Shown piece after piece: positions 1 through 64,000 of a stretch of 64,000 nucleotides of DNA. Position numbers and translations under genes: made by a program. Within the stretch, counting starts at the first letter, position 1, and every line of letters begins with the position of its first letter. The stretch comes from Polynucleobacter sp. AP-Latsch-80-C2 (lineage in GTDB: Bacteria; Pseudomonadota; Gammaproteobacteria; Burkholderiales; Burkholderiaceae), in assembly GCF_018882185.1 (NCBI RefSeq), contig NZ_JACVOY010000008.1, positions 62,001 to 126,000 on the forward strand, given 5' to 3'. The notes beneath the pieces were generated by a model. The model was not told where the DNA came from and searched no databases. It saw only the letters and a program-made list of their open reading frames with translations.

Positions 1-989
1 TTGGTTTGGCTGTTTTCTCATTCTGGCTAGATAACATCTCCGATTGGCGTTTGAGTATTTTCGGCTTCATGATTTTGTTGGTGGTTTACTACTTGCAAAA
101 CGGTATCGTTGGATTTGCAAAGAGCTTCTACCAGTCGATTGTTGGTAAAGCAAAAACCACTCGTGGTGAAGCTGCAGAAGAGGTGGACGATTCCGTTAGT
201 TTTATCAGCACAGTTGCCAACCAAAATACCGGTGCAGAGCTTCTCAAGGTTGACTCAGTATTGATGCAGTTCGGTGGATTGAAGGCACTCAATAATGTAG
301 ACCTCAGTATTAAGCGTGGCACGATTCATGGTTTGATCGGACCAAACGGTTCCGGTAAGAGCACCATGATGAACGTATTGACCGGTATTTATGTTCCTAC
401 TGCAGGCAATGTGTTGTATGCAGGCGAGAGTGTTGTTGGAAAAACTTCTTCCGATATCGCTCTCTCTGGTATTGCGCGTACCTTCCAGAACGTTCAGCTT
501 TTTGGTGAAATGACAGCAATCCAAAATATTTTGGTTGGCCTACATCACACCTTCAAATCCAATATGGTGGAGATCGCTCTTCATCTACCCCGTTACAAGA
601 AAGAAGAGGCTGAGGCACATGCTCGTGCGATGGCGCTTCTCAAGTTTGTTGGTTTAGATGACTTGGCGAACGAAGAGGCTCGTAACTTACCTTACGGCAA
701 GCAACGCTTACTCGAGATTGCACGTGCGCTAGCGCTCGATCCTGAATTACTCTTGTTAGATGAGCCAGCAGCTGGCTTAACCGCTCCAGACATTAAAGAA
801 CTCTTGCGCATTATTCGTAAGATCCGTGATAGCGGCATTACCTTTATCTTGATTGAACATCACATGGATGTGGTGATGTCAGTTTGCGATACCGTCTCAG
901 TTTTAGACTTTGGTCAGAAGATTGCAGAAGGTAAGCCAGCTGAAGTTCAGGCAGACGAGAAGGTGATTCATGCCTACTTGGGTACTTAA
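1..989 (+). CDS. livG: LivM-LivG fusion, branched-chain amino-acid ABC transporter (5' partial)
   Basis: The reading frame is open to the left edge, so the true start lies outside the window. Numbering from the TTG at 6, residues 18-36 form a hydrophobic helix followed by QNGIVG, which resembles the C-terminal end of a LivM inner-membrane permease. A charged linker of about 40 residues follows. Residues about 78-327 are a complete LivG ATPase: Walker A GPNGSGKST at 112-120, the LivG-type signature LPYGKQR, and Walker B ELLLLDEPAAGL. A stand-alone LivG is about 255 residues, so the extra N-terminus points to a permease-ATPase fusion. It would energise uptake of leucine-type amino acids or related amides with the LivF encoded 31 bases downstream. 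The substrate cannot be told from the ATPase. Confidence 0.88.
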   Translation, partial: GLAVFSFWLDNISDWRLSIFGFMILLVVYYLQNGIVGFAKSFYQSIVGKAKTTRGEAAEEVDDSVSFISTVANQNTGAELLKVDSVLMQFGGLKALNNVDLSIKRGTIHGLIGPNGSGKSTMMNVLTGIYVPTAGNVLYAGESVVGKTSSDIALSGIARTFQNVQLFGEMTAIQNILVGLHHTFKSNMVEIALHLPRYKKEEAEAHARAMALLKFVGLDDLANEEARNLPYGKQRLLEIARALALDPELLLLDEPAAGLTAPDIKELLRIIRKIRDSGITFILIEHHMDVVMSVCDTVSVLDFGQKIAEGKPAEVQADEKVIHAYLGT

Positions 990-1020
990 TCACTAGAACA
1001 ATATTGAATCGGTAAAAACC

Positions 1021-1749
1021 ATGTTATCTATTAAGAATCTTGAAGCGGGCTACGGCAAAGTCAAAGTCCTACACGGCATCAATATTGATGTTCCTAAAGG
1101 CCAAGTGATTACCTTGATTGGCTCGAATGGCGCAGGCAAGACCACGACCATGCGCGCAATTACTGGCATGATTAAGCCAACAGCAGGCGAGGTGACTTTA
1201 GGCGGCGAAAAAATTGATGGTTACGATTCTCATAAAATCGCACGCCTAGGATTGGCTCATAGCCCTGAAGGCCGTCGTGTGTTCACAACCATGTCAGTTA
1301 CTGATAATTTGCTCCTCGGCGCATTCCCGCGATTCACTGGTAGCCGTCCCAAGGGTGATATCAAGCATGACTTAGAGAAGTCTCTAGAGATGTTCCCGCG
1401 TTTAAAAGAGCGTCGCAACCAATTGGCTGGAACCTTGTCGGGTGGCGAGCAACAAATGTTGGCAATGGCTCGTGCCGTCATGCTCAACCCTGAAATCATT
1501 CTTTTGGATGAGCCTTCAATGGGCCTCGCGCCGATTTTGGTGGAAGAGGTCTTTAAGATTATTTCTAACTTAAAGTCTCAAGGTGTAACGATGTTATTGG
1601 TGGAGCAGTTTGCTGCCGCAGCCTTAAACGTAGCCGACTATGGCTATGTTCTGGAGAATGGCAAGATTGCTACTCATGGTCCCGCTGCGAAGTTGAAAGA
1701 CGACCCAGCAGTAAAAGCTGCTTACTTGGGTGGAGCAGGTGGTCATTGA
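1021..1749 (+). CDS. livF: LivF, ATP-binding protein of branched-chain amino-acid ABC transporter
   Basis: This 242-residue protein has the usual LivF length. It shows Walker A GSNGAGKTT at about 34-42, the ABC signature LSGGEQQ, Walker B IILLDEPSMGL and the switch histidine region replaced by LLVEQFA, as is normal in LivF. It is the second cytoplasmic ATPase of a Liv importer and should pair with the ATPase half of the upstream LivM-LivG fusion. The gap to that gene is 31 bases, so they are co-transcribed. A strong hairpin with a T-run follows the stop and closes the operon. The family assignment is firm; the transported substrate is not determined. Confidence 0.93.
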   Translation: MLSIKNLEAGYGKVKVLHGINIDVPKGQVITLIGSNGAGKTTTMRAITGMIKPTAGEVTLGGEKIDGYDSHKIARLGLAHSPEGRRVFTTMSVTDNLLLGAFPRFTGSRPKGDIKHDLEKSLEMFPRLKERRNQLAGTLSGGEQQMLAMARAVMLNPEIILLDEPSMGLAPILVEEVFKIISNLKSQGVTMLLVEQFAAAALNVADYGYVLENGKIATHGPAAKLKDDPAVKAAYLGGAGGH

Positions 1750-1770
1750 GTAATCTTGCTCAGCGTATTT

Positions 1771-1801
1771 AAAAAAAGCCCTGGAATCCAGGGCTTTTTT
1801 T
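1771..1801 (+). terminator. Rho-independent terminator after livF
   Basis: A perfect 7-bp GC-rich stem (GCCCTGG 1778-1784, CCAGGGC 1788-1794) with a 3-base loop is flanked by A7 on the left and T7 on the right. It can terminate livF and, read from the other strand, the convergent TSUP gene. Confidence 0.9.
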
Positions 1802-1822
1802 ATGAGTTATTCAAAATAGCGA

Positions 1823-2641
1823 TTACCCATGAAACAGAGCTTTGAACATGAGGCTTACGGCAACACTAAAGGTCAGGATGGCGAAGATTTGTTGTAGCCT
1901 GGGGCCACTGATTTTTTTGCCGAAAGCTCTGCCAAGCAATAAACCACTGAGTGCCCCCAAGGCAAATGGTGCGGCTATGAGGTAATCAAAGTTTCCTGTC
2001 ATGATGGAGAAAATTGTGCCACCCCCAGAGATGATGGCCAGTACTCCTAAAGAGGTTGCGACAATCGATTGAATGGGAAGGTCTGTATAGCGCTTTAAGG
2101 CAGGGACAATAACAAATCCCCCGCCAACTCCCAGTAAACCAGACAGAAATCCAGCTAAGCCTCCAGAAAATAGTAATGCTCTAGCGCAGGGTACATTCCA
2201 ATCCAGTTTTCCATGGATTGGATTACGCAGGCAAGGAGGCGGTTTTCTCGGTGGGGTTTTGATTCCCAGAATCTCATTTCTGGCTTGAATATAAAGACGA
2301 GTAGATACATAGAACAAAGTAGCGCTAAACAGTATCAAGAGCGGGTTATTGGGTAGGCGCTGAGCTAACCATAGACCTATAGGAGAAAGTAATAAGCCAA
2401 ATAGGGCCATGAAGCCTGCCGCTTTATAGCGCAAGATTTTATTCTTGAGCCCTAGGAGTGCGCCAACGCCAGCTGCAAGCGCTATAGCTGAAAGGGCGAT
2501 GGGAGCAGCTTCTGCCACGCTCAAATGCAGGGCAAAAACCAGCAGCGGCACAGATAGGATGCCTCCGCCAGCACCAGTAAGCCCCATTAGGATGCCTACA
2601 AAGATGCCCAAAGCGGGGCTGATCAAGATTGAGTAGTCCAT
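1823..2641 (-). CDS. TSUP (TauE/SafE) family sulfite/sulfur-anion exporter
   Basis: A 272-residue integral membrane protein made of two homologous halves, as expected for TSUP. The repeated glycine-rich motif appears as GLTGAGGGILSVP near residue 21 and GLLGVGGGFVIVP near residue 167. Hydrophobic segments fit 7-8 helices. TSUP proteins move sulfite, sulfoacetate, thiosulfate and similar anions across the inner membrane. The gene is divergent from the persulfide-dioxygenase-like gene and shares a 76-base AT-rich intergenic region with it, so it very probably belongs to the same BigR-controlled sulfide detoxification locus, where it would export sulfite made by that enzyme. The substrate is inferred from context. 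Confidence 0.82.
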   Translation of the reverse strand: MDYSILISPALGIFVGILMGLTGAGGGILSVPLLVFALHLSVAEAAPIALSAIALAAGVGALLGLKNKILRYKAAGFMALFGLLLSPIGLWLAQRLPNNPLLILFSATLFYVSTRLYIQARNEILGIKTPPRKPPPCLRNPIHGKLDWNVPCARALLFSGGLAGFLSGLLGVGGGFVIVPALKRYTDLPIQSIVATSLGVLAIISGGGTIFSIMTGNFDYLIAAPFALGALSGLLLGRAFGKKISGPRLQQIFAILTFSVAVSLMFKALFHG

Positions 2642-2653
2642 TGCAATTTATTT

Positions 2654-2693
2654 TATATTAAGATAATATATAAATATATATATTAAATATTTA
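2654..2693. promoter_or_regulatory. AT-rich dyad operator candidate between TSUP and blh-like genes
   Basis: The divergent intergenic region is almost pure A/T and holds two inverted repeats. The first is TATATTA (2654-2660) AGA TAATATA (2664-2670). The second is TAAATAT (2671-2677), nine bases, ATATTTA (2687-2693). BigR-type ArsR repressors bind AT-rich palindromes over the promoter of their own operon. The position, centred between the divergent starts 2641 and 2718, suits joint control of both genes. Confidence 0.55.
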
Positions 2694-2717
2694 CCCTGTA
2701 ATGCCTGAAAGGCTATT

Positions 2718-3590
2718 GTGAACCCAAAAGAAGCTGCTGACATTAAAACGTTTTTTGATCCAGAAACTTGGACATTTACCTATGTAGTTTCTGGAGGTAA
2801 AGGAAGCCCTTGCGTTGTGATTGATTCTGTCTTGAACTATGACCCTAAGTCAGGTAGAACAACTAACCACTCTGCTGATCAAGTCATTGACTATATTCAA
2901 GCCGAACAGTTGAAGCTCACTTGGGTTCTAGAGACCCATGCCCATGCCGATCACTTAACCGCTGCACCCTATCTCCAAGAGAAGTTGGGCGGACAATTGG
3001 TGATTGGAAATCGTATCACTAACGTCCAGAATGTATTTAAGGGTGTATTTAATTTAGATGATCGTTTTGCAACAGATGGCTCTCAATTTGATCGCCTCTT
3101 GCATGAGGGTGAGTCTATATCTTTTGGTGATCTGTCGCTCAAAGCAATATTTGTACCCGGCCATACACCAGCCTGTATGGCTTATGAAATTGGCAATGCC
3201 CTCTTTATCGGTGATACCTTATTTATGCCGGATGTTGGCACAGCGCGCTGTGACTTCCCGGGCGGTGATGCAAGGACACTTTACCAATCAATCCAGAAGT
3301 TATTGTCCTATCCTCCCGAGACTAAGCTCTATATGTGCCATGACTACCCACCAAGCGATCGTCCAGTCGAGTCTTGTACAACTGTTGGCACTGAAAAAGC
3401 GAAAAATATCCATGTTCATGACGGCATTACAGAGGATCAATTTGTGCAAATGCGTACTGCTCGCGATAAGACTTTAGCAATGCCTCATTTAATCTTGCCG
3501 TCGATACAGGTCAATATTCGGGCTGGGCACTTTCCGGAGCCAGAGGCTAATGGTAAGGCTTATCTCAAAATTCCTTTGAATGTTCTTTGA
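2718..3590 (+). CDS. blh: Persulfide dioxygenase-like MBL-fold hydrolase (Blh type)
   Basis: A 290-residue metallo-beta-lactamase-fold protein. The metal motif HAHADH spans residues 74-79 (H74, H76, D78, H79), and later ligands lie in VPGHTP, FIGDTLF and CHDYPP. The DVGTARCDFPGG segment is typical of the ETHE1/PDO/Blh branch, which uses one Fe(II) to oxidise glutathione persulfide to sulfite. Some Blh proteins carry an extra DUF442 rhodanese-like domain; it is absent here. The gene overlaps the ArsR-family bigR gene by 11 bases and is divergent from a sulfite-type exporter, matching bigR loci of plant-associated bacteria. Enzyme function follows from family and context, with no direct test. 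Confidence 0.85.
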   Translation: MNPKEAADIKTFFDPETWTFTYVVSGGKGSPCVVIDSVLNYDPKSGRTTNHSADQVIDYIQAEQLKLTWVLETHAHADHLTAAPYLQEKLGGQLVIGNRITNVQNVFKGVFNLDDRFATDGSQFDRLLHEGESISFGDLSLKAIFVPGHTPACMAYEIGNALFIGDTLFMPDVGTARCDFPGGDARTLYQSIQKLLSYPPETKLYMCHDYPPSDRPVESCTTVGTEKAKNIHVHDGITEDQFVQMRTARDKTLAMPHLILPSIQVNIRAGHFPEPEANGKAYLKIPLNVL

Positions 3591-3909
3591 TATGAATATG
3601 ACGATTTCAAAAACTGAGTTGAAAAAGATGCAGGCATCGGCTGATGATGCGTGCAAGCTCATGAAGGTGCTCTCCAATCGTGATCGCATGATGCTTTTAT
3701 GTGAAATTGCCCAAGGAGAAAAGTGTGTGAGCGAGCTAGAGGCCGCTCTAGATCTGCATCAACCTACACTTTCTCAGCAATTGACAGTGTTGCGTAAAGA
3801 GAAATTAGTGAAGACTCGCAGAGATGGGAAGCAAATTTACTACTCGCTCTCAAGCCAAGTCGCTGTTGCAGTGATGGGCTTGCTATATAAGCACTATTGC
3901 AAGAAGTAG
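3580..3909 (+). CDS. bigR: ArsR/SmtB-family repressor, BigR/SqrR-type persulfide sensor
   Basis: A 109-residue winged-helix protein with the recognition region LHQPTLSQQLTVLRKEKLV and the wing RRDGKQIYYSL. Two cysteines stand where the BigR/SqrR redox pair is expected: C49 in GEKCVSEL and C107 three residues from the end. In that family they form a di- or tetrasulfide when persulfides appear and release the operator. Metal-binding ArsR motifs such as ELCVCDL are absent. ATG codons at 3580, 3592 and 3598 are all possible and none has a clear Shine-Dalgarno. The first overlaps the upstream stop and suggests translational coupling. Expected to repress the hydrolase, itself and perhaps the divergent TSUP gene. 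Confidence 0.85.
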   Translation: MFFDMNMTISKTELKKMQASADDACKLMKVLSNRDRMMLLCEIAQGEKCVSELEAALDLHQPTLSQQLTVLRKEKLVKTRRDGKQIYYSLSSQVAVAVMGLLYKHYCKK

Positions 3910-3949
3910 GGATTTGAAATGAAGGTATTGAACGTTTGAAAAGGAATTC

Positions 3950-4165
3950 ATGATGACATACAACGTTGGCGGTATTGATCGAGTGTTAAGAATTGCTATT
4001 GGTGCCTTATTGATAGTCTTGGCGGCAAGTAATATAGTCGGCTGGTGGGGATGGTTGGGCCTGATTCCGATGGCGACAGGGCTTTTCCGCTTTTGCCCAG
4101 CTTATTCGGTGTTGAGGATTAATTCTTGCGGATCATCTGGTGACAAAGGTTCTTACTGTAAGTAA
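3950..4165 (+). CDS. DUF2892 (YgaP-like) small membrane protein
   Basis: A 71-residue protein that begins with YNVGGIDRVLRIAIG, the usual opening of DUF2892 proteins. It has two hydrophobic helices at about 14-28 and 32-47 and the conserved GLFRFCPAY segment before a polar tail. AAGG at 3941-3944 sits 5 bases before the ATG at 3950 and 8 before the one at 3953. The family is often encoded with or fused to rhodaneses and persulfide enzymes. Here it follows bigR by 40 bases and is followed by a terminator, so it is the last gene of the sulfide operon. Its molecular role is not established. Confidence 0.85.
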   Translation: MMTYNVGGIDRVLRIAIGALLIVLAASNIVGWWGWLGLIPMATGLFRFCPAYSVLRINSCGSSGDKGSYCK

Positions 4166-4201
4166 TTTAAAAATTCATCAACTGGAAATCCTCGCTATGG
4201 G

Positions 4202-4233
4202 AAAGGGGTGCATTGCAAAATGCGCCCCTTTTT
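4202..4233 (+). terminator. Rho-independent terminator of the bigR operon
   Basis: AAAGGGGTGCATT (4202-4214) pairs with AATGCGCCCCTTT (4219-4231), with one G-T wobble and a 4-base loop, and runs into T5. The left-hand side also overlaps the stop of the convergent minus-strand gene. Confidence 0.85.
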
Positions 4234-4669
4234 ATTGAATACTCGACTTACGTAATTTTGGGATGCCCAATTTGCCGATGCCATGAAAGAGAAAGATCGC
4301 AAAAAAAGCCAATCCCACCATCCAATGCAAATTAATCACTGCATCACGCGTTGCTTCTGGCCCGTAATATAAGAGGCCTCCACTAATTAATAAGACCATT
4401 AAAAAAGCCAGTTGGCTAAAGCCGCTGATTCTTTTGCGTCCTGATTGAAAGCCTGCCTTAATGTGAAATGGAAGCACTGAGCCCAGTGCTAAGGTAGCAA
4501 GCATTGCAGACAGCCCATGACTTGCCAAAACGGTATGGTTAGCAAATAGGGCGCGCTCAATCTGCCATTGATGACCCAATAAATAAAGGCTGCCGGTAAT
4601 AGAGCAGCTAAGCATTCCTACGATGACTAGCCAAGCTTGCCATCCGGGCATTTTTCCAAGGCGTCTCAT
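4232..4669 (-). CDS. Four-helix membrane protein, cytochrome b561/DUF4405-like
   Basis: A 145-residue protein with four hydrophobic helices near residues 11-32, 51-70, 84-102 and 115-134. Helix 2 carries H51 and H69 and helix 4 carries H115 and H129, a pairing that would suit two bis-histidine haems as in b561-type and DUF4405 electron-transfer proteins. The start codon overlaps the apbE stop by 4 bases (ATGA), so it is translationally coupled to the flavin transferase and the FMN-binding protein upstream. I infer that it carries electrons across the inner membrane to the flavinylated partner. Haem binding is a prediction from histidine placement only. Confidence 0.7.
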   Translation of the reverse strand: MRRLGKMPGWQAWLVIVGMLSCSITGSLYLLGHQWQIERALFANHTVLASHGLSAMLATLALGSVLPFHIKAGFQSGRKRISGFSQLAFLMVLLISGGLLYYGPEATRDAVINLHWMVGLAFFAIFLFHGIGKLGIPKLRKSSIQ

Positions 4670-5487
4670 GCGGCAATCCGTATCGCTTGTGCTTGATAAC
4701 GCTTAAAGCAGGGGTGATGCAGTTGTTTGGAGAGAATGAGCACTTTGGTAAGTGCGTCTGCATAAACGCATTCATTTGCCACAATCGAGAAGGATTCAGA
4801 AAATACCGAATGAATCTCTGAATCATTGCTAGCAAGTGGGTTGATGATGTGACTTTGCGCATGATCTCGATTGGAAAAGTAGAGCCCACTTGTGGCGATC
4901 GCGCCATTAGCAAGAGATCCAATTTCAATAACATCGCTGGGTGCTTGTGGGTTGCGGATATGGATTGTCTGAACTTCATGTCCAAAGATCCGCATATCTC
5001 CGCCAGCATTCACGCTGCCAGAATCGATGCCATTCATGGTGAGGACATGAACAGCCATATCCACAGCAAAGCCTTTTGCGATACCACCGAGATCTAAGCA
5101 CAAGGGAAGCGTCGAACGAACACAGCTCTCTTCGATGAAGCATATATCCTCAATGCCGCCAAAACTATGATTGGAAATATCGATATGCGATGGCAATAAT
5201 CCCGCAGTAACCAGACGATGCCCAATGCCACAATTAAATAATCCATCAGAATGCTGGTGGATATCTTGGGCTATGTGAATAATTTGACTGGTCCAGGGAT
5301 CGATGGGAATAGTGCGGATGTGAGCCTCACGATTGATTATCGAAAGCTCGCTATGCTGGTCATGAAAACTCATGAGACTTTGTACTTTTTCAATTGCTGA
5401 AAAAGCGAGCTCGATGGCCTCCCCGGCATTGTCCTGTTTAGTGGATATCTCAACGAAGGTTCCCATTAAGGGTTTGCAGCGCTTCAT
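4666..5487 (-). CDS. apbE: ApbE, FAD:protein FMN transferase
   Basis: A 273-residue ApbE-family protein. It shows the N-terminal PLMGTFVEIS motif, HSELSIINRE, the central LDLGGIAKGFAVD and NAGGDMRIFGH motifs, and the C-terminal metal-site region YADALTK. ApbE splits FAD and attaches FMN through a phosphoester to a Thr or Ser in [S/G]GAT motifs of exported redox proteins. No signal peptide is obvious: the first residues MKRCKPLMGTF run straight into the fold, so how it meets its substrate is unclear. It overlaps the FMN-binding gene upstream by 4 bases and the four-helix gene downstream by 4 bases, so its substrate is very likely that neighbour. Confidence 0.93.
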   Translation of the reverse strand: MKRCKPLMGTFVEISTKQDNAGEAIELAFSAIEKVQSLMSFHDQHSELSIINREAHIRTIPIDPWTSQIIHIAQDIHQHSDGLFNCGIGHRLVTAGLLPSHIDISNHSFGGIEDICFIEESCVRSTLPLCLDLGGIAKGFAVDMAVHVLTMNGIDSGSVNAGGDMRIFGHEVQTIHIRNPQAPSDVIEIGSLANGAIATSGLYFSNRDHAQSHIINPLASNDSEIHSVFSESFSIVANECVYADALTKVLILSKQLHHPCFKRYQAQAIRIAA

Positions 5488-6041
5488 TTTGATTTGGATG
5501 CCAGCGCTGGATTCTTGAGGGCGAGCTCATATAAAACTGCCACACGTTTGACACCATCAGTTATATGCTTACAGGAAAGCGTGGCACCGCCTATGTTTTG
5601 AATATCTTGATTGAGCTTGATAGGGTCATTGGCATTTTTTCCAACGAATTGTTTACGCCATTGCGCCTCGCCAACTTCGTAACCGTAGGACTCAACGTAT
5701 TCCAATATTTCAATGCCGGTGACATTGCCTTGGGGGCTGATTCCCACGGCATAACTAATCATTTCATGCTTACCTACGACTTCATCGACGATGAACCAGC
5801 TCCCATCTGCCGCTTTCCAGATGCGATCCCCTTGAAAGGGGTGGCGAATGCTGGAGGCGCTGCGCATCTTATTCTGTAGATCTTCAGTAATCAGAATGGG
5901 CGTTTTACTAAACTGCTTATTGGGGAATAAGATTTTTTGAGCCTGTTCCGCAGAAACATATATTTTTGCTTGGGCAATGATAGGGGCACTCATTAATGCC
6001 AGTCCAGCAAATGCATAGGGGTTTGGTTTCCAGTTCATCAT
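5484..6041 (-). CDS. Exported FMN-binding domain protein, likely ApbE-flavinylated
   Basis: Starting at the ATG at 6041 (an upstream TTG at 6044 is less likely), the protein has 185 residues. A signal peptide ends near AQA-K (residue 25). The C-terminal half is an FMN_bind domain (GNVTGIEILEYVESYGYEVG, then IGGATLS). In this family the Thr of GAT, here T154, receives FMN covalently. The domain matches NqrC/RnfG-type flavin carriers but is free of other domains. It overlaps apbE by 4 bases and follows the outer-membrane-like gene by 18 bases. It probably acts as a periplasmic one-flavin electron carrier; its acceptor is not known. Confidence 0.87.
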   Translation of the reverse strand: MMNWKPNPYAFAGLALMSAPIIAQAKIYVSAEQAQKILFPNKQFSKTPILITEDLQNKMRSASSIRHPFQGDRIWKAADGSWFIVDEVVGKHEMISYAVGISPQGNVTGIEILEYVESYGYEVGEAQWRKQFVGKNANDPIKLNQDIQNIGGATLSCKHITDGVKRVAVLYELALKNPALASKSK

Positions 6042-6059
6042 CAATCTTTCTTTATCTAT

Positions 6060-6974
6060 TTAGCTCAGAGGAAATCCAACTTTGACGATGAATTCGTTAA
6101 CCGAGTGACTGTCCCAGACGCGAGCATTGGAACATTCGGCAGTACCATCGCCCATACAGGTATTGCCCTTAAGTTGATAGCGCCAGGCACCTGTGACCCA
6201 CCAATCTTTGGTGGCATAGTGCATATTGGGGCCGATAAAAGTTGCCTTTTGAACTTGGTTTTGCAAGTTGTAGCTTGAGTAATCATTATGAAAGCGTGCT
6301 TCTACCCCAGCAGACCATTTAGGGGCAAATCGATAGCTCGCACCTACTAAAAAATCGAGCATGGATTCTGGAACATTGCCATTACCAATAAATTTCAGCT
6401 GCTCGTTTGCCACGACAACATTTCCTGCAAGGATTAATCGGTCGTCAATAAAGTTGGATTGCAACAAAAGGCGCGCCTCAATCTCATTTTTATTTTTACC
6501 AAGCGTAGGCTCTAAGTAGAGCCCTACGCCAACTGGTGAGGTCACTGGATTGGTAATACGATAGATAGCTTCTAGAGAGCCCCCTTCGATACCACTTTTT
6601 CTATAAGCAGTTGTTGGATCATGACTTTCAGGAACGCCATACCCAGCGGTACAACTTGCTAAATCGCCACACGCTTCAGGGTTGGTGTAATTCTGGCTGG
6701 CATTTGTATAGTAGGAGTTGATATACCCAGCAATTTGTAAGTCATTCGTTAAGCCATATTCGAGCTCTGTTCTTGCCGTCCATGCCTCATAAGTGCCAGC
6801 CGCTTGTTGTTGATTCAGTTGTAGGCGCTGCTCAAATTCGAGACTGCCTTTAGGCTGCAGATCTAAGGTGTAGATCCAGCCGAATACACCTTCGCCTGCA
6901 AAAGCAAACGAAAAATGAAGGGTTGTGGCAATGAAAAGGCTAAAGGCGATGAGTCTTTTGATAGTTAATTTCAT
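6060..6974 (-). CDS. Exported outer-membrane beta-barrel-like protein (DUF6662-like)
   Basis: I place the start at the ATG at 6974, because translation from there opens with a textbook signal peptide (MKLTIKRLIAFSLF to FAFAGEG). The longer reading begins at a TTG inside the Fur-like box. The mature part of about 280 residues is rich in alternating aromatic and polar strands (for example GLYLEPTLG, EARLLLQSNF, WVTGAWRYQL) and ends in a hydrophobic strand after EFIVKVG, as outer-membrane barrels do. Two cysteine pairs (ACGDLASC, TCMGDGTAEC) may form disulfides. It is the first gene of the flavinylation operon behind two Fur-like boxes. The DUF6662 name is tentative and the function is unknown. 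Confidence 0.6.
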   Translation of the reverse strand: MKLTIKRLIAFSLFIATTLHFSFAFAGEGVFGWIYTLDLQPKGSLEFEQRLQLNQQQAAGTYEAWTARTELEYGLTNDLQIAGYINSYYTNASQNYTNPEACGDLASCTAGYGVPESHDPTTAYRKSGIEGGSLEAIYRITNPVTSPVGVGLYLEPTLGKNKNEIEARLLLQSNFIDDRLILAGNVVVANEQLKFIGNGNVPESMLDFLVGASYRFAPKWSAGVEARFHNDYSSYNLQNQVQKATFIGPNMHYATKDWWVTGAWRYQLKGNTCMGDGTAECSNARVWDSHSVNEFIVKVGFPLS

Positions 6975-7005
6975 GGTTTTAGAGAGTGGTGGTTGAAAAG
7001 TCTTA

Positions 7006-7022
7006 TTGAGAATGGTTCTCAA
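7006..7022. promoter_or_regulatory. Fur-like box 1
   Basis: TTGAGAA (7006-7012), TGG, TTCTCAA (7016-7022) is a perfect 7-bp inverted repeat of the GAGAAT/ATTCTC type bound by Fur in betaproteobacteria. It overlaps a TATATT (-10-like, minus strand, 7021-7026) in front of the gene starting at 6974. Confidence 0.65.
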
Positions 7023-7035
7023 TATAACATCTCAA

Positions 7036-7052
7036 ATAAGAATGATTCTCAT
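7036..7052. promoter_or_regulatory. Fur-like box 2
   Basis: ATAAGAAT (7036-7043), G, ATTCTCAT (7045-7052) is an inverted repeat with one mismatch that closely resembles the Fur consensus GATAATGATAATCATTATC. Its centre is 30 bases (about three helical turns) from box 1. Together they bracket the likely -10 of the minus-strand operon, so iron-loaded Fur would block it. They also lie 75-122 bases upstream of the divergent DUF3820 gene. Confidence 0.7.
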
Positions 7053-7127
7053 TTGATAAAATGACCCTCAACTGATAAATGGCGAACGCCATAGGGCTTT
7101 ACGGTTTTGCTTGTAAGATTTCTCTCT

Positions 7128-7370
7128 ATGGATTCACAAGCCCTCGAGAAGCTCGTTCTCATGAAGATGCCCTTTGGCAAACACGCTGGTCGTGCCCTCG
7201 CAGATTTGCCAGGTAATTACTTGGCCTGGTTTGCTCGCGAAGGATTTCCTCAGGGCGAGCTTGGACAGCTCTTGGAGCTAATGCATACCTCAGACCACAA
7301 TGGTTTACGTGGCCTATTGGCTCCTATACAAAGAGCCCACGGCTTAGAGCAAAAGTCAAAATTACTTTAG
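7128..7370 (+). CDS. DUF3820 family protein
   Basis: An 80-residue protein from the ATG at 7128; a TTG seven codons upstream is possible but less likely. It carries the DUF3820 pattern MPFGKHAGRALADLPGNYLAWFAREGFP, of which MPFGKHAG, YLAWF and GFPQGELG are the most conserved pieces. The family includes PA2462-neighbouring and exonuclease-associated modules and has no settled function. It stands alone, divergent from the Fur-box operon, and its end overlaps the convergent nuclease gene by 9 bases. A short hairpin ATGGCG-AA-CGCCAT at 7079-7092 lies in its leader. Confidence 0.8.
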   Translation: MDSQALEKLVLMKMPFGKHAGRALADLPGNYLAWFAREGFPQGELGQLLELMHTSDHNGLRGLLAPIQRAHGLEQKSKLL

Positions 7371-8378
7371 GCGAACGATCGCAATAACGCGGTCACGTTC
7401 GTATTGAACGTCTGTCGAATCGGGCGGGCTACTTTGAATAAGCATTGCCAAGAGGGAAGTTTGTGACTGAATCTGTGAAACTACCTTCTGAGCCAATCCC
7501 AGGTTGCGATCGTATTGGATTTGCACACTGGCAACCCTGCCTTCTTTGATCTGCGTGATAAGTCCATTGATTTTTGCGGGTGAGTATTCATCAAAGAAGA
7601 TAGGGTACCAAGCACCTACGCTGCTTTTCTGAGGATCTACTTGCATCTTAACTGGTTTGGATACGGAGGGATTCTTTTCTAAAGGTAGGTGAAAATCAAT
7701 CCCCGTTTTTTGCATTAACTCTTGATAAGAGATCGGGGGTGTCATCTTGGCTTCATTGGTATTTTCAAGCCAATAAGCCCACGCAGAATTTTTGGCAGGG
7801 TCATAAACTAACTTATATATATGGCTTGGAATAGTGACTCGACCTCTACCGATGCTGCCAGCATTTCCAACCGATCCTGTGTACACAAAAATATCTCCAG
7901 ATACTCGCTTTGCATACTGACGGGTCGGCTCTTCTACATTCTTTGCCCAGATCCCCTGATTATTTTGCCTAGCTTGCGGCATCATGTTTGCTAGCGAGAA
8001 GGACTGAGCCATCGATCTGTCGTTATTCATATCCCCCGCTGGAGCATTGTGACCCCGGTCAAAGCCGCTCCCGCGATAGTCAGAGAGCTGGGCGCGTTCA
8101 GCAAAAGGCAGCCTCGCTTCTTCATAAAACTGGTTGCTTCTTCGAGGGCGCTGCCCCGTAAGACTTTCCCGAGTCAGTTTTTCCACTGCATAAATTGGTT
8201 TTTTGTCTTGAGGGGAGTAGTAAATGGCAAAGCCATCAAAACAAAGATCTCGTCCAAGTTGTAGGCTGCTGGGAGTTTGCTGTCCTGGAAATAAGTCCTT
8301 GCACTCATCAAAAAGGGCAAAGGCGCTCAGGGGCGTCAGAAGCAGGACTAGCAGTAAAAGTTTTCGAAACGATTTCAT
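7362..8378 (-). CDS. Exported DNA/RNA non-specific endonuclease (NUC1/NucA family)
   Basis: A 338-residue protein with a signal peptide (residues 1-21, cleavage near AFA-LF). The catalytic DRGH motif is at 107-110 (H110 general base) and the Mg-binding asparagine lies in ARQNNQGIW (N140), both diagnostic of beta-beta-alpha metal nucleases such as NucA and Serratia nuclease. The fold ends near residue 235. A C-terminal extension of about 100 residues is not assigned. It should degrade DNA and RNA in the periplasm or outside the cell, perhaps as a phosphate or nucleotide source. It is monocistronic as far as spacing shows, with the long gene-free stretch 8379-8919 upstream. Confidence 0.87.
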   Translation of the reverse strand: MKSFRKLLLLVLLLTPLSAFALFDECKDLFPGQQTPSSLQLGRDLCFDGFAIYYSPQDKKPIYAVEKLTRESLTGQRPRRSNQFYEEARLPFAERAQLSDYRGSGFDRGHNAPAGDMNNDRSMAQSFSLANMMPQARQNNQGIWAKNVEEPTRQYAKRVSGDIFVYTGSVGNAGSIGRGRVTIPSHIYKLVYDPAKNSAWAYWLENTNEAKMTPPISYQELMQKTGIDFHLPLEKNPSVSKPVKMQVDPQKSSVGAWYPIFFDEYSPAKINGLITQIKEGRVASVQIQYDRNLGLAQKVVSQIQSQTSLLAMLIQSSPPDSTDVQYERDRVIAIVRLK

Positions 8379-8919
8379 GATCTACCAGTGTAGGGGCTTG
8401 AGCGGTTTTGGAGCTTTCATTTTCCTTGGTCTAGATTATTTTCTAACAGGGCATCAGACTTAAATTCGCTCTAGGGCTAGCAATCAATCGAGATCTAACG
8501 TACCGATCTAAGTTCTAGCGCTCCACTATTCAATCAGAAATCTAGTCCCAATAATGGCTTGTGAGCATTAAGCATGAGCCACTACCGGTAGAAAGTGGAC
8601 TATCCAAAAACACTAGATGTATGGTTTTTCAGGAGCAATTTTCATTCCAAATAGTAAAAAAGTCCGAATTCAGTCACTTTTTTATAGTGTGAAATTAGCG
8701 AGCCCTTACATCTATAAGTTACTGAATTTATTGAATAAAATATAAAGTCTTCGGACTATTCAGGGGAACTACTATAAATCAAGATCAAAAAGTTATTGAA
8801 AGTAGATTCTTTATTCTTGACTAGATATAAGAACCTTCTTAGGATGTCCCATGTTTTTTGAATATTGCGCTGCAACATAAATACAGAGTATGGTTTTTAT
8901 GGAGTGTCGCAAAAATTGA
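8379..8919. other. Gene-free intergenic stretch (541 bases)
   Basis: No convincing coding region lies here on either strand. It contains the divergent upstream regions of the nuclease and the transglycosylase. Visible structure: a 7-base direct repeat GATCTAA at 8492-8498 and 8505-8511; an A/T stem AAAAAAGT (8656-8663) / ACTTTTTT (8676-8683) with a 12-base loop; and a sigma70-like promoter at 8817-8845. A small RNA cannot be excluded, but I see no strong terminator to support one. Confidence 0.5.
8817..8845 (+). promoter_or_regulatory. Sigma70-like promoter upstream of the lytic transglycosylase gene
   Basis: TTGACT (8817-8822) and TAGGAT (8840-8845) are separated by exactly 17 bases, which fits -35 and -10 elements. 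It would give a leader of about 65 bases before the ATG at 8920. A 6-codon reading frame from an ATG at 8899 ends directly against that start. Confidence 0.45.
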
Positions 8920-9876
8920 ATGAGTAAATGTTTATCTAACAATTTGAGTGAGATGCAGGAAGTGCAGCCAGCAGCATTGGCCGCTAAAGAACTGCTTGCC
9001 CACGCTATGGCTCCGGTCTATCGAGTCATTAATGGCATCCTCGTTGTTTCCGTATTCGTAGTAGTTGGCCTTTGGCTCTCTGGAAACGGTACTAATGCCG
9101 GGGCATTTGATTTGGCCCGTCTCCTAGTGCCCGATGAGGCGCGCCATATGGTTTGGAGCAACGGCTTTGGCATGTTGGACCAATATAAGGAATCACAACA
9201 GACCGCTGATTTGCAATCGACCAACTCCGCTAATGTTGTGGGCATTAATAGCGTTAAGCAGCAAACCGTTGCCCTCCTAATGCCTTCAGTGGCGCAGTTG
9301 CAAGTGAAGTCGATCTCCCATTTGGCAGACCGCATTCCCAACTCTAAGATGGATCCTCTGGCCCTCGACAACAACTTGATGGGCTCTATTCACAATCAAC
9401 GTGCCATTGCTGATTTCTACGAAAAGAAATACAGCTTAGATCGTGCCAAGATTGAAGAATACGTTTCTAACACGGTCTTGATTGCGAAAGAAGTCAACAT
9501 TGATCCTGTGCTTTTATTGGCAGTGATTTCCATTGAATCCAATTTCAATCCCAACACGAAGAGTCATGCTGGTGCAGAAGGTTTGATGCAAGTGATGACT
9601 TATGTTCATCGGGACAAGTATGCGATCTTCGGTGGCACTTCAGATGCAGCGAAACCAGAGGTGAATATTCGGGTTGGCGCTTATATCTTGAAGTACCTCA
9701 TTGCTACAGCAGGTTCATTACGTAACGGCTTGAAGTTTTATGTTGGCGCAGCCAATGCAGAAGATGATGGCGGCTATGCAGACAAAGTGATGGCAGAACG
9801 CAATCGTCTGATTGGTATTTGCCAAGACCGCTCTAATAATCGTCTCACTTTGAATGGTAAAGATTTGCGCTCATAA
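8920..9876 (+). CDS. Lytic transglycosylase, SLT domain, membrane-anchored
   Basis: A 318-residue protein. A single N-terminal membrane helix lies at about 36-54 after a 35-residue cytoplasmic stretch. About 110 residues of linker lead to an SLT goose-lysozyme-like domain (roughly 170-310) with the catalytic glutamate E206 in ISIESNFNP and the supporting motif AEGLMQVM. It would cut the MurNAc-GlcNAc bond of peptidoglycan from the periplasmic face of the inner membrane. The usual GLMQ(I/L)MP proline is replaced by Thr (VMT), a mild departure. No operon partner: a terminator follows at 9895. Confidence 0.87.
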   Translation: MSKCLSNNLSEMQEVQPAALAAKELLAHAMAPVYRVINGILVVSVFVVVGLWLSGNGTNAGAFDLARLLVPDEARHMVWSNGFGMLDQYKESQQTADLQSTNSANVVGINSVKQQTVALLMPSVAQLQVKSISHLADRIPNSKMDPLALDNNLMGSIHNQRAIADFYEKKYSLDRAKIEEYVSNTVLIAKEVNIDPVLLLAVISIESNFNPNTKSHAGAEGLMQVMTYVHRDKYAIFGGTSDAAKPEVNIRVGAYILKYLIATAGSLRNGLKFYVGAANAEDDGGYADKVMAERNRLIGICQDRSNNRLTLNGKDLRS

Positions 9877-9894
9877 GATTGCGAGCGCTAAAAC

Positions 9895-9920
9895 AAAGGC
9901 CACCCTGCGGTGGCCTTTCT
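9895..9920 (+). terminator. Bidirectional Rho-independent terminator
   Basis: AAAGGCCACC (9895-9904), loop CTGC, GGTGGCCTTT (9909-9918) is a perfect 10-bp stem between the convergent transglycosylase and FKBP genes. Confidence 0.88.
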
Positions 9921-9951
9921 ATTTTGAGCATCTGAGCTCAAATCGTTTTGC

Positions 9952-10299
9952 TTAGTTCACGCCATGCAGCTCAACATCAAAGACTAAGGTCGCGTTTGGT
10001 GGAATCACGCCACCAGCACCACGAGCACCATAGCCCATCTCGGATGGGATGATGAGTGTACGTTTGCCGCCAATCTTCATGCCGGCCACACCTTCGTCCC
10101 AGCCTTTGATGACATGACCTGCGCCCAAGGGGAAGCTAAAGAGTTGACCGCGATCCAAGGAGCTATCAAATTTTTGACCCTTGTGGTCTGCTGCTTTTTC
10201 GTCGAAAAGCCAGCCTGTGTAATGCACATCAACGTGATTACCAGCCGTAGCTTCTTTGCCATCGCCAACGACAGTATCAATTTTTTGGAGTTCGCTCAT
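9952..10299 (-). CDS. FKBP-type peptidyl-prolyl cis-trans isomerase
   Basis: A 115-residue single-domain FKBP. It shows [40 protein letters not shown] and the terminal [12 protein letters not shown], with the conserved active-site aromatics (Y, F, W, F) all visible. No signal peptide is present, so it is a cytoplasmic foldase speeding proline isomerisation. AGGA lies 6 bases before the ATG. It is convergent with the transglycosylase gene across the shared terminator and divergent from the hypothetical gene at 10381. Confidence 0.93.
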
Positions 10300-10380
10300 G
10301 ATTTTCCTATTTCAAATAAAAATGACTGACTAGTATATTCTGAGCCTTATTGATTATCCAGGCGCAAGCCTCATTTACGT

Positions 10381-11397
10381 ATGTCGAATTTTTGGCCTCA
10401 TTCTGCCTATAAAACCTTAGCAATTAGCTCGGATGGGCAATTGTTAGTTACAGACGACTTTTTGCGAACCTACCTTCAGAGACCAGAATTAAGCTTGGTA
10501 CCTGAGTCTTGTGAGGCAGAGCAAGCGCTACATCAACGTTTGACCCTAGATCCTCGCGCTGAGCTCACTGAGCAAGAAATAGCCACTATGGCGGATGTGG
10601 ATATTCAGGAGAACTATCGCGTATGGCTGCGTTATCGTGCGCGCCTTTTGGCTGCTAGTTCCCTCGAGAGTTTTTACATGAGTTTATTTAAGGGCGCTGG
10701 CGTTGATGTGCCACCGCTTTTTGTATCTCAGCTTGCCCAGATTTTTGTGCGCCATATATTGGGTGAAGAGCCCCATCCCTTAGAGGCAAGAATGGGGGAA
10801 TTATTTTTTAGAACTCAAAAGATTAGCGTTCTAGATGAGAGCATTGTGATGGGCGCAGATGATGAGGTGGTAGCGCGCAATGCCCAGGGAGGCGAGACCG
10901 GGAATATTTTGGACTTGCTCAAAGGGAAGTCCATGGCAATGAGGTCCGCAGATTTGGATGTATTGCATGAGGGCAATGCCCAAGAATATTGGACGAGAGA
11001 TGAGGATTTTGATTTAGCAGTGCAACTGAACTTTGGGCACGAGCCAATTAACTATTTTTCTCGTCTACTAGAAAAGTGGATCCTCCACTTTTTGGGTGTA
11101 CAAGTTCGCATTACGCCAATGCAACAAATTCAAGATCCTAAATGGTCTTGGCATGTCGGTTTAGATGCAGCGGCCACCGAGATTTTAAATAAGCTCTACA
11201 ACAAAGATGTCGTGGATGCGGATGAGCTAGAAAAAATTATTTGCTTGTTTCGCTTAGACTTTATTGATGAGGCTGCGGTCACCAAAGTGCAGGCAGGAAA
11301 GCCAGTCTATATGGCGATTGCCATGAACGAGCAACAACAGCTCAAGTTAAAACCTCAAAACCTATTATTTAATTTACCGCTAGCAAAAACGTCTTAG
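10381..11397 (+). CDS. Conserved hypothetical protein (DUF6352-like)
   Basis: A 338-residue soluble protein without signal peptide or membrane helix. It opens with NFWPHSAYKTL and has long helical, acidic stretches. I recognise it as a conserved betaproteobacterial protein that I believe is filed under DUF6352, but no catalytic motif is visible and no function can be proposed. It follows the divergent FKBP gene by 81 bases. Its last 4 bases overlap the end of the convergent MFS gene, so it probably has its own transcript. Confidence 0.6.
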   Translation: MSNFWPHSAYKTLAISSDGQLLVTDDFLRTYLQRPELSLVPESCEAEQALHQRLTLDPRAELTEQEIATMADVDIQENYRVWLRYRARLLAASSLESFYMSLFKGAGVDVPPLFVSQLAQIFVRHILGEEPHPLEARMGELFFRTQKISVLDESIVMGADDEVVARNAQGGETGNILDLLKGKSMAMRSADLDVLHEGNAQEYWTRDEDFDLAVQLNFGHEPINYFSRLLEKWILHFLGVQVRITPMQQIQDPKWSWHVGLDAAATEILNKLYNKDVVDADELEKIICLFRLDFIDEAAVTKVQAGKPVYMAIAMNEQQQLKLKPQNLLFNLPLAKTS

Positions 11398-12587
11398 AGA
11401 GCCGCTTGTTTTCGATGGTAATTGCTGAGCCAGATTAAGGCTGCGGCGGTGATGATGACGGGGATCAATGAGCCCAGATTCAGAATGCTCCAGCCTTGAG
11501 AGGTAATCAACGCGCCTGAGCCAAAAGAGGTAAAGGCCATTGTCCCAAAAACAAAGAAATTAATAGCCGCTTGTGCTTTGTCTCGCTCATTCGGTTTGTA
11601 GGCGGTCATCGCTAAAGAGGTGGAACCGGTGAATAAAAAATTCCAACCTATACCGAGTAAAAAGAGCGCAATAAAAAATTGATGCAGGTCGGTGCCTGTC
11701 AGTGCAATAGAGATGCAGATGAAATTGAGCACTACGCCGACACTCATAATTTTGAGGGCGCCAAAACGTTGAATTAAGGAACCTGTGAAGAACCCAGGCG
11801 CAAACATTCCGATCACATGCCACTCCAGAACAAGAGCGGTATCGGAAAACGGAAGTCCGCAGATTTGCATGGCCAAAGGGGTTGCTGCCATGAGTAAATT
11901 CATGACGCCATAGCCTAAAGCTGCGCCAATGACGGCCACCATAAAGACAGGCTGCGAGAGGATTGTCTTGAGACTTCTGCCATCTGAAAGATGGTGCTGA
12001 GTTTTAAATTCCTCAGGAAAGTGAATAAATTGCATGACCCCTATGCCGATAAACGCAGCAATGGATAGTGTGAGATACGCCCCCAGAAACGCGGTATCAA
12101 ATAAGTCTCTTGTCCACGACGCCAAATTAGGCCCAATGACTGCTCCCAGAATTCCACCAGCCAAAACCCAGGAAACGGCTTTGTCTCGTTGGCTCGCTTC
12201 AGTGAGTTCGGCTGCTGCAAAGCGATAGAGCTGACCATTAGCGCTGTAATAACCAGCTATAAAGGTACCTGCCGTTAAAAGCCAAAAGTTTTTAGTGACA
12301 GCAGCATATGCGCAAAGTAGGGCTGAGAACATCGCAACCAGTAAGCCGAGCTGAAAAGAGATCTTGCGCCCAAAATAATTTTGCGATTTGGCAACAATCG
12401 AAGTAGAAAATGCTCCGCCAACGACATAACCCATGACAGGTAGGGTAGCCATCCAGCTAACCGGCGCCAAACTAAAGCCAACTAGGCCATTAATGGCGAT
12501 GAAGGTGACGTTATTGGTGAGAAATAGGCCTTGGCAGACGATGAGTAAAACAAGGTTTTTATTTAGTAAAGGGTGTTTGCTAGCCAT
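11394..12587 (-). CDS. MFS transporter
   Basis: A 397-residue protein with about 12 hydrophobic helices in two halves, separated by a polar loop near residue 195 (FPEEFKTQHHLSDGRSLKT). The loop between helices 2 and 3 carries KSQNYFGRKISFQLG, the MFS motif A position (GRK kept). Several members of this branch are annotated only as MFS permeases in betaproteobacteria. The substrate and direction cannot be read from the sequence. The gene stands alone, convergent with the hypothetical gene at 10381 and divergent from icd, 238 bases away. Confidence 0.85.
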   Translation of the reverse strand: MASKHPLLNKNLVLLIVCQGLFLTNNVTFIAINGLVGFSLAPVSWMATLPVMGYVVGGAFSTSIVAKSQNYFGRKISFQLGLLVAMFSALLCAYAAVTKNFWLLTAGTFIAGYYSANGQLYRFAAAELTEASQRDKAVSWVLAGGILGAVIGPNLASWTRDLFDTAFLGAYLTLSIAAFIGIGVMQFIHFPEEFKTQHHLSDGRSLKTILSQPVFMVAVIGAALGYGVMNLLMAATPLAMQICGLPFSDTALVLEWHVIGMFAPGFFTGSLIQRFGALKIMSVGVVLNFICISIALTGTDLHQFFIALFLLGIGWNFLFTGSTSLAMTAYKPNERDKAQAAINFFVFGTMAFTSFGSGALITSQGWSILNLGSLIPVIITAAALIWLSNYHRKQAAL

Positions 12588-12825
12588 GGGTCTGAGTTTA
12601 CGGTGAAATAAGCAATCTCGTCGGCTTGGTGGATTCCCTTACATTGGCTCGTTTGGGCAGCTTTAAGGTGCAAATAGGGCAATTTTGCCAATCCCTATGA
12701 TTTAAAATAATAGACTCGCCTCATTGGCAAAAGGGGCTGCTAAAAGCGGCTTGCAAAATGCAGAAGGTGAGACTGGCAGGGTAAATACCTGACTCTGTAA
12801 ATTTATCAATATCGAGGAAAGATTA

Positions 12826-15060
12826 ATGGCTTCAGAGAAATCAAAGATTATTTACACGCTGACAGATGAGGCGCCTCTTTTGGCAACTTGCGCATTTCTG
12901 CCAATCATTCGTACTTTTACAGCGCCTGCTGGAGTAGAAATTGTGAAGAGCGACATCTCTGTTGCTGCACGTATCCTTGCTGAGTTCCCCGAGTTTTTAA
13001 CTGATGAGCAAAAAGTTCCAGACAATTTAGCTGAACTAGGCAAGATGACTTTAATGCCTGATACCAACATTATTAAGTTGCCAAATATTAGCGCCTCTGT
13101 GCCACAACTATTGGCAGCGATCAAAGAATTGCAAAGCAAGGGTTACAAGATCCCGAATTTCCCGGATGATCCTAAAAACGACGAAGAGAAATCGATTCGT
13201 ACGCGTTACTCTAAGTGCCTCGGTAGTGCTGTAAACCCAGTATTGCGTGAAGGAAACTCAGATCGTCGCGCTCCAAATGCCGTTAAGGGTTTTGCTCGCA
13301 AGCATCCACATTCCATGGGGGTGTGGAGCCAAGCTTCCCGCACCCACGTATCTCATATGCATGGTGGCGACTTCTACGCTGGCGAAAAGTCAATGACGAT
13401 GACTAAAGCATGTGACGTGAAGATGGATTTAGTGACTAAGAGCGGCAAGACCATCGTTTTGAAGCCAAAGGTCTCATTATTGGCTGGCGAAATTATTGAC
13501 AGCATGTATATGAGCAAAAAAGCATTATGCGAATTCTATGAAAAAGAAATCGACGATGCCTATAAATCTGGAATGATGCTGTCCTTGCATGTGAAGGCCA
13601 CCATGATGAAGGTGTCTCATCCAATCGTGTTTGGTCACGCTGTAAAGATTTTTTACAAAGATGCTTTTGAAAAGCACGCTAAGTTATTCGAAGAGCTGGG
13701 CGTAAATGCCAACAATGGTATGAGCAGCTTGTATGAAAAGATTAAGACTTTGCCAGAGTCTAAGCGCGAAGAAATTATTCAGGACTTGCATGCTTGCCAT
13801 GAACACCGTCCAGCCTTGGCAATGGTGGATTCAGCAAAGGGTATTACCAACCTGCACTCTCCAAGCGACGTGATCGTAGACGCATCCATGCCTGCCATGA
13901 TTCGTGTAGGCGGAAAAATGTGGGGCGCCGATGGTCGTCTACATGACACTAAAGCAGTGATCCCAGAAAGTACCTTTGCTCGTATTTATCAAGAAATGAT
14001 CAATTTCTGCAAGACGCATGGCAACTTTGATCCAACTACGATGGGGACAGTACCAAACGTTGGCTTGATGGCTCAACAGGCTGAAGAGTACGGCTCACAT
14101 GACAAGACTTTTGAGATTCCTGAAGCAGGAGTAGCTCGCATCGTTGCTGATGACGGCACTGTTTTGCTGGAGCAAAATGTAGAAGAAGGTGACATCTGGC
14201 GTATGTGCCAAGTAAAAGATGCCCCAATTCGTGACTGGGTCAAATTGGCTGTTAATCGTGCACGCCTCTCCAAGACTCCAGCAGTGTTCTGGTTGGATGA
14301 ATACCGTCCGCATGAAGCTGAGTTGATTAAGAAGGTAAATACCTATCTAAAGGATTACGACCTCAATGGTGTAGACGTGCAAATCATGTCTCAAACCCGT
14401 GCGATGCGTTACACCTTAGAGCGCGTGATTCGTGGCAAAGATACGATTTCTGTAACCGGTAACATCTTGCGTGACTACCTCACAGACTTGTTCCCAATTA
14501 TGGAACTCGGAACCAGTGCGAAGATGTTATCTATCGTGCCTTTGATGGCTGGTGGTGGTCTCTTTGAAACAGGCGCTGGTGGTTCAGCTCCTAAACACGT
14601 TCAACAGTTAGTCGAAGAAAACCATTTGCGTTGGGATTCTCTTGGTGAGTTCTTGGCATTAGCCGTATCTCTCGAAGATATTGGTGATAAGACAGGTAAT
14701 GCCAAAGTCAAAATCTTAGCGCGTACTTTGGATGAAGCTACTGGTAAGTTATTGGATAACAATAAGTCACCTTCACCACGAACTGGCGAGTTGGATAACC
14801 GTGGTAGTCAGTTCTATCTCGCCATGTATTGGGCCGAGGCATTGGCCGCTCAATCAGAGGACAAAGAGTTGCAGGCTTACTTTGCACCTTTGGCCAAAGT
14901 ATTGGCTGAGAACGAGAAGAAGATTACTGACGAACTCAAATCCGTTCAAGGTAAACCAGCTGACATTGGCGGCTACTTTGTGGCAGATCCAGAGAAGTGC
15001 AAAGCGGTAATGCGTCCAAGTGCCACCTTTAATGCTGCGTTAAAAGCAGCAAGAGCCTAA
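12826..15060 (+). CDS. icd: Isocitrate dehydrogenase, NADP-dependent, monomeric type
   Basis: A 744-residue protein matches the length of monomeric (type II) isocitrate dehydrogenase. It has the family opening [15 protein letters not shown] and the conserved stretches [32 protein letters not shown] and [21 protein letters not shown]. It oxidatively decarboxylates isocitrate to 2-oxoglutarate with NADP in the cytoplasm. AGGAAAG lies 6 bases before the ATG. The 238-base leader has a weak TTGCCA (12685) N17 TAATAG promoter candidate. It is monocistronic and followed by a strong terminator. Confidence 0.96.
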
Positions 15061-15081
15061 TCCTGTATTTAGGTAACTAGC

Positions 15082-15111
15082 AAAAAGGCAAACTCTCGGG
15101 TTTGCCTTTTT
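15082..15111 (+). terminator. Rho-independent terminator after icd
   Basis: AAAAAGGCAAAC (15082-15093) pairs perfectly with GTTTGCCTTTTT (15100-15111) around a 6-base loop. It lies just upstream of the BLUF gene and separates it from icd. Confidence 0.88.
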
Positions 15112-15126
15112 CTTGGATGGATTCAT

Positions 15127-15534
15127 ATGCCAAAGCAAAAAGATCTTATTGAGCTCAGTTATCTGAGCGTGGCAGTTTCAGATATGTCCTTCTTGGGGCT
15201 GATGCGCCTATTGGAGGCTGCTAGAGCTTTTAATCAAAAGCATGGGATTACTGGCATATTGTTCTATGACAACCAAGAGTTTGGACAGGTCATTGAAGGC
15301 GAGCGCACGAGTGTGATGAAGGTTTGGAAGCGCATTCAGGATGATAAGCGGCATCACCGCATTGAGCTATTAGAAATTCGTGACATTACCGAGCATACCT
15401 ATCCTGATTGGCTATTGCGCTTTTACGGTGGCGAAAGCTTGACCAAGGACTATCCCGCCTTAGCTCAAATGGTTGGAGGGATGGATAAGTTCAGTCTGGC
15501 CTTATTAAATAAGATGCGCGAGACAGAACGTTGA
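15127..15534 (+). CDS. BLUF-domain blue-light sensor protein
   Basis: A 135-residue stand-alone BLUF protein. Aligned by a constant offset of 9 to AppA, the flavin-network residues are all kept: Y12 (AppA Y21) in ELSYLS, N36 (N45) in FNQKHGITG, Q54 (Q63) in EFGQVIEG and W95 (W104) in PDWLLRF. The semi-conserved methionine (AppA M106) is Leu97. BLUF domains bind FAD and change hydrogen bonding at this Gln in blue light. With no output domain it must signal through a partner protein. It lies 56 bases upstream of msrP and may share a transcript with it. Confidence 0.93.
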   Translation: MPKQKDLIELSYLSVAVSDMSFLGLMRLLEAARAFNQKHGITGILFYDNQEFGQVIEGERTSVMKVWKRIQDDKRHHRIELLEIRDITEHTYPDWLLRFYGGESLTKDYPALAQMVGGMDKFSLALLNKMRETER

Positions 15535-15590
15535 GCAATTAATTGCTAACAGTAGCAAAATAGCCTTATTACTTCTGCTGAAGGATTTGT

Positions 15591-16553
15591 ATGCGCTATT
15601 TCGACCCCAAAATTCTTGCTAGTGAAATTACCCCTCAAGCGGTTTTTGAGAATCGTCGTGATTTGATTAAAGTGGCTGCTGCCGGTGCTTTTGGATTAGC
15701 TCTTGCGCCATGGTTTTCAAGAGAGGCGTTAGCAGCAAATTCTGATAAACTCGCTGCCACGCTCAATCCTGCTTATGCCGCTAAAGATGAACTGACTCCC
15801 GCAAAGTACGTAACGAGTTACAACAATTTTTATGAGTTCGGTACAGATAAGTCCGATCCAGCAGCCTATGCCAATACTTTGCAAACTCGACCATGGACTG
15901 TGTCGATAGAGGGTTTGGTTAAAAAGCCAGTAACACTGGATATAGATGATTTATTAAAGTTGGCACCAATGGAAGAGCGTATCTATCGGATGCGTTGTGT
16001 TGAAGGGTGGTCTATGGTTATTCCATGGGATGGCTACTCTTTATCTAAACTCATTAGCAAGGTGGAGCCATTGGGTTCTGCCAAGTTCGTGGAGTTTATT
16101 TCTCTAGCTGATCGCAAGCAAATGCCTGGCGTGAAGAGCAATATTATTGAATGGCCGTATCGCGAAGGTTTACGCATGGATGAGGCGATGAACCCATTAA
16201 CCCTCCTTACCTTTGGTTTGTATGGAGAGGTATTGCCGAAACAAAATGGTGCCCCAGTACGTATTGTGGTTCCTTGGAAGTACGGATTCAAAAGCGCTAA
16301 ATCGATTGTGAAAATCCGTTTTACCGAAGAGATGCCTAAAACGAGTTGGAGTCAGTTTGATGCGCGCGAATACGGCTTTTATTCCAACGTCAATCCACAA
16401 GTGGATCACCCTCGCTGGAGTCAAGCAAGCGAGAGAAGAATCGGCGATGCAAAAGGCGCGTTTGCTCCGAAGATTAAGACTCAGATGTTCAATGGATACG
16501 GTGATCAAGTAGCTAGCATGTACTCTGGCATGGACTTGAAAAAGTTTTACTAA
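15591..16553 (+). CDS. msrP: MsrP, periplasmic protein-methionine-sulfoxide reductase (molybdenum)
   Basis: A 320-residue member of the sulfite-oxidase fold. It has a Tat signal (RRDLIK, RR at 22-23) followed by a hydrophobic run and an ALAA cleavage region. C136 in RMRCVEGWS is the molybdenum ligand. Later motifs [16 protein letters not shown] and GFYSNVNP are typical of MsrP/YedY. It repairs oxidised methionines of envelope proteins, receiving electrons from quinone through MsrQ. MsrQ is usually the next gene but here lies 7.2 kb downstream (23762). The lipocalin gene follows after 3 bases. Confidence 0.95.
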
Positions 16554-16556
16554 GCG

Positions 16557-17111
16557 ATGAAAAAAATTCACCTAGTTTTTTTAGGAATGGCCTTCGCGCT
16601 GCTCCACATCCATGCGCAGGCACAAGCGAATGACGCACCAGTGAAAACGATTGCATCTCTGGATGTCCCGCGTTACTTGGGTACTTGGTATGAGATTGCA
16701 AAATTTCCAAATTGGTTTCAGAAAAAATGCGTTGGCGATACAAAAGCGGTTTACTCATCAAGGTCAGATGGAAACTTACGTGTATTGAATAGTTGCAAGC
16801 AAGCCGATGGAGAAACTTCTGAGGCTGAAGGTACTGCACGTCAGATTGGCGCTAAGGATTCTCCTAAGCTAGAGGTGCGTTTTGCACCAGCATGGCTATC
16901 CTTTATTCCGATGGTGTGGGGCGATTACTGGGTAATTGATTTGGATTCTCAGTATCAGATAGCGGCAGTCAGCGATCCCAAGCGTGAATACCTTTGGGTG
17001 CTCTCTAGAACTCCTCAATTAGATCCGAAGGTCTATGATGATTTATTACGGCGCCTACAGGCACAGCAATTTGATGTGCGCAAGTTAGAGCTCACTCCGC
17101 AAAAAAATTAA
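16557..17111 (+). CDS. blc: Blc-type lipocalin, periplasmic
   Basis: A 184-residue bacterial lipocalin. A signal peptide (1-24, AQAQA-ND) is followed by the lipocalin GxW motif in YLGTWYEIAKFP, then DYWVIDLD and WVLSRTP, all typical of Blc. Unlike E. coli Blc there is no lipobox cysteine at the signal peptide end, so the protein should be soluble in the periplasm rather than anchored to the outer membrane. It starts 3 bases after the msrP stop and is translationally linked to it, pointing to a role in handling oxidised or lysolipids during envelope oxidative stress. Confidence 0.9.
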   Translation: MKKIHLVFLGMAFALLHIHAQAQANDAPVKTIASLDVPRYLGTWYEIAKFPNWFQKKCVGDTKAVYSSRSDGNLRVLNSCKQADGETSEAEGTARQIGAKDSPKLEVRFAPAWLSFIPMVWGDYWVIDLDSQYQIAAVSDPKREYLWVLSRTPQLDPKVYDDLLRRLQAQQFDVRKLELTPQKN

Positions 17112-17130
17112 GAAACAGAATTCAGTAAAC

Positions 17131-18060
17131 ATGCAGAAAAATGGACTGTTGTTGCCACCAGGCATCGAGATCTATGAACGAGGCTGGCTCTCAGCGAATA
17201 ATATTTTTCATTTCGGTGATACTGATGTTTCACTTGTAGACAGTGGCTATTATGCGCATTCCAAAATGACGGTAGATTTGGTATCGCATGCTATTCAGAA
17301 GCATGGACTGCCAGGCTTAAATAAAGTGGTCAACACTCATCTTCACTCGGATCACTGCGGCGGAAATGCGGCCTTACAGAAACAATTTGCTTGTGAGATC
17401 TATATTCCTGTTGCTGAAGCGCTTGCTGTCAAAGACTGGAATGTCAATCTATTGAGTTATGAGAACTTGGGGCAAGAGTGCCCAGAATTCTCGCATCATG
17501 GGGTATTGGTGCCAGGTCAAGAGATATTGCTAGGGCGCTATCTTTGGCAAATCTTGGCTGCACCAGGACATGATCCTCATTCAGTAATGCTCTATCAAGC
17601 AGAGCATCGTATTTTGATTTCTGCTGATGCTTTGTGGGAAGAAGGTTTTGGCGTTATTTTTCCTGAGCTCTGGGGTGAATCTGGATTTGAAGAGGTGGCG
17701 CAGACCTTGGACCTGATTGAATCACTCTCTGTAGCCCTGGTTATTCCAGGGCATGGTAAGCCCTTCACTGACCTTGCGAAATCGATTGAGACAGCACGAT
17801 CCCGTTTAGATTATTTAGCCTCTAGTCCTGATCGCAATGCACGGCATGGTGCTAAAGTGCTTTTGAAATACAAACTACTGGAGTGGCAGAATAAAGAAAT
17901 CAACTTAGTAAATGAGTGGATAGGCAATACGCCAGCTCTTCGAGCTGCTGCAAAGCAGCTGCATATGGAGATACCTGAATTTTCTCAATGGCTAGCTCAG
18001 GCATTAGTTAAATCGGGTGCGGCCAAAATAGACGGCGCATATTTAGTAGATTACGGATAA
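17131..18060 (+). CDS. MBL-fold metallo-hydrolase
   Basis: A 309-residue protein with the metal motif THLHSDHCGGN (H70, H72, D74, H75) and later ligands in APGHDPHS, SADALW and IPGHGKP. A C-terminal helical domain of about 80 residues (after position 225) ends in GAAKIDGAYLVDYG. This architecture resembles MBL hydrolases with a winged-helix-like tail, such as the LACTB2 or flavodiiron-unrelated groups, but I cannot give a substrate. It is 19 bases after the lipocalin gene and 24 before the SDR gene, so it belongs to the same run of plus-strand genes. Confidence 0.85.
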   Translation: MQKNGLLLPPGIEIYERGWLSANNIFHFGDTDVSLVDSGYYAHSKMTVDLVSHAIQKHGLPGLNKVVNTHLHSDHCGGNAALQKQFACEIYIPVAEALAVKDWNVNLLSYENLGQECPEFSHHGVLVPGQEILLGRYLWQILAAPGHDPHSVMLYQAEHRILISADALWEEGFGVIFPELWGESGFEEVAQTLDLIESLSVALVIPGHGKPFTDLAKSIETARSRLDYLASSPDRNARHGAKVLLKYKLLEWQNKEINLVNEWIGNTPALRAAAKQLHMEIPEFSQWLAQALVKSGAAKIDGAYLVDYG

Positions 18061-18084
18061 AATTTTTAAAAGGGAATTCATCCT

Positions 18085-18855
18085 ATGGAACAGACTGTTT
18101 TAGTGACTGGTGCAACTTCTGGATTTGGCGAAGCTATTGCGCGTCGATTTTTGGCGAATGGTCATAAGGTAATCGCAGCGGGCAGAAGAGTGGAGCGCCT
18201 GGATGCTTTAAAGGCATCACTGCCTATTGAGCAGCAGAAAAAACTATTAACAATTGCGCTCGATGTTTGCGATAGTGCGAAGGTCGACTCTTTACCAGAA
18301 GCATTACCTACTGATTTTGCTAATGTCACCCTCTTGGTGAACAACGCAGGACTAGCCCTAGGGCTGGAGCCTGCGCACAAAGCATTTACAGATGATTGGG
18401 ATCGAATGATAGATACCAATATCAAAGGCTTGGTTCATATGAGTCGAGCATTTTTACCGGGAATGGTTGAGCGTAAGCGGGGCCATATTATTAATATTGG
18501 ATCGGTAGCCGCCAACTACCCCTATCCCGGTGGCAATGTCTACGGCGGTACCAAGGCATTTGTTAAGCAATTTAGTTTAAATATGCGCGCTGATCTCATT
18601 GGTACCCCAGTGCGCGTGAGTTGTATTGAGCCTGGAATGTGTGGTGGAACGGAATTCTCAAACGTGCGCTTTAAAGGCGATGAGGAGAAAGTTCAGCAGG
18701 TCTATAGCGGTGTGCAATTTCTCAGTGCGGATGATATTGCTGAGACGGTGTATTGGTCGGCTACATTACCGGCGCATATGAATATCAATGTTTTAGAAGT
18801 AATGCCTGTCCAGCAATCTTTTAATCCATTTAACGTTCACCGCGGCGAACTTTAA
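18085..18855 (+). CDS. ydfG: YdfG-like short-chain dehydrogenase (3-hydroxy acid dehydrogenase)
   Basis: A 256-residue classical SDR. It has the cofactor motif TGATSGFG at 8-15, NNAG, catalytic Ser in NIGSVA and YGGTK with the catalytic Tyr and Lys. The segment EPGMCGGTEFSNVRFKGD and the ending VMPVQQSFNPFNVHR are typical of YdfG, an NADP-dependent 3-hydroxy acid dehydrogenase that also reduces malonic semialdehyde. It is cytoplasmic. It converges on the DUF2889 gene with a 4-base overlap of the ends. The exact physiological substrate remains open. Confidence 0.88.
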   Translation: MEQTVLVTGATSGFGEAIARRFLANGHKVIAAGRRVERLDALKASLPIEQQKKLLTIALDVCDSAKVDSLPEALPTDFANVTLLVNNAGLALGLEPAHKAFTDDWDRMIDTNIKGLVHMSRAFLPGMVERKRGHIINIGSVAANYPYPGGNVYGGTKAFVKQFSLNMRADLIGTPVRVSCIEPGMCGGTEFSNVRFKGDEEKVQQVYSGVQFLSADDIAETVYWSATLPAHMNINVLEVMPVQQSFNPFNVHRGEL

Positions 18856-19400
18856 GGCTTGGCTTCTTCATTCTTCCACTGATAAAACTTGGGATAGATA
18901 CGCATGACAACCGGTCCATCAAAATCCCAAGATTTACATTTACCGAGATAGAGCGGCGGTTTATTCTCATCCGTGTCAAATAGAGCGCCTGGAATCGATT
19001 GATACGCTGCGGTCGCCACGTTATTGAGAAGCTCGCGTAAGTGCGTGCATCCTTTAATGCCACCCAAATGGGTTTCAATCGTTTTGCGCCAGCCCTTACC
19101 CATACGTGCCCCAATGAGAGCATCCATTGGGGGAATGACTTCAGGACATTCTGCGTGTGGGTGAGCATCCATCGCTACTTCAATATCGCGTATTACCAAC
19201 TCTTTATCTACCGTAACTCGTATCCACATATCATGAATAGGGTCACCAGGAACCCAGGTTTTGGCGCCAGTGGTAAAGGAGTGTGATTTGGTATCTTTTA
19301 GATGCGCTTCGATATCCCAGAGACCATCTTCTCGGGCAAATCCATCAAAACTGATTTCTCGAGTGTGTAGTGGTGAACGTGGCTTAGGTGATGAGAGCAT
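18852..19400 (-). CDS. DUF2889 family protein
   Basis: A 182-residue soluble protein. The sequence LHTREISFDGFAREDGLWDIEAHL near the start and GCTHLRELL near residue 118 are hallmarks of DUF2889, a family found mostly in beta- and gammaproteobacteria with no known function. A conserved Asp-rich strand region (EVAMDAHPHAEC) and a single conserved Cys-His pair (CTHL) could bind a ligand or metal. It is convergent with ydfG and divergent from rsuA, so it is probably transcribed alone. Confidence 0.85.
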   Translation of the reverse strand: MLSSPKPRSPLHTREISFDGFAREDGLWDIEAHLKDTKSHSFTTGAKTWVPGDPIHDMWIRVTVDKELVIRDIEVAMDAHPHAECPEVIPPMDALIGARMGKGWRKTIETHLGGIKGCTHLRELLNNVATAAYQSIPGALFDTDENKPPLYLGKCKSWDFDGPVVMRIYPKFYQWKNEEAKP

Positions 19401-19510
19401 GAGCGGAGGTATAGGTTGGAAGCAATGCCTTTAATGATAATGAATTGCTTGTCACAGCGCAGAGCAGAATGCTATTTTGAGGGCGCTCTATAGTATCCTT
19501 TACGGCATAT

Positions 19511-20236
19511 ATGGCAAAACCTATTTCTCTCGAAAAAATTCTCTTTAGCCAAGGCTTTGGTACGCGTCGGTATTGCGCAGATCTCGTATACGCTGATTTG
19601 GTGAAAGTGAATGGTGTCTTGGCAGAAGACCCTGATGAGCGTATCTCACCTGAAGGCTTATTGCTAAATGTTGAGGGTCAGGATTGGGAGTATCACGAGA
19701 AGGCTTACATTGCCTTTCATAAGCCACCAAATTATGAGTGCTCTCATAAGACTACCCATCACCCCAGTATCTACAGTTTATTGCCGAGCCCCTTTGTCGA
19801 GCGGGGCTTGCAATGTGTGGGGCGCTTGGACTATGACACTACCGGCTTGCTATTGATTTCAGACGATGGTCAATTCATCCACAAGATGACTACGCCTAAG
19901 AAAAATATTGGCAAGGTCTATGAAATTACTACGTCTGATCCTGTGACTGAGAAGCAAATGGATCATTTGCTCAAGGGGGTTGTGTTGGATGATGATCCCA
20001 AGCCTTGCTTTGCTCAAGCCTGCGAATTGCTCTCCGAAAAAACCTTAGCAATGACGATCGTAGAAGGGCGTTATCACCAGGTAAAAAGAATGATGGCTGC
20101 GGTGGGTAATCATGTTGAGCAGTTGCATCGTTCTCAGATTGGTGCGTATGTGATGCCAAAAGATTTAGCGCCCGGTGAGTGGCGTTGGCTTTATCCCAGC
20201 GATCTCAAATTGCTCTCCCAGAGTATGGAAGCCTAG
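19511..20236 (+). CDS. rsuA: RsuA-family pseudouridine synthase (16S rRNA U516 type)
   Basis: A 241-residue protein with an N-terminal S4 RNA-binding domain (about 5-55) and a RsuA/RluB-type catalytic domain. The catalytic Asp is D107 in GRLDYDTTGLL; YHQVKRMMAAVGN is the other conserved motif. The length and the S4 domain fit RsuA, which isomerises U516 of 16S rRNA; RluE and RluB relatives are the alternatives. The pterin dehydratase gene begins at the very next base after the stop (TAG then ATG at 20237), so the two are translated from one mRNA. Confidence 0.9.
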   Translation: MAKPISLEKILFSQGFGTRRYCADLVYADLVKVNGVLAEDPDERISPEGLLLNVEGQDWEYHEKAYIAFHKPPNYECSHKTTHHPSIYSLLPSPFVERGLQCVGRLDYDTTGLLLISDDGQFIHKMTTPKKNIGKVYEITTSDPVTEKQMDHLLKGVVLDDDPKPCFAQACELLSEKTLAMTIVEGRYHQVKRMMAAVGNHVEQLHRSQIGAYVMPKDLAPGEWRWLYPSDLKLLSQSMEA

Positions 20237-20560
20237 ATGAACTCTTTACTATTACCTCAAGACTTTGATTTCCAGGTAGCCATCCCACTTTGGAAAGTGG
20301 ATTTGCAGAATCAAAAGATTTCAAGGGAATTTATTTTTGCCGACTTCAGTTTGGCATTTGAATTTATGAAGCAATCTGCTCAATATGCAGAGGAGCTAGA
20401 CCATCATCCAGATTGGTCAAATTCCTGGAATAAGGTTCTAGTGCACCTAACGACACATTCCGCCAAAGGGTTGACTGGCTTGGATATTGAGCTTGCACAG
20501 GAAATGGACATCTTGGCCCAGAGGATTAATGCGCTTCCTCTTCGCCGTCCTCTTCGTTGA
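20237..20560 (+). CDS. phhB: Pterin-4a-carbinolamine dehydratase
   Basis: A 107-residue protein with the family motif ELDHHPDW (H56, H57, P58) and H74 in TTHSAKGLTGLD, the histidines that catalyse dehydration of 4a-hydroxytetrahydrobiopterin. A Trp replaces the common Tyr in SNSWNKV. The protein recycles pterin used by aromatic hydroxylases, though no phenylalanine hydroxylase gene is in view, so another role (pterin or molybdopterin chemistry) is possible. Its 3' end overlaps the opposite-strand acidic protein gene by 35 bases. Confidence 0.9.
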   Translation: MNSLLLPQDFDFQVAIPLWKVDLQNQKISREFIFADFSLAFEFMKQSAQYAEELDHHPDWSNSWNKVLVHLTTHSAKGLTGLDIELAQEMDILAQRINALPLRRPLR

Positions 20561-20741
20561 TGCTCATAAGGATAGTGGCCAGCAAGCCATAAACTACCTC
20601 TGTGGAAATCATGCCATCCTCATCTAACTCATCAATGAGGTCATTTAGGCAATCCTCAGTAGGCTCGTTCAGTAAGGTCATGGCGCACTCACACCCATAG
20701 TCAAAATCTTCGTCGTTTTGGGTTTGATCTTCGTTTGTCAT
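20526..20741 (-). CDS. Small acidic hypothetical protein
   Basis: A 71-residue protein with about 22 Asp/Glu and almost no basic residues, containing a CEC pair at 17-19 (YGCECAM) and a further Cys at 30. AAGGA stands 6 bases before the ATG, which supports real translation. It converges on the pterin dehydratase gene with a 35-base overlap and is divergent from the molybdenum hydroxylase operon by 200 bases. I do not recognise the family. The composition suggests a helical protein-binding or DNA-mimicking protein, which is only a guess. Confidence 0.6.
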   Translation of the reverse strand: MTNEDQTQNDEDFDYGCECAMTLLNEPTEDCLNDLIDELDEDGMISTEVVYGLLATILMSINEEDGEEEAH

Positions 20742-20941
20742 ATTTATCCTTAGTTGAGCCTTGAGGATAGCAAATTACCGTGAATTTCCATAGCAGAACC
20801 TCGATATTTCTATTCCAGGTAGTTTTGACGGCCGGAGTATTGCCAAAGTGCGGACCTGTCCGGATATCGGGTTTATATGCACTGCAAAATATCCAGATTG
20901 ATTTATAGTCATCTAAAAATAAAACCACAATCGGAGGCAGC

Positions 20942-21439
20942 ATGCAGTTAAGCGTTAATGGGCAAATGTACGATATCAATGTTGAGCCAAATATGCCCTT
21001 GCTTTGGGCAATTCGCGAGATGGTTGGCTTAACGGGAACAAAGTATGGTTGCGGCGTCGCTCAGTGCGGCGCTTGTACGGTCTATATGAATGGTGAGCCG
21101 GTACGCTCCTGTTCGATTCCGGTATCCGCTGTTGGCGGAGCCAAAATTACCACGATAGAAGCCTTATCTAAAGACAATACGCATCCAGTGCAAAAAGCCT
21201 GGATTGCTTTGGATGTTCCGCAGTGTGGTTATTGTCAGTCGGGTCAAGTGATGGCTGCGGCTGCTTTACTCAAGAGAAATCCAAAACCAACAGATGCCGA
21301 TATTGATAATGCAATGTCCAACATTTGTCGATGCGGTACCTATCAAAAAATTCGGGATGGTATTCATGTGGCATCCGGACAGAAAAAATTAGCTGATGTT
21401 TTGGCTCAATACGACGCTTCTCTAGCGACACGTGGTTAA
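20942..21439 (+). CDS. iorA: [2Fe-2S] subunit of IorAB-type molybdenum hydroxylase
   Basis: A 165-residue small subunit with two [2Fe-2S] centres: the plant-ferredoxin-like [20 protein letters not shown] with a fourth Cys in RSCSIP, and the helical domain with QCGYCQSGQ and ICRCGTY. It resembles the alpha subunit of isoquinoline 1-oxidoreductase and membrane aldehyde dehydrogenases, passing electrons from the molybdenum site onward. GGAGG lies 4 bases before the ATG. A 12-bp palindrome CGGACCTGTCCG at 20851-20862 lies 80 bases upstream. There is no FAD subunit gene, so electrons probably go to a cytochrome. Confidence 0.9.
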
Positions 21440-21449
21440 GGAGAAGATG

Positions 21450-23675
21450 ATGAGCAAACACAATCAGACTTTAGAAAATAGCTCTCGTCGCGATTTCATT
21501 ATCAAGGGTACGGTAGTTGGTGGCGGCTTGATGCTGGGAATCGGGGCCTTACCTGAATTTGCATTTGCGCAGGCGGATGCTAAATATGATCCAAATACCC
21601 CAACACAGCTTGGTGATGCAGAGGTCAATGCTTGGGTCAGCATCAAACCTGACGACACGGTATATATCAGAATCGCACGTTCTGAAATGGGTCAAGGAAC
21701 CCGCACTGGTTTGGCGCAGTTGGTGACCGAAGAGTTAGAGTGCAACTGGAAAAAAGTCAAAACACAATCCGCCACTCCTGGTCAAAGCTTAATACGTAAG
21801 CGTGTTTGGGGTGAGCATGGCACCGGTGGTAGCCGTGGCATCCGTATTTCTGAAGATTACGTCCGTCGTGGCGCTGCTGCTGCTCGCATCATGCTGGTTC
21901 AAGCTGCAGCGAACCAATGGAATGTTCCTGTAACAGAATTAAAAGTGGATAAGGGTGTTATTACTCATGTGCCAACAGGACGTAAAACGACTTATGGAAA
22001 AGTGGCTGAGCTTGCTTCTACGTTGACTCCGCCTGATCCAAAGTCCATCACCTTAAAAGATCCTAGAGATTGGAAGGTGGCTGGACAGCCATATGCACGT
22101 ATCGATACAGCCAATAAAGTCAATGGCACAAAAGTATATGGCCTAGATTTGCAGTTGCCTGGCATGCTTTGCGCTGCCGTGAAATCTTGCCCTGTGTTTG
22201 GTGGCAAGCTAGTGAGTTATGACGAGGCTAAAGTCAAGAATCTTCGTGGCGTCAAAGGAGTTGTTAGAGTTAATGACAATACTGTTGCCTTGGTTGCTGA
22301 TACTTGGTGGCGTGCCAAAACAGCTTTAGATGTTTTGCCCATCGTCTGGGATGAAGGCAAAGGTGCAAATGTTTCTCAAACCGACATTAATAAAATGTTG
22401 CGCGATGGCTTGGATGAGCAGGGTGATTTCTGGCAACGTAAAGTAGGTGATGCACCCGCTGTGATTTCTGGTTCGGCAAAAAAGGTGGAGGCTATCTATT
22501 TCACACCATTCCGCGCACACGTGACGATGGAGCCAATGAATGCCACTGTAAAGATTGTGGGTGATCGTGCAGAAGCCTGGGTTCCAACTCAAAATGGCGA
22601 AGGATCTCTAGCAGCCTTGTCTGAGGCAACTGGATTGCCGCTTGCAAATTGTGAGGTCTATAAATTAGATTCAGGTTGTGGCTTAGGCCGCCGTGGATCT
22701 ACTCAGGACTTTGTTACTTACGCCGCCAAGGTAGCGCAGAAATATCCAGGGGTGCCGGTGAAGGTGATTTGGAGTCGTGAAGAAGATATGACGCACGATT
22801 TCTATCATCCGATTGCGATGGCAAAAATGACTGCTGGTATTGATGGATCGGGCAATGTGACCGGTATGCATATCAAGGTAGCGGGTCAGTCAATTAATGC
22901 GCTGGCATCACCTCAATCTATTAAAGATGGCAAAGACGAGCGTCAACTTCAGGGCTTTTATGAAAAGGGTCCAGATGCTCAGTTGGGATATACCTTCCCT
23001 GCTTTGTTAACTGAATATGTCATGAAGAATACCCTTGTCCCAGTTGGGCCATGGCGTGGCGTAAACACTAACCAAAACGGCATCTTTATGGAATGCTTTA
23101 TGGATGAGTGTGCAAAGGCGGCGGGCAAAGATCCGGTACAATTTAGACAGGCCTTAATGCAAAGTCATCCAAAGCATTTAGGTGTTTTAAATGCGGCAGC
23201 TAAAAAAGCAAACTGGGATAAGCCATTGCCTCCTGGTAACTTTAGGGGTGTAGCGCAATTTATGGGTTACGCAAGTTATTCTGCTTGTGTTGCTGAGGTG
23301 TCGGTACAAAATAATATCGTCAAGATTAATCGATTGGTATTTGCTTTAAATTCTGGTCACGTAGTGAATCCGTATCTCACTCGTGAGCAAATTGAGGGTT
23401 CAGTTGCAATGGCGCTTGGAGCGATCTTTAATCCGGAAATCTTGGTTGAAAATGGCCGTATCAAGGAGCAAAACCTGGATTCTTATCCCTTGCTCAAGTT
23501 GGCTTCTACGCCTCGGATTGAAACTGTACTCGTGCCGACTTATGATTTCTGGGGAGGAGTAGGGGAGCCTACGATTTGTGTGGTGGGTCCAGCAGTAGCA
23601 AACGCTATTTCTGCAGCCATTGGCAGACCAGTCAGAAACTTCCCGCTGTATAAAGAAGGTTTAAGCTTGGCTTAA
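21450..23675 (+). CDS. iorB: Molybdopterin large subunit of IorAB-type hydroxylase/aldehyde oxidoreductase
   Basis: I start at the ATG at 21450, 6 bases after AAGGAG; a GTG 18 bases earlier overlaps the small-subunit stop. The protein has 741 residues, opening with a Tat signal (SRRDFIIKG) and AFAQA cleavage region, so the complex is exported. Xanthine-oxidase family motifs include GSRGIR, EPMNATVKI, GRRGSTQDF and GVGEPT, the last holding the catalytic glutamate. The substrate could be an N-heterocycle or an aldehyde. It forms a two-gene operon with iorA; no XdhC-like maturation gene is adjacent. A terminator follows. Confidence 0.9.
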   Translation: MSKHNQTLENSSRRDFIIKGTVVGGGLMLGIGALPEFAFAQADAKYDPNTPTQLGDAEVNAWVSIKPDDTVYIRIARSEMGQGTRTGLAQLVTEELECNWKKVKTQSATPGQSLIRKRVWGEHGTGGSRGIRISEDYVRRGAAAARIMLVQAAANQWNVPVTELKVDKGVITHVPTGRKTTYGKVAELASTLTPPDPKSITLKDPRDWKVAGQPYARIDTANKVNGTKVYGLDLQLPGMLCAAVKSCPVFGGKLVSYDEAKVKNLRGVKGVVRVNDNTVALVADTWWRAKTALDVLPIVWDEGKGANVSQTDINKMLRDGLDEQGDFWQRKVGDAPAVISGSAKKVEAIYFTPFRAHVTMEPMNATVKIVGDRAEAWVPTQNGEGSLAALSEATGLPLANCEVYKLDSGCGLGRRGSTQDFVTYAAKVAQKYPGVPVKVIWSREEDMTHDFYHPIAMAKMTAGIDGSGNVTGMHIKVAGQSINALASPQSIKDGKDERQLQGFYEKGPDAQLGYTFPALLTEYVMKNTLVPVGPWRGVNTNQNGIFMECFMDECAKAAGKDPVQFRQALMQSHPKHLGVLNAAAKKANWDKPLPPGNFRGVAQFMGYASYSACVAEVSVQNNIVKINRLVFALNSGHVVNPYLTREQIEGSVAMALGAIFNPEILVENGRIKEQNLDSYPLLKLASTPRIETVLVPTYDFWGGVGEPTICVVGPAVANAISAAIGRPVRNFPLYKEGLSLA

Positions 23676-23692
23676 TCGTAGATTGACTTCAG

Positions 23693-23718
23693 AAAAAGCC
23701 ACCTTCAGGTGGTTTTTT
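23693..23718 (+). terminator. Rho-independent terminator after iorB
   Basis: CCACC (23699-23703), TTCA, GGTGG (23708-23712), extended by a G-T wobble and five A-T pairs and ending in T6. It separates the hydroxylase operon from msrQ. Confidence 0.85.
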
Positions 23719-23761
23719 CTTATTCAGACAATTCTCAAAACGAAGTCGTCTAATATGTCTT

Positions 23762-24352
23762 ATGCCTTACTTAAAGCCTATTTTTTTCATCCTCTCTTTA
23801 TTGCCATTCCTTCGACTGGTTTGCTTGGGAATGCATGATGGCTTGGGTGCAAATCCCGTAGAGTGGATTACACGCTCGACAGGAACCTGGGCTTTGGTAT
23901 TTTTATGTATTACGCTGGCCATGACCCCATTACGACTTCTCACGAATTGGACAATATGGATCAAGCAGCGGCGAATGTTTGGCTTATTTTGCTTTTTCTA
24001 TGCCACGATCCATTTTTTAATCTGGCTCTGGCTTGATCAGGACTTTGATATACAGGCAATGATCAAAGATATCATGGATAGACCATTTATTACTATGGGG
24101 TTTATAAGCTTTGTTTTGCTAATTCCTTTGGCAATCACTTCTAACCACTGGGCTGTTCGTAGTCTCGGTAAATATTGGAGCATATTGCATAAATTAGTTT
24201 ATGTTATTGCTTGTACTGTCATTGCTCACTATTGGTGGCACAAGGCCGGAAAGAATGATGTCGGAACCGTGGCAATTTATGGCCTCACCCTTTTGTTGCT
24301 GCTCACTTTCCGCTTACCCGCGATCAAGCGATATCTTAAAAAAATAGCTTGA
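23762..24352 (+). CDS. msrQ: MsrQ, haem-containing membrane subunit of the MsrPQ system
   Basis: A 196-residue integral membrane protein of the ferric-reductase-like family, with six hydrophobic helices and the YedZ signature TGTWALVFLCITLAMTPLR. Conserved histidines sit in ATIHFLIW, ILHKLVYV and IAHYWWH and should hold b-type haem. It passes electrons from quinol to MsrP in the periplasm. In most genomes msrP and msrQ are neighbours; here msrP ends at 16553. It starts 43 bases after the hydroxylase terminator and so has its own promoter or read-through expression. Confidence 0.93.
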   Translation: MPYLKPIFFILSLLPFLRLVCLGMHDGLGANPVEWITRSTGTWALVFLCITLAMTPLRLLTNWTIWIKQRRMFGLFCFFYATIHFLIWLWLDQDFDIQAMIKDIMDRPFITMGFISFVLLIPLAITSNHWAVRSLGKYWSILHKLVYVIACTVIAHYWWHKAGKNDVGTVAIYGLTLLLLLTFRLPAIKRYLKKIA

Positions 24353-24382
24353 AAGAGATATGGCGTAAGAATGTAATGGCTT

Positions 24383-25006
24383 TTATGCGTCGATCGTGAG
24401 CTCTGGAATGGAGTTCAGGTTCAATAATTCTTGTGCAGTTTCAGGTGTAGCGTTTAGCCAGTCTTTAAATAGCTCCGGCTTCAATGGGACTACAGTGCGC
24501 TTTTCATCTTCCGGCTTATGAAAACGCTTCATCACAGGATGCTCATCTGCATTAATAGTCAGCATTGAGAACGAGACTATTAATTCTCCTGTATCCGGTT
24601 CAGTCCAGGTATCCCAGATCGAAGCAATAGCCATTGGCTCAGTATTTGCCTGTCTAATACTGGTACGTATTGCCTTGCCCGTTTCATAATTGGGTTCATA
24701 AAATGCATCTGCTAAGACTAATGCGTAATGCCGTTTCCCCCAAGCAGCTTTATAAGAGGGTTTCTCTGAAACAGTTTCCGCTCTAGCGTTATAGGTCTTT
24801 CTGCCAAAATCATCCTCTTTTGCCCAGGATGGGATTAAGCCAAAACGTGCAAGACCAATCGCAGTGCGCTGCGTATTGTGACTCTTTAGAGTAATGGGGC
24901 CGGGATAGGTCGGAAAAATATCACGCGCTTGCGTAGCAGGCAGTTCTAGATCAAAGTGAGTCTTAACCCATTCGCCATTAACCGTAGTGAGGTATTGAAC
25001 GCACAT
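24383..25006 (-). CDS. yedK: SOS response-associated peptidase (HMCES/YedK family)
   Basis: I choose the start at 25006 because it gives the peptide MCVQYL, with Cys at position 2. Cys2 is the catalytic residue of YedK/HMCES, which forms a thiazolidine DNA-protein crosslink with abasic sites in single-stranded DNA. A longer in-frame reading to 25156 would run through the neighbouring esterase gene. Other family motifs are TYNARAETVSEKPSY (active-site Asn and Glu), DAFYEP and the histidine in DEHPVMKRF. The product has 207 residues. It starts 25 bases after the upstream esterase stop and is probably co-transcribed. Confidence 0.92.
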   Translation of the reverse strand: MCVQYLTTVNGEWVKTHFDLELPATQARDIFPTYPGPITLKSHNTQRTAIGLARFGLIPSWAKEDDFGRKTYNARAETVSEKPSYKAAWGKRHYALVLADAFYEPNYETGKAIRTSIRQANTEPMAIASIWDTWTEPDTGELIVSFSMLTINADEHPVMKRFHKPEDEKRTVVPLKPELFKDWLNATPETAQELLNLNSIPELTIDA

Positions 25007-25031
25007 CGCCGGAGATAAAGGGTCGAATAAA

Positions 25032-25709
25032 TTACGCTTTAGGTAAAACGGTTTGTAAGAAGCGTGAGATATCTTGGAGCTCTTCGGGATTGACTGAATG
25101 CTCCATAGGATATTCATTCCAATCCACCTGGTAACCCAAGGTCTCCAAAAGGGCATGAGAGGCTTGGGCCCGATCTAAAACTACTACTGGGTCGTAAGCA
25201 CCATGTGCCATGAAAACAGGGGTTACTTGATTGGCTGAATGCTTTTCAAGATTGAGGGTCATTGCAAGAGGTAAATAACCCGAGAGAGCAAGAATGCCTG
25301 CAAGTTGATGGGGTAAACGTAGGCCAACATAAAGAGCCATTGCACAACCTTGAGAGAATCCAGCAAGGACGATATTTTTGTATGCAATACCGCGCTGCAC
25401 TTCTCTCTCGATTAGTTCTACGATCGATGCTGCTGAGTGTTTAATACCTTCGGCATCTTCTTGGTCCATCAGATCTCTGCCAACGATGTCATACCAAGCA
25501 GGCATGACGTAGCCGCCATTGACGGTAACCGGCATGCTGGGTGCGCTAGGAAAAATAAAGCGAATGGCTGGATTATTGGCAAGATGAAGCTCGGGAATGA
25601 TGGGTACGAAATCGTTACCATCGGCCCCTAGGCCATGCAGCCAAATGACTGAGCAAGTTGGGTTTGGTGCAGTTTCAAGTTCAATGCAAGGCAGCATGTT
25701 GGTGATCAT
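25032..25709 (-). CDS. Carboxylesterase/phospholipase of the alpha/beta hydrolase fold
   Basis: A 225-residue cytosolic esterase of the YpfH/EstB group. The oxyanion motif WLHGLGADGNDF is near residue 24, the nucleophile is Ser in GFSQGCAMAL, and the remaining triad residues are Asp in GAYDPVV and His in MEHSVNPEEL. Such enzymes hydrolyse short-chain esters and lysophospholipids. It lies directly upstream of the SOS peptidase gene on the same strand. Nothing points to a specific substrate. Confidence 0.9.
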   Translation of the reverse strand: MITNMLPCIELETAPNPTCSVIWLHGLGADGNDFVPIIPELHLANNPAIRFIFPSAPSMPVTVNGGYVMPAWYDIVGRDLMDQEDAEGIKHSAASIVELIEREVQRGIAYKNIVLAGFSQGCAMALYVGLRLPHQLAGILALSGYLPLAMTLNLEKHSANQVTPVFMAHGAYDPVVVLDRAQASHALLETLGYQVDWNEYPMEHSVNPEELQDISRFLQTVLPKA

Positions 25710-25766
25710 CCGCTAATGAATATGGAATGATCATTGTATTAGGTATAGATCTCTCTCTGAAGTGGT

Positions 25767-25985
25767 TTAATTCTCAAGAACGACGAAGTCTCCCTGAGAA
25801 ACTTTTTCCCTAAACTGAGAGAAAGAAAATAAAGCTTTAATCTGCCTTGTGACCAAGACCTCGATTTTTCCTTCTGGAGTGAGGTTGGCTAGATACTCGC
25901 CCGCTGGAAAAAGCGTTGCCGGACTCTCTTGTGAGTCGTTCTCTTGAGCGTCGAGCACTTGCCCTTTAGTAATTTTGATGCGCAT
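25767..25985 (-). CDS. Small hypothetical protein
   Basis: A 72-residue protein, mixed alpha/beta in appearance, opening MRIKITKGQVLDAQ. It has no cysteine, signal peptide or membrane segment. No strong Shine-Dalgarno is visible before the ATG at 25985. The pattern KGQV...GEYLANLTPEGKIEVL suggests a small beta-barrel or MoeA/translation-like fold, but I do not recognise the family. It lies 57 bases upstream of the esterase gene on the same strand and could be transcribed with it. Confidence 0.5.
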   Translation of the reverse strand: MRIKITKGQVLDAQENDSQESPATLFPAGEYLANLTPEGKIEVLVTRQIKALFSFSQFREKVSQGDFVVLEN

Positions 25986-26017
25986 GGCACATCTTAAGTT
26001 CTAAAAATTGATATGAC

Positions 26018-26151
26018 TTTCCGAATTGCACAATTCGGAAATGGCGCGCACCATCCTGGGTGCTTGCCTTTAATTGACGCTCAGCCTTTTATCTAAAGGC
26101 TTTGCCCTGGGATATTCATTTGAAGGCCGTCTTTTGGCACTTTATTAGTGC
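26018..26151 (+). other. Hairpin-rich leader upstream of the PII gene
   Basis: Four successive inverted repeats lie in the 253-base gap before the PII gene: an 11-bp perfect repeat TTTCCGAATTG (26018-26028) CA CAATTCGGAAA (26031-26041); GCACC/GGTGC (26048-26063); AGCCTTT/AAAGGCT (26083-26101); and GCACT/AGTGC (26137-26151). They could mark an operator, a structured leader or a small RNA. A TTGGCAC at 26134-26140 resembles a sigma54 -24 box, but the -12 GC is two bases too far. Confidence 0.45.
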
Positions 26152-26229
26152 AATTCTCTTTGGGAGGCTTGGCAATTTATCGTTTAATCAAACCAATGGA
26201 AATATTGTGCGATGCAACATTGAATGTGA

Positions 26230-26577
<348 letters not shown>

Positions 26578-26586
26578 GTTTTTACG

Positions 26587-27012
26587 ATGAACTCGCAATA
26601 TCTATTTGTGTATGGCACGCTTCAATCGGATGCCATTAATGAAAACGCAAAATTACTTCATTCCCAGGCAAAACTGCTGGGTAAAGCAAGATGGCAAGGC
26701 TCTTTATATTTAGTCAGTCATTATCCCGCCGCTGTAGTAAGTGGAGATATTCAGCAATGGGTTGCTGGAGAGTTATGGCAGCTAAATGATCCTCAGAAGA
26801 CTTTGGGCTTATTAGATATATATGAGGAATGCGCCGACAACAGCCCGCTGCCCCATGAATATGAACGCTCAATTGAACCCATCGAGATCAATGGCGAAAT
26901 GAAGATGGCCTGGATTTACCTCTACCAGTTAAGTACGGCCAAGCTAGCGCGAATTGATTCCGGAATATTCGTCAATCAAAACCAAGCGCTAGTGCGCCGC
27001 AATCAAGCTTAG
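26587..27012 (+). CDS. Gamma-glutamylcyclotransferase-like (GGCT/AIG2) protein
   Basis: A 141-residue protein with the family motif FVYGTLQSD near residue 7, a YPAAVVSG segment and ELWQLNDPQKTLGLLDIYEE, where the conserved Glu is expected in LDxYE. GGCT-like proteins cyclise gamma-glutamyl amines to 5-oxoproline. Members of the bacterial YtfP-like group are poorly characterised. It starts 9 bases after the PII gene and probably shares its transcript. The last 4 bases overlap the convergent trhP gene. Confidence 0.87.
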   Translation: MNSQYLFVYGTLQSDAINENAKLLHSQAKLLGKARWQGSLYLVSHYPAAVVSGDIQQWVAGELWQLNDPQKTLGLLDIYEECADNSPLPHEYERSIEPIEINGEMKMAWIYLYQLSTAKLARIDSGIFVNQNQALVRRNQA

Positions 27013-28265
27013 ATATAACGCGCGATAAATACTTTGTCGCCTTCAGGTTTGAGCTCAATCCAAACAAAATGTCCTGACCCTGGGGCAACCTCAATGGGTT
27101 CGCCTTTGGTATTCCACATTGCTTCAAGCGTCATGTCCTGATTGCCAGTGGGTTCCAGAATTTCTAATTTGTCACCAACAGCAAAACGATTCTTAACATC
27201 AATTTTTACCCGCCCCAAAGCACGATCGACTTCGATTACTTCGCCTACGTACATGCTACGACCAGACAAAGAGTGACCTCTCATATACAGTTGGTACTCT
27301 TTATCGTGATGGCGCTCATAGAAGCCATCGGTATAGCCGCGATTAGCAAGGCCCTCCAGGTTTCCGAGGAGAGCTGGGTTCAATGGACGACCTGCTACAG
27401 CATCATCAATTGCAGTGCGGTATGCTTGACTTGTGCGGGCAACATAGTAAGGAGACTTGGTACGACCTTCAATCTTGAAAGAATCTACACCCATCTTGGT
27501 CAGTCGCTCGATATGCTCAATGGCGCGTAAATCTTTGGAGTTCATGATGTAGGTGCCATGCTCATCTTCTTCGATGGGCATGAGTTCACCAGGTTTACCA
27601 CTTTCTTCTAGTAGGAAGACATCTCCGCTTGCAGCTTCTTCTGCTGGGAGTACCTTGTAGTCCCAGCGGCAGGCATTGGTGCAAGCACCTTGATTAGGAT
27701 CGCGATGCGACATGTAGCCGGAAAGAAGACAGCGTCCAGAGTAGGCCATACATAAAGCGCCGTGAACAAAGACCTCTAATTCCATCTCTGGACAATCTTG
27801 TCTTACTTCCTCGATCTCATCAAATGAAAGTTCGCGAGACAGAATTACTCTAGAAATACCAACAGATCTCCAAAACTTAGCAGCAGCACCATTCACAGTA
27901 TTGGCTTGAACGGATAAATGAATCGGCATATCTGGCCAGGCTTCTCTTGCCATCATGATGAGGCCAGGATCTGACATGATTAAAGCATCTGGCTTTAAAT
28001 CGACTACTGATGACATATCTCTAATGTAGGTGCGCGTCTTGCCGCCGTGAGGGAGCACGTTAGAAACGAGGTAAAACTTTTTACCAAGCGCATGCGCAGT
28101 ATCAATACCCTCTTTGAGAACTTCCATCTTGCCAAAATCGTTGTTACGAACGCGTAGGGAATAACGGGGTTGCCCTGCATAGATCGCATCAGCGCCGAAA
28201 TGAAAGGCGGTCTGGAGCATATTGAGGCTGCCGGCAGGAGCTAGAAGTTCTGGTATTTTCATCAT
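27009..28265 (-). CDS. trhP: TrhP (YegQ), peptidase-U32-like tRNA U34 hydroxylation protein
   Basis: A 418-residue U32-family protein with the YegQ opening PELLAPAGSLNML and GADAIYAG. Its cysteine cluster reads CMAYSGRCLLSGYMSHRDPNQGACTNACRW, shown here only as landmarks: four Cys between about residues 168 and 199. These fit the iron-sulfur site of TrhP, which acts in prephenate-dependent 5-hydroxyuridine formation at tRNA position 34. The C-terminal beta-domain (after 330) is kept. Older annotation as a collagenase-type peptidase is not supported. It is 18 bases downstream of the CitE-like gene on the same strand. Confidence 0.9.
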   Translation of the reverse strand: MMKIPELLAPAGSLNMLQTAFHFGADAIYAGQPRYSLRVRNNDFGKMEVLKEGIDTAHALGKKFYLVSNVLPHGGKTRTYIRDMSSVVDLKPDALIMSDPGLIMMAREAWPDMPIHLSVQANTVNGAAAKFWRSVGISRVILSRELSFDEIEEVRQDCPEMELEVFVHGALCMAYSGRCLLSGYMSHRDPNQGACTNACRWDYKVLPAEEAASGDVFLLEESGKPGELMPIEEDEHGTYIMNSKDLRAIEHIERLTKMGVDSFKIEGRTKSPYYVARTSQAYRTAIDDAVAGRPLNPALLGNLEGLANRGYTDGFYERHHDKEYQLYMRGHSLSGRSMYVGEVIEVDRALGRVKIDVKNRFAVGDKLEILEPTGNQDMTLEAMWNTKGEPIEVAPGSGHFVWIELKPEGDKVFIARYI

Positions 28266-28283
28266 CCGTCTATTTTATGAGTT

Positions 28284-29156
28284 TTAGCGATTAAATGAAT
28301 TGATCGCCTCGGCTAGGGCTAGAATCCGCTTGGCATCCTGTATATGCAGCTCTTCAATCAATTTTCCGTTCAATACCGCTATACCTGCCCCTGAGCTGAT
28401 GGCAGCTTCATAAGCGGCAATTCTTTGCTTAGCCTCATCTATATCGGCTACGGAGGGGCCAAATATTTCGTTGGCTGCCGAAATTTGATTCGGGTGAATC
28501 AGGGTCTTGCCATCAAAGCCCATATCGCGCCCTTGAGTACAAGACGTAATGAGACCTTCCTCATCATCTAAAGAGAGGTGAACACCATCAAGAACGCAAA
28601 GCTGGTGTGCTCTCGCAGCTAAAACAGAAAGTGATAAAGCTGTTAAAGACTCAATTCTGCTTGGTGTATGCCGGGCATGTAAATCCTTCACAAGATCAGA
28701 AGTTCCCAGAACTAAAGTTTCTAGTAGGGGATGTGAGCTGCAAATTTCTGGGAGCTTAAAGATTGCCATTGGAGTTTCAATCATTGCCCAGATCGTGAGT
28801 TTATGAGCTGGATTCATTTGCTCTAGTAGTTGTACGGCTTCTTGAATTTGCGCAGCAGATTCCACCTTTGGTAGCAAAATAGCATCCGCTTTGCTCTTTG
28901 CAAAAAATTTTAAGTCATCGATACCCCATTGGGTATTGAGTCCATTGATTCTGACAACCGCTTCGCGATGTCCAAATCCTGACTCGAGTGCTGCATGAAT
29001 ATTGTCACGTGCTGCCGCTTTTGCATCTGGTGCAACAGCATCTTCTAGATCCAAAATCAGTGAATCTGCCGCAAGAGATTTGGCTTTTTCAAGTGCTCTG
29101 GTATTGGCTCCAGGCATATACAGCACGGAACGTCTAGGTCGATTGGTATTCATCAT
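28284..29156 (-). CDS. CitE-like HpcH/HpaI aldolase, CoA-ester lyase
   Basis: A 290-residue TIM-barrel protein of the citrate lyase beta-like family. Motifs are RRSVLYMPGAN at the start, LDLEDAV with the metal-binding acidic residues, VRINGLNTQWG, MIETPMAI and GTSDLVKDL. The ending GKTLIHPNQI is also typical. Single-gene CitE-like proteins cleave malyl-, citramalyl- or related CoA thioesters. It lies downstream of an IclR regulator and opposite an HMG-CoA-lyase/CoA-transferase/TctC operon, so a branched hydroxydicarboxyl-CoA is a plausible substrate. The lack of adjacent citrate lyase alpha and gamma genes excludes citrate lyase. Confidence 0.87.
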   Translation of the reverse strand: MMNTNRPRRSVLYMPGANTRALEKAKSLAADSLILDLEDAVAPDAKAAARDNIHAALESGFGHREAVVRINGLNTQWGIDDLKFFAKSKADAILLPKVESAAQIQEAVQLLEQMNPAHKLTIWAMIETPMAIFKLPEICSSHPLLETLVLGTSDLVKDLHARHTPSRIESLTALSLSVLAARAHQLCVLDGVHLSLDDEEGLITSCTQGRDMGFDGKTLIHPNQISAANEIFGPSVADIDEAKQRIAAYEAAISSGAGIAVLNGKLIEELHIQDAKRILALAEAINSFNR

Positions 29157-29197
29157 GGAGGTTGAGTGTGGGTGAAATAAAAGATCGTAAAAGGTGT

Positions 29198-29914
29198 TTA
29201 TTGGAAGCTGCCGCCGAGGAGTTCAGATAATTTTTTAGCACTCGCCTTAACTATGGCAGTTTGTTTTGGATCAAAGCGATAGGTTGGCATGGTGAGGGTG
29301 ATGACGCCAATCAATCCTTCGGCATTAAATACCGGAGCAGAGATCCCGGAGATTTCTTTGACTCTATCACCGGAGACAGCAAGCACCATATCTTCCCGTA
29401 TTTGAGTAAATGCTTTGCCAGGCGCACCCTCAAAAGCTCTAAGCACTTTACCTCCAGCGCCTTTATCAATTGGTAAAAGATCGCCTACCTTGATGTGATC
29501 CCGTAGGGCTTGCTTAGAGTCTACGCGAAATAGACACAGTCGCTTATCCCCTTGACGTACATGAAATGCTGCACTCTCATGGGTGGATTTCATGAGGGAT
29601 TCCAAAATCGGAGTAACCACAGTTTCTAGCGACTGTTCATTTTGGTAGGCTGCATTGAGTGAAGCAATGGTGGGTCCCAGTACATACATGCCATCAACCC
29701 TTTTTAACACCAGCATGGCATTGCTAAGGGAAGCCAGCATTCTCAAAATAGTACTTTTATATAAGCCGGTAGATTCTGAGATGTCATTTAAGGAAAGCGC
29801 CATATTGTTAGAGGAAAAAAGGCGCAAGATGGTGAGTGCTTTATCTACAGCAGCCACTCCAGAGTCGGCTAAGGCAATTTTTTCTTCGCTTTGCTTACTA
29901 GATTTTTTTGGCAT
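29198..29914 (-). CDS. IclR-family transcriptional regulator
   Basis: I start at the ATG at 29914 (MPKKSSKQSEE), giving 238 residues; a longer reading to 29989 would overlap the divergent lyase gene. The N-terminal winged helix reads VDKALTILRLFSSNN and SESTGLYKSTILRMLASL. The C-terminal IclR effector domain contains DSKQALRDHIKVGDLLPIDKGAGGKVLRAF and the ending VSAPVFNAEGLIGVITLTMP-like segment. It stands between the CitE-like gene and the HMG-CoA-lyase operon and probably controls both. The hinge holds TAGAAC repeats at 29945-29970. Confidence 0.9.
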   Translation of the reverse strand: MPKKSSKQSEEKIALADSGVAAVDKALTILRLFSSNNMALSLNDISESTGLYKSTILRMLASLSNAMLVLKRVDGMYVLGPTIASLNAAYQNEQSLETVVTPILESLMKSTHESAAFHVRQGDKRLCLFRVDSKQALRDHIKVGDLLPIDKGAGGKVLRAFEGAPGKAFTQIREDMVLAVSGDRVKEISGISAPVFNAEGLIGVITLTMPTYRFDPKQTAIVKASAKKLSELLGGSFQ

Positions 29915-29944
29915 CGACAGTCTTTGGCAATTATGCTTTAATAA

Positions 29945-29970
29945 TAGAACGATATTCCATAGGATAGAAC
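29945..29970. repeat. TAGAAC direct repeats in the IclR/lyase divergent promoter
   Basis: TAGAAC occurs at 29945-29950 and again at 29965-29970, exactly 20 bases apart (two helical turns), with a small dyad TCC-ATA-GGA between them. This lies between the divergent starts 29914 and 29974 and is a candidate operator for the IclR protein. Confidence 0.4.
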
Positions 29971-29973
29971 TAA

Positions 29974-30918
29974 ATGAATTCCGCGTCAACCGATGTTTTG
30001 ATCAGTGAGGTAGGGCCTAGGGATGGCTTGCAATCCATTAAGTCCATCATGCCAACGGCACAAAAAAATGCCTGGATAGACGCTCTATATAGAGCAGGTA
30101 TTCGAGAAATTGAAGTCGCATCATTTGTTCCTGCCAAACTATTGCCTCAGATGGCAGATGCTGCTCAAGTGGTGGAGCATGCCAAGACCCTCCCAGGTTT
30201 GACGGTGATGGCATTGGTGCCTAATCTCAAGGGCGCTCAGGCTGCAATTGCAGCAGGCGTTCATAAGATCACGTTGCCTGTTTCTGCTAGTGCCGCTCAC
30301 TCTCTTGCCAATGTTCGTAAAACCCGCGAAGAGATGATTGAAGAGGTTCAAAAAATTGCAGCATACCGAAATGAACATGCGCCTCACGTTAAATTAGAAG
30401 CTGGCATTGCAACCGCATTTGGATGCACCTTGCAAGGTTTGGTCTCTGAAGATGATGTGATCTGGTTAGCCGAGCAAGTCATTGCAGCAGGTGCGGATGA
30501 ATCCGGTCTTTCGGATACGACCGGCTACGCAAATCCTGCACAAATCAAAAGATTATTTAAGCGCTTAAAGGCGGCGATTGGTAGTAAGGCGGGTGCTGCG
30601 CATCTTCACAATACACGCGGGCTTGGTTTGGCCAATTGTTTAGCTGCATATGAAGAGGGCGTTACTTCCTTTGACTCCTCTATGGGTGGTCTTGGTGGTT
30701 GCCCTTATGCACCAGGAGCTTCCGGCAATGTTGTAACTGAAGATTTGGTATTTATGTTTGAGGCAATGGGTATTAAGACAGGCGTCAATTTAGACTTGTT
30801 GTTTGAAGCGCGCCAACCTTTGCAGGCGGGCGTTCCAAATGAAGCTATCTATGGCATGGTGCCCGAGGCAGGTACGCCCAAAGGATTTGTTCCAGCAAGC
30901 CAAGGGGCCTACCTATGA
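29974..30918 (+). CDS. Hydroxymethylglutaryl-CoA lyase family protein
   Basis: A 314-residue HMGL-like TIM barrel. The catalytic base region EVGPRDGLQ is near residue 12, HLHNTRGLG supplies metal ligands, and the HMG-CoA-lyase signature GLGGCPYAPGASGNV contains the conserved active-site cysteine. The last is specific for HMG-CoA lyase and close relatives rather than isopropylmalate synthases. It would cleave a 3-hydroxy-3-methylglutaryl-type CoA ester to a keto acid and acetyl-CoA. The gene overlaps the CoA-transferase gene by 4 bases (ATGA), so activation and cleavage are coupled. Confidence 0.9.
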   Translation: MNSASTDVLISEVGPRDGLQSIKSIMPTAQKNAWIDALYRAGIREIEVASFVPAKLLPQMADAAQVVEHAKTLPGLTVMALVPNLKGAQAAIAAGVHKITLPVSASAAHSLANVRKTREEMIEEVQKIAAYRNEHAPHVKLEAGIATAFGCTLQGLVSEDDVIWLAEQVIAAGADESGLSDTTGYANPAQIKRLFKRLKAAIGSKAGAAHLHNTRGLGLANCLAAYEEGVTSFDSSMGGLGGCPYAPGASGNVVTEDLVFMFEAMGIKTGVNLDLLFEARQPLQAGVPNEAIYGMVPEAGTPKGFVPASQGAYL

Positions 30919-32111
30919 GCATAATGACGGCGCTCCCTTATGAAGGCATTCGGGTGGTGGAATTTACCCATATGGTGATGGGTCCTACCTGCGGAATGAT
31001 ATTGGCTGACCTAGGCGCTGAAGTGATTAAGGTGGAGCCTATTGATGGCGATAAAACCCGAAACTTGCTAGGATCGGGTGCGGGATTCTTTCCCATGTTT
31101 AATCGTAATAAAAAAAGTATTGCGGTAGATATGAAGACTCCCGAAGGTATGGAGTTGGTAAGGAAATTAGTCGCGACTGCCGACGTACTGAGTGAAAACT
31201 TTAAGCCTGGCACGATGGCTAAGTTAGGTTTGGATTATGAGACTCTCAAGAAGACCAATCCCAAGTTAATCTATGTGTCACATAAAGGATTCTTGCCTGG
31301 GCCGTACGATCACCGTACTGCCTTGGATGAGGTGGTGCAAATGATGGGAGGCCTTGCCTATATGACAGGACCTGAAGATCGACCGCTACGCGCTGGCTCC
31401 TCAGTGAATGACATTATGGGTGGCGTGTTTGGAGCAATTGGGGTGATGGCTGCAATACGTCAGCGAGACTTGACTGGAGAGGGTCAAGAAATTCAGAGCT
31501 CTTTATTTGAGAACAATGTCTTTTTAGTTGGGCAGCACATGATGCAGTATGCCGTTACAGGTAATGCCGCAAAACCGATGCCCAGTCGTATTTCTGCATG
31601 GGCGATTTATGATGTCTTTGAGGTTGCCAATGGAGAAAAGATCTTTTTGGCGGTAGTAACGGATACGCAATGGAAAATTTTCTGCGAAGTATTTGGATTT
31701 GCAGATTTGTATGGTGATCCTGCTTTGAAGCTAAACAACCAGCGCGTTCAAGCAAGACCAACTTTGATTCCGGACATTAAACAACGTCTAGCGCAATTTA
31801 CTGCAAAAGAAATCACCGCAATTTTTGAAGAGAATGGCTTGCCATTCGCGCCAATCACCAGACCAGAGCAATTATTTGAAGATCCTCACCTTATTGCAAC
31901 GGGTGGATTGGCTCCCATTACCTTAACTGATGGCCCTAAGGCAGGTTCGCAAACTTCTACACCTTTAATGCCGCTCATGATGAACGGTAAAAGATTGGGT
32001 GTGCGCCTCAACCCACCCAAATCTGGTGAGCAGACCCAAGAAATTCTGCAAGAGCTTGGTTATAGCAATGAGGACATCGCAAAGCTCTCCTCTAATGGAG
32101 CAATTGCATGA
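30915..32111 (+). CDS. CaiB/BaiF (class III) CoA transferase
   Basis: A 398-residue class III CoA transferase. The opening GIRVVEFTHMVMGP, the ADLGAEVIKVEP motif and the catalytic Asp in GSSVNDIMGG are all present. Proteins of this family move CoA from a donor such as succinyl-CoA to a free acid. It overlaps the lyase gene upstream and the TctC gene downstream by 4 bases each, which gives a three-gene cassette for uptake, activation and cleavage of one acid. Which acid is unknown; 3-hydroxy-3-methylglutarate or citramalate-like acids fit the lyase. Confidence 0.9.
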   Translation: MSIMTALPYEGIRVVEFTHMVMGPTCGMILADLGAEVIKVEPIDGDKTRNLLGSGAGFFPMFNRNKKSIAVDMKTPEGMELVRKLVATADVLSENFKPGTMAKLGLDYETLKKTNPKLIYVSHKGFLPGPYDHRTALDEVVQMMGGLAYMTGPEDRPLRAGSSVNDIMGGVFGAIGVMAAIRQRDLTGEGQEIQSSLFENNVFLVGQHMMQYAVTGNAAKPMPSRISAWAIYDVFEVANGEKIFLAVVTDTQWKIFCEVFGFADLYGDPALKLNNQRVQARPTLIPDIKQRLAQFTAKEITAIFEENGLPFAPITRPEQLFEDPHLIATGGLAPITLTDGPKAGSQTSTPLMPLMMNGKRLGVRLNPPKSGEQTQEILQELGYSNEDIAKLSSNGAIA

Positions 32112-33076
32112 AAAATAAATGCGCTCATTTAGTTGCGTGTTTATTGAGCGCGTTAGCAGCCTCCTGTTTTGCGCAGAACTATCCTGATAGGCCAATTAAG
32201 TTAATTATTCCGTATACGCCTGGCGGAGGCACAGACACGGTAGGGCGTATGCTTGCAGAGAAAATTGCTACAGATTTAAAGTGGACGATCTTGGTAGATA
32301 ACAAGCCGGGTGCTGGGGGCAATATCGGTATGGACTTGGTAGCAAAGGCTAAGCCTGATGGCTATACGCTGGGTATGGGTCAGACCTCCAATCTAGCAAT
32401 TAATCCGGCATTAATGTCTAAGATGCCATTTGATGCAGTCAATGATCTTATCCCCGTAGCATTTGTTGCCGAGGTACCTATGGTGCTTGTGGTCACTGCA
32501 AGCTCGCCATGGAAAAATTTGGGAGATTTAATCAAGGCAGCAAAAGCAAAACCAGATTTTTATAAGCAAGCTACTGCAGGTGCAGGCACAGTGGGACATA
32601 TTGGCGGTGAGATGCTGGCCAGTAAAGCAGGCTATGCCGTGTCCTACATTCCGTATAAGGGCGCGTCTCCTGCGATTACAGATCTGATTGGTGGCCAAAC
32701 GGATTTTATGTTCGCTACTCCTCAATCAGTATTAGGCATGATTGCTGGAGGGAAGTTACGCGCCTTAGCTGTGACATCCGCCAATCGAATCGCAATCCTG
32801 TCAAAAGTACCCACTGTAAGTGAAGAGGGCTACAAAGGATTTGAGGCGACCGATTGGAAGATCGTAGTAGCTCCAGCAGGCACTCCAAATGATGTCATTA
32901 AGAAAATGAACGAAGCCGTACAAAAATCACTGAAAAATCCAGCACTCATTACGAAGCTTCAAGATGAGGCGAGTTCACCGATGTATGGCGATCCAGCGAC
33001 AGTGCTGAAATATATACGTGCTGAGCAGCGAGAGTGGGATGCTGCAGTAAAGGCGGCTGGGATTAAATTAGATTAA
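32108..33076 (+). CDS. TctC/Bug-family periplasmic solute-binding protein (1 of 6)
   Basis: A 322-residue Bug receptor with a signal peptide (ASCFAQ-NYP). The family start motif NYPDRPIKLIIPYTPGGGTD, the DNKPGAGG loop and the AKAKPDGYT segment form the carboxylate-binding site. Such proteins deliver carboxylates or related compounds to TctAB membrane subunits. No tctA or tctB gene is in the window. It is translationally coupled to the CoA transferase, so its ligand is probably the acid activated there. A strong terminator ends the operon. Confidence 0.9.
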   Translation: MKNKCAHLVACLLSALAASCFAQNYPDRPIKLIIPYTPGGGTDTVGRMLAEKIATDLKWTILVDNKPGAGGNIGMDLVAKAKPDGYTLGMGQTSNLAINPALMSKMPFDAVNDLIPVAFVAEVPMVLVVTASSPWKNLGDLIKAAKAKPDFYKQATAGAGTVGHIGGEMLASKAGYAVSYIPYKGASPAITDLIGGQTDFMFATPQSVLGMIAGGKLRALAVTSANRIAILSKVPTVSEEGYKGFEATDWKIVVAPAGTPNDVIKKMNEAVQKSLKNPALITKLQDEASSPMYGDPATVLKYIRAEQREWDAAVKAAGIKLD

Positions 33077-33086
33077 AGGATAAAAA

Positions 33087-33114
33087 AAATACCGACCTTA
33101 TGGTCGGTATTTTT
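33087..33114 (+). terminator. Bidirectional Rho-independent terminator
   Basis: AAATACCGACC (33087-33097), loop TTAT, GGTCGGTATTT (33102-33112) is a perfect 11-bp stem with A and T runs on both sides. It ends the lyase/CoA-transferase/TctC operon and the convergent MetX-like gene. Confidence 0.9.
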
Positions 33115-33136
33115 AACCCTAGAGATGAAGTAAGTT

Positions 33137-34321
33137 CTATCGTCCCAAAAAGCTACGTAGTGGCTCACCAACTTTTGCAATATCAGTAATTCCATCAATG
33201 TGACCACCATCGCCAGGAATTTCAACTACTTCTGATTTAATGCCGTTTTTCTTCAGAGTTTCAGAAGCATTTTTGGCATATGAGGGGAAGAAAAGGATAT
33301 CACTGGCTGCTGGAACAAACATGATTTTTGCTTTGATTGGCTTAATGCCTTCATCTACCGTCTTGGCATTCCCAATGCGATACAGCTGAATGATTTTGGT
33401 GAGATACAAGAAGTGATTCGCATCCGAAATTTTTGCTCTACCAGCACCAGCTTTACTAATCGCATCTTGCACCGCATAAGTGTTATCCCAGCTTTGAGCA
33501 GGCTCTTTATCGGCCACAGTCAGCTTTCTTCCAAATAGTCTTTCGGCCCAAGCTGGATTGCGGGAGTTAATGGTGGTGAGCTGTAATGCTTGCTCTAAAC
33601 CTTTAATAGGATTATTACTAGAGCCGTAGTAGTCGCCTTTATTCCAGTTAGCATCCAATAAAATTGGATTAGCCCAAGTTTGGGCAATCTCAATCGTAAA
33701 TGCATTGGATTCAAGACCGCCTGGAATGACGGCGATGACTCTTTCGACCATCTCAGGATAAGTTGCCGCCCAGTCTAAGGCTTGGTATGAGCCCATCGAT
33801 AAACCAGCCACTGCTTGAAATTTCTTAATACCAAGAGATGTAGACAAAGACTTTTGTGCTCTTACTAAATCTTGAGTATCCAGAATCGGAAATGTCATTC
33901 CATAAGGCTTGCCGGTATCGGGATCAATGGATGCTGGTCCTGTAGTAATCACGTTTGGATCTTTAACATTCAGATTAACCAGACTATCGGAGCTGACAAT
34001 AAAGTATTTATTGGTATCTAAGGGCTTTCCAGGGCCGATAATGCTGTCCCAATAACCAGGGGCAGCATCAGTGGCGTTATATTTTCCGGCTGCATGTGAT
34101 GTGCCAGAAAAGAAATGGCAAATCAGAATGGCGTTGTCACCTTTTTCATTTAACTGGCCATAGGTTTCATAGCCAATCTTGACGTTTTTAATGGTTGCTC
34201 CGCTACTGGTTTTTAATGAAGGTAATTCATAAGTTTGCTTCTTAACCAGCTCATCAAAGGCAATGGCATTCAACGAAAATTGAGCGCAAGCTAGTAGAAG
34301 GCAATATTTTAGGTATTTCAT
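33137..34321 (-). CDS. Exported MetX-like alpha/beta hydrolase
   Basis: A 394-residue protein with a clear signal peptide (LNAIA-FDEL, residues 1-22) before a homoserine-O-acetyltransferase-like alpha/beta fold. The nucleophile Ser lies in AGLSMGSYQALDW, and the late His in GDGGHIDGI. The early motifs GYETYGQLNEKGDNAIL and CHFFSGTSHAAG follow MetX. True MetX is cytoplasmic and acts in methionine synthesis, so an exported copy beside catabolic genes is more likely a periplasmic ester or thioester hydrolase. It is the last gene of the leftward IclR-thiolase-MFS unit. Confidence 0.8.
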   Translation of the reverse strand: MKYLKYCLLLACAQFSLNAIAFDELVKKQTYELPSLKTSSGATIKNVKIGYETYGQLNEKGDNAILICHFFSGTSHAAGKYNATDAAPGYWDSIIGPGKPLDTNKYFIVSSDSLVNLNVKDPNVITTGPASIDPDTGKPYGMTFPILDTQDLVRAQKSLSTSLGIKKFQAVAGLSMGSYQALDWAATYPEMVERVIAVIPGGLESNAFTIEIAQTWANPILLDANWNKGDYYGSSNNPIKGLEQALQLTTINSRNPAWAERLFGRKLTVADKEPAQSWDNTYAVQDAISKAGAGRAKISDANHFLYLTKIIQLYRIGNAKTVDEGIKPIKAKIMFVPAASDILFFPSYAKNASETLKKNGIKSEVVEIPGDGGHIDGITDIAKVGEPLRSFLGR

Positions 34322-34362
34322 AGGTCTCCTTTTTTATCAAACTATATTTAATTTAGTCTTTT

Positions 34363-35970
34363 TTAATCTTTGATTGCAGATGCAACACGTCTCGTAATTT
34401 TTGGTGGGTGTGCATCAATATGGTACTGGTGTCGCTCTTCTTGCATCTTCAAATCTTCAGCCGTAAAGCGGTCAAACCTTCTTAGGTAGTCAGCCCAGGT
34501 TTCAAATACAAAGTCTTCTACAAACTTTCCAGGCTGTTCAGTATCCTCAAATAGACTCCATGAAAGCGCGCCTTGTCTTAAGCGAGATTTTCTAGCTTTC
34601 GCCATCAGTTTTTTAAATTCCTCAGCCTTCTCAGGGAGGATTTGATATGCAATGGAGATCATCACGGGGCCTGCATGCAAATCAATATCGGCTGCGGGAT
34701 GGGGGCGCTCAATAGGACAAACCGGCGTGAAATCCTCAAGCGGGTGATTGTCAATACGATGCTTGCGAATCAGAAATAGCACTACAAGGCCAAAAATAGA
34801 GCTGATCACAATGCTGGTGACGACGCCATATTCATCGGCCAGCTTTCCCCAAACGGCTGCGCCTAATGCGCTTCCCCCCATGAGGCCCATTTGATAAATA
34901 GACATACCTCTAGCTCTTACCCAGCCCGGGAGCGTCAGTTGTGCCGAGGTTGTGAGGGAGTTAGCGACGCTAATCCAGGCGGCACCGCACACCATCATTA
35001 ATAAGGAGGCAAGCCATAAGTCTGGAGCTAACACTACTCCGGTAGAGGCCAGCGATAGAGCGATTAAGCCGTAGGTAATAAGATCGCTCGGTTTGAGGTA
35101 TTTGCGTAGCCGGGATAATTGCGAGCCAGCAAGAATCGCACCAAAACCAAGACAGGCAAGCAAAAGGGTGAAGATGTGAGCATCCCCTTGAAAGTGTGTT
35201 TTGGCAATTACTGGCAATAGGGCAATCAGGCCAGTCGACTGAAAGAAAAATAAAAATGCACGGCCAATAATCGTACGCATCCGATTAGATTGCCACGCGT
35301 ACTGCATGCCGACTCGCATAGCCCCTACAAAGCGCTCACCAGGTAATGTGCTGACATAGCTTTGGTATTTCCAGCGCATCACAATCACCGTGGTGATTAG
35401 TGATAAAACCATATTCAATGCAAATACATAGGTACTGCCTGCTGCAGCAATGATTGCTCCAGCAGTTAAAGGTCCGACAATGCGAGAGGTATTCATAGCA
35501 ATGGCATTGAGTGCAAGCGCAGAGGAGAGTGACTCTCGTGGAACAATCTCAGGAACGATTGCTGCAAAGATCGGCCAACGCATTGCTAAACCAATGCCAT
35601 TGGTGAAGGTCAGAAAGAGCAATAGGTACGGGCTTAATACTCCAAATACTAAAGACAGCATCAGTGCTGTTGCATTGGTAGCTAGCCAAATTTGCGCAAA
35701 TACAAAGTAATGTTTGCGATTGATGATGTCAGCTAGAGCGCCACTGGGAACGCCAAGTAACAATACGGGCAAGCTTGATGCGGTTTGCACTAAGGCAATT
35801 AAGGTTGCCGAAGTGGTGAGTGAGGTCATGGTCCATGCTGCAGCGACATCATTCATCCACAAGCAAATATTGGCTGTCAACCAAACTGACCAAAGAGAAC
35901 GAAAAACGGTATGCCTTAAGGGCGCGAGCCATCCCTCGGATATCAGGGCTTGAGCTGGCAATGGCTTCAT
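34363..35970 (-). CDS. MFS exporter with C-terminal ABM-like domain
   Basis: A 535-residue protein in two parts. Residues about 1-415 are a 12-helix MFS transporter of the EntS/DUF894 type (PLRHTVFRSLWSVWLTANICLWMNDVAAAW at the start, then VPSGALADIINRKHYF with motif A). Residues about 435-530 form a soluble ferredoxin-like domain (MISIAYQILPEKAEEFKKLM, SWSLFEDTEQPGKFVEDFVFETWADYLRRFDR) like antibiotic-biosynthesis monooxygenases. The family exports siderophore-like or toxic organic compounds. It lies between the thiolase and MetX-like genes on the same strand. The role of the fused domain is not known. Confidence 0.85.
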   Translation of the reverse strand: MKPLPAQALISEGWLAPLRHTVFRSLWSVWLTANICLWMNDVAAAWTMTSLTTSATLIALVQTASSLPVLLLGVPSGALADIINRKHYFVFAQIWLATNATALMLSLVFGVLSPYLLLFLTFTNGIGLAMRWPIFAAIVPEIVPRESLSSALALNAIAMNTSRIVGPLTAGAIIAAAGSTYVFALNMVLSLITTVIVMRWKYQSYVSTLPGERFVGAMRVGMQYAWQSNRMRTIIGRAFLFFFQSTGLIALLPVIAKTHFQGDAHIFTLLLACLGFGAILAGSQLSRLRKYLKPSDLITYGLIALSLASTGVVLAPDLWLASLLMMVCGAAWISVANSLTTSAQLTLPGWVRARGMSIYQMGLMGGSALGAAVWGKLADEYGVVTSIVISSIFGLVVLFLIRKHRIDNHPLEDFTPVCPIERPHPAADIDLHAGPVMISIAYQILPEKAEEFKKLMAKARKSRLRQGALSWSLFEDTEQPGKFVEDFVFETWADYLRRFDRFTAEDLKMQEERHQYHIDAHPPKITRRVASAIKD

Positions 35971-35982
35971 GATGAACTCTAC

Positions 35983-37185
35983 TTAAACACGCTCAATCAC
36001 CATTGCAATTCCTTGGCCTACACCAATGCACATAGTACAAAGGGCGAAACGCTTTTGTTTTTCTTCTAACTCGACTAATGCGGTCGTAATCAGACGTGCA
36101 CCACTCATGCCTAGGGGGTGTCCTAGGGCAATCGCGCCACCGTTAGGATTGACGCGAGCATCGTCATCGGCTACACCCAATTCGCGTAGAGTTGCTAGAC
36201 CTTGGGCTGCGAAAGCCTCATTGAGTTCAATCACATCAATTTGATCAACACTCATTCCCAAGCGCTTGAGTAATTTTTGGGAGGCAGGTGCAGGGCCAAT
36301 ACCCATAATGCGTGGTGGCACGCCAGCGGTTGCCATCCCAATAATTTTGGCTCTTGGTTTAAGTCCATGCTTTTTAACAGCCTCTTCGCTCGCAAGTAAT
36401 AGAGCGCATGCGCCATCGTTAACGCCGGATGCATTGCCTGCAGTCACTGTGCCATCAGGGCGAACAATCGGCTTTAACTTACTCAGCACATCAATCGTTG
36501 TTGCACGCGGATGTTCATCTTGGGAAACCACAATTGGCTCACCCTTTTTCTGAGGAATGATGACTGGCGTAATTTCTTTTGCGAGGCGGCCATTTGCTTG
36601 TGCAGCAGCAGCTTTATTTTGACTTCTTAAAGCCATTTGATCTTGATCGGCTCGATTAATTTTGTAATCGTCAGCAACGTTCTCAGCAGTTTCAGGCATG
36701 GAATCAACGCCATGGGCACTCTTCATGAGGGGGTTGATAAAACGCCAACCAATAGTGGTGTCCTGCATAGAGTGGCTTCTGGAAAATGCTGAATCCGCTT
36801 TGCCCATGACATAGGGTGCGCGACTCATGCTTTCAACACCGCCAGCAATGGCCAAGTCAATTTCACCGGCAGCAATTGCTCGGGCAGCAGTGCCGATAGC
36901 ATCCATACCGGAACCACATAAACGATTAATCGTAGCTCCAGGCACGCTCGGAGAAATGCCTGCTAACAGTGCGCTCATGCGAGCGACGTTGCGATTATCT
37001 TCCCCAGCTTGATTGGCGCAGCCATAGATCACTTCATCTACTTCATCCCATTTCACCTGAGGATTTCTTTGCATCAATGCTTTGATTGGGACTGCGCCTA
37101 AATCATCGGCGCGCACGCTAGACAATGATCCGCCGTAACGGCCAATAGGAGTTCTAATAGCATCGCAGATATATATAGGATTCAT
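35983..37185 (-). CDS. pcaF: 3-oxoadipyl-CoA/acetyl-CoA thiolase
   Basis: A 400-residue type II thiolase. The acyl-accepting Cys lies in [10 protein letters not shown], the catalytic His in [16 protein letters not shown], and the second Cys in [10 protein letters not shown]. PcaF-like features are the opening [31 protein letters not shown] and the [11 protein letters not shown] stretch. It would cleave 3-oxoadipyl-CoA to succinyl-CoA and acetyl-CoA, the last step of dicarboxylate or aromatic beta-oxidation. It is 5 bases downstream of the IclR gene and is co-transcribed with it. Strict assignment to 3-oxoadipyl-CoA rests on resemblance. Confidence 0.9.
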
Positions 37186-37190
37186 AGTAT

Positions 37191-37967
37191 TTAACTTAAT
37201 TTAATTTTGTTGAGTTCAAATTCAATCTGATCTTTTAATTCAAAAAGCGCAGGCGTGTAGTTTTCCAAAACCGCATTTAATTTACTCTCTGCTGGCGTAC
37301 TTAAGTTGAGTGATGCATAACTACCATTCAGTAATTGAACAGAAGTAGAGATCGCTGAAATTTCAGGTAACCAGTTAGCAACACAATATCCCTTTTCTGA
37401 CATTGATTCTATTGCTTCATGGATCTCTTTCTCTATTTGAGCCCAATTTTTGATTTTTTGTTTTTTTAATTCTAGAAGAAGCTGCGTTCTACTATCAGGA
37501 TCCAGTTTGGCAATCCAGGCCCTACCCAAAGATGTCCGCTCAAGTGGCACTCGTTGTCCGGCAGCAACTGTTCTTAGGGCGATATTCTTCGTATAGCGGA
37601 TGGATTCAAGGTAGACCATCTCCAGGCGATCTGCTACCGCAAGTCCAACGTTGAGTTTGAGTTTCTCCGATGCTTTGCGCATTAAAGGCTCGGCAAGTTT
37701 GATCTCAGCAGAGCCCGTTTTGAAAGCGTGTCCGAGGCAAAGGACGGTAGGGGCTAATCGATAAGCTTGGCGTCCGGCGTCGTGCTGTAAGAACCCAGAA
37801 AGTACTAGTGTCTGGGTAAGGCGACTAATGGTGGAGGGGGGTAAACCGGTCCGCTCCGCTATCTCACTGTTTCCCAGTAGCCCCATGCCCGGCTTAAAGC
37901 AACGCAGGATCTCGATCCCCCGGATGAGGGAGCGATTGGTTTTGGAGCCGGACTTTTCTAATTCCAT
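37191..37967 (-). CDS. IclR-family transcriptional regulator
   Basis: A 258-residue IclR protein. The helix-turn-helix spans about 12-75 (LIRGIEILRCF, NSEIAERTGLPPSTISRLTQTLVL). The effector domain follows, with the conserved segment RTVAAGQRVPLERTSLGRAWIA near residue 130. It faces the long rightward catabolic operon (first gene at 38047) and leads the leftward thiolase unit. A perfect 9-bp dyad covers its start codon (37958-37980), which suggests autoregulation together with control of the divergent operon. The inducer is unknown. Confidence 0.92.
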   Translation of the reverse strand: MELEKSGSKTNRSLIRGIEILRCFKPGMGLLGNSEIAERTGLPPSTISRLTQTLVLSGFLQHDAGRQAYRLAPTVLCLGHAFKTGSAEIKLAEPLMRKASEKLKLNVGLAVADRLEMVYLESIRYTKNIALRTVAAGQRVPLERTSLGRAWIAKLDPDSRTQLLLELKKQKIKNWAQIEKEIHEAIESMSEKGYCVANWLPEISAISTSVQLLNGSYASLNLSTPAESKLNAVLENYTPALFELKDQIEFELNKIKLS

Positions 37968-37980
37968 CTGGTGGAATTAG
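37958..37980. promoter_or_regulatory. Dyad operator candidate at the IclR start
   Basis: CTAATTCCA (37958-37966), TCTGG, TGGAATTAG (37972-37980) is a perfect 9-bp inverted repeat with a TTCCA-N5-TGGAA core. It covers the start codon of the IclR gene (37965-37967) and lies 67 bases upstream of the divergent TctC gene. IclR-family operators are often palindromes with TTCCA/TGGAA-type cores. Confidence 0.6.
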
Positions 37981-38046
37981 ACCATAATTTTTACGCCTAC
38001 TTGCTTCATACTTCCTGGCACCACATAAAAAATAGATAAGCAGGAG

Positions 38047-39030
38047 ATGGGATTGAGTTCTTTAGGCGTTTTACTTCGAGTCTTTGCTCTGGCTGTTTCC
38101 TTTGCGGGCTCTACTTTTGCGCTTGCAGCATATCCCGATCGTCCGATCAAAGTGATCGTCCCGTTTGCGCCTGGAGGCGGTACTGATTTGGTCGCAAGAA
38201 CATTAAGCGTCCCCATGTCTGAGGACTTAAAGCAATCGATTGTGATTGATAACAAGCCAGGCGGAAGCACCATTATTGGTACTGATGCATTAGCCAAAAG
38301 TCCTGCGGATGGCTATACCTTGGTAGTGGCTACATTAGCCCACGCTGTTAATCCCAGTTTGAAAGCGAAATTACCGTACTCCCAAGATAAAGATTTTGCT
38401 CCGGTGATATTGGTAGGCATTTCTCCAAATGTGGTGGTGGTCTCGGCCGATAGCCCATACAAAACATTTTCAGAATTTCTTACTGCCGCAAAAGCGAATC
38501 CTGGAAAACTGTCATTTGCTTCACAAGGTGGTGGAACTTCTGCCCATCTCGCCGGTGAATTATTTAACTCCATCGCAGGTACAAAACTGACGCATGTTCC
38601 ATACAAAGGTGCAGGCCCTGCGTTAACGGATGTGATTGGTGGTCAGGTAGATGTGATGTTTGCTACGGCTTCTGCAGTTGGTAGTTTGGTGGAGTCCGGT
38701 AAATTGCGTGCGTTGGCTGTAACGACGCCCACTCGTTCTACAACGCCCTTGTTAGCTAAGCTGCCAACCGTTGCGGAAAGCGGCGTCCCAGGTTATTCAG
38801 CAGGCAGCTGGTATGGATACTTTGCACCTGCTGGTACTCCGCCGGCCGTGATTAATAGGCTGAATGCATCTATCAAGAAGGGAACCCAAACTTCGGCATT
38901 TAAGGCGCGCGTTGAGAGTGAAGGTCTCATCATTAAAGCGGGCTCACCAGAAGAGTTTGCCAAGTTTGTAAAAGCAGAAGAGCTGCGTTGGCGAACCGTC
39001 ATTAAAGATGCCAATATCAGCCCAGATTAA
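38047..39030 (+). CDS. TctC/Bug-family periplasmic solute-binding protein (2 of 6)
   Basis: A 327-residue Bug receptor. Signal peptide (FALA-AYP), PFAPGGGTDLVAR and DNKPGGSTIIGTDALAKSPADGYT are present. The start is ambiguous: GGAG (38043-38046) abuts the ATG at 38047, but stands 6 bases from an in-frame TTG at 38053, which may be the real start. Either still gives a signal peptide. It is the first gene of the rightward operon, opposite the IclR gene. Its ligand is probably the carboxylic acid degraded by the genes behind it. Confidence 0.9.
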   Translation: MGLSSLGVLLRVFALAVSFAGSTFALAAYPDRPIKVIVPFAPGGGTDLVARTLSVPMSEDLKQSIVIDNKPGGSTIIGTDALAKSPADGYTLVVATLAHAVNPSLKAKLPYSQDKDFAPVILVGISPNVVVVSADSPYKTFSEFLTAAKANPGKLSFASQGGGTSAHLAGELFNSIAGTKLTHVPYKGAGPALTDVIGGQVDVMFATASAVGSLVESGKLRALAVTTPTRSTTPLLAKLPTVAESGVPGYSAGSWYGYFAPAGTPPAVINRLNASIKKGTQTSAFKARVESEGLIIKAGSPEEFAKFVKAEELRWRTVIKDANISPD

Positions 39031-39053
39031 AAAATATTTAGCAAGGAAATAAG

Positions 39054-39851
39054 ATGACTTTTCAATTAATAGAACTCAGCGTAGAAAATGAAATTGCAAC
39101 CCTACGTTTAAATCGTCCAGAAAAAAGAAATGCCATGAGCGATGCAATGCGCTCTGAATTTATCGAAGCGCTAGAGATGGTTGCTGCCGATAAAGCCATT
39201 CGTGCATTGGTGTTAACAGGTAACGGTAAGGGTTTTTGTGCTGGTGGCGACATCACTGGCATGGAAAAGCGTATGAAAGCACCGGCGGGCGAGGTAGCTT
39301 TTAATGGCTGGCATCGTCAGCAACGCGTACATCATGCTGTAGCGCTATTGCACACCATGCCTAAGCCTACGATTGCTGCAGTCAATGGACCTGCATCCGG
39401 ATTGGGTGCGGATACTGCTTTGGCTTGTGATTTCATTATGGCTTCTGAGGGCGCAAACTTTACTTGGTCATATATCAATCGCGGCATCATTCCAGATGGT
39501 GGCGGTATGTATTTCTTGCCAAGACGCGTTGGTTTGGTCAAGGCAAAAGAGCTGATCTTCAGTGGTAGAAAAGTAGATTTAGAGGAGGCCACTCAGATTG
39601 GTATTGTCGATCGGGTTAGTAAGGCAGATTCATTGGTGTCGGATGCGCAAGCTTGGGCTAAAGAAATGAGTAAAGGCTCTGCTACTGCGCTGGCATTAGG
39701 TAAAACCATTTTGAATCAGACTTTTGAAACAACCGCAGCTCAGATATTTGCGCAGGGTAGTCAAGCACAAGGCATTTGCTATACCAGCACCGAGCATCGC
39801 GAATCGGTTATGGCCTTTCTGGAAAAAGCTGCTGCAGCAAAAAATAAATAA
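39054..39851 (+). CDS. Enoyl-CoA hydratase/isomerase family protein
   Basis: A 265-residue crotonase. The oxyanion-hole motifs are GKGFCAGGDITGM and AVNGPASGLGADTALACDF, and the region INRGIIPDGGGMYFLPRRVG contains the second catalytic area. There is Asp at the position of Glu164 in the prototype (PDGGG), and the first catalytic Glu is not obvious, so isomerase or other crotonase chemistry is also possible. It lies 23 bases after the TctC gene and 9 before the acyl-CoA synthetase gene. It probably acts on the CoA ester made by that enzyme. Confidence 0.88.
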   Translation: MTFQLIELSVENEIATLRLNRPEKRNAMSDAMRSEFIEALEMVAADKAIRALVLTGNGKGFCAGGDITGMEKRMKAPAGEVAFNGWHRQQRVHHAVALLHTMPKPTIAAVNGPASGLGADTALACDFIMASEGANFTWSYINRGIIPDGGGMYFLPRRVGLVKAKELIFSGRKVDLEEATQIGIVDRVSKADSLVSDAQAWAKEMSKGSATALALGKTILNQTFETTAAQIFAQGSQAQGICYTSTEHRESVMAFLEKAAAAKNK

Positions 39852-39860
39852 GACCTAAAG

Positions 39861-41957
39861 ATGAGTAATGCAATTTTAAAATTAATGGAGCCGCGCAGTA
39901 TTGCTGTGATTGGTGCCTCGACAGATCCTAAAAAAACAGCCGGTAGACCGATCGCCTACTTACAAAAACATCATTTCAAGGGAAAAATTTATCCCGTCAA
40001 CCCACGGGTAGAAGAGATTGCCGGTATAAAGTGCTACCCCGATATTGAATCGCTGCCCGAGACTCCAGACGTTGCCATCATTATGGTGGGAACTGATAAG
40101 GCACTGAGCGCAGTTCAAGAGCTGTCTCGCATGGGTACGCCAGCAGCCATCGTCTTGACTAGCGGCTTTGCAGAGCATGGTCCTGAGGGATTAAGAAAGC
40201 AAGAAGAGTTAATTGTAGCTGCGGGCGCAATGCGTATTTTGGGTCCTAACACCATTGGTATGGTGAATGTTACTGACGATATTCCTTTATCACCCAGTAG
40301 CGCCTTGGAAATGGATGAGTTTCCAAAGGGTGGTGTCAGCGTAGTGTCTCAAAGCGGCGGCATACTAGGATCATTACTCTCTCGTGCAGCAGCATCTGGG
40401 TTGGGCTTGTCTAAATTAGTCTCCACCAGTAATGAAGCGGATTTGGGAATGGCTGATTTTGTGAATTATTTAACAGATGATCCCAGTACTAAAGTGATCG
40501 TTCTGTATCTGGAGAGTATTCGTCATCCTGAAAAATTTCGCGCAGCGGCATTAAGAGCAAAGCAAGCGGGCAAGCCAATTGTGGTTTACAAGGTAGGAAA
40601 ATCAGAGGCAGGTATTAAGGCTGCTGTTTCTCATACCGGCGCTTTGGCTGGTAGCGACAAAATGTATGACGCCTTATTTAAACAAACTGGCATTATTCGC
40701 GCAAATAAGTTCTCAGACTTTTTAGATATTCCTGCGGCACTGTCATCTGGCAGGGTTTTAAAGGGCAAGCGCGTAGCTATTTTGACTTCAACAGGCGGCG
40801 CTGGAACCTTAGTGGCGGATAGTTTGGGCGAGTGGGGATTTGAAACGCCTGTCCCAGATGATAAAACGGCTGAGCGACTACGCGCACTCCAGCCTGGAGA
40901 CCAAGCGGTTTTAGATCGCAATCCAATTGATGTCACCTTGGCAGGATTGCAGCCTGATTTATTACGCGGGGCGATTAGTGCATTGTTGGATAGTCCGAGC
41001 TACGACGCATTAATTTTGATCCTAGGATCATCCAGTCTGTCGATGCCTGACTTAATGGCTGGCGCTGTTCGAGATTGTATGCAGACAAGTGATAAGCCAG
41101 TCATTGCATATGTCAGTCCTCATGCACCGATTGCAGGCGCCTTAATGACGAAGCTTGGAGTGCCTGCTTTCTCACAACCTGAAAGTTGCAGCGTGGCTTT
41201 ATCCAGCATGTTGCATGCTAATGGTTTACGTGGCGGCATTACTGAGACAGGCTCTGTAGCAACTATTCCAGCTGGACTTGATCTTGCTTCATTACATGGC
41301 TCTTTAAATGAGTTTCAAGCCAAGAATCTCTTCTCCGCTTTTGGTATTCCAGGGGTGCGCGAGGCAGTAGTGGAGGCTACCAATCCAAATTTAGATGCCT
41401 TGAAAGCGCTTGGCGACAAGTGTGTTCTCAAGATTTTGTCTAATGAGATTACTCATAAGACTGAAGTCGGGGGAGTTGCTCTTAATGTAGCGATTGCGGA
41501 TATTCCAAGTAAGCTCATTGCGATGGCTGCAGAAGTCAAACAAAAATCTGGCTCGATTATTCAAGAGTTCCTCGTCCAAGAAATGGCCTCTGGTGGAATG
41601 GAGTTCATGGTGGGTGTGCACCAAGATCCTTTGGGTACGGCTATTTTGGTTGGTATGGGCGGAGTGACGGCAGAGCTCTTTAAGGACACCAGCATGCGCT
41701 TGATTTCTCCAGGCAAAGCATTGAGTAAGCAAGAGGTATTGGAAATGTTGCAGGAGCTTAAAACCTGGCCGTTATTAAATGGATATCGTGGCCGACCCCA
41801 GTGTGATGTCGATGCCCTCGTCAAAGCAATTGTGCAATTTTCAGAAATGGTTGCTGCTCTAGGTGAGCGTCTGATTGAGTGTGAAATTAACCCGATCTTT
41901 GTTTTTGCTCAAGGACAAGGCGTAAAGGCTGCAGACGGTATTGCCGTTTTGAATTAA
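39861..41957 (+). CDS. ADP-forming acyl-CoA synthetase (acetate-CoA ligase family)
   Basis: A 698-residue fused NDP-forming acyl-CoA synthetase. An N-terminal CoA-binding domain (EPRSIAVIGAS, VNPRVEEIAGIKCYP), a succinyl-CoA-synthetase-like domain with GGVSVVSQSGG and the phospho-histidine motif SHTGALAGSD, and a C-terminal ATP-grasp domain (from about 470: EFQAKNLFSAFGIPGV, VLKILSNEITHKTEVGGV) are all present. It makes an acyl-CoA from acid, CoA and ATP, giving ADP. In this operon it is the likely entry enzyme for the imported acid. Acyl specificity cannot be read. Confidence 0.92.
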   Translation: MSNAILKLMEPRSIAVIGASTDPKKTAGRPIAYLQKHHFKGKIYPVNPRVEEIAGIKCYPDIESLPETPDVAIIMVGTDKALSAVQELSRMGTPAAIVLTSGFAEHGPEGLRKQEELIVAAGAMRILGPNTIGMVNVTDDIPLSPSSALEMDEFPKGGVSVVSQSGGILGSLLSRAAASGLGLSKLVSTSNEADLGMADFVNYLTDDPSTKVIVLYLESIRHPEKFRAAALRAKQAGKPIVVYKVGKSEAGIKAAVSHTGALAGSDKMYDALFKQTGIIRANKFSDFLDIPAALSSGRVLKGKRVAILTSTGGAGTLVADSLGEWGFETPVPDDKTAERLRALQPGDQAVLDRNPIDVTLAGLQPDLLRGAISALLDSPSYDALILILGSSSLSMPDLMAGAVRDCMQTSDKPVIAYVSPHAPIAGALMTKLGVPAFSQPESCSVALSSMLHANGLRGGITETGSVATIPAGLDLASLHGSLNEFQAKNLFSAFGIPGVREAVVEATNPNLDALKALGDKCVLKILSNEITHKTEVGGVALNVAIADIPSKLIAMAAEVKQKSGSIIQEFLVQEMASGGMEFMVGVHQDPLGTAILVGMGGVTAELFKDTSMRLISPGKALSKQEVLEMLQELKTWPLLNGYRGRPQCDVDALVKAIVQFSEMVAALGERLIECEINPIFVFAQGQGVKAADGIAVLN

Positions 41958-41973
41958 ATAAAAATTCATTAAG

Positions 41974-42798
41974 ATGACTCAGGCCCTAGCTCATAAAACC
42001 CAACTCATCCCTTATCGGGATGGGTTTGTGGCTTGGCATGAATTCGGTAGCCCTGTACCCAATCAATTGCCATTAATTCTGTTGCATGGTGGGCATGGAA
42101 GTTGGGAGCATTGGGCGCGCAACCTCGATGGCTTGGCAGGGCACTTTCATATATTTGTGCCAGATATGCCTGGTTTTGGTCAATCTACTTTCTTTGATGG
42201 TCAATTCCAGTCTGGAATGATGGAGCCGATGATTGCCACCATGAATGCCCTATTTGGCGAGAATAAATTAGTCAATATTGCAGGCTTTTCATTTGGTGGA
42301 TTTGTGGCAGCCCATTTAGCGAATCAGCGAAAACATATTGCCAAATTAGTGCTTTTGGGTAGCGCAGGCCATGGTGGTCCACGTCGACCAAGGGGTGAGT
42401 TGCTTGCTTGGAAGGAAATAGAGTCCAGTGGCGATATCCAGAAATTGAATGAAGTCATGCGTGAGAATCTGTATCAGCAAATGATCAGTACCTATGAGCG
42501 GGTCGATGCAGAGGCGATTCGTATTCATCGAGATGCCTGTATAGCCACTCGCTTCAAGAGTAAGCCGATTGCCAGGCCGGGCGGCCTGGCAGAGCAGCTT
42601 GAGCAATACTCTGGACCTGCACTATTAATATGGGGTGAGCATGACATTACTTGCGACCCTGAATATCTCATTGAAAAATTGGTGAGCGGACGCAGTAATC
42701 GGGCAAAAGAGCTCGTAATTGATGCTGGTCATTGGGTTCAGTATGAAAAACCTGATCAAATTAACGCTAGCTTGATTCAATGGTTTGAGTCAGCATAA
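41974..42798 (+). CDS. Alpha/beta hydrolase (MhpC-like)
   Basis: A 274-residue alpha/beta hydrolase. The oxyanion motif is LLHGGHGSWEHW, the nucleophile is Ser in AGFSFGGFVAAH, the acid is Asp in WGEHDITCDP and the histidine is in DAGHWVQYE. The last two patterns are like carbon-carbon hydrolases of meta-cleavage pathways (MhpC, BphD) and simple esterases. It lies between the acyl-CoA synthetase and FadJ-like genes with gaps of 16 and 5 bases, so it is part of the same pathway, perhaps as a thioesterase, lactonase or ring-fission hydrolase. Confidence 0.88.
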   Translation: MTQALAHKTQLIPYRDGFVAWHEFGSPVPNQLPLILLHGGHGSWEHWARNLDGLAGHFHIFVPDMPGFGQSTFFDGQFQSGMMEPMIATMNALFGENKLVNIAGFSFGGFVAAHLANQRKHIAKLVLLGSAGHGGPRRPRGELLAWKEIESSGDIQKLNEVMRENLYQQMISTYERVDAEAIRIHRDACIATRFKSKPIARPGGLAEQLEQYSGPALLIWGEHDITCDPEYLIEKLVSGRSNRAKELVIDAGHWVQYEKPDQINASLIQWFESA

Positions 42799-42803
42799 AA
42801 AAT

Positions 42804-44849
42804 ATGACAAGCAAAATTAATATTCACCACGAAGCAGATGTCATGGTTATTACCGTGAACAATCCGCCAATTAATGCGGGATCTACAGAGGTTCGTAAGG
42901 GACTCCTGGAGGCTATCGAACTATTTCAGGGCGATCCAAAATCCTCTGCGGCTGTCATCATTGGTGGAGGGAGTACCTTTATTGCAGGATCGGATATCAA
43001 AGAGTTTTCTCAGCCCTTGGCTGAGCCTCACTTGCCGAATGTGATTAGCGCTATTGAGAATTGCCCTAAACCAGTGGTCTGTGCTTTACATGGTGCCGCT
43101 CTAGGAGGTGGGTTTGAGTTGGCTTTGGGGTGTGATGCACGTATTGCACTGGAAGGTGCATTGGTCGGTTTGCCAGAGGTGACCTTAGGCATTATTCCTG
43201 GCGCCGGAGGCACTCAACGTTTACCAAGACTCATTGGTGTTGAAAAGTCGATTGAATTTATTTGTGCTGGCACACGCATCAAGGCCGATGAAGCTCTCAA
43301 ACTGGGCATTATTAACAAACTGGTTAAAGAGGATCTTTTGGGGAACGCCATTCAGTTTGCAAGATCCCTGATTGGTCAAAAAAATCGTATCCGCGACATT
43401 GCTACGCCAAAAGCTGAAGCGTCTAGTGTGTTAGCTGCTACCCAAAAGGCATTGAAGGCGGGCAAGAATCGTCCAAACGTAAATAAAGCGATTGAGATGA
43501 TTAGCAATGCGCTGACTTTGCCCATTGATCAAGGATTGGCAATTGAGCGCGAGGTATTTCAGGAGCTACGGATTGCCACTGAGGCTAAGGCATTACGCCA
43601 CCAATTCTTTGCTGAACGTAAGTTATTTAAAGCATTGGGTAGTGATGAACAAAATCTAAAGACGATTGAGCAAGTTGCAGTCATTGGCTCTGGAACGATG
43701 GGTTCTGGAATCGCAATGGCTTGCCTATCTGCTGGATATAAAGTCCTGATACTGGATCAAAATGAAGTGGCCTTAGCAAATGGCGCTAAAAAGGTAGTAG
43801 ATTTTTATGAATCTCGCGTTAAAAGCGGCAAGATAGCAGAAGATAAAGCGAGTGCAATTCTGAAGGGCTTTACTCACTCTACACAATGGGCTGATATCGC
43901 GTCAGCAGACTTAATCATCGAAGCGGTATTTGAAGAGATGGAAGTAAAGCATGTGGTCTTCCAGAAGATTGAAGAAAATGCTAGTCCTAATGCATTACTC
44001 GCCTCCAATACATCCTATTTAGATATTGATGCTATTGCCATTAAAACCAAAAACCCATCTCGTGTATTTGGTTTGCATTTCTTTAGCCCTGCACAAGTGA
44101 TGAAGTTGATTGAAATTGTGCGTTGTAAGCAGACCGAGCCAAGTGTTATTACAACTGCTCTGCAATTTGCAAAGCGTTTAGGTAAAACACCCGTGATTAG
44201 CGCTAATGCTTTTGGATTTATTGGCAACCGTATTTATGCGGCCTACCGTCGTCAATGTGAATTTATGTTGGAAGAGGGGGCTTACCCCGAACAGATTGAT
44301 AAAGCCTTAGAAGAATATGGATTTGCTATGGGTCCATTTGCCGTGTCGGATATGTCAGGATTAGATATTGCTTGGGCCATGCGCAAGAGTCAGGCTGCAA
44401 CAAGAAACCCTGAGCATCGCTATGTCAATATTGCAGATCAACTTTGCTTAGCGGGTAGGTTTGGACGCAAAACGGGATCAGGGTTTTACCAATACCTTGA
44501 TGGCAAAAAATCGAATGCAGTCGATTCTTTTGTTAAAAAGATAATTGTTGAGGCAAGTGATGCAAAAGGTATTACTCGCCGTGAATTTACCAATACAGAA
44601 ATTGTGAATCGCGTATTGCTTGCCATGATGAATGAAATCGCCCATTTAGCATCTGAGAAGGTGGTGGGTGATGTCACTGATTGTGACGTCGCACTGGTTA
44701 ATGGGTATGGCTTCCCTCGTTGGTGCGGAGGTCCTGTATTTATTGCCCGTGAAATGGGCAAGGACAAGCTTGAGTCTGAAATTGCTAACTTAGCAAAAAT
44801 CAGTGGGCCTGGATTTATGAAAGCCAATCTTGATGGCTTATTCGAATAA
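42804..44849 (+). CDS. Bifunctional enoyl-CoA hydratase/3-hydroxyacyl-CoA dehydrogenase (FadJ-like)
   Basis: A 681-residue fusion. The N-terminal crotonase domain (1-190) has FIAGSDIKEF, GAALGGGFELALGCDARIA and LPEVTLGIIPGAGGTQRLPR with both catalytic glutamates. The dehydrogenase domain starts at about 290 with the NAD motif VAVIGSGTMGSGIAMA and has the catalytic His in GLHFFSPAQVMKL and the ANAFGFIGNRI segment. Two C-terminal HCDH domains follow. It carries out steps 2 and 3 of beta-oxidation. No thiolase partner is next to it; the thiolase at 35983 may serve. Confidence 0.92.
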   Translation: MTSKINIHHEADVMVITVNNPPINAGSTEVRKGLLEAIELFQGDPKSSAAVIIGGGSTFIAGSDIKEFSQPLAEPHLPNVISAIENCPKPVVCALHGAALGGGFELALGCDARIALEGALVGLPEVTLGIIPGAGGTQRLPRLIGVEKSIEFICAGTRIKADEALKLGIINKLVKEDLLGNAIQFARSLIGQKNRIRDIATPKAEASSVLAATQKALKAGKNRPNVNKAIEMISNALTLPIDQGLAIEREVFQELRIATEAKALRHQFFAERKLFKALGSDEQNLKTIEQVAVIGSGTMGSGIAMACLSAGYKVLILDQNEVALANGAKKVVDFYESRVKSGKIAEDKASAILKGFTHSTQWADIASADLIIEAVFEEMEVKHVVFQKIEENASPNALLASNTSYLDIDAIAIKTKNPSRVFGLHFFSPAQVMKLIEIVRCKQTEPSVITTALQFAKRLGKTPVISANAFGFIGNRIYAAYRRQCEFMLEEGAYPEQIDKALEEYGFAMGPFAVSDMSGLDIAWAMRKSQAATRNPEHRYVNIADQLCLAGRFGRKTGSGFYQYLDGKKSNAVDSFVKKIIVEASDAKGITRREFTNTEIVNRVLLAMMNEIAHLASEKVVGDVTDCDVALVNGYGFPRWCGGPVFIAREMGKDKLESEIANLAKISGPGFMKANLDGLFE

Positions 44850-44861
44850 AGAAAGCTCGCT

Positions 44862-45812
44862 ATGCATATTGTGATATCTGACGACCACCAAGACTGCATT
44901 CGGCATCTTTCCTGTTTTGAGAAATTACAAGGCCATACCGTAGAGATTTTTAACAATAGCGTGAGCGGTACCGATGCTCTTGCAGAGCGTTATAAAAATG
45001 CCGACGCAATTGTGTTGATTCGTGAAAGAACAGTCATTACGAGAGAGTTGCTAGATCGCCTCCCCAAATTAAAGGTGATTTCTCAAACCGGAAAAATGGC
45101 ATCCCATGTGGACCTGCAGGCCTGTAAAGAAAAAGGCATTGTGGTGATGGACGGCAGGGGTTCTGGGGCTGCCACAGCAGAGTTAAATATGTTGCTTATC
45201 TTGGCATCCTTGAGAAAGCTAGTTGAAGAGGTTGCTAGATTAAAGAATGGTCAGTGGCAAGGCTATCTCGGCGACCAGTTAGCAGGCAAAGTCCTGGGTG
45301 TCTATGGATTTGGACGGATTGGTAAACAGGTCTGTCATTTGGGAAAAGCATTTGGTGCTAAACCATTGGTTTGGGGTCGCCAAAGCAGTCTTCAAAAAGC
45401 TGCTGAAGAAGGATTTGCCGTGGCCTCCTCGAAAGAGGATTTCTTCCGTACTAGCGATATCGTGTGCTTGCAACTCAGACTTAACGATGAGACGCGTAAT
45501 ATCGTGCGCACTCAAGATTTAGCCATGATGAAGCCAACTTCATTATTAGTAAATGCTAGTCGTGCTGAATTGATTGAGCCAGGCGCTCTAGAAGCAGGGC
45601 TAAAGCAAGGACGCCCTGCATATGCCGCTATAGATACCTATGAATCAGAGCCAATCTTAGGGGCTAATCATCCATTACTGCATTTACCTAACTGTTTATG
45701 CACCCCACATATTGGTTTTGTAGAGAGAGATAACTACGAAGCCTATTTTGGTATTGCTTTTGACAACATCAACGCTTATTTGGCGGGCTCACCACAAAAC
45801 TGTGTGAACTAA
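44862..45812 (+). CDS. D-2-hydroxyacid dehydrogenase family protein
   Basis: A 316-residue NAD(P)-dependent dehydrogenase of the SerA/PdxB type. The nucleotide motif is GVYGFGRIGKQV. Catalytic residues are Arg in VNASRAELIEPG, Glu in DTYESEP and His in TPHIGF. It would interconvert a 2-oxo acid and the matching D-2-hydroxy acid. It is 12 bases behind the FadJ-like gene and followed by the acyl-CoA dehydrogenase gene. A second, divergent homologue is encoded at 52223, so two different hydroxy acids may be handled. Confidence 0.9.
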   Translation: MHIVISDDHQDCIRHLSCFEKLQGHTVEIFNNSVSGTDALAERYKNADAIVLIRERTVITRELLDRLPKLKVISQTGKMASHVDLQACKEKGIVVMDGRGSGAATAELNMLLILASLRKLVEEVARLKNGQWQGYLGDQLAGKVLGVYGFGRIGKQVCHLGKAFGAKPLVWGRQSSLQKAAEEGFAVASSKEDFFRTSDIVCLQLRLNDETRNIVRTQDLAMMKPTSLLVNASRAELIEPGALEAGLKQGRPAYAAIDTYESEPILGANHPLLHLPNCLCTPHIGFVERDNYEAYFGIAFDNINAYLAGSPQNCVN

Positions 45813-45856
45813 CAAAATAAAACACGAAACAAAACATATAGCAAAGAAAGTGAATC

Positions 45857-47002
45857 ATGGATTTTCATTTAAATAGCGAACAAAGAGCTTTTGCAGATGC
45901 AGTCGGTAAATTTGCCGAAAAAGAATTGGCACCAGGCGCCTTAGAGCGTGCACACAGCCCTGAATATCCATGGGTGATTGCGCAAAAAATCAGCGAGCAA
46001 GGCCTTTTAGGTATAGCTTTTCCAGAAAAAGATGGCGGCATGGGCGGGACATTAATGGATGCCGTGATTGCCATTCAAGAGGTGGCAATGCATTGCCCTA
46101 AATCAGCCGATGTGGTGCAGGCAGGAAACTTTGGTGCGATTAGAACATTTGTTGAATATGCTAGTGACGCACAAAAGGAAAAATATTTACCTGACTTGTT
46201 GGCCGGAAAGAAAATTCTTGGTTTGGGTATGAGTGAGCCGGGAGCAGGCTCTGCGGTGACAGAGTTGGCAACTTCTGCCAAAAAAGTAGATGGTGGTTAT
46301 TTAATCAATGGTTCTAAGGTGTTTTCAACGCATAGCCCTGAGGCAGGTCTCTTTCTGGTGTATGTCCGTTTTGGTCCAGGATTAGACGGTATTGGTTCTG
46401 TATTGGTTGAGCGAGATGCGCCAGGACTCACAGTTGGTCAGCCAAATAGCTTCATGAGTGGCGAAGAGTGGTCGCAGCTTTACTTTGAAGATTGCTTCAT
46501 TTCTGATGATGGACTTCTATTGGGGCCGGGCGGATTTAAAAAGCAAATCAGTGGATTTAACGTAGAGCGTATTGGTAACTCTTCACGTGCTTTGGCGCTC
46601 GGACGTTATGCGTTTAACAAGGCAAAGGAATACGCCTCTGTACGCGAGCAATTTGGGAAGCAAATTTGCGAATTTCAAGGAATTCAGTGGAAGTTTGCAG
46701 AGATGGCTGTCAAATTGGATGCTGCACAATTAATGCTATATCGTGCTGCAGTCAATGCCCAAGAGGGATTGCCTTCTGCTTATGAAACTACTGCTGCAAA
46801 GTTAATTTGTAACAACACTGGATTTGAGGTGGCTAATGAGGCGCTACAAATCATGGGTGCGACTGGTTACAGCCAAGAGACTTTGGTTGAGTATTGTGTG
46901 CGACGTACGCGCGGCTGGATGATTGCAGGTGGTTCTATCGAGATTTTGAAGAATAGAATTGCGGAAGAGGTATTTGACCGTCGTTTTAATCAAAGAGCAT
47001 AG
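45857..47002 (+). CDS. Acyl-CoA dehydrogenase
   Basis: A 381-residue FAD-dependent acyl-CoA dehydrogenase with the usual three domains: N-terminal helical (1-115), the FAD-binding segment LGLGMSEPGAGSAVT, the middle beta domain, and the C-terminal helical domain with YASVREQFGKQICEFQG and ALQIMGATGYSQETLVEY. The catalytic base region near the end reads AGGSIEILKNRIAEEVF, with Glu in the usual place of the short- and branched-chain enzymes. It introduces the alpha-beta double bond in the pathway that the FadJ-like and hydratase proteins continue. Confidence 0.93.
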   Translation: MDFHLNSEQRAFADAVGKFAEKELAPGALERAHSPEYPWVIAQKISEQGLLGIAFPEKDGGMGGTLMDAVIAIQEVAMHCPKSADVVQAGNFGAIRTFVEYASDAQKEKYLPDLLAGKKILGLGMSEPGAGSAVTELATSAKKVDGGYLINGSKVFSTHSPEAGLFLVYVRFGPGLDGIGSVLVERDAPGLTVGQPNSFMSGEEWSQLYFEDCFISDDGLLLGPGGFKKQISGFNVERIGNSSRALALGRYAFNKAKEYASVREQFGKQICEFQGIQWKFAEMAVKLDAAQLMLYRAAVNAQEGLPSAYETTAAKLICNNTGFEVANEALQIMGATGYSQETLVEYCVRRTRGWMIAGGSIEILKNRIAEEVFDRRFNQRA

Positions 47003-47049
47003 TATTCATTCATAAATTATTCACTATTAAAAAAGTAGAGAGACAAAAA

Positions 47050-48024
47050 ATGAAATCCTTGAAACAGTTAGCACTGCTGTTAGCTTGCGCATTGATGTTG
47101 GTATCCAATGCCTTCTCGCAAGGCGCAGGAAATTACCCAGATAAGCCTATTAAAATTATTGTTTCGTTTACCGCTGGTGGTACGACAGATATTTTGGCTC
47201 GTGAAGTTGCCAACCAGATGAGTATTCGCTGGAAGGTGCCAGTCATTGTTGAGAATAAGCCAGGGGCTGCCGGGAATTTAGGTACCGAGGTAGTAGGTAG
47301 AGCGCCACCGGATGGCTATTTATTGCTGGCCAATTCGATTGGGCCAATTTCCATTAACCCAACACTGTTCGGCAATTTGGCAGTAAACCCACAAAAAGCA
47401 TTGCAGCCTGTAGCTCTATTGGGCGATGTGCCGAATATCTTGGTAGTTCCAGCAAGTTCTGGTGTGAAGACTTGGAAAGAGTTTCAAGCTTATGCCAAAG
47501 CAAATGCTAGCAATCTCAATTACGGCTCTACAGGTATTGGCACTACAGCACACTTAATTAGTTTCTTGTTTTCACAAAAGACCGGAATTAATGCTACTCA
47601 TATTCCATATAAAGGGGCTGAAGCAACCCGAGACTTAGTTGCGGGACGTTTGCAATTTATGTTTGCTACAGCGCCTTCAGTGATTCCGCTAATTAAAGCT
47701 GGTCAGTTAAATGCCATAGCGGTTTCATCCAAGAAGCGAATTAGTGCAATGCCAGATTTGCCAACACTCAATGAGCTTGGTGTGGAGATTGCGACTGGTG
47801 CTTGGTTTGGCCTATTTGCACCAGCAGGAACCAATCCAGCGATTGTAAAAAAATTGAATGAAACGGTCGTGAGCATTTTGGAAGAACCTGTCATTCGTCA
47901 GAAATTGCTTGGTCTGGGTGCTGATCCTGTTCTCATGAACGTTCAAGAATTCACTAAGTTTGTTCGGGGAGATTTCGCCTTGTGGGCGCCAATCGTTAAA
48001 GCATCTGGCGCTAAGCCCGAATAA
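47050..48024 (+). CDS. TctC/Bug-family periplasmic solute-binding protein (3 of 6)
   Basis: A 324-residue receptor with signal peptide (NAFSQ-GAG), NYPDKPIKIIVSFTAGGTTDILA, VENKPGAAGNLG and VGRAPPDGY motifs. It departs from the common VP/PGGG loop by reading SFTAGGTTD, which could change ligand choice. It follows the acyl-CoA dehydrogenase gene by 47 bases and precedes the MmgE/PrpD gene by only 3 bases, so it may serve that enzyme's substrate. No TctAB genes are near. Confidence 0.9.
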   Translation: MKSLKQLALLLACALMLVSNAFSQGAGNYPDKPIKIIVSFTAGGTTDILAREVANQMSIRWKVPVIVENKPGAAGNLGTEVVGRAPPDGYLLLANSIGPISINPTLFGNLAVNPQKALQPVALLGDVPNILVVPASSGVKTWKEFQAYAKANASNLNYGSTGIGTTAHLISFLFSQKTGINATHIPYKGAEATRDLVAGRLQFMFATAPSVIPLIKAGQLNAIAVSSKKRISAMPDLPTLNELGVEIATGAWFGLFAPAGTNPAIVKKLNETVVSILEEPVIRQKLLGLGADPVLMNVQEFTKFVRGDFALWAPIVKASGAKPE

Positions 48025-48027
48025 ATC

Positions 48028-49386
48028 ATGACCTTGTTACAAGAATTTGGGAAGTTCATTGAAGCTAGCTATCAAACTAGCTTCGCCCCATCAACCATCC
48101 ATAGCGCACGCCGTGTACTTTTGGATTGGCATGGGGCATTGATTGCTGGAGCTGATACAGATGCTGCCTCTAAGTTAAGAGAGGCTTATCTAGAAGAGCT
48201 TGGAGTTGGGCAATGCTCCATCGCAGGAAGCCACCAGAAGGCATTCTCAAGAGCAGCAGCTTTCGTAAATGGCACTATCTCCCATATCGCTGAGTTTGAC
48301 GATATTTTTAGAGATGGGGCTTACCATCCAGCATGCCCTACGATTTCAGCAGCATTTGCATTGGCAGAGTCTCGCAATGAGTCGATTGAAAATTTATTGG
48401 CGGCCATCATTGTTGGATACGAAGTTTCAACCCGAATCAGTAAGGTCATTCAACCAAGTCATTACCAATACTTTCATACCACTGGTACTGCGGGAGTATT
48501 TGGTTCTGCAGCAGCATGCGCTTATTTACTAAAGCTCAATGCATCTCAGGCTTGTGATGCATTGGCGACTGCAGGCACCTTCGCCAGTGGATTACAGCAG
48601 GCATTTCGCTCTGACTCCATGACTAAGCCTATGCATCCAGGTCATGCCGCAGAGGTTGGTCTTAATGCTGCATTGACTGCGCAGGCTGGAATGACCGGCA
48701 CCCCAGATTTACTGGAGGGGGAGGCGGGATTTGGTGCGGCGCTGTGTGAGAATCCACGTTGGAACGAACTCTTTGAGGGATTGGGGTCCGGTTGGAATAT
48801 TGAACATATGACCTTTAAGAATCATGGCTGCTGTGGACACAACTTTCCAGCGATTGATGCGGTATCGCATTTACTCAATGCGCATGCGATTGAGGCCGAG
48901 CAAATTCAGAAAATTCGGGTAGGGGCTTACAAGGCAACCAACGAAGTTTGTCGCTACATACATCCAACAACGCCATTTGAAGCAAAGTTCAGCTTGACCT
49001 ATACCGTTTCTGCCAGAATTATTTTAGGTCGCGTGCGTGAGAGAGCATTTTTAGAGGCTGCATTAAAAAATCCTCAGATTTATGCAATGGAAGATAAGAT
49101 TGAGTTATCAGTAGATCCAGAATGTGCTGCTAAATTTCCTCTGCATCGTTCAGCGAAGGTCGAAATCGAATTGAATGATGGCTCGATTTATACCCACCAT
49201 CAACACACACGACATGGCGATCCTGATGAGCCGCTCACGGATCAAGAATTGACGGATAAATTTCTTGAACTTGCAGAGCCTCGGATTGGTATGCAACTGG
49301 CTCAGACAATCTCAGGGGAAGTACTAGGGGGTAAGTCTTTATCTGTCAGGGATTTAGCTAAATTATGGTCAAAAATGAGCTATTGA
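48028..49386 (+). CDS. MmgE/PrpD-family protein
   Basis: A 452-residue member of the MmgE/PrpD family (2-methylcitrate dehydratase, cis-aconitate decarboxylase and related enzymes). Typical segments are FVNGTISHIAEFDDIFRDGAYHP, GYEVSTRISKVI, FKNHGCCGHNFPAIDAV and SLTYTVSARI. The family removes water or CO2 from tricarboxylate-like acids without metal. It is not next to prpB or prpC, so methylcitrate is unlikely to be the substrate; a similar branched polycarboxylate is more probable. It is tightly linked to the preceding TctC gene. Confidence 0.9.
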   Translation: MTLLQEFGKFIEASYQTSFAPSTIHSARRVLLDWHGALIAGADTDAASKLREAYLEELGVGQCSIAGSHQKAFSRAAAFVNGTISHIAEFDDIFRDGAYHPACPTISAAFALAESRNESIENLLAAIIVGYEVSTRISKVIQPSHYQYFHTTGTAGVFGSAAACAYLLKLNASQACDALATAGTFASGLQQAFRSDSMTKPMHPGHAAEVGLNAALTAQAGMTGTPDLLEGEAGFGAALCENPRWNELFEGLGSGWNIEHMTFKNHGCCGHNFPAIDAVSHLLNAHAIEAEQIQKIRVGAYKATNEVCRYIHPTTPFEAKFSLTYTVSARIILGRVRERAFLEAALKNPQIYAMEDKIELSVDPECAAKFPLHRSAKVEIELNDGSIYTHHQHTRHGDPDEPLTDQELTDKFLELAEPRIGMQLAQTISGEVLGGKSLSVRDLAKLWSKMSY

Positions 49387-49433
49387 TCACCGAATTACTT
49401 AAAATATCAGTAGTAAATCATTAGGTGAAAATC

Positions 49434-50219
49434 ATGACAGTAGGACGCTTGGAATTACCCTCTCTCAAAGATAAAGTTTCCCCAGAGGAATGGAAGGCAC
49501 GTGTAGATCTCGCTGCTTGCTATCGCTTGATTGCGCACTATGGAATGTCTGACATGATGGCCAATCACATTACCATCCGCGTTCCAGGAGAGGAAGGAGC
49601 TTTTCTAACCAATCCCTATGGAATGATGTATGAAGAGATGACTGCTTCCTGCTTTCTGAAGATTAATCATGAAGGCGAAGTCTTATTCAAGCCTGACTTT
49701 GGTGAATTGAATTACGGTTTTAATAAGCCAGGATATATTTTGCACAGTGCAGTACATAAGGCACGACCTGAAGTCGATTGTGTAATTCATACGCACACAC
49801 CAGCAGGCATGGCAATTTCCTCTCTCAAATGTGGTTTATTGCCAATTAATCAAACTGCAATGCGCTTTCTCAAGATTGGTTATCACGACTATATGGGCGT
49901 CGTGCTCGATATGGCGGAACAAGAAGTATTGGTACGGGATCTTGGAAACGCGGAGGCAATGATTTTGCGTAATCACGGCTTATTAACTGTGGGTAGATCA
50001 GTTGGCGAAGCCTTTAACTGGATGCATCGACTAGAGACCTCATGCCGTGCTCAATTGGCGGCTATGGCTTGCAATACTGCGTTTCAGGAGGTGCCACCAG
50101 CAGTCTTAGAGGAGACCTATATGAACTATCAGCCACAAACACGTAGGCCTTATGGTTTGATGGAATGGCCAGGCTTATTGAGGTTTGTGGATCGTATGGA
50201 TCCCAGCTTTAAGGATTAA
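49434..50219 (+). CDS. Class II aldolase/adducin family protein
   Basis: The ATG at 49434 follows TTAGGTG by 6 bases and gives a 261-residue product; a GTG three codons earlier is less likely. Metal-binding histidines are seen in HTHTPAGMA and RNHGLLTVG, and the AcyRLIAHYGMSDMMANHI-like opening is standard for the family. It catalyses aldol cleavage or decarboxylation of phospho- or hydroxy-acids. In aromatic and carboxylate pathways members act as oxaloacetate-type or 4-hydroxy-2-oxo acid lyases. It is the last gene before the 125-base gap in the run. Confidence 0.88.
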   Translation: MTVGRLELPSLKDKVSPEEWKARVDLAACYRLIAHYGMSDMMANHITIRVPGEEGAFLTNPYGMMYEEMTASCFLKINHEGEVLFKPDFGELNYGFNKPGYILHSAVHKARPEVDCVIHTHTPAGMAISSLKCGLLPINQTAMRFLKIGYHDYMGVVLDMAEQEVLVRDLGNAEAMILRNHGLLTVGRSVGEAFNWMHRLETSCRAQLAAMACNTAFQEVPPAVLEETYMNYQPQTRRPYGLMEWPGLLRFVDRMDPSFKD

Positions 50220-50253
50220 CTCAGAAAGAGTGGTTTTAAGGTAGCATGGGCTG

Positions 50254-50279
50254 TTGGGGGGAGGGCTATCTCCCTTCAA
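50254..50279 (+). other. Intra-operon hairpin
   Basis: TTGGGGGGAG (50254-50263) pairs with CTCCCTTCAA (50270-50279), with two G-T wobbles and a 6-base loop. It lies in the 125-base gap between the class II aldolase and TctC genes and has no T-run, so it could be an mRNA processing or stability element rather than a terminator. Confidence 0.4.
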
Positions 50280-50344
50280 CGGACCAGTAGTAAATCAGTA
50301 GTACAAAATAAAAAACACAAAAGCGAAAAACGCTGGAGACAAAC

Positions 50345-51319
50345 ATGTGGCAAATTTTTTTCCAAAGAGGGGCCTTTGGCATCTTGATGCTTTGCTGTTC
50401 CTTTTGGGTGGCAGCACAAACTTATCCTAGCAAGACGATTACTTTAGTAGTGCCTTTTGCTCCTGGCGGCAATGTTGATGTGATTGCTAGATCCATTGCA
50501 CCATCTCTTGCCAAGGTTACTGGTCAGTCGGTCGTTGTTGAAAATAAGGCGGGAGCTGGTGGCGCGATTGGATCTGCTTATGTTGCTCGAGCTGAGGCTG
50601 ATGGCCATACTTTATTGGTTGCAACCACCAACACGATTTCAGTCTTACCTTACATGCTCAAGACACCTCCTTATAAGCCAGATAGTTTTGAGCCAGTAGG
50701 ACTTGCTGCAGTTTCTCCACTGGTATTAGTAGTGCGCAAAGATGACAAGCGCTTTCCGAATGCGAAAGCAGTGCTTCAGGCTGCAAAAAATGCACCTGGT
50801 TCAGTCTCTGTTGGGCACGCTGGACAGGGCACTTCTAATCACATTGCAATTTTGCGTATGGAAGACGCTACTAAGGCTAGTTTTAATATCATCCCTTATA
50901 AAGGTTCGGCCCCTGCCTTAACAGACCTCATGGGAGGACAGATCGATTTCGTGGTTGATCAAATTACCAGCTCAAAGCCTTTTGTTGATTCTGGAAGCTT
51001 AAGAATTTTGGCGGTGATCTCTAAGGATCGCGATCCTGGTTTGCCGGATTCTCCAACCTTGCGTGAAGCAATGGGATTAGATTTAGATGCCAGTACTACT
51101 GCGGGCATTTTGGCCCCCTTGGGCACTTCGCCTAATGTAGTGAAGTCTCTGAATGCATCCCTGAGAAAAGCAATTGATGATAGTGGTGTACGCGGACGCT
51201 TAAGAGTATTAGGTAGCACTGCACGTTCATCTACTACTCAAGAGTGGGCAGCGATGTTAAATCAAGAATCAATTAACTCCCAGGCTTTATTGCAATCTGG
51301 AAAAATAAAGGCTGAATAA
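50345..51319 (+). CDS. TctC/Bug-family periplasmic solute-binding protein (4 of 6)
   Basis: A 324-residue receptor with signal peptide (WVAAQ-TYP). Motifs are TYPSKTITLVVPFAPGGNVDVIA and VENKAGAGGAIGSAYVARAEADGHT; the usual PDGYT is replaced by ADGHT. GGAG stands 6-7 bases before the ATG. It opens the second half of the rightward run after the 125-base gap and is 5 bases upstream of the LigI-like gene, which suggests that it binds an aromatic-derived or lactone-type acid. Confidence 0.9.
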   Translation: MWQIFFQRGAFGILMLCCSFWVAAQTYPSKTITLVVPFAPGGNVDVIARSIAPSLAKVTGQSVVVENKAGAGGAIGSAYVARAEADGHTLLVATTNTISVLPYMLKTPPYKPDSFEPVGLAAVSPLVLVVRKDDKRFPNAKAVLQAAKNAPGSVSVGHAGQGTSNHIAILRMEDATKASFNIIPYKGSAPALTDLMGGQIDFVVDQITSSKPFVDSGSLRILAVISKDRDPGLPDSPTLREAMGLDLDASTTAGILAPLGTSPNVVKSLNASLRKAIDDSGVRGRLRVLGSTARSSTTQEWAAMLNQESINSQALLQSGKIKAE

Positions 51320-51324
51320 ATTAA

Positions 51325-52221
51325 ATGACTCGCGCTTGTTTACCTCCAAAATCGGAATATACCCCAATTAATTTTTCAGTTCCTGCGGGGGCATGCGATA
51401 GCCACGTTCATATCTTTGGACCTTTTTCCAAGTACCCATTGGCAGATGACCGTAGCTACACCCCACAAGAATTTTCACCAGCCCAGTTTGCAGCGCACCT
51501 CGATCGCATTGGTTTTGCTCGGGGTGTATTGGTTACTGCTAGTGTCTGTGGCACCAATAATGGTTCTTTATTAGAGGGGCTTGAGAAGTATCCAGATCGG
51601 TTCAGAGGTGTAGTGGTGCCCGATATTAATGTGACCGATAAAGAATTAGATCGTTGGCATGACTTAGGCGTTCGTGCTGCCCGTTTTAATTTATTGCAAA
51701 TTGATGGCAAGCCCATGTATCGCAATGGAGTGGGTCTTGAGGTATTGCAAAAGTTAGCGCCGAAGTTTGCGGAGCGAGGATGGCATGCGCAGATTTGGGC
51801 TCATGCTCCGGATCTTCCGGAGCTGGCACCAAAACTACTGCCCTTGGGTTTGCCGTTGGTAATCGATCATATGGGGCGAATGAATACCAGTCATGGCCTG
51901 AATAATCCTGGCTTTCAGTTTCTGTGTCGAATGCTTACGGAAGGAAAGGGCTGGGTCAAGATTTCGGGGGCTGATCGTATCGGCGATCTGAGCAAAGAGT
52001 ATGCAGATGTCGATCCTTTTGCGAAAGCCTTGCTAGCAGCTAATCCTGATAATGTGGTTTGGGGTACTGATTGGCCTCATATCAATTACTTTGATACTGC
52101 CTCAGTTCCTGATGATGGCGTATTGCTCAATTTATTGTCACGCTGGATTGATAAGCCTGCAGACTTAGAGCGGGTGTTGGTCTCTAATCCTGCGCGTCTT
52201 TACGACTTCCCTAAAGCTTAA
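51325..52221 (+). CDS. Amidohydrolase, 2-pyrone-4,6-dicarboxylate lactonase-like (LigI-like)
   Basis: A 298-residue TIM-barrel amidohydrolase. The metal motif SHVHIFGP near residue 25, the DRSYTPQEF segment, VIDHMGR and the catalytic Asp in WGTDWPHI match the LigI/COG3618 family. LigI opens 2-pyrone-4,6-dicarboxylate in protocatechuate 4,5-cleavage. A RraA/LigK-type aldolase is encoded 6 kb downstream, but LigJ, LigC and ring-dioxygenase genes are not in view. It is therefore a family member with an unknown lactone or dicarboxylate substrate. Confidence 0.85.
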   Translation: MTRACLPPKSEYTPINFSVPAGACDSHVHIFGPFSKYPLADDRSYTPQEFSPAQFAAHLDRIGFARGVLVTASVCGTNNGSLLEGLEKYPDRFRGVVVPDINVTDKELDRWHDLGVRAARFNLLQIDGKPMYRNGVGLEVLQKLAPKFAERGWHAQIWAHAPDLPELAPKLLPLGLPLVIDHMGRMNTSHGLNNPGFQFLCRMLTEGKGWVKISGADRIGDLSKEYADVDPFAKALLAANPDNVVWGTDWPHINYFDTASVPDDGVLLNLLSRWIDKPADLERVLVSNPARLYDFPKA

Positions 52222-52222
52222 T

Positions 52223-53215
52223 ATGTCCTTACGAATTTTGGTCAGCCCTAAAGCCTTGCCTGACTTAGAAGCACTTCTGAGTAAGGAGGCAAGTCTATCT
52301 GTTCGGTTGCTTAATAGTGCAGAGCAGAAGCCTGGCGTCCAGTTTGATGCTGCTTTAATTTCAAGAGATGTTACAGCCACATCAACTAAGCAAAAAATTA
52401 TTCCTTCTACCCAGACTTTTTATGATCTGCTATTGAGCTCGCCAGACTTAAAGTGGGTGCAAATTCATTCTGCTGGTGCGGATCGTCAAATTTATTTAGA
52501 TCTGATGAAGCAGGGCGTTACTATTTCCGGATCTTCCGGAGTGAATGCGCCTGTTGTGATGCAAAACGCCATTGCTGGAATTCTGATGCTGGCACGGAAA
52601 TTTCCACAAATGCTCAAAGCGCAAACAGAACATCGTTGGGACTCCTTGATTAACTACCCATTGCCTGAAGATTTGAGCGGGCAAACGGCTGTGATTGTGG
52701 GAAGAGGCCCCATTGGCGATGCGATCACAAAGACGTTGCATGTGTTTGGCGTTAAAAAAATCTCGGTTGGATTTAATACAGCCCTCAAAGAAAATCAGCC
52801 GCCAAAAGACGGGGTGATTCATATCTCTCAGTTACATCAAGTTCTGCCTCAGGCCCAATGGCTGGTGCTAGCCTGCCCATTAAGTGATGACACTCGTGGT
52901 GTTATTGATCGCACTGCATTCAATCTCCTTCCGAAGGGTGCTCACATCATCAATATTGCGCGTGGCGAAATTATTAACGAGCCCGATTTAATTGCAGCAT
53001 TGCAAAGTAAAAAATTAGGCGGCGCTTATTTGGATGTGTTTGCGTCAGAACCTTTGGATCCTGCTTCTCCACTTTGGGATATGGAGAATGTAATTGCGAC
53101 ACCTCACTCTGCTGGTCACTCTGCCGGCAATGAACAAAGAGTGCTGGAATTATTTGTTAAAAATCTTCACCTATTTGCTCAAGGGCAAGTATTAAAAAAT
53201 CAAATTGCAAGTTAA
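52223..53215 (+). CDS. D-2-hydroxyacid dehydrogenase family protein
   Basis: A 330-residue dehydrogenase. The cofactor motif reads VIVGRGPIGDAI, catalytic Arg is in NIARGEIINEP, Glu in DVFASEPLDP and His in ATPHSAGH. It starts one base after the LigI-like stop. It differs clearly from the homologue at 44862. The N-terminal half (LLSSPDLKWVQIHSAGADRQIYLD) is like glyoxylate/hydroxypyruvate reductase relatives. It may reduce the 2-oxo acid made by the lyases of this operon. Confidence 0.9.
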   Translation: MSLRILVSPKALPDLEALLSKEASLSVRLLNSAEQKPGVQFDAALISRDVTATSTKQKIIPSTQTFYDLLLSSPDLKWVQIHSAGADRQIYLDLMKQGVTISGSSGVNAPVVMQNAIAGILMLARKFPQMLKAQTEHRWDSLINYPLPEDLSGQTAVIVGRGPIGDAITKTLHVFGVKKISVGFNTALKENQPPKDGVIHISQLHQVLPQAQWLVLACPLSDDTRGVIDRTAFNLLPKGAHIINIARGEIINEPDLIAALQSKKLGGAYLDVFASEPLDPASPLWDMENVIATPHSAGHSAGNEQRVLELFVKNLHLFAQGQVLKNQIAS

Positions 53216-53256
53216 CCAACCCCTTTTTTAATTCGTTTACTAATCGAGTAACTCTT

Positions 53257-54447
53257 ATGCCTCATATGCCTGCTTCAGCCGCCTTAGCGCGTTTTCGTGT
53301 CATTGACTTAACCCAAGTTCGTGCGGGTCCTACTGCTTGCCGTCAGCTTGCCGATTGGGGCGCTGATGTGATTCAGGTGCAGATGCCTGATCACATGCGC
53401 GGCGATGATACTTTAGGTGGTCAAGATGGATCTGACTACCAGTACACACACCGTAATAAGCGATCTATTACCCTCAACCTCAAGGAGCCTGAGGGCATTG
53501 CGATTTTGAAGCGACTAATTGCCAGTGCTGACGTGGTTGTGGAGAACTTCCGTCCTGATGTGAAATTTCGTCTTGGCATTGATTACGAAACTTTAAGTAA
53601 AGATCATCCAGGTTTGGTCTATGCCAGTATTTCTGGGTTTGGACAAACGGGACCATTAGCCCAGCGCCCCGGATTTGATCAGATTGCGCAAGGCATGAGT
53701 GGCTTGATGTCGGTGACTGGTAAATCAGGTGATGGCCCAATGCGTGTTGGCATTCCCATTGCAGATCTTTGCGCTGGCATATTTGCTGCCCAAGGCATCT
53801 TGGTTGCTTTGTTAGAGCGTGATGCTTCTGGCAAGGGGCAGTGGATCCATACCTCCTTATTGGAATCCATGATTTATATGATGGATTTTCAGAATTCCCG
53901 CTGGTTAATTGATGGCGACGTGCCAACCCAAGCAGGTAACTACCATCCAACCAGTATCCCCACTGGAGTCTATAAGGCAAAAGATGGCTATATGAATATC
54001 GCTGTTTTTGGATCCAAGATCTGGGAGCGCTTTTGCGACATCGTTGGTGCGCCTGAGTGGGTTACCGATGAGCGCTATAAAGACAAGCAGGGTAGATCCA
54101 TTAATCGCGATTCCATCAATGCTGAGATTAACCGTCGCTTAGCTGCGCAAGATCGCGCTTATTGGGTTGAGCGCTTTAATGCTGGTGGTGTTGCCTGCGG
54201 TCTGATTAACGATGTTAAAGGTGTATTTGAGGAGCCTCAAGTCCAACATCTAGGGATCGTTAAAGATGTAGTGTCTATTCACCATGGCCCACAAAAAATG
54301 GTTGGTCAGCCAATGCAGCTTGGCCGTACCCCCAGCACAATCGTACGCTCAGCACCTAAGCGTGGTGAGCATAGTGAAGAAATCTTAAAAGAGCTCGGCT
54401 TAGAAGCCGCCGAACTCTCTAGCCTCAAATCTAAAGGAGTGTATTAA
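53257..54447 (+). CDS. CaiB/BaiF (class III) CoA transferase
   Basis: A 396-residue class III CoA transferase. The opening FRVIDLTQVRAGPTACRQLADWGADVIQVQ, the HRNKRSITLNLK stretch and the catalytic Asp in GIPIADLCAG are typical. It differs from the copy at 30915 and is likely to use another acid. The start may be the first or fourth Met (MPHMPAS). Its stop and the start of the enoyl-CoA hydratase gene share a base (TAATG), so they are translationally coupled. Confidence 0.9.
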   Translation: MPHMPASAALARFRVIDLTQVRAGPTACRQLADWGADVIQVQMPDHMRGDDTLGGQDGSDYQYTHRNKRSITLNLKEPEGIAILKRLIASADVVVENFRPDVKFRLGIDYETLSKDHPGLVYASISGFGQTGPLAQRPGFDQIAQGMSGLMSVTGKSGDGPMRVGIPIADLCAGIFAAQGILVALLERDASGKGQWIHTSLLESMIYMMDFQNSRWLIDGDVPTQAGNYHPTSIPTGVYKAKDGYMNIAVFGSKIWERFCDIVGAPEWVTDERYKDKQGRSINRDSINAEINRRLAAQDRAYWVERFNAGGVACGLINDVKGVFEEPQVQHLGIVKDVVSIHHGPQKMVGQPMQLGRTPSTIVRSAPKRGEHSEEILKELGLEAAELSSLKSKGVY

Positions 54448-55262
54448 TGAGTGCCGTTGAATATAAGTCCATCACTGAGCGTGTCAAAGTTTGGTTAGAT
54501 GAGGATGGCAGCACCTTACAAATTCAATTTAATAATCCCGATCGTCACAATGCACTTTCAGTCGATATGTGGGAAGCGGTAGCCCCCTTATTAAATACTG
54601 CAGAGGGAGATGACCGGATTCGCTTGGTAGTTTTTACTGGCGCAGGTGAAAAAGCATTTGTTTCGGGTGCGGATATTACGCAGTTTGAGGATATGCGTGC
54701 TGCTCAGGAGGCGGTATCTCGTTATGAGCAGATGGCTGAACAAGCTCTGATGGGTATATATAACTTCAGCAAACCGACACTCGCTTGCATTAAGGGCTAC
54801 TGTATTGGTGGCGGAGTTAATGTGGCAATGAGCTGCGACATTCGTATCGCTAGTACTGATTCAGTATTTTCCATTCCAGCTGCTCGCTTAGGATTAGGCT
54901 ATCGCTATTCAGCCTTAAAGAACTTGGTTGATTTGGTTGGTCCAGCAATGGCAAAGGATTTATTTTTCACGGCTAGACGTATTGATGCCAAAGAGGCACG
55001 CGATATTGGCCTCATTACACGGGTATGTGAGCCTGGTGACTTAGCAGCATTACAAGTGGAGTACAAGCAAGCCTTGGCTGCCAATGCTCCAATTACCGTT
55101 GGAGCAGGTAAGGCCATCATTGCAGAGATTCTGAAAGCTTCTCCTGAGATTGATTACGACAAATGTCGTCAATTGATTAAAGATTGCTTTGATAGTGAGG
55201 ATTACGCTGAAGGTAGACGTGCCTTTATGGAAAAACGTAAACCCGTCTTCCGCGGTAAATAA
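54447..55262 (+). CDS. Enoyl-CoA hydratase/isomerase family protein
   Basis: A 271-residue crotonase. Oxyanion motifs are GAGEKAFVSGADITQF and IKGYCIGGGVNVAMSCDIRIAS; the segment FSIPAARLGLGYRYS lacks the usual second catalytic Glu (Ala-Arg-Leu is seen), so hydratase activity is not certain. The C-terminal KDCFDSEDYAEGRRAFMEKRKPVF is canonical. It is coupled to the CoA transferase upstream, so it acts on the CoA ester made by it. The gap to the MDR gene is 21 bases. Confidence 0.88.
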   Translation: MSAVEYKSITERVKVWLDEDGSTLQIQFNNPDRHNALSVDMWEAVAPLLNTAEGDDRIRLVVFTGAGEKAFVSGADITQFEDMRAAQEAVSRYEQMAEQALMGIYNFSKPTLACIKGYCIGGGVNVAMSCDIRIASTDSVFSIPAARLGLGYRYSALKNLVDLVGPAMAKDLFFTARRIDAKEARDIGLITRVCEPGDLAALQVEYKQALAANAPITVGAGKAIIAEILKASPEIDYDKCRQLIKDCFDSEDYAEGRRAFMEKRKPVFRGK

Positions 55263-55283
55263 AAAGATAAAAGAAAGTAAATC

Positions 55284-56270
55284 ATGAAGTCATATTGGAT
55301 GCAAAGTGATGGCGTTAATGCAGATATCGCATTGCGTGAGGTAGATCGACCAGTGCCTGGCCCTGGTCAAATGTTGATACGCGTCAAGGCAGCAGGTTTA
55401 AATCGCGGAGAATTTATTCTCGGACATGGTCTACATAAGGCAGGCACTGCAAAGCAAATTGGTATGGAGGCAGCTGGCGAGATAGTGGCTTGCGGAGACG
55501 GGGTCACAGGCTTTAAGGTCGGCGATCGCGTGATGGGCCGTTGCCCTGGTGCCTTTGCAGAATATGCCTTGATGTCTGAGTCTGAAACGATGTTGATGCC
55601 CAGTTCTTTAGATTGGAATCAGGCAGCAGCGCTCCCGCTCACTTCATTGGTGGTGTTTGATATGTTAGTAGTGCAGGGTCACTTAAAACCTGGTGAATGG
55701 GTATTTGTTACTGGAGTTACTTCAGGCGTTGGCGTATCTGCTCTCACTATGGCAAAAGCGCTAGGTGCAAAGGTCATTGGCACCTCTGGTTCTCAAGAAA
55801 AACTTGATCACTTAAAGGCCTTGGGCTTAGATTTGGGTATTTGTACTCGCGAGCCCAATTTCTATGATGCTTTGATGAAGGCAACTGATGGCAAAGGTGT
55901 CGATTTAGTAGTGAACACCGTTGGCGGATCCGTGTTTGCTGAATGTATTCGTTCGATGGCTTTTCAGGGTCGTTTGGCTACCGTTGGTTACGTGGATGGC
56001 GTCCTTAAAGCAGAAATGGATATTGAAGCTTTGCATGCAAAGCGCCTGACCCTCTTTGGCGTATCAAATAAGTTGCGAACCGCAGCACAGCGCTCAGCTG
56101 CTATGCCAGATTTTAAAAAGTTAATTCTGCCGCTCATAGAAACAGGAAAGATTGTGCCCATGGTTTATAAAACACTTCCTTTTGAGAAGTTGCTGGAAGC
56201 AAAAGCCATCATGGATACCAATCAGCACCTCGGCAAGATTGTCTTAGCAGGAACGTCGGAGGAATCCTAA
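55284..56270 (+). CDS. Zinc-independent quinone oxidoreductase-like MDR protein
   Basis: A 328-residue medium-chain dehydrogenase/reductase. It has the GroES-like fold (LNRGEFILGHG, GMEAAGEIVACGDGVTGFKVGDRV) and the NADP motif VTGVTSGVGVSALTMAKALG. Zinc ligands of alcohol dehydrogenase are absent, so it is of the QOR/crotonyl-CoA-reductase-like branch. It would reduce an enone or enoyl substrate with NADPH. It shares TAATG with the following TctC gene. The substrate is unknown. Confidence 0.88.
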   Translation: MKSYWMQSDGVNADIALREVDRPVPGPGQMLIRVKAAGLNRGEFILGHGLHKAGTAKQIGMEAAGEIVACGDGVTGFKVGDRVMGRCPGAFAEYALMSESETMLMPSSLDWNQAAALPLTSLVVFDMLVVQGHLKPGEWVFVTGVTSGVGVSALTMAKALGAKVIGTSGSQEKLDHLKALGLDLGICTREPNFYDALMKATDGKGVDLVVNTVGGSVFAECIRSMAFQGRLATVGYVDGVLKAEMDIEALHAKRLTLFGVSNKLRTAAQRSAAMPDFKKLILPLIETGKIVPMVYKTLPFEKLLEAKAIMDTNQHLGKIVLAGTSEES

Positions 56271-57235
56271 TGCGTCACTTGAAATTTCTGCCGCTAGTTC
56301 TGTTTGGTTTACTTGCCTCAAACATTCAGGCACAGAACTACCCTAATAAGCCGATTAAACTCATTGTGGGCTTTGCGCCTGGTGGCGCTGCTGACTATGT
56401 AGCTCGAAATATTAGTGTTCCTTTAGGCCAAGCCTTAGGTCAGCCGATTGTGATTGAAAACAAGCCTGGTGCTGGCTCTAGTATTGCGGCAGAGCAGGTT
56501 GCTAAATCGGCGCCCGATGGTTACACGATCCTGATTGCTAGTCCTAGTAGCATTTCTGTAAATCCTGCTTTAAGTCCTAAGCTGGGATATAAGCCGAGCG
56601 ATTTTCAACCAATCAGTAAACTCACGAGTTCTCCTGTGGTGATTGCTGTTTATCCAGGCGCTGGTATCAACTCTATTAAAGAATTGATTGCAAAAGCCAA
56701 GCAAGATCCAGGATCATTAAATTATGCAACCTCGGGCAATGGTTCTGCTCCACACTTGGCAGCTGCTTTGTTTGGGCAGGTGGCTGATGTCAAAATGACC
56801 CACATTCCTTTTCGGGGTGGATCACTGGCTATTCAATCGGTAATTGCTGGAGATACGCAACTGACCTTTGGTACTCCGCCATCTGTATTGCCGATGATTC
56901 AGGCTGGGCGTTTGAAAGGTTTAGCTATTTCAGCGAAGGATCATTCCCCTTTGGCACCAAACATTCCGGGCATGAAAGAGGCGGGCCTGCCTGATTACGC
57001 TATTGAGTTTTGGTATGGTCTATTTGTCCCTGCTGGAACGCCGCCCGCAATCGTTCAAAAATTATTCGAAGCCACACAAGCTGCTTTAAAACAACCCAAT
57101 GTCAAAGCATCCTTAGCGCGTGAGGGTACTGATGTTTCACTCTCGAGCTCTCCAGCCCAGTTTGGAAAATTTCTCACAGAGGATGAAAAGTTCTGGGTGA
57201 AGTTGGTGAAGTCTGCAGATGTGAGTGTGGATTAG
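56270..57235 (+). CDS. TctC/Bug-family periplasmic solute-binding protein (5 of 6)
   Basis: A 321-residue receptor with signal peptide (SNIQAQ-NYP). Motifs: YPNKPIKLIVGFAPGGAADYVA, VIENKPGAGSSIAAEQVAKSAPDGYT. It is translationally coupled to the oxidoreductase gene and 31 bases upstream of a sixth receptor. The two neighbours are clearly different proteins (for example GFAPGGAAD here against PVPPGGILD), so this tandem is an old duplication or independent recruitment, not a recent copy. Confidence 0.9.
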   Translation: MRHLKFLPLVLFGLLASNIQAQNYPNKPIKLIVGFAPGGAADYVARNISVPLGQALGQPIVIENKPGAGSSIAAEQVAKSAPDGYTILIASPSSISVNPALSPKLGYKPSDFQPISKLTSSPVVIAVYPGAGINSIKELIAKAKQDPGSLNYATSGNGSAPHLAAALFGQVADVKMTHIPFRGGSLAIQSVIAGDTQLTFGTPPSVLPMIQAGRLKGLAISAKDHSPLAPNIPGMKEAGLPDYAIEFWYGLFVPAGTPPAIVQKLFEATQAALKQPNVKASLAREGTDVSLSSSPAQFGKFLTEDEKFWVKLVKSADVSVD

Positions 57236-57266
57236 AAATACATAGAAATAGAAAAAAGAGACTGTA

Positions 57267-58226
57267 ATGAAAATCCATCAGCTTATTTTGGCCGTACTGA
57301 GTAGCGTTGCGATCAATGCTTTCGCTGCGTATCCTGATAAACCAATCACCCTGGTAGTGCCTGTTCCCCCGGGTGGAATTCTGGATGCAGTGGCGCGGAT
57401 GATTGCACCGGAGATGACCAAAATTTTAGGTCAGCCGATTGTGATTGAGAATAAAACAGGTGCCGGCGGAAATATCGCTGCTACCGCTGTTGCTAAATCT
57501 GCTCCCGATGGATATACCTTGCTATTGGGTTATTCCATGTTCCATGTTGCTAATCCATCAATGTATGCCAACTTAGCTTGGGATCCTATTCGAGACTTTG
57601 CGCCAGTCAGTATGCTAGTTGTATCGCCTCACGTGCTTGCTGTGAATCCTTCTGTGCCTGCCAATACTCTGCAGGAGTTGGTGAATTATGCAAAAGCCAA
57701 TCCGGGTAAATTAAATTACGCTACTTCAGGTAATGGATCTGTACCCCATATTGGTGTTGAGCTTTTTAAACAGCAAAACCAATTAAATATTACCCACGTC
57801 CCTTATCGTGGAGCTGGTCCAGCGATGTTAGATGTGATTGCCGGGAATGTGCAGATGACGGTAGCGACACCGCCTTCTTTAATGCAGTTTGTACAGCAAG
57901 GGAAAATGAAGGCGCTAGCAGTAGCCGCAAAGAAACGTATTCCGCAAATGCCAGATGTTCCGACTTCTGCCGAAGCAGGTTTTCCTGGTTTTGAGTTAGA
58001 AGCTTGGATTGGTATTCTGGCCCCGGCTGGAACTCCACCTGCAATTGTTGCGACGCTCAATGATGCCGCTAGAACTACGCTGAATAATCCCCAAGTTAAA
58101 CAGGCTCTTGAAAAGTCTGGGGTGGAATTGCGTTATATGAATCCTACGCAGTTTGATGCCACGATTCGCAAGGACATTCAATACTGGTCCAAGGTGATTA
58201 AGACTGCCAACATCACTGTAGATTAA
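57267..58226 (+). CDS. TctC/Bug-family periplasmic solute-binding protein (6 of 6)
   Basis: A 319-residue receptor with signal peptide (NAFA-AYP). The binding-loop motif is VVPVPPGGILDAVARM in place of the common FAPGGxxD. ENKTGAGGNIAATAVAKSAPDGYT follows. It lies 31 bases behind the fifth receptor and 27 bases before the RraA-type gene. A different ligand-loop sequence suggests a different acid, perhaps the one cleaved by the RraA-type aldolase. Confidence 0.9.
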   Translation: MKIHQLILAVLSSVAINAFAAYPDKPITLVVPVPPGGILDAVARMIAPEMTKILGQPIVIENKTGAGGNIAATAVAKSAPDGYTLLLGYSMFHVANPSMYANLAWDPIRDFAPVSMLVVSPHVLAVNPSVPANTLQELVNYAKANPGKLNYATSGNGSVPHIGVELFKQQNQLNITHVPYRGAGPAMLDVIAGNVQMTVATPPSLMQFVQQGKMKALAVAAKKRIPQMPDVPTSAEAGFPGFELEAWIGILAPAGTPPAIVATLNDAARTTLNNPQVKQALEKSGVELRYMNPTQFDATIRKDIQYWSKVIKTANITVD

Positions 58227-58253
58227 ATTGAAGAAGAATTTAAAGAATAAAAA

Positions 58254-58934
58254 ATGACTGATACAAGTAAATCAAATCAATTTATAGAACGAGCCAAAAA
58301 ACTCGATTGCGCAGCGATTAGTGATGCGCTCGATCGTTCAGGAATAGCAGGGCAGTGTTACAAGATTGCCGCTTGTGACCCTAAATTTAGGATGGTGGGC
58401 CATGCCTATACTGTTTTATATCGCCTTGCCAATCCTGATGAAGAAGGTAATGTAGGCGAATACATCGATGATGTTCCTCCTGGTAATGTGATTGTGATTG
58501 ACAATCAGGGGCGCGATGACATGACTACCTGGGGCAATATCTTGACGGAGATGGCCCATCAAAGAAAGGTAGCGGGTACCGTTATTGACGGCATCAATCG
58601 GGATGTCTCTTTATGCCGAGAATTAAATTACCCTATCTATAGCAGCGGCTATTGGATGAGAACTGGCAAGGGCAGAATTCAGTTGGTCGGCTTGCAGGTG
58701 CCTGTAAAAATTGGCGGAGTTTCAGTAAATCCAGGCGACTTAGTGTGTGGCGATCCTGATGGCGTAGTGGTAGTTCCTAGTCAGATGCAAGAACAAGTAT
58801 TGACCTATGCAGAAGAGATCGTTGGCAGAGAAAACCAAGTGAGAAAAAGTATTCGCGAAGGAATGCGGATGGATGAGGCAAGAAAGCTGCAAAAGTATCA
58901 TTTCTTACAAAGCCAGGACTACGATAGGAAATAA
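58254..58934 (+). CDS. RraA-like (HMG/CHA aldolase family) protein
   Basis: A 226-residue protein of the RraA/LigK fold. Family motifs are AAISDALDRSG near residue 16, WGNILTEMAHQ, and VIDGINRDV with the Arg-Asp pair that binds substrate and metal in aldolases, then GDPDGVVVVP. Keeping the aldolase residues favours class II pyruvate aldolase or oxaloacetate decarboxylase activity (LigK type) over the RNase E inhibitor RraA. It is the last gene of the 20.9-kb rightward run and converges on the HNH gene. Confidence 0.88.
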   Translation: MTDTSKSNQFIERAKKLDCAAISDALDRSGIAGQCYKIAACDPKFRMVGHAYTVLYRLANPDEEGNVGEYIDDVPPGNVIVIDNQGRDDMTTWGNILTEMAHQRKVAGTVIDGINRDVSLCRELNYPIYSSGYWMRTGKGRIQLVGLQVPVKIGGVSVNPGDLVCGDPDGVVVVPSQMQEQVLTYAEEIVGRENQVRKSIREGMRMDEARKLQKYHFLQSQDYDRK

Positions 58935-58940
58935 TTTTTC

Positions 58941-59243
58941 TTAATTGCTTCGTAAGCGAGTACTTTTCCTCACTCTTTCATAGAAGCTATTGGGTTTCGT
59001 TTTAACCCATTGAGTAAATTTTTTCATCTCAGGATGCTCCCTCAGAATGGCCGCATGATTTAGTTTGGTAGCCAATTCTGTTTCGGTGAATAAGGCATGA
59101 ATTTGCTTATGGCAGATGCGATGTAGGTATTCAGTAGCTCTACCACCCTTGGATTTTGGGATGAGATGATGCGCATCCTTTTGGGAGTCCGGAATTGCGC
59201 GATCACAGATAGGGCAAATGAGCGCAAGCTCTTTTTTCGCCAT
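58941..59243 (-). CDS. HNH endonuclease domain protein
   Basis: About 100 residues from the ATG at 59243 (MAKKEL); an ATG 15 codons upstream at 59288 is possible. An HNH/McrA fold is seen as CPICDRAIPD, DAHHLIPKSKGGRA and LHRICHKQIHALF: the CxxC, the catalytic HH, and a zinc Cys-His. The family includes YajD-like nucleases and recombination-linked proteins. It is alone, divergent from the photolyase cluster, and not clearly part of a restriction system. Confidence 0.85.
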   Translation of the reverse strand: MAKKELALICPICDRAIPDSQKDAHHLIPKSKGGRATEYLHRICHKQIHALFTETELATKLNHAAILREHPEMKKFTQWVKTKPNSFYERVRKSTRLRSN

Positions 59244-59337
59244 TGGTGCTTCTAGAGCAATCTGTTTTTGCCGTATTTTGCCAAGCATCTGTTTTATCTA
59301 TACATCAATACTGACCACAAAATGAGGTGGCATGGGG

Positions 59338-59377
59338 TTCTGCTAGTTTAGTAAATAAGCCTTAAACTTGCTGGGTG
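59338..59377 (+). promoter_or_regulatory. Repeated 40-base start-site element, copy A
   Basis: This stretch ends with the GTG start (59375-59377) of the DUF2805 gene and matches 62085-62124 at 33 of 40 bases with no gap. Inside it AGTTTA (59345-59350), 12 bases, TAAACT (59363-59368) forms a perfect dyad. The region has no Shine-Dalgarno. The likely reading is a shared operator/promoter with a leaderless or very short-leader mRNA. Confidence 0.65.
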
Positions 59378-59644
59378 CCAAAATCCCTTGCTAAATCCCT
59401 TCTAGATTCAGAGGTATCGCGCCTAATAGAAATGGCTTGGGAGGATCGTACCCCATTTGATGCCATTGAAAAATCGTTTGGCTTATCTGAATCTCAAGTC
59501 ATTGAATTAATGCGCAGTCAGTTAAAACGTTCCTCGTTTGAACTCTGGAGAAAAAGAGTCACGGGAAGGGCGACCAAACATAGTGCCTTACGCAGTAAAG
59601 AGGTTCAACGAGCCTATTGCCCAACACAATACAAAAGTAAATGA
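59375..59644 (+). CDS. DUF2805/TIGR03643 family protein
   Basis: An 89-residue protein with GTG start. The family pattern EVSRLIEMAWEDRTPFDAIEKSFGLSE and FELWRKRVTGRATKHSALR is unmistakable. It looks like a helix-turn-helix (AIEKSFGLSESQVIELMR), so DNA binding is plausible. The family is repeatedly found next to FeS-type photolyases. It overlaps the photolyase gene by 4 bases (ATGA). A 40-base repeated element directly precedes the GTG. Confidence 0.9.
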   Translation: MPKSLAKSLLDSEVSRLIEMAWEDRTPFDAIEKSFGLSESQVIELMRSQLKRSSFELWRKRVTGRATKHSALRSKEVQRAYCPTQYKSK

Positions 59645-61179
59645 AGGCAGTGACTAGGCTAATATTGATTCTTGGGGATCAATTAGATCTCCAGAGCGCC
59701 GCCTTAAAGGGCTTTAGACGTGAGACTGATGAGATCATCATGATCGAGTCGGCTAACGAGGCTCAATATGTATGGTCCCATAAAGCAAAGATCGCTTTAT
59801 TTTTGTCGGCTATGCGGCACTTTGACAAGAGCCTTAAAGATCAGAAATACCCGCTGACCTATATCCAGGAGTCTTCTTTATCCATCATTGAGGTGTTAAG
59901 AGAGCAGATTCTTCAAAAGAAAATAAGTCATTTAGTGTGTATCGAACCGGGCGAGTGGCGTCTCAAGCAATCAATCGAGGACCTGGCTACAGAGCTAAAG
60001 ATAAAGCTCGAAATTCTGGAGGATGAGCATTTTTACTGCAGCCCTCAAGAGTTTAAAAAATGGGTGGCCGATAAAAAAGAAATCAGGTTGGAGTATTTTT
60101 ACCGCCTCATGCGCAAGACTCACAATATCTTGATGGACAAAGATGGTAACCCTGAGGGTGGGCAATGGAACTTCGATCAAGACAATCGAAAGCCTTATCC
60201 CAAAAAGGGTCCTGGACTCATTGATGCGCCGAAGCGTTTTGAGCCCGACGAGATTACACAAGCAGTATTGGGATTTGTTGAGAAGACTTACAAAAACCAT
60301 CCCGGCTCATTAGAAAGCTTCAACTGGGCGGTAACCAGAGAGCAGGCCTTGGAAGCATTGCAATACTTTGTTGAATATCGCCTCCGAAACTTTGGAATGT
60401 ATCAAGATGCTATGTGGATTGATACACCCTTCGGCTGGCACTCCATCATCTCCAGCGCGCTTAATTTGAAGCTCTTAAATCCCCGGGAAGTGATTTCAGC
60501 AGTATTACTTGCTTGGAAAAAAGACGCTTCTCTTGAGCTTTCCAGTATTGAGGGATTTATTCGGCAAATATTGGGCTGGAGAGAGTTTGTTAGGGGGATG
60601 TATTACCTCGATATGCCTCAGATGGCACTAGATAATTTCTATGAGCATCAACGCGCCCTTCCAAAATGGTATTGGACTGGCCAAACCCAGATGGCCTGTA
60701 TGCAAGACGCCGTTGGTCAAACCTTAAAGTATGGCTATGCACACCATATTCAGCGCTTAATGGTGACAGGCAACTTCGCACTCTTAGCAGAAATATTACC
60801 TAGCCAGGTATGTGATTGGTACCTGGCTGTTTATGTGGATGCGATTGAGTGGGTAGAGTTACCTAATACCGCTGGAATGGCTTTGTTTGCAAATGGCGGA
60901 CGCTTTACCAGTAAGCCCTACATCGCTAGTGGTGCCTATATCAAGCGTATGAGTAATTATTGCGGCACGTGTAAATACAAGCCTGATATCCGCTTCGGTG
61001 AATCTGCTTGTCCAGTGACCACTTTGTATTGGAATTTCTTAATCAAGCATCGCACCCAGTTTGAATCTAGTCCACGCACGAGATTAATGACAGCGAATTT
61101 AAAGAGAATTAGTGATTCTGATCAGTTGGCCATACAAGCGCATGCACAAACCATCCTAAACAACTTGGATGCTCTGTAG
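59641..61179 (+). CDS. phrB: FeS-type cryptochrome/(6-4) photolyase (FeS-BCP, PhrB-like)
   Basis: A 512-residue protein of the DASH-unrelated FeS-BCP branch. It opens LILILGDQLDLQSAALKG and has the FAD-binding region LGWREFVRGMYYLDMP. Four cysteines fit the [4Fe-4S] site: one in TGQTQMACMQDAVG-type helix (near residue 355) and three in SNYCGTCKYKPDIRFGESACP. Members repair (6-4) photoproducts with blue light and may also sense light. It is coupled to the DUF2805 gene, and a DUF2256 gene starts directly after its stop. Confidence 0.93.
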   Translation: MKAVTRLILILGDQLDLQSAALKGFRRETDEIIMIESANEAQYVWSHKAKIALFLSAMRHFDKSLKDQKYPLTYIQESSLSIIEVLREQILQKKISHLVCIEPGEWRLKQSIEDLATELKIKLEILEDEHFYCSPQEFKKWVADKKEIRLEYFYRLMRKTHNILMDKDGNPEGGQWNFDQDNRKPYPKKGPGLIDAPKRFEPDEITQAVLGFVEKTYKNHPGSLESFNWAVTREQALEALQYFVEYRLRNFGMYQDAMWIDTPFGWHSIISSALNLKLLNPREVISAVLLAWKKDASLELSSIEGFIRQILGWREFVRGMYYLDMPQMALDNFYEHQRALPKWYWTGQTQMACMQDAVGQTLKYGYAHHIQRLMVTGNFALLAEILPSQVCDWYLAVYVDAIEWVELPNTAGMALFANGGRFTSKPYIASGAYIKRMSNYCGTCKYKPDIRFGESACPVTTLYWNFLIKHRTQFESSPRTRLMTANLKRISDSDQLAIQAHAQTILNNLDAL

Positions 61180-61350
61180 GTGAAAGAAAAATCATCTACC
61201 TTTAAAGGCAACAAAAGCTTTTTACCAAGTAAACCCTGCGTTGTCTGTAACAAAGAGATGACCTGGAGAAAATCTTGGGAAAAAAATTGGGAGTCGGTAA
61301 AGTACTGCTCAGACGCCTGCAGGAAAAAAGCTCCTAAGACGACTTTATAA
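61180..61350 (+). CDS. DUF2256 family zinc-ribbon-like small protein
   Basis: A 56-residue protein starting at GTG 61180, directly behind the photolyase stop TAG. It reads KGNKSFLPSKPCVVCNK, then EMTWRKSWEKNWESVKYC and SDACR. The four cysteines in two CxxC-like pairs (PCVVC, YCSDAC) match the DUF2256 pattern, probably one zinc. The family is almost always encoded beside FeS-type photolyases and DUF2805 proteins. The function is unknown. This gene is short and easily missed. Confidence 0.9.
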   Translation: MKEKSSTFKGNKSFLPSKPCVVCNKEMTWRKSWEKNWESVKYCSDACRKKAPKTTL

Positions 61351-61363
61351 AAGGGAGCTTAGG

Positions 61364-62059
61364 TTACCAAGGTAATCGCTCACCCGAGTAAGCGATGAAA
61401 GTCCCTGAATCTTCTTTGTTAAGACTTTCAATCACGCGAAGCATATCGCTTGCAGCATCAAGAGGTGGCCTGCCAATCTGCTCTCCCCGAAAAGGTTGAG
61501 ATAGTCTTGAATTTACTGTGCCGGGATGTATAGCAACAAGCGCGGTATTGGGTTTTGTTCTGGCAAATTCAATTGCTGCTGTTTTAATTAACATGTTGAG
61601 CGCTGCTTTAGAAGCGCGGTAGCTATACCAACCCCCAAGGCGATTGTCTTCAATGCTGCCAACTTTAGCCGAGAGGCTAGCCATAATGCTATTTTGTGGA
61701 TCCAGCAACTTGGAAAAGTGCTTAATAGTTAAGACGGGGCCAATCGCATTGATCTTCATGAGATCCATGAGTTGATCTGAGTTGATGTCTTCTAATCTTT
61801 TTTCGGGCATCCAGTCAGCAGTATGTAATACCCCAATCGTATTAATAATGAGCTGAAAAGGACCCTGCGAGGTAAGTGCTGTAGCAGCTGCTTCAATAGA
61901 CTCAGGCTGCTGGTAATCGATCGGAATCTCAGAGTGTCGGTGTAAGCCAATGACGCTCGTGCAGCCAGGATTGCTTTGTAAAAGCGCCATAAAGGCTGAT
62001 CCGATGGTGCCAGAAGAGCCAATGATGAGGGCGTTAAAGGGTTGGGATAACAGTGCCAT
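61364..62059 (-). CDS. SDR-family oxidoreductase (C-factor-like)
   Basis: A 231-residue SDR. The cofactor motif IIGSSGTIGSAF is near residue 12, the catalytic Ser is in MASLSAKVGS and YRASK holds Tyr and Lys. LVAIHPGTVNSRLSQPFRG follows, as in CsgA-type SDRs found in photolyase/LitR-type clusters. It converges on the DUF2256 gene with 13 bases between the stops and is divergent from the DCC-type gene. The intergenic region holds the second 40-base repeat element, so it could be coregulated. The substrate is not known. Confidence 0.9.
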   Translation of the reverse strand: MALLSQPFNALIIGSSGTIGSAFMALLQSNPGCTSVIGLHRHSEIPIDYQQPESIEAAATALTSQGPFQLIINTIGVLHTADWMPEKRLEDINSDQLMDLMKINAIGPVLTIKHFSKLLDPQNSIMASLSAKVGSIEDNRLGGWYSYRASKAALNMLIKTAAIEFARTKPNTALVAIHPGTVNSRLSQPFRGEQIGRPPLDAASDMLRVIESLNKEDSGTFIAYSGERLPW

Positions 62060-62084
62060 AAGCTCTTTTAGTAAAGTAGGTGTC

Positions 62085-62124
62085 TTCAGCTAGTTTATTG
62101 AATAAGTCTTAAACTTACCTGGTG
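62085..62124 (+). promoter_or_regulatory. Repeated 40-base start-site element, copy B
   Basis: The element ends with the GTG start (62122-62124) of the DCC-type gene. Arms AGTTTA (62092-62097) and TAAACT (62110-62115) are identical to copy A in sequence, spacing and distance to the GTG (7-base gap from TAAACT). Differences fall only at seven positions outside the arms. Confidence 0.65.
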
Positions 62125-62535
62125 AGCCAACAATTGCAAAAACTAAGCCTCTTTTACGACGGTGCCTGTCCATTATGTCAGGCAGAGATTCTATTTTTGT
62201 CTGGGCGTAACCAGAATCAGTTGCTAGAATTTATTGATATCAATTCTGCAAAATATGATCCTTTGAAGGTGGGAGTTTCATGTGAAGAGGCGTTGGCGGC
62301 CATGTATGGCCAATATGCCGATGGCACGCTGATTAATGGGGTTGCTGTTTTTCCAGCAGCTTATCAAAGAGCTAACTTGCCAAAACTGGCTTGGGTCTTT
62401 TCAAGAAAATCTTTGCAGCCAATGCTGCAAATAGGATATCGATTTTTTGCCAAGAACAGACATGCAATTTCTGGGTTACTAGGACCAGGAGCGCTTTGGT
62501 TAGTCAAATCCACAAGATTAAAAACGAATCAATAG
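62122..62535 (+). CDS. DUF393 thiol-disulfide oxidoreductase-like (DCC) protein
   Basis: A 137-residue protein with GTG start. The family motif YDGACPLCQAE (CxxC with preceding D) is at about 13-23, as in DCC proteins; then FIDINSAKYDPLK and RYGQ-type helices follow. A hydrophobic end (LLGPGALWLVKS) may contact membrane. The DCC family has a thioredoxin-like fold and often lies in photolyase or light-induced gene clusters. The 40-base repeated element directly precedes the start. It is followed by DUF2452 after 24 bases. Confidence 0.88.
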   Translation: MSQQLQKLSLFYDGACPLCQAEILFLSGRNQNQLLEFIDINSAKYDPLKVGVSCEEALAAMYGQYADGTLINGVAVFPAAYQRANLPKLAWVFSRKSLQPMLQIGYRFFAKNRHAISGLLGPGALWLVKSTRLKTNQ

Positions 62536-62559
62536 CGCATTCAAGAATTAGGAGTTAAG

Positions 62560-62988
62560 GTGAGAATAGAAGACAAAGATCCAGCAAGACATGCTGGCAT
62601 TGAGTACCCAATGGAGGTTGGTGCCCCCGTTTTTGCGCCAATTAAAGTGGTTGAGGAAAAAGACAAGGCCGTCAATGTCGCCAGACAAAATGCGAAGCTT
62701 GAATACGATCGCATCATGGAGCAAGCCGAAGTATTGATGAAGCAAGCAAGAGCTTTGCAAGCAAGGCTAGACGCTACTGAAATGGTCCATTGCGCTAAGT
62801 TTGGCTTTAATCCTATCCATGGAAAGATCTATCACCTCTATTACGATGAGCGCAATCAGATCAATGTCTTGATTCAAAATGGCCCCCAGGGTTGGAGTTG
62901 CGGAATTCCCGATGGCTGGAATTATTTGATGGCTGTCAAAAAGTTAGGTGATAGCACTTGGGCGGTGATCGAAGAAGATGAGGTCTAG
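62560..62988 (+). CDS. DUF2452 family protein
   Basis: A 142-residue protein starting at GTG 62560 with AGGAG 5-6 bases upstream. It has a coiled-coil-like centre (ARQNAKLEYDRIMEQAEVLMKQARALQARLDATE, in part) and a C-terminal beta-rich domain (FNPIHGKIYHLYYDERNQINVL, GWSCGIPDGWNYLMAVKKLGDSTW). This is typical of DUF2452, a family of unknown function that occurs with photolyase-related genes. It shares a transcript with the DCC-type gene and converges on the nitroreductase gene with a 7-base gap. Confidence 0.85.
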   Translation: MRIEDKDPARHAGIEYPMEVGAPVFAPIKVVEEKDKAVNVARQNAKLEYDRIMEQAEVLMKQARALQARLDATEMVHCAKFGFNPIHGKIYHLYYDERNQINVLIQNGPQGWSCGIPDGWNYLMAVKKLGDSTWAVIEEDEV

Positions 62989-62995
62989 CAATACA

Positions 62996-63595
62996 TCAAA
63001 GGCTAGAGCAATAATCACTAGCTTCAGGTCTTTGCTTATTAGGCTTATGGGTAGCTATAGTGCCAATAGTAATGAAACACAGGGGTTCTTCTTGATCCTT
63101 CAGGGAAAAGAGTTCTCGCATCTTTTTGCTATAAAGGGCCTTACCGCTTGATAGTCCTGACCCAAATCCCAATGCATTTGCCATGAGTAATACATTCTGA
63201 ATAGCGCATCCAGCGGAAATGAGCTTTTCTTGTGAGGGAATATTATCTAAATTGTTGTTTAATTTAGCGGTGGCTAGCAATAGAAGTGGACCGCGAAACG
63301 CTTTTTGCTTTGCCTCATCAATTTGAATGGATGAGGCACCTGGATCTCGATCCATGAGGTCATCCGCAAATAATTGACCTAAGAGCTTGCGCCCTTCAGG
63401 TGTGAGCTCATAAAAGTGCCAGGGCGTTATCTTTCCGTGATCTGGCGCAGCACCTGCAGCATTCAGGATCTCTAATTTTTGCGAAGAATTAGGCCCTGGC
63501 GATATTAGTCTCTTTGGGGATACGTGCTGGCGGCTATGAATGAGTGCGCTAGCAAGACCACCTATTGAATCAGCGTCCTTAGAATCCAAAATCAC
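62996..63595 (-). CDS. Nitroreductase family protein (YdjA-like)
   Basis: A 199-residue flavin reductase. The FMN-binding start of the domain reads [14 protein letters not shown], followed by [28 protein letters not shown], which is typical of YdjA. The middle [23 protein letters not shown] contributes to the dimer. The start is a GTG that overlaps the DUF1348 gene end by 17 bases, so the two are translationally linked. It uses NAD(P)H to reduce nitro or quinone compounds. The true substrate is not known. Confidence 0.88.
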
Positions 63596-64000
63596 TTAAT
63601 CCAGGATAATCATCTGGCCTTCTACCTAGAGGCCAGAAGAATTTTCGATCTGCTTCTTTGATGGGTAAATCATTAATGCTGGCAAAGCGCCTCATCATGA
63701 AGCCATTTTCGTTAAATTCCCAATTCTCATTGCCGAAACTACGACTCCAGTTACCAGAATCATCATGACACTCGTAAGCAAATCGAACAGCTATACGGTT
63801 ATCTGTATATGCCCAAAGCTCTTTAATGAGTCTGTAATCTAATTCTTTATCCCATTTTCGACGTAAAAACTCTTTAACCTGTTCTCGCCCCCTAGGAAAT
63901 TCAGAGCGATTACGCCAGATAGTGTCTTCGGTATATACCAAAGACACTTTTTCAGGGTCGCGTGTATTCCAGGCATCTTCAGCCATTCGAATTTTTTGAA
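63579..64000 (-). CDS. DUF1348 (SnoaL-like, NTF2 fold) protein, 5' partial
   Basis: The reading frame is open to the right edge: upstream of the Met at 63986 the frame reads Gln-Lys-Ile-Arg, fitting the DUF1348 family start (EKVRxAEDAWN). The visible 135 residues hold [25 protein letters not shown] and [23 protein letters not shown]. The C-terminus [20 protein letters not shown] is the family ending. About 15-20 N-terminal residues are missing outside the window. The protein is probably a small NTF2-fold enzyme or binding protein of unknown role. It lies upstream of the nitroreductase gene. Confidence 0.88.

Follow-up and report, generated by a model that had tools for sequence, protein, structure and literature searches.

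A 32-bp element that stands before a photolyase operon and before a nearby gene for a DCC1-like thiol-disulfide oxidoreductase, in the 64,000-nucleotide stretch of Polynucleobacter DNA analysed here (the window), is probably, judging from its sequence conservation, the promoter-operator of a very small photodamage regulon under a predicted regulator. The near-identity of the two copies, first noticed in a sequence-only reading of this DNA, was borne out: positions 59338-59377 and 62085-62124 have 33 of 40 bases in common in a gapless comparison, whereas, apart from this pair, neither 40-mer finds a gapless match better than 24/40 on either strand of the whole window. Nor is the match expected by chance, the probability by base composition being ∼5e-14 per pair and the expectation over all same-strand pairs in the window roughly 1e-4. 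Both copies hold the perfect dyad AGTTTA-N12-TAAACT (59345-59368 and 62092-62115), and both 40-mers have GTG as their last codon, the start of the DUF2805 gene (59375) and of the DCC gene (62122) respectively, confirming the shared dyad and its identical register to the start codon. The exact dyad occurs three times in the source genome, against one place for a backward-read control pattern; the third copy (C57:7320-7343, minus strand) lies ahead of a chalcone-isomerase-like/DUF3833 gene pair. A site with three mismatches in the same genome (L034) is at chance level (control 1, model E 0.12). The features of the window are as follows.

58941-59288, minus strand: HNH-type protein; copy 1 separates its gene from the divergent DUF2805 gene
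59340-59371, plus strand: element copy 1 (32 bp, of the CAGCnAGTTTAkTnAATAAGyCTTAAACTTGC type), before DUF2805
59345-59350, no strand assigned: left dyad arm AGTTTA of copy 1; on the minus strand TAAACT, which may serve the divergent HNH gene as −10 box
59363-59368, plus strand: right dyad arm TAAACT of copy 1, predicted −10 box; in-frame TAA four codons before the start
59375-59644, plus strand: DUF2805 (TIGR03643) gene, GTG 6 bp past the right arm, predicted leaderless
59641-61179, plus strand: deoxyribodipyrimidine photolyase-related protein (PF04244, DPRP)
61180-61350, plus strand: DUF2256 protein, third gene of the operon
61364-62059, minus strand: oxidoreductase of the SDR family; copy 2 separates its gene from the divergent DCC gene
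62087-62118, plus strand: element copy 2, before the DCC gene
62092-62097, no strand assigned: left arm (AGTTTA) of the copy 2 dyad, towards the divergent SDR gene
62110-62115, plus strand: right arm (TAAACT) of the copy 2 dyad, predicted to be a −10 box
62122-62535, plus strand: DCC1-like thiol-disulfide oxidoreductase (PF04134), GTG 6 bp past the right arm
62560-62988, plus strand: DUF2452 gene after DCC, with a Shine-Dalgarno sequence; likely in the same operon as DCC

The element is kept across the genus at the same few genes. A motif of 20 fixed bases is present in 110 of 186 Polynucleobacter genomes, with none in each for a reversed-pattern control, and when one mismatch was allowed it was found in 49/61 Polynucleobacter genomes and in 0/337 from the family's other genera. 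The 98 distinct sites with ≤2 mismatches in loci L001-L105 all precede one of four gene kinds (DUF2805 62, DCC 31, chalcone-isomerase-like 3, photolyase 2), although this set was found by the motif, from only part of the places listed by the 20-base search, and its fixed columns are therefore biased. Free of motif bias is a protein-side test over L106-L175, in which L106-L135 are the 30 matches nearest the window's protein and L136-L175 were hand-picked: all 45 DUF2805 genes with an adjacent photolyase carry the element with ≤5/20 changes, 12 of them in genomes without any exact motif. A sequence model built from 47 of 84 distinct 33-nt sites, hand-chosen for diversity, and searched with stricter filters, gave 57 sites at E < 1e-4 in 30/48 genomes, 1-3 per genome. 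When these were tallied by hand from the model-site list and opened loci, the usual genes followed 55 (DUF2805 26, DCC 24, chalcone-isomerase-like 3, photolyase 2), and the other two, the second site of genome G117 and the third of G010, preceded none of them. Redundancy among sites was reduced by exact sequence only. In G034 and G117 DUF2805 has been lost, and the element with a start codon in the same register remains before the photolyase gene. The DUF2805 query matches 167/186 Polynucleobacter genomes and had no match in 45 genomes of other Burkholderiaceae genera, a search that had no positive control; among viral contigs no relative was confirmed. The search through this genome and its relatives that the sequence-only reading had called for thus finds the element upstream of orthologues and not scattered at random, and its proposal of an operator/promoter of a small regulon is supported by this genus-wide conservation. 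Near-identical copies within one genome might also suggest a mobile or random repeat without function, but this is almost certainly not the case: carrying genomes have 1-3 strong copies, nearly always at the same genes and in the same register, the flanks upstream of −5 are poorly conserved, and the gene specificity of the element contradicts such a reading.

The extended 32-bp consensus is CAGCnAGTTTAkTnAATAAGyCTTAAACTTGC. At DUF2805 sites positions 1, 2, 4 and 6 of the right-arm hexamer (columns 18, 19, 21 and 23) are 100% conserved and variation is confined to positions 3 and 5, leaving TANANT invariant, which for the most part is how a sigma70 −10 box can vary; exceptions to TANANT arise because the DCC sites include a TAATAT lineage, 9% of them having T at hexamer position 4. 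The middle of the element is conserved as strongly as the arms and holds an inner partial palindrome, TTATTnAATAA, centred about 10 bp before the predicted −10 box. The −35 hexamer TTGACA was not found, CAGCnA or a weaker sequence standing at that distance, and a consensus scan gave no promoter there. Changes in the arms are uncompensated (of 19 distinct altered-arm sites, 12 are changed in one arm and 7 in both, with symmetry restored in none), which makes a purely symmetric operator uncertain. At the RNA level, no Rfam family was found in 58900-62600, and the folding of neither copy is unusual (z 0.52 and −0.04).

The spacing between right arm and start codon points to leaderless messages. 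An ATG or GTG (RTG) lies exactly 6 nt past the right arm at 89/93 DUF2805 sites and 19/41 DCC sites; in many of the remaining DCC genes an ATG comes 3 nt further on. Both GTG starts had been described as having no Shine-Dalgarno sequence, and this holds more widely: pairing with the anti-Shine-Dalgarno sequence at −4 kcal/mol or better was seen for 0/59 distinct DUF2805 upstream regions and 0/16 DCC upstream regions, as against 81% of 32 DUF2452 upstream regions in the same test (42% after shuffling), the count being limited to tblastn matches that start within residues 1-3 at ATG, GTG or TTG. The HNH and photolyase starts here also have none, so this absence is not peculiar to the element's genes. 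In leaderless promoters the −10 box lies about 7 bases before the start codon. Since the 6 bp between right arm and start codon correspond to the distance from −10 to +1, leaderless messages are likely to be produced from the predicted promoters; support for this suggestion of the sequence-only reading is geometric, a −10-like TANANT followed by 6 bp to the start codon. The element resembles leaderless promoters in its fixed distance from −10 to start and in having no Shine-Dalgarno sequence, and differs from them in adding a 32-bp conserved regulatory block common to unrelated genes.

We infer where transcription starts, that a regulator binds and that the signal is light or photodamage, as follows. 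The element would be a promoter fused with an operator, the right arm (TAAACT, generally TANANT) serving as the −10 box of a sigma70-type promoter without a consensus −35. Transcription would begin at the first base of the ATG or GTG, 6 bases past the arm, yielding leaderless mRNAs for DUF2805-photolyase-DUF2256 and for DCC. A sequence-specific regulator would bind the upstream block GCnAGTTTAkTnAATAAGnC, roughly −33 to −14 with the start codon at +1, and its binding would unite these 1-3 promoters per genome in a regulon of very small size. With the bound block overlapping the promoter, two kinds of regulator come into question: a repressor that light or photo-oxidative stress would release, or a MerR-like activator that binds the spacer. 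Induction by light is a classic property of photolyase genes. Of the role in light or photodamage put forward earlier, what stands is a suggestion from gene content and from a sister clade in which the photolyase family of this operon has LitR next to it.

The genes on the other side of the element bear on how its symmetry is read. Divergent HNH, SDR or DUF2237 genes start within 80 bp at 133 of 140 distinct sites; six of the remaining seven have no recognised divergent gene and one is at a locus edge. It is possible, if distinctly the weaker reading, that the element is a bidirectional promoter in which each arm is an outward-facing −10 box, serving the leaderless gene on the right and HNH, SDR or DUF2237 on the left, and that the dyad reflects two −10 boxes and not the site of a dimer. 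Consistent with this, the divergent start lies 28-32 bp from the left arm in 75 of the 133 sites, and in a distant lineage an unrelated divergent open reading frame starts at 28-29 bp in 3/4 loci. At DUF2805 sites both arms have their weakest conservation at hexamer positions 3 and 5 when the left one is taken in minus-strand orientation; the left arm of DCC sites has no such pattern. Changes in the left arm are commoner where no divergent gene was found (4/7 against 10/136 sites, Fisher p 0.002 with kinship ignored and with four distant-lineage loci counted among those that have a divergent gene), and an element in G010 that has lost DCC and still faces SDR keeps its left arm and has TAAACC as right arm, the last T of the −10 box being lost. 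However, two promoters alone would not need a middle as conserved as the arms, HNH start distances spread widely (11-72 bp), and the left arm is altered with HNH kept at 63-64 bp in three sites and with SDR kept in three more. A good Shine-Dalgarno sequence is also missing at most divergent starts.

Several candidates for the regulator of the predicted promoter-operator were considered. The sequence-only reading had suggested that the DUF2805 protein could be its own regulator, as a small DNA-binding protein acting on the element before its own gene, DCC and the chalcone-isomerase-like gene. DUF2805 is the first gene of the operon, and its AlphaFold model (mean pLDDT 68.8) has a helix-turn-helix-like core (residues 11-60, mostly 79-88); among the closest structural matches to this core, DNA-binding domains prevail (GcrA Z 5.0, LsrR 4.8, TrpR 4.7). 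The helix-turn-helix-like segment thus recurs in the model, but the likeness is weak, the Z values being low and no Foldseek match reaching E 0.001. Moreover, the element is kept in three genomes that are 99-100% complete and have no DUF2805 by profile search (G034, G065 and G117), and it is absent at 17/21 DUF2805 genes without an adjacent photolyase (L136-L175). Autoregulation by DUF2805 is accordingly improbable.

DUF3833/chalcone-isomerase-like and photolyase genes belong to RpoE-ChrR type regulons elsewhere. We consider it slightly more improbable again that the element is the promoter of an ECF sigma factor of this singlet oxygen type, since its whole spacer is conserved, whereas the spacer of most ECF promoters is not. 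Among the source genome's four matches to Cupin_7 (PF12973), no ChrR-like gene was recognised by size and domains: two lie in a 217-aa two-cupin protein, one, below the cut-off, is a 175-aa protein with a signal-peptide-like start, and one is a fragment with an internal stop in which no open reading frame of ChrR size was seen. In addition, the element does not match the ECF consensus TGATC-N16-18-CGTAW given for V. cholerae in the available part of the source (PMC5241685); relative to the ECF11 RpoE-ChrR regulon, it has neither the TGATC...CGTA promoter nor a recognised ChrR-like gene.

The B12 photoreceptor LitR/CarH is a very improbable owner of the operator, although the likeness in layout is real. 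Class II LitR sites, T(G/A)TACA-N12-TGTA(C/T)A, have the same hexamer-N12-hexamer spacing, and, in the part of the source available (PMC9758184), the PplR1/PmlR2 operators of light-inducible photolyase clusters in Pseudomonas likewise lie over the promoter, with targets that include photolyase. In a sister clade, moreover, the photolyase family found in the window stands next to LitR, and the element is absent there. The hexamers themselves, AGTTTA and TAAACT, differ from T(G/A)TACA and TGTA(C/T)A, and PmlR2 Site 1 overlaps −35 whereas the right arm of the element sits on the predicted −10 box (same source). The naming of LitR as a candidate fails in the source genome, where LitR is absent unless it has diverged beyond the reach of the MerR model: the three MerR_1 matches there measure 106-132 aa and have no B12-binding domain (a 106-aa MerR_2 protein by a DnaJ-like gene, a 116-aa MerR by an HU/IHF-type gene and a 132-aa MerR by a metal ATPase-like gene). 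MerR frames of LitR size (328-345 aa, > 40 bits) occur in 9/38 genomes, the LitR domain test giving 5/5; seven of these nine genomes were searched with the motif model, and 0/7 had a site at E < 1e-3.

Of the known regulators tested, neither LitR nor an ECF sigma factor with ChrR appears to account for the control of photolyase across most of this freshwater genus. The predicted regulon is small enough for gene-by-gene testing, and the element offers a natural bait for its regulator. It would group as genes acting together DUF2805, DPRP photolyase, DUF2256, DCC, chalcone-isomerase-like and DUF3833, perhaps with the divergent SDR, HNH and DUF2237 genes, and it suggests that a betaproteobacterium translates stress genes from leaderless messages. 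More speculatively, and as a proposal we hold loosely, the element may be a symmetric photodamage switch specific to the genus and employed where photolyase is not under LitR control, with arms that are outward-facing −10 boxes, leaderless on one side and leadered on the other, and a single regulator gating all 1-3 sites in each genome; if the first gene is lost, the element and its built-in start codon could remain and serve the next gene.

Among the families searched, no regulator was found to co-occur with the element. An Rrf2 paralog near DUF2805 (nine loci in seven genomes) is not universal among element carriers: it is matched at E < 1e-60 in about 85/186 genomes, and the single-contig element genomes G037, G060, G062, G063, G073 and G082 have Rrf2 matches at the level of IscR only. 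BLUF proteins are near universal (46/51) and do not discriminate. The element is like MerR-family spacer operators in having a conserved, partly palindromic block about 10 bp before the −10 box, the inner palindrome sitting where the dyad of a 19-20 bp MerR spacer would, and differs from them in having no consensus −35 and an outer dyad that extends across the −10 box. One short, weak MerR match whose distribution appeared to follow that of the element is the MerR_2 protein beside the DnaJ-like gene, which we take to be CbpM. Two long weak MerR frames, of 328 aa in G123 and 288 aa in G021, were set aside as having MerR_1 only and no B12-binding domain. Other long weak MerR frames measure 528-530 aa in G070, G018 and G003, and 305 and 418 aa in G042; one in G067 carries, by eye, methyltransferase-like sequence.

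The 40-base element that the sequence-only reading had placed at two starts of the photolyase cluster was recovered as described: the two stretches agree at 33 of 40 positions, each with a GTG start at its end, and both contain a perfect AGTTTA-N12-TAAACT dyad. Elsewhere in the window, agreement with the two 40-mers did not exceed 24 of 40 positions. The Polynucleobacter sp. AP-Latsch-80-C2 genome, 2.53 Mb in 59 contigs, contains three exact copies of the dyad, compared with a single occurrence of the reversed pattern. Two lie within the window, before the DUF2805-photolyase-DUF2256 genes (element at 59340-59371) and before the gene for a DCC1-like thiol-disulfide oxidoreductase (DCC; element at 62087-62118), and the third lies on contig C57 upstream of a chalcone-isomerase-like gene (CHI) and DUF3833. 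The CHI-DUF3833 pair is separated from DCC in this genome, both retaining an element; several other genomes have DCC, CHI and DUF3833 grouped together.

In a search of related genomes, a stricter motif of 20 fixed bases was found in 110 of 186 genus genomes (reversed-pattern control, 0). When one mismatch was allowed, this motif was present in 49 of the 61 genus genomes searched and in none of 337 genomes of the family's other genera. A scan of the GTDB collection (84,980 species) gave 71 stretches, each from a record titled as Polynucleobacter or as a beta-proteobacterial/Burkholderiaceae bin. We also built a model of the sequence alone from 47 sites and ran it with stricter filters on 48 genus genomes; 30 of these had between one and three sites at E < 1e-4, 57 in all. 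Weaker matches were a second site in genome G123 (1.3e-4) and one site in each of two further genomes (∼1e-3), the remaining listed matches all being at 0.005 or worse. Loci L001-L105 contain 98 distinct sites within two mismatches of the motif, and these precede DUF2805 (62), DCC (31), CHI (3) or the photolyase directly (2); by hand tally the 57 strong model sites precede the same genes (26, 24, 3 and 2, respectively), with two exceptions. These data support the earlier proposal of a small regulon, with one to three promoters per genome grouped around a photolyase.

The association was also seen from the protein side: in 30 of 30 DUF2805 loci (L106-L135) a photolyase is adjacent and the element is present, exact in 15, with one or two changes in 14 and with three to five in one. 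Among 40 further loci, chosen mostly for genomes without the exact motif, DUF2805 beside a photolyase was accompanied by the element in 15 of 15 cases (one to five changes), 12 of them in genomes without any exact motif. DUF2805 without an adjacent photolyase lacked the element in 17 of 21 loci; in the other four, which belong to a distant lineage, a variant differing by three to five changes is present.

Counted from the left arm, the conserved stretch runs from -5 to +26 and reads CAGCnAGTTTAkTnAATAAGyCTTAAACTTGC; its two arms, GCnAGTTTA and TAAACTnGC, are 9 bp long and centred 21 bp apart. At DUF2805 sites columns 18, 19, 21 and 23 of the right arm are invariant and variation falls at 20 and 22 only (TAAACT, TACACT, TAAAAT), which is the tolerance of a σ70 -10 box; DCC-site right arms additionally include a TAATAT lineage. 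The start codon lies exactly 6 bp past the right arm at 89 of 93 DUF2805 sites (53 GTG, 36 ATG) and 19 of 41 DCC sites, many remaining DCC genes having an ATG 3 nt further downstream. The in-frame TAA within TAAACT closes the frame four codons upstream of the start; the DUF2805 protein has 89 residues, and most open frames are 92 long. To judge from the 6-bp spacing, leaderless starts are likely at these predicted promoters. CHI genes start 51-55 nt downstream, and the one in this genome has AGGA upstream of its ATG. A scan for consensus σ70 promoters found none at either window copy, indicating that a -35 is lacking, and the element matched no recognised RNA and its folding was not unusual. 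Overall, the element is real and strongly conserved, and is best read as a promoter-operator. In one lineage (L147, L149, L150), DCC genes at loci without a photolyase have a different but related palindrome, sGCTTTATTAATAAGCCTTAATATA, in the same place.

Changes in the arms speak against a purely symmetric dyad: among 84 distinct sites both arms are perfect in 65, one arm is changed in 12 and both in 7, with no compensated changes. A dimeric regulator, a pair of outward -10 boxes or both together may account for the symmetry that is seen. The arms may be outward-facing -10 boxes since a divergent HNH, SDR or DUF2237 gene lies within 80 bp at 133 of 140 distinct sites, 75 of these 28-32 bp from the left arm, and three of the four distant-lineage loci have a different divergent ORF 28-29 bp away. 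Moreover, left-arm changes are commoner where no divergent gene was found (4/7 versus 10/136, p 0.002, with distant-lineage loci moved beforehand and relatedness of sites ignored), and in genome G010 an element that lost DCC and still faces SDR (L329 2105-2128, minus strand) has kept its left arm, the right arm being TAAACC with the last T lost. However, the element core is conserved, HNH distances are variable, six sites with an altered left arm retain HNH or SDR, and the left arm of DCC sites is without the position 3 and 5 pattern. About 140 nt on from the G010 element we read by eye an alternative-oxidase-like frame. At many loci the genes facing away from the DCC/CHI element are DUF2237 and a histone-deacetylase-family gene (L001 1554-2824).

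The element can persist after its genes are lost. Genome G034 (99% complete, one contig) has no DUF2805, and the element and its GTG continue in frame into the photolyase; this photolyase (L312 3693-5185) appears as two overlapping tblastn pieces, a possible frameshift. Genome G117 (99%) retains a mini-ORF, MPKFCVN, upstream of the photolyase; its second site, which carries three changes, is followed by the mini-ORF MSLVINL and then DUF2452:

L313 5244-5330 and 6864-6960: G117 elements with seven-codon mini-ORFs, where DUF2805 and DCC are missing

In genome G065 (100%) the DCC-CHI-DUF3833 site persists with one change. A DUF2805 profile search found no match in G034, G065 or G117, all of which keep the element; the protein is dispensable in this sense, and the proposal of DUF2805 as its own regulator is not supported. 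The core of its structure model nevertheless resembles a helix-turn-helix and matches GcrA, LsrR and TrpR weakly.

Other regulators were considered. For ChrR, the cupin anti-sigma partner of RpoE, Cupin_7 matched three things in this genome: a protein with two cupins, a weakly scoring cupin whose start resembles a signal peptide, and a broken fragment. Two further candidates were set aside:

L237 (G000, this genome, C57:77085-77657), L018, L111, L120, L134, L147, L150: Rrf2-family paralog with conserved GPNSVF..F..YL tail
Window 15127-15531, plus strand: BLUF blue-light sensor protein, 135 aa

The Rrf2 paralog is strong in ∼85 of 186 genomes, yet several element-bearing genomes assembled as a single contig lack it; where it lies near DUF2805 or on the CHI contig, it does so in part of the genus. 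BLUF proteins are near-ubiquitous (46 of 51 genus genomes searched) and do not discriminate. The regulator may be one of the proteins shared by every or almost every member, for example IscR or the MerR beside an HU/IHF-type gene.

No frame the size of LitR, the MerR-type B12 photoreceptor regulator, was found in this genome. Such frames (>40 bits) occur in 9 of 38 genomes, and five of five opened loci (L315-L319) encode MerR and B12-binding domains, the gene adjoining a photolyase 59-67% identical to that of the window. Neighbours are FolE2-like and FAD amine oxidase-like genes, identified by Pfam in L315 and by eye elsewhere, with DUF1365 also in L317. The best match to the element motif in these loci has 5-6 changes in 20, and none of seven LitR genomes searched gave a model match at E < 1e-3. 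One photolyase family would thus be under two control schemes within one genus, and this sister clade, together with gene content, suggests a light or photo-oxidative role for the element. Among the openly licensed papers listed, none described the element by title or abstract; no such paper had both 'Polynucleobacter' and 'leaderless', and, by title, none of the 13 with 'Polynucleobacter' and 'regulon' was on this element. Published work describes a LitR site (PMC9758184), σE/ChrR and MerR (PMC5241685), and Polynucleobacter necessarius of a humic lake as rising or unaffected under singlet oxygen (PMC3965437). Intergenic regions of L315-L319 contain repeated TTGTCTAGGACA-like words, possible LitR sites. 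In the window's own genome, contig C10 carries neighbouring genes for GTP cyclohydrolase I and for glutathione peroxidase (L331 417-1591, minus strand), gene kinds that in the sister clade lie beside LitR.
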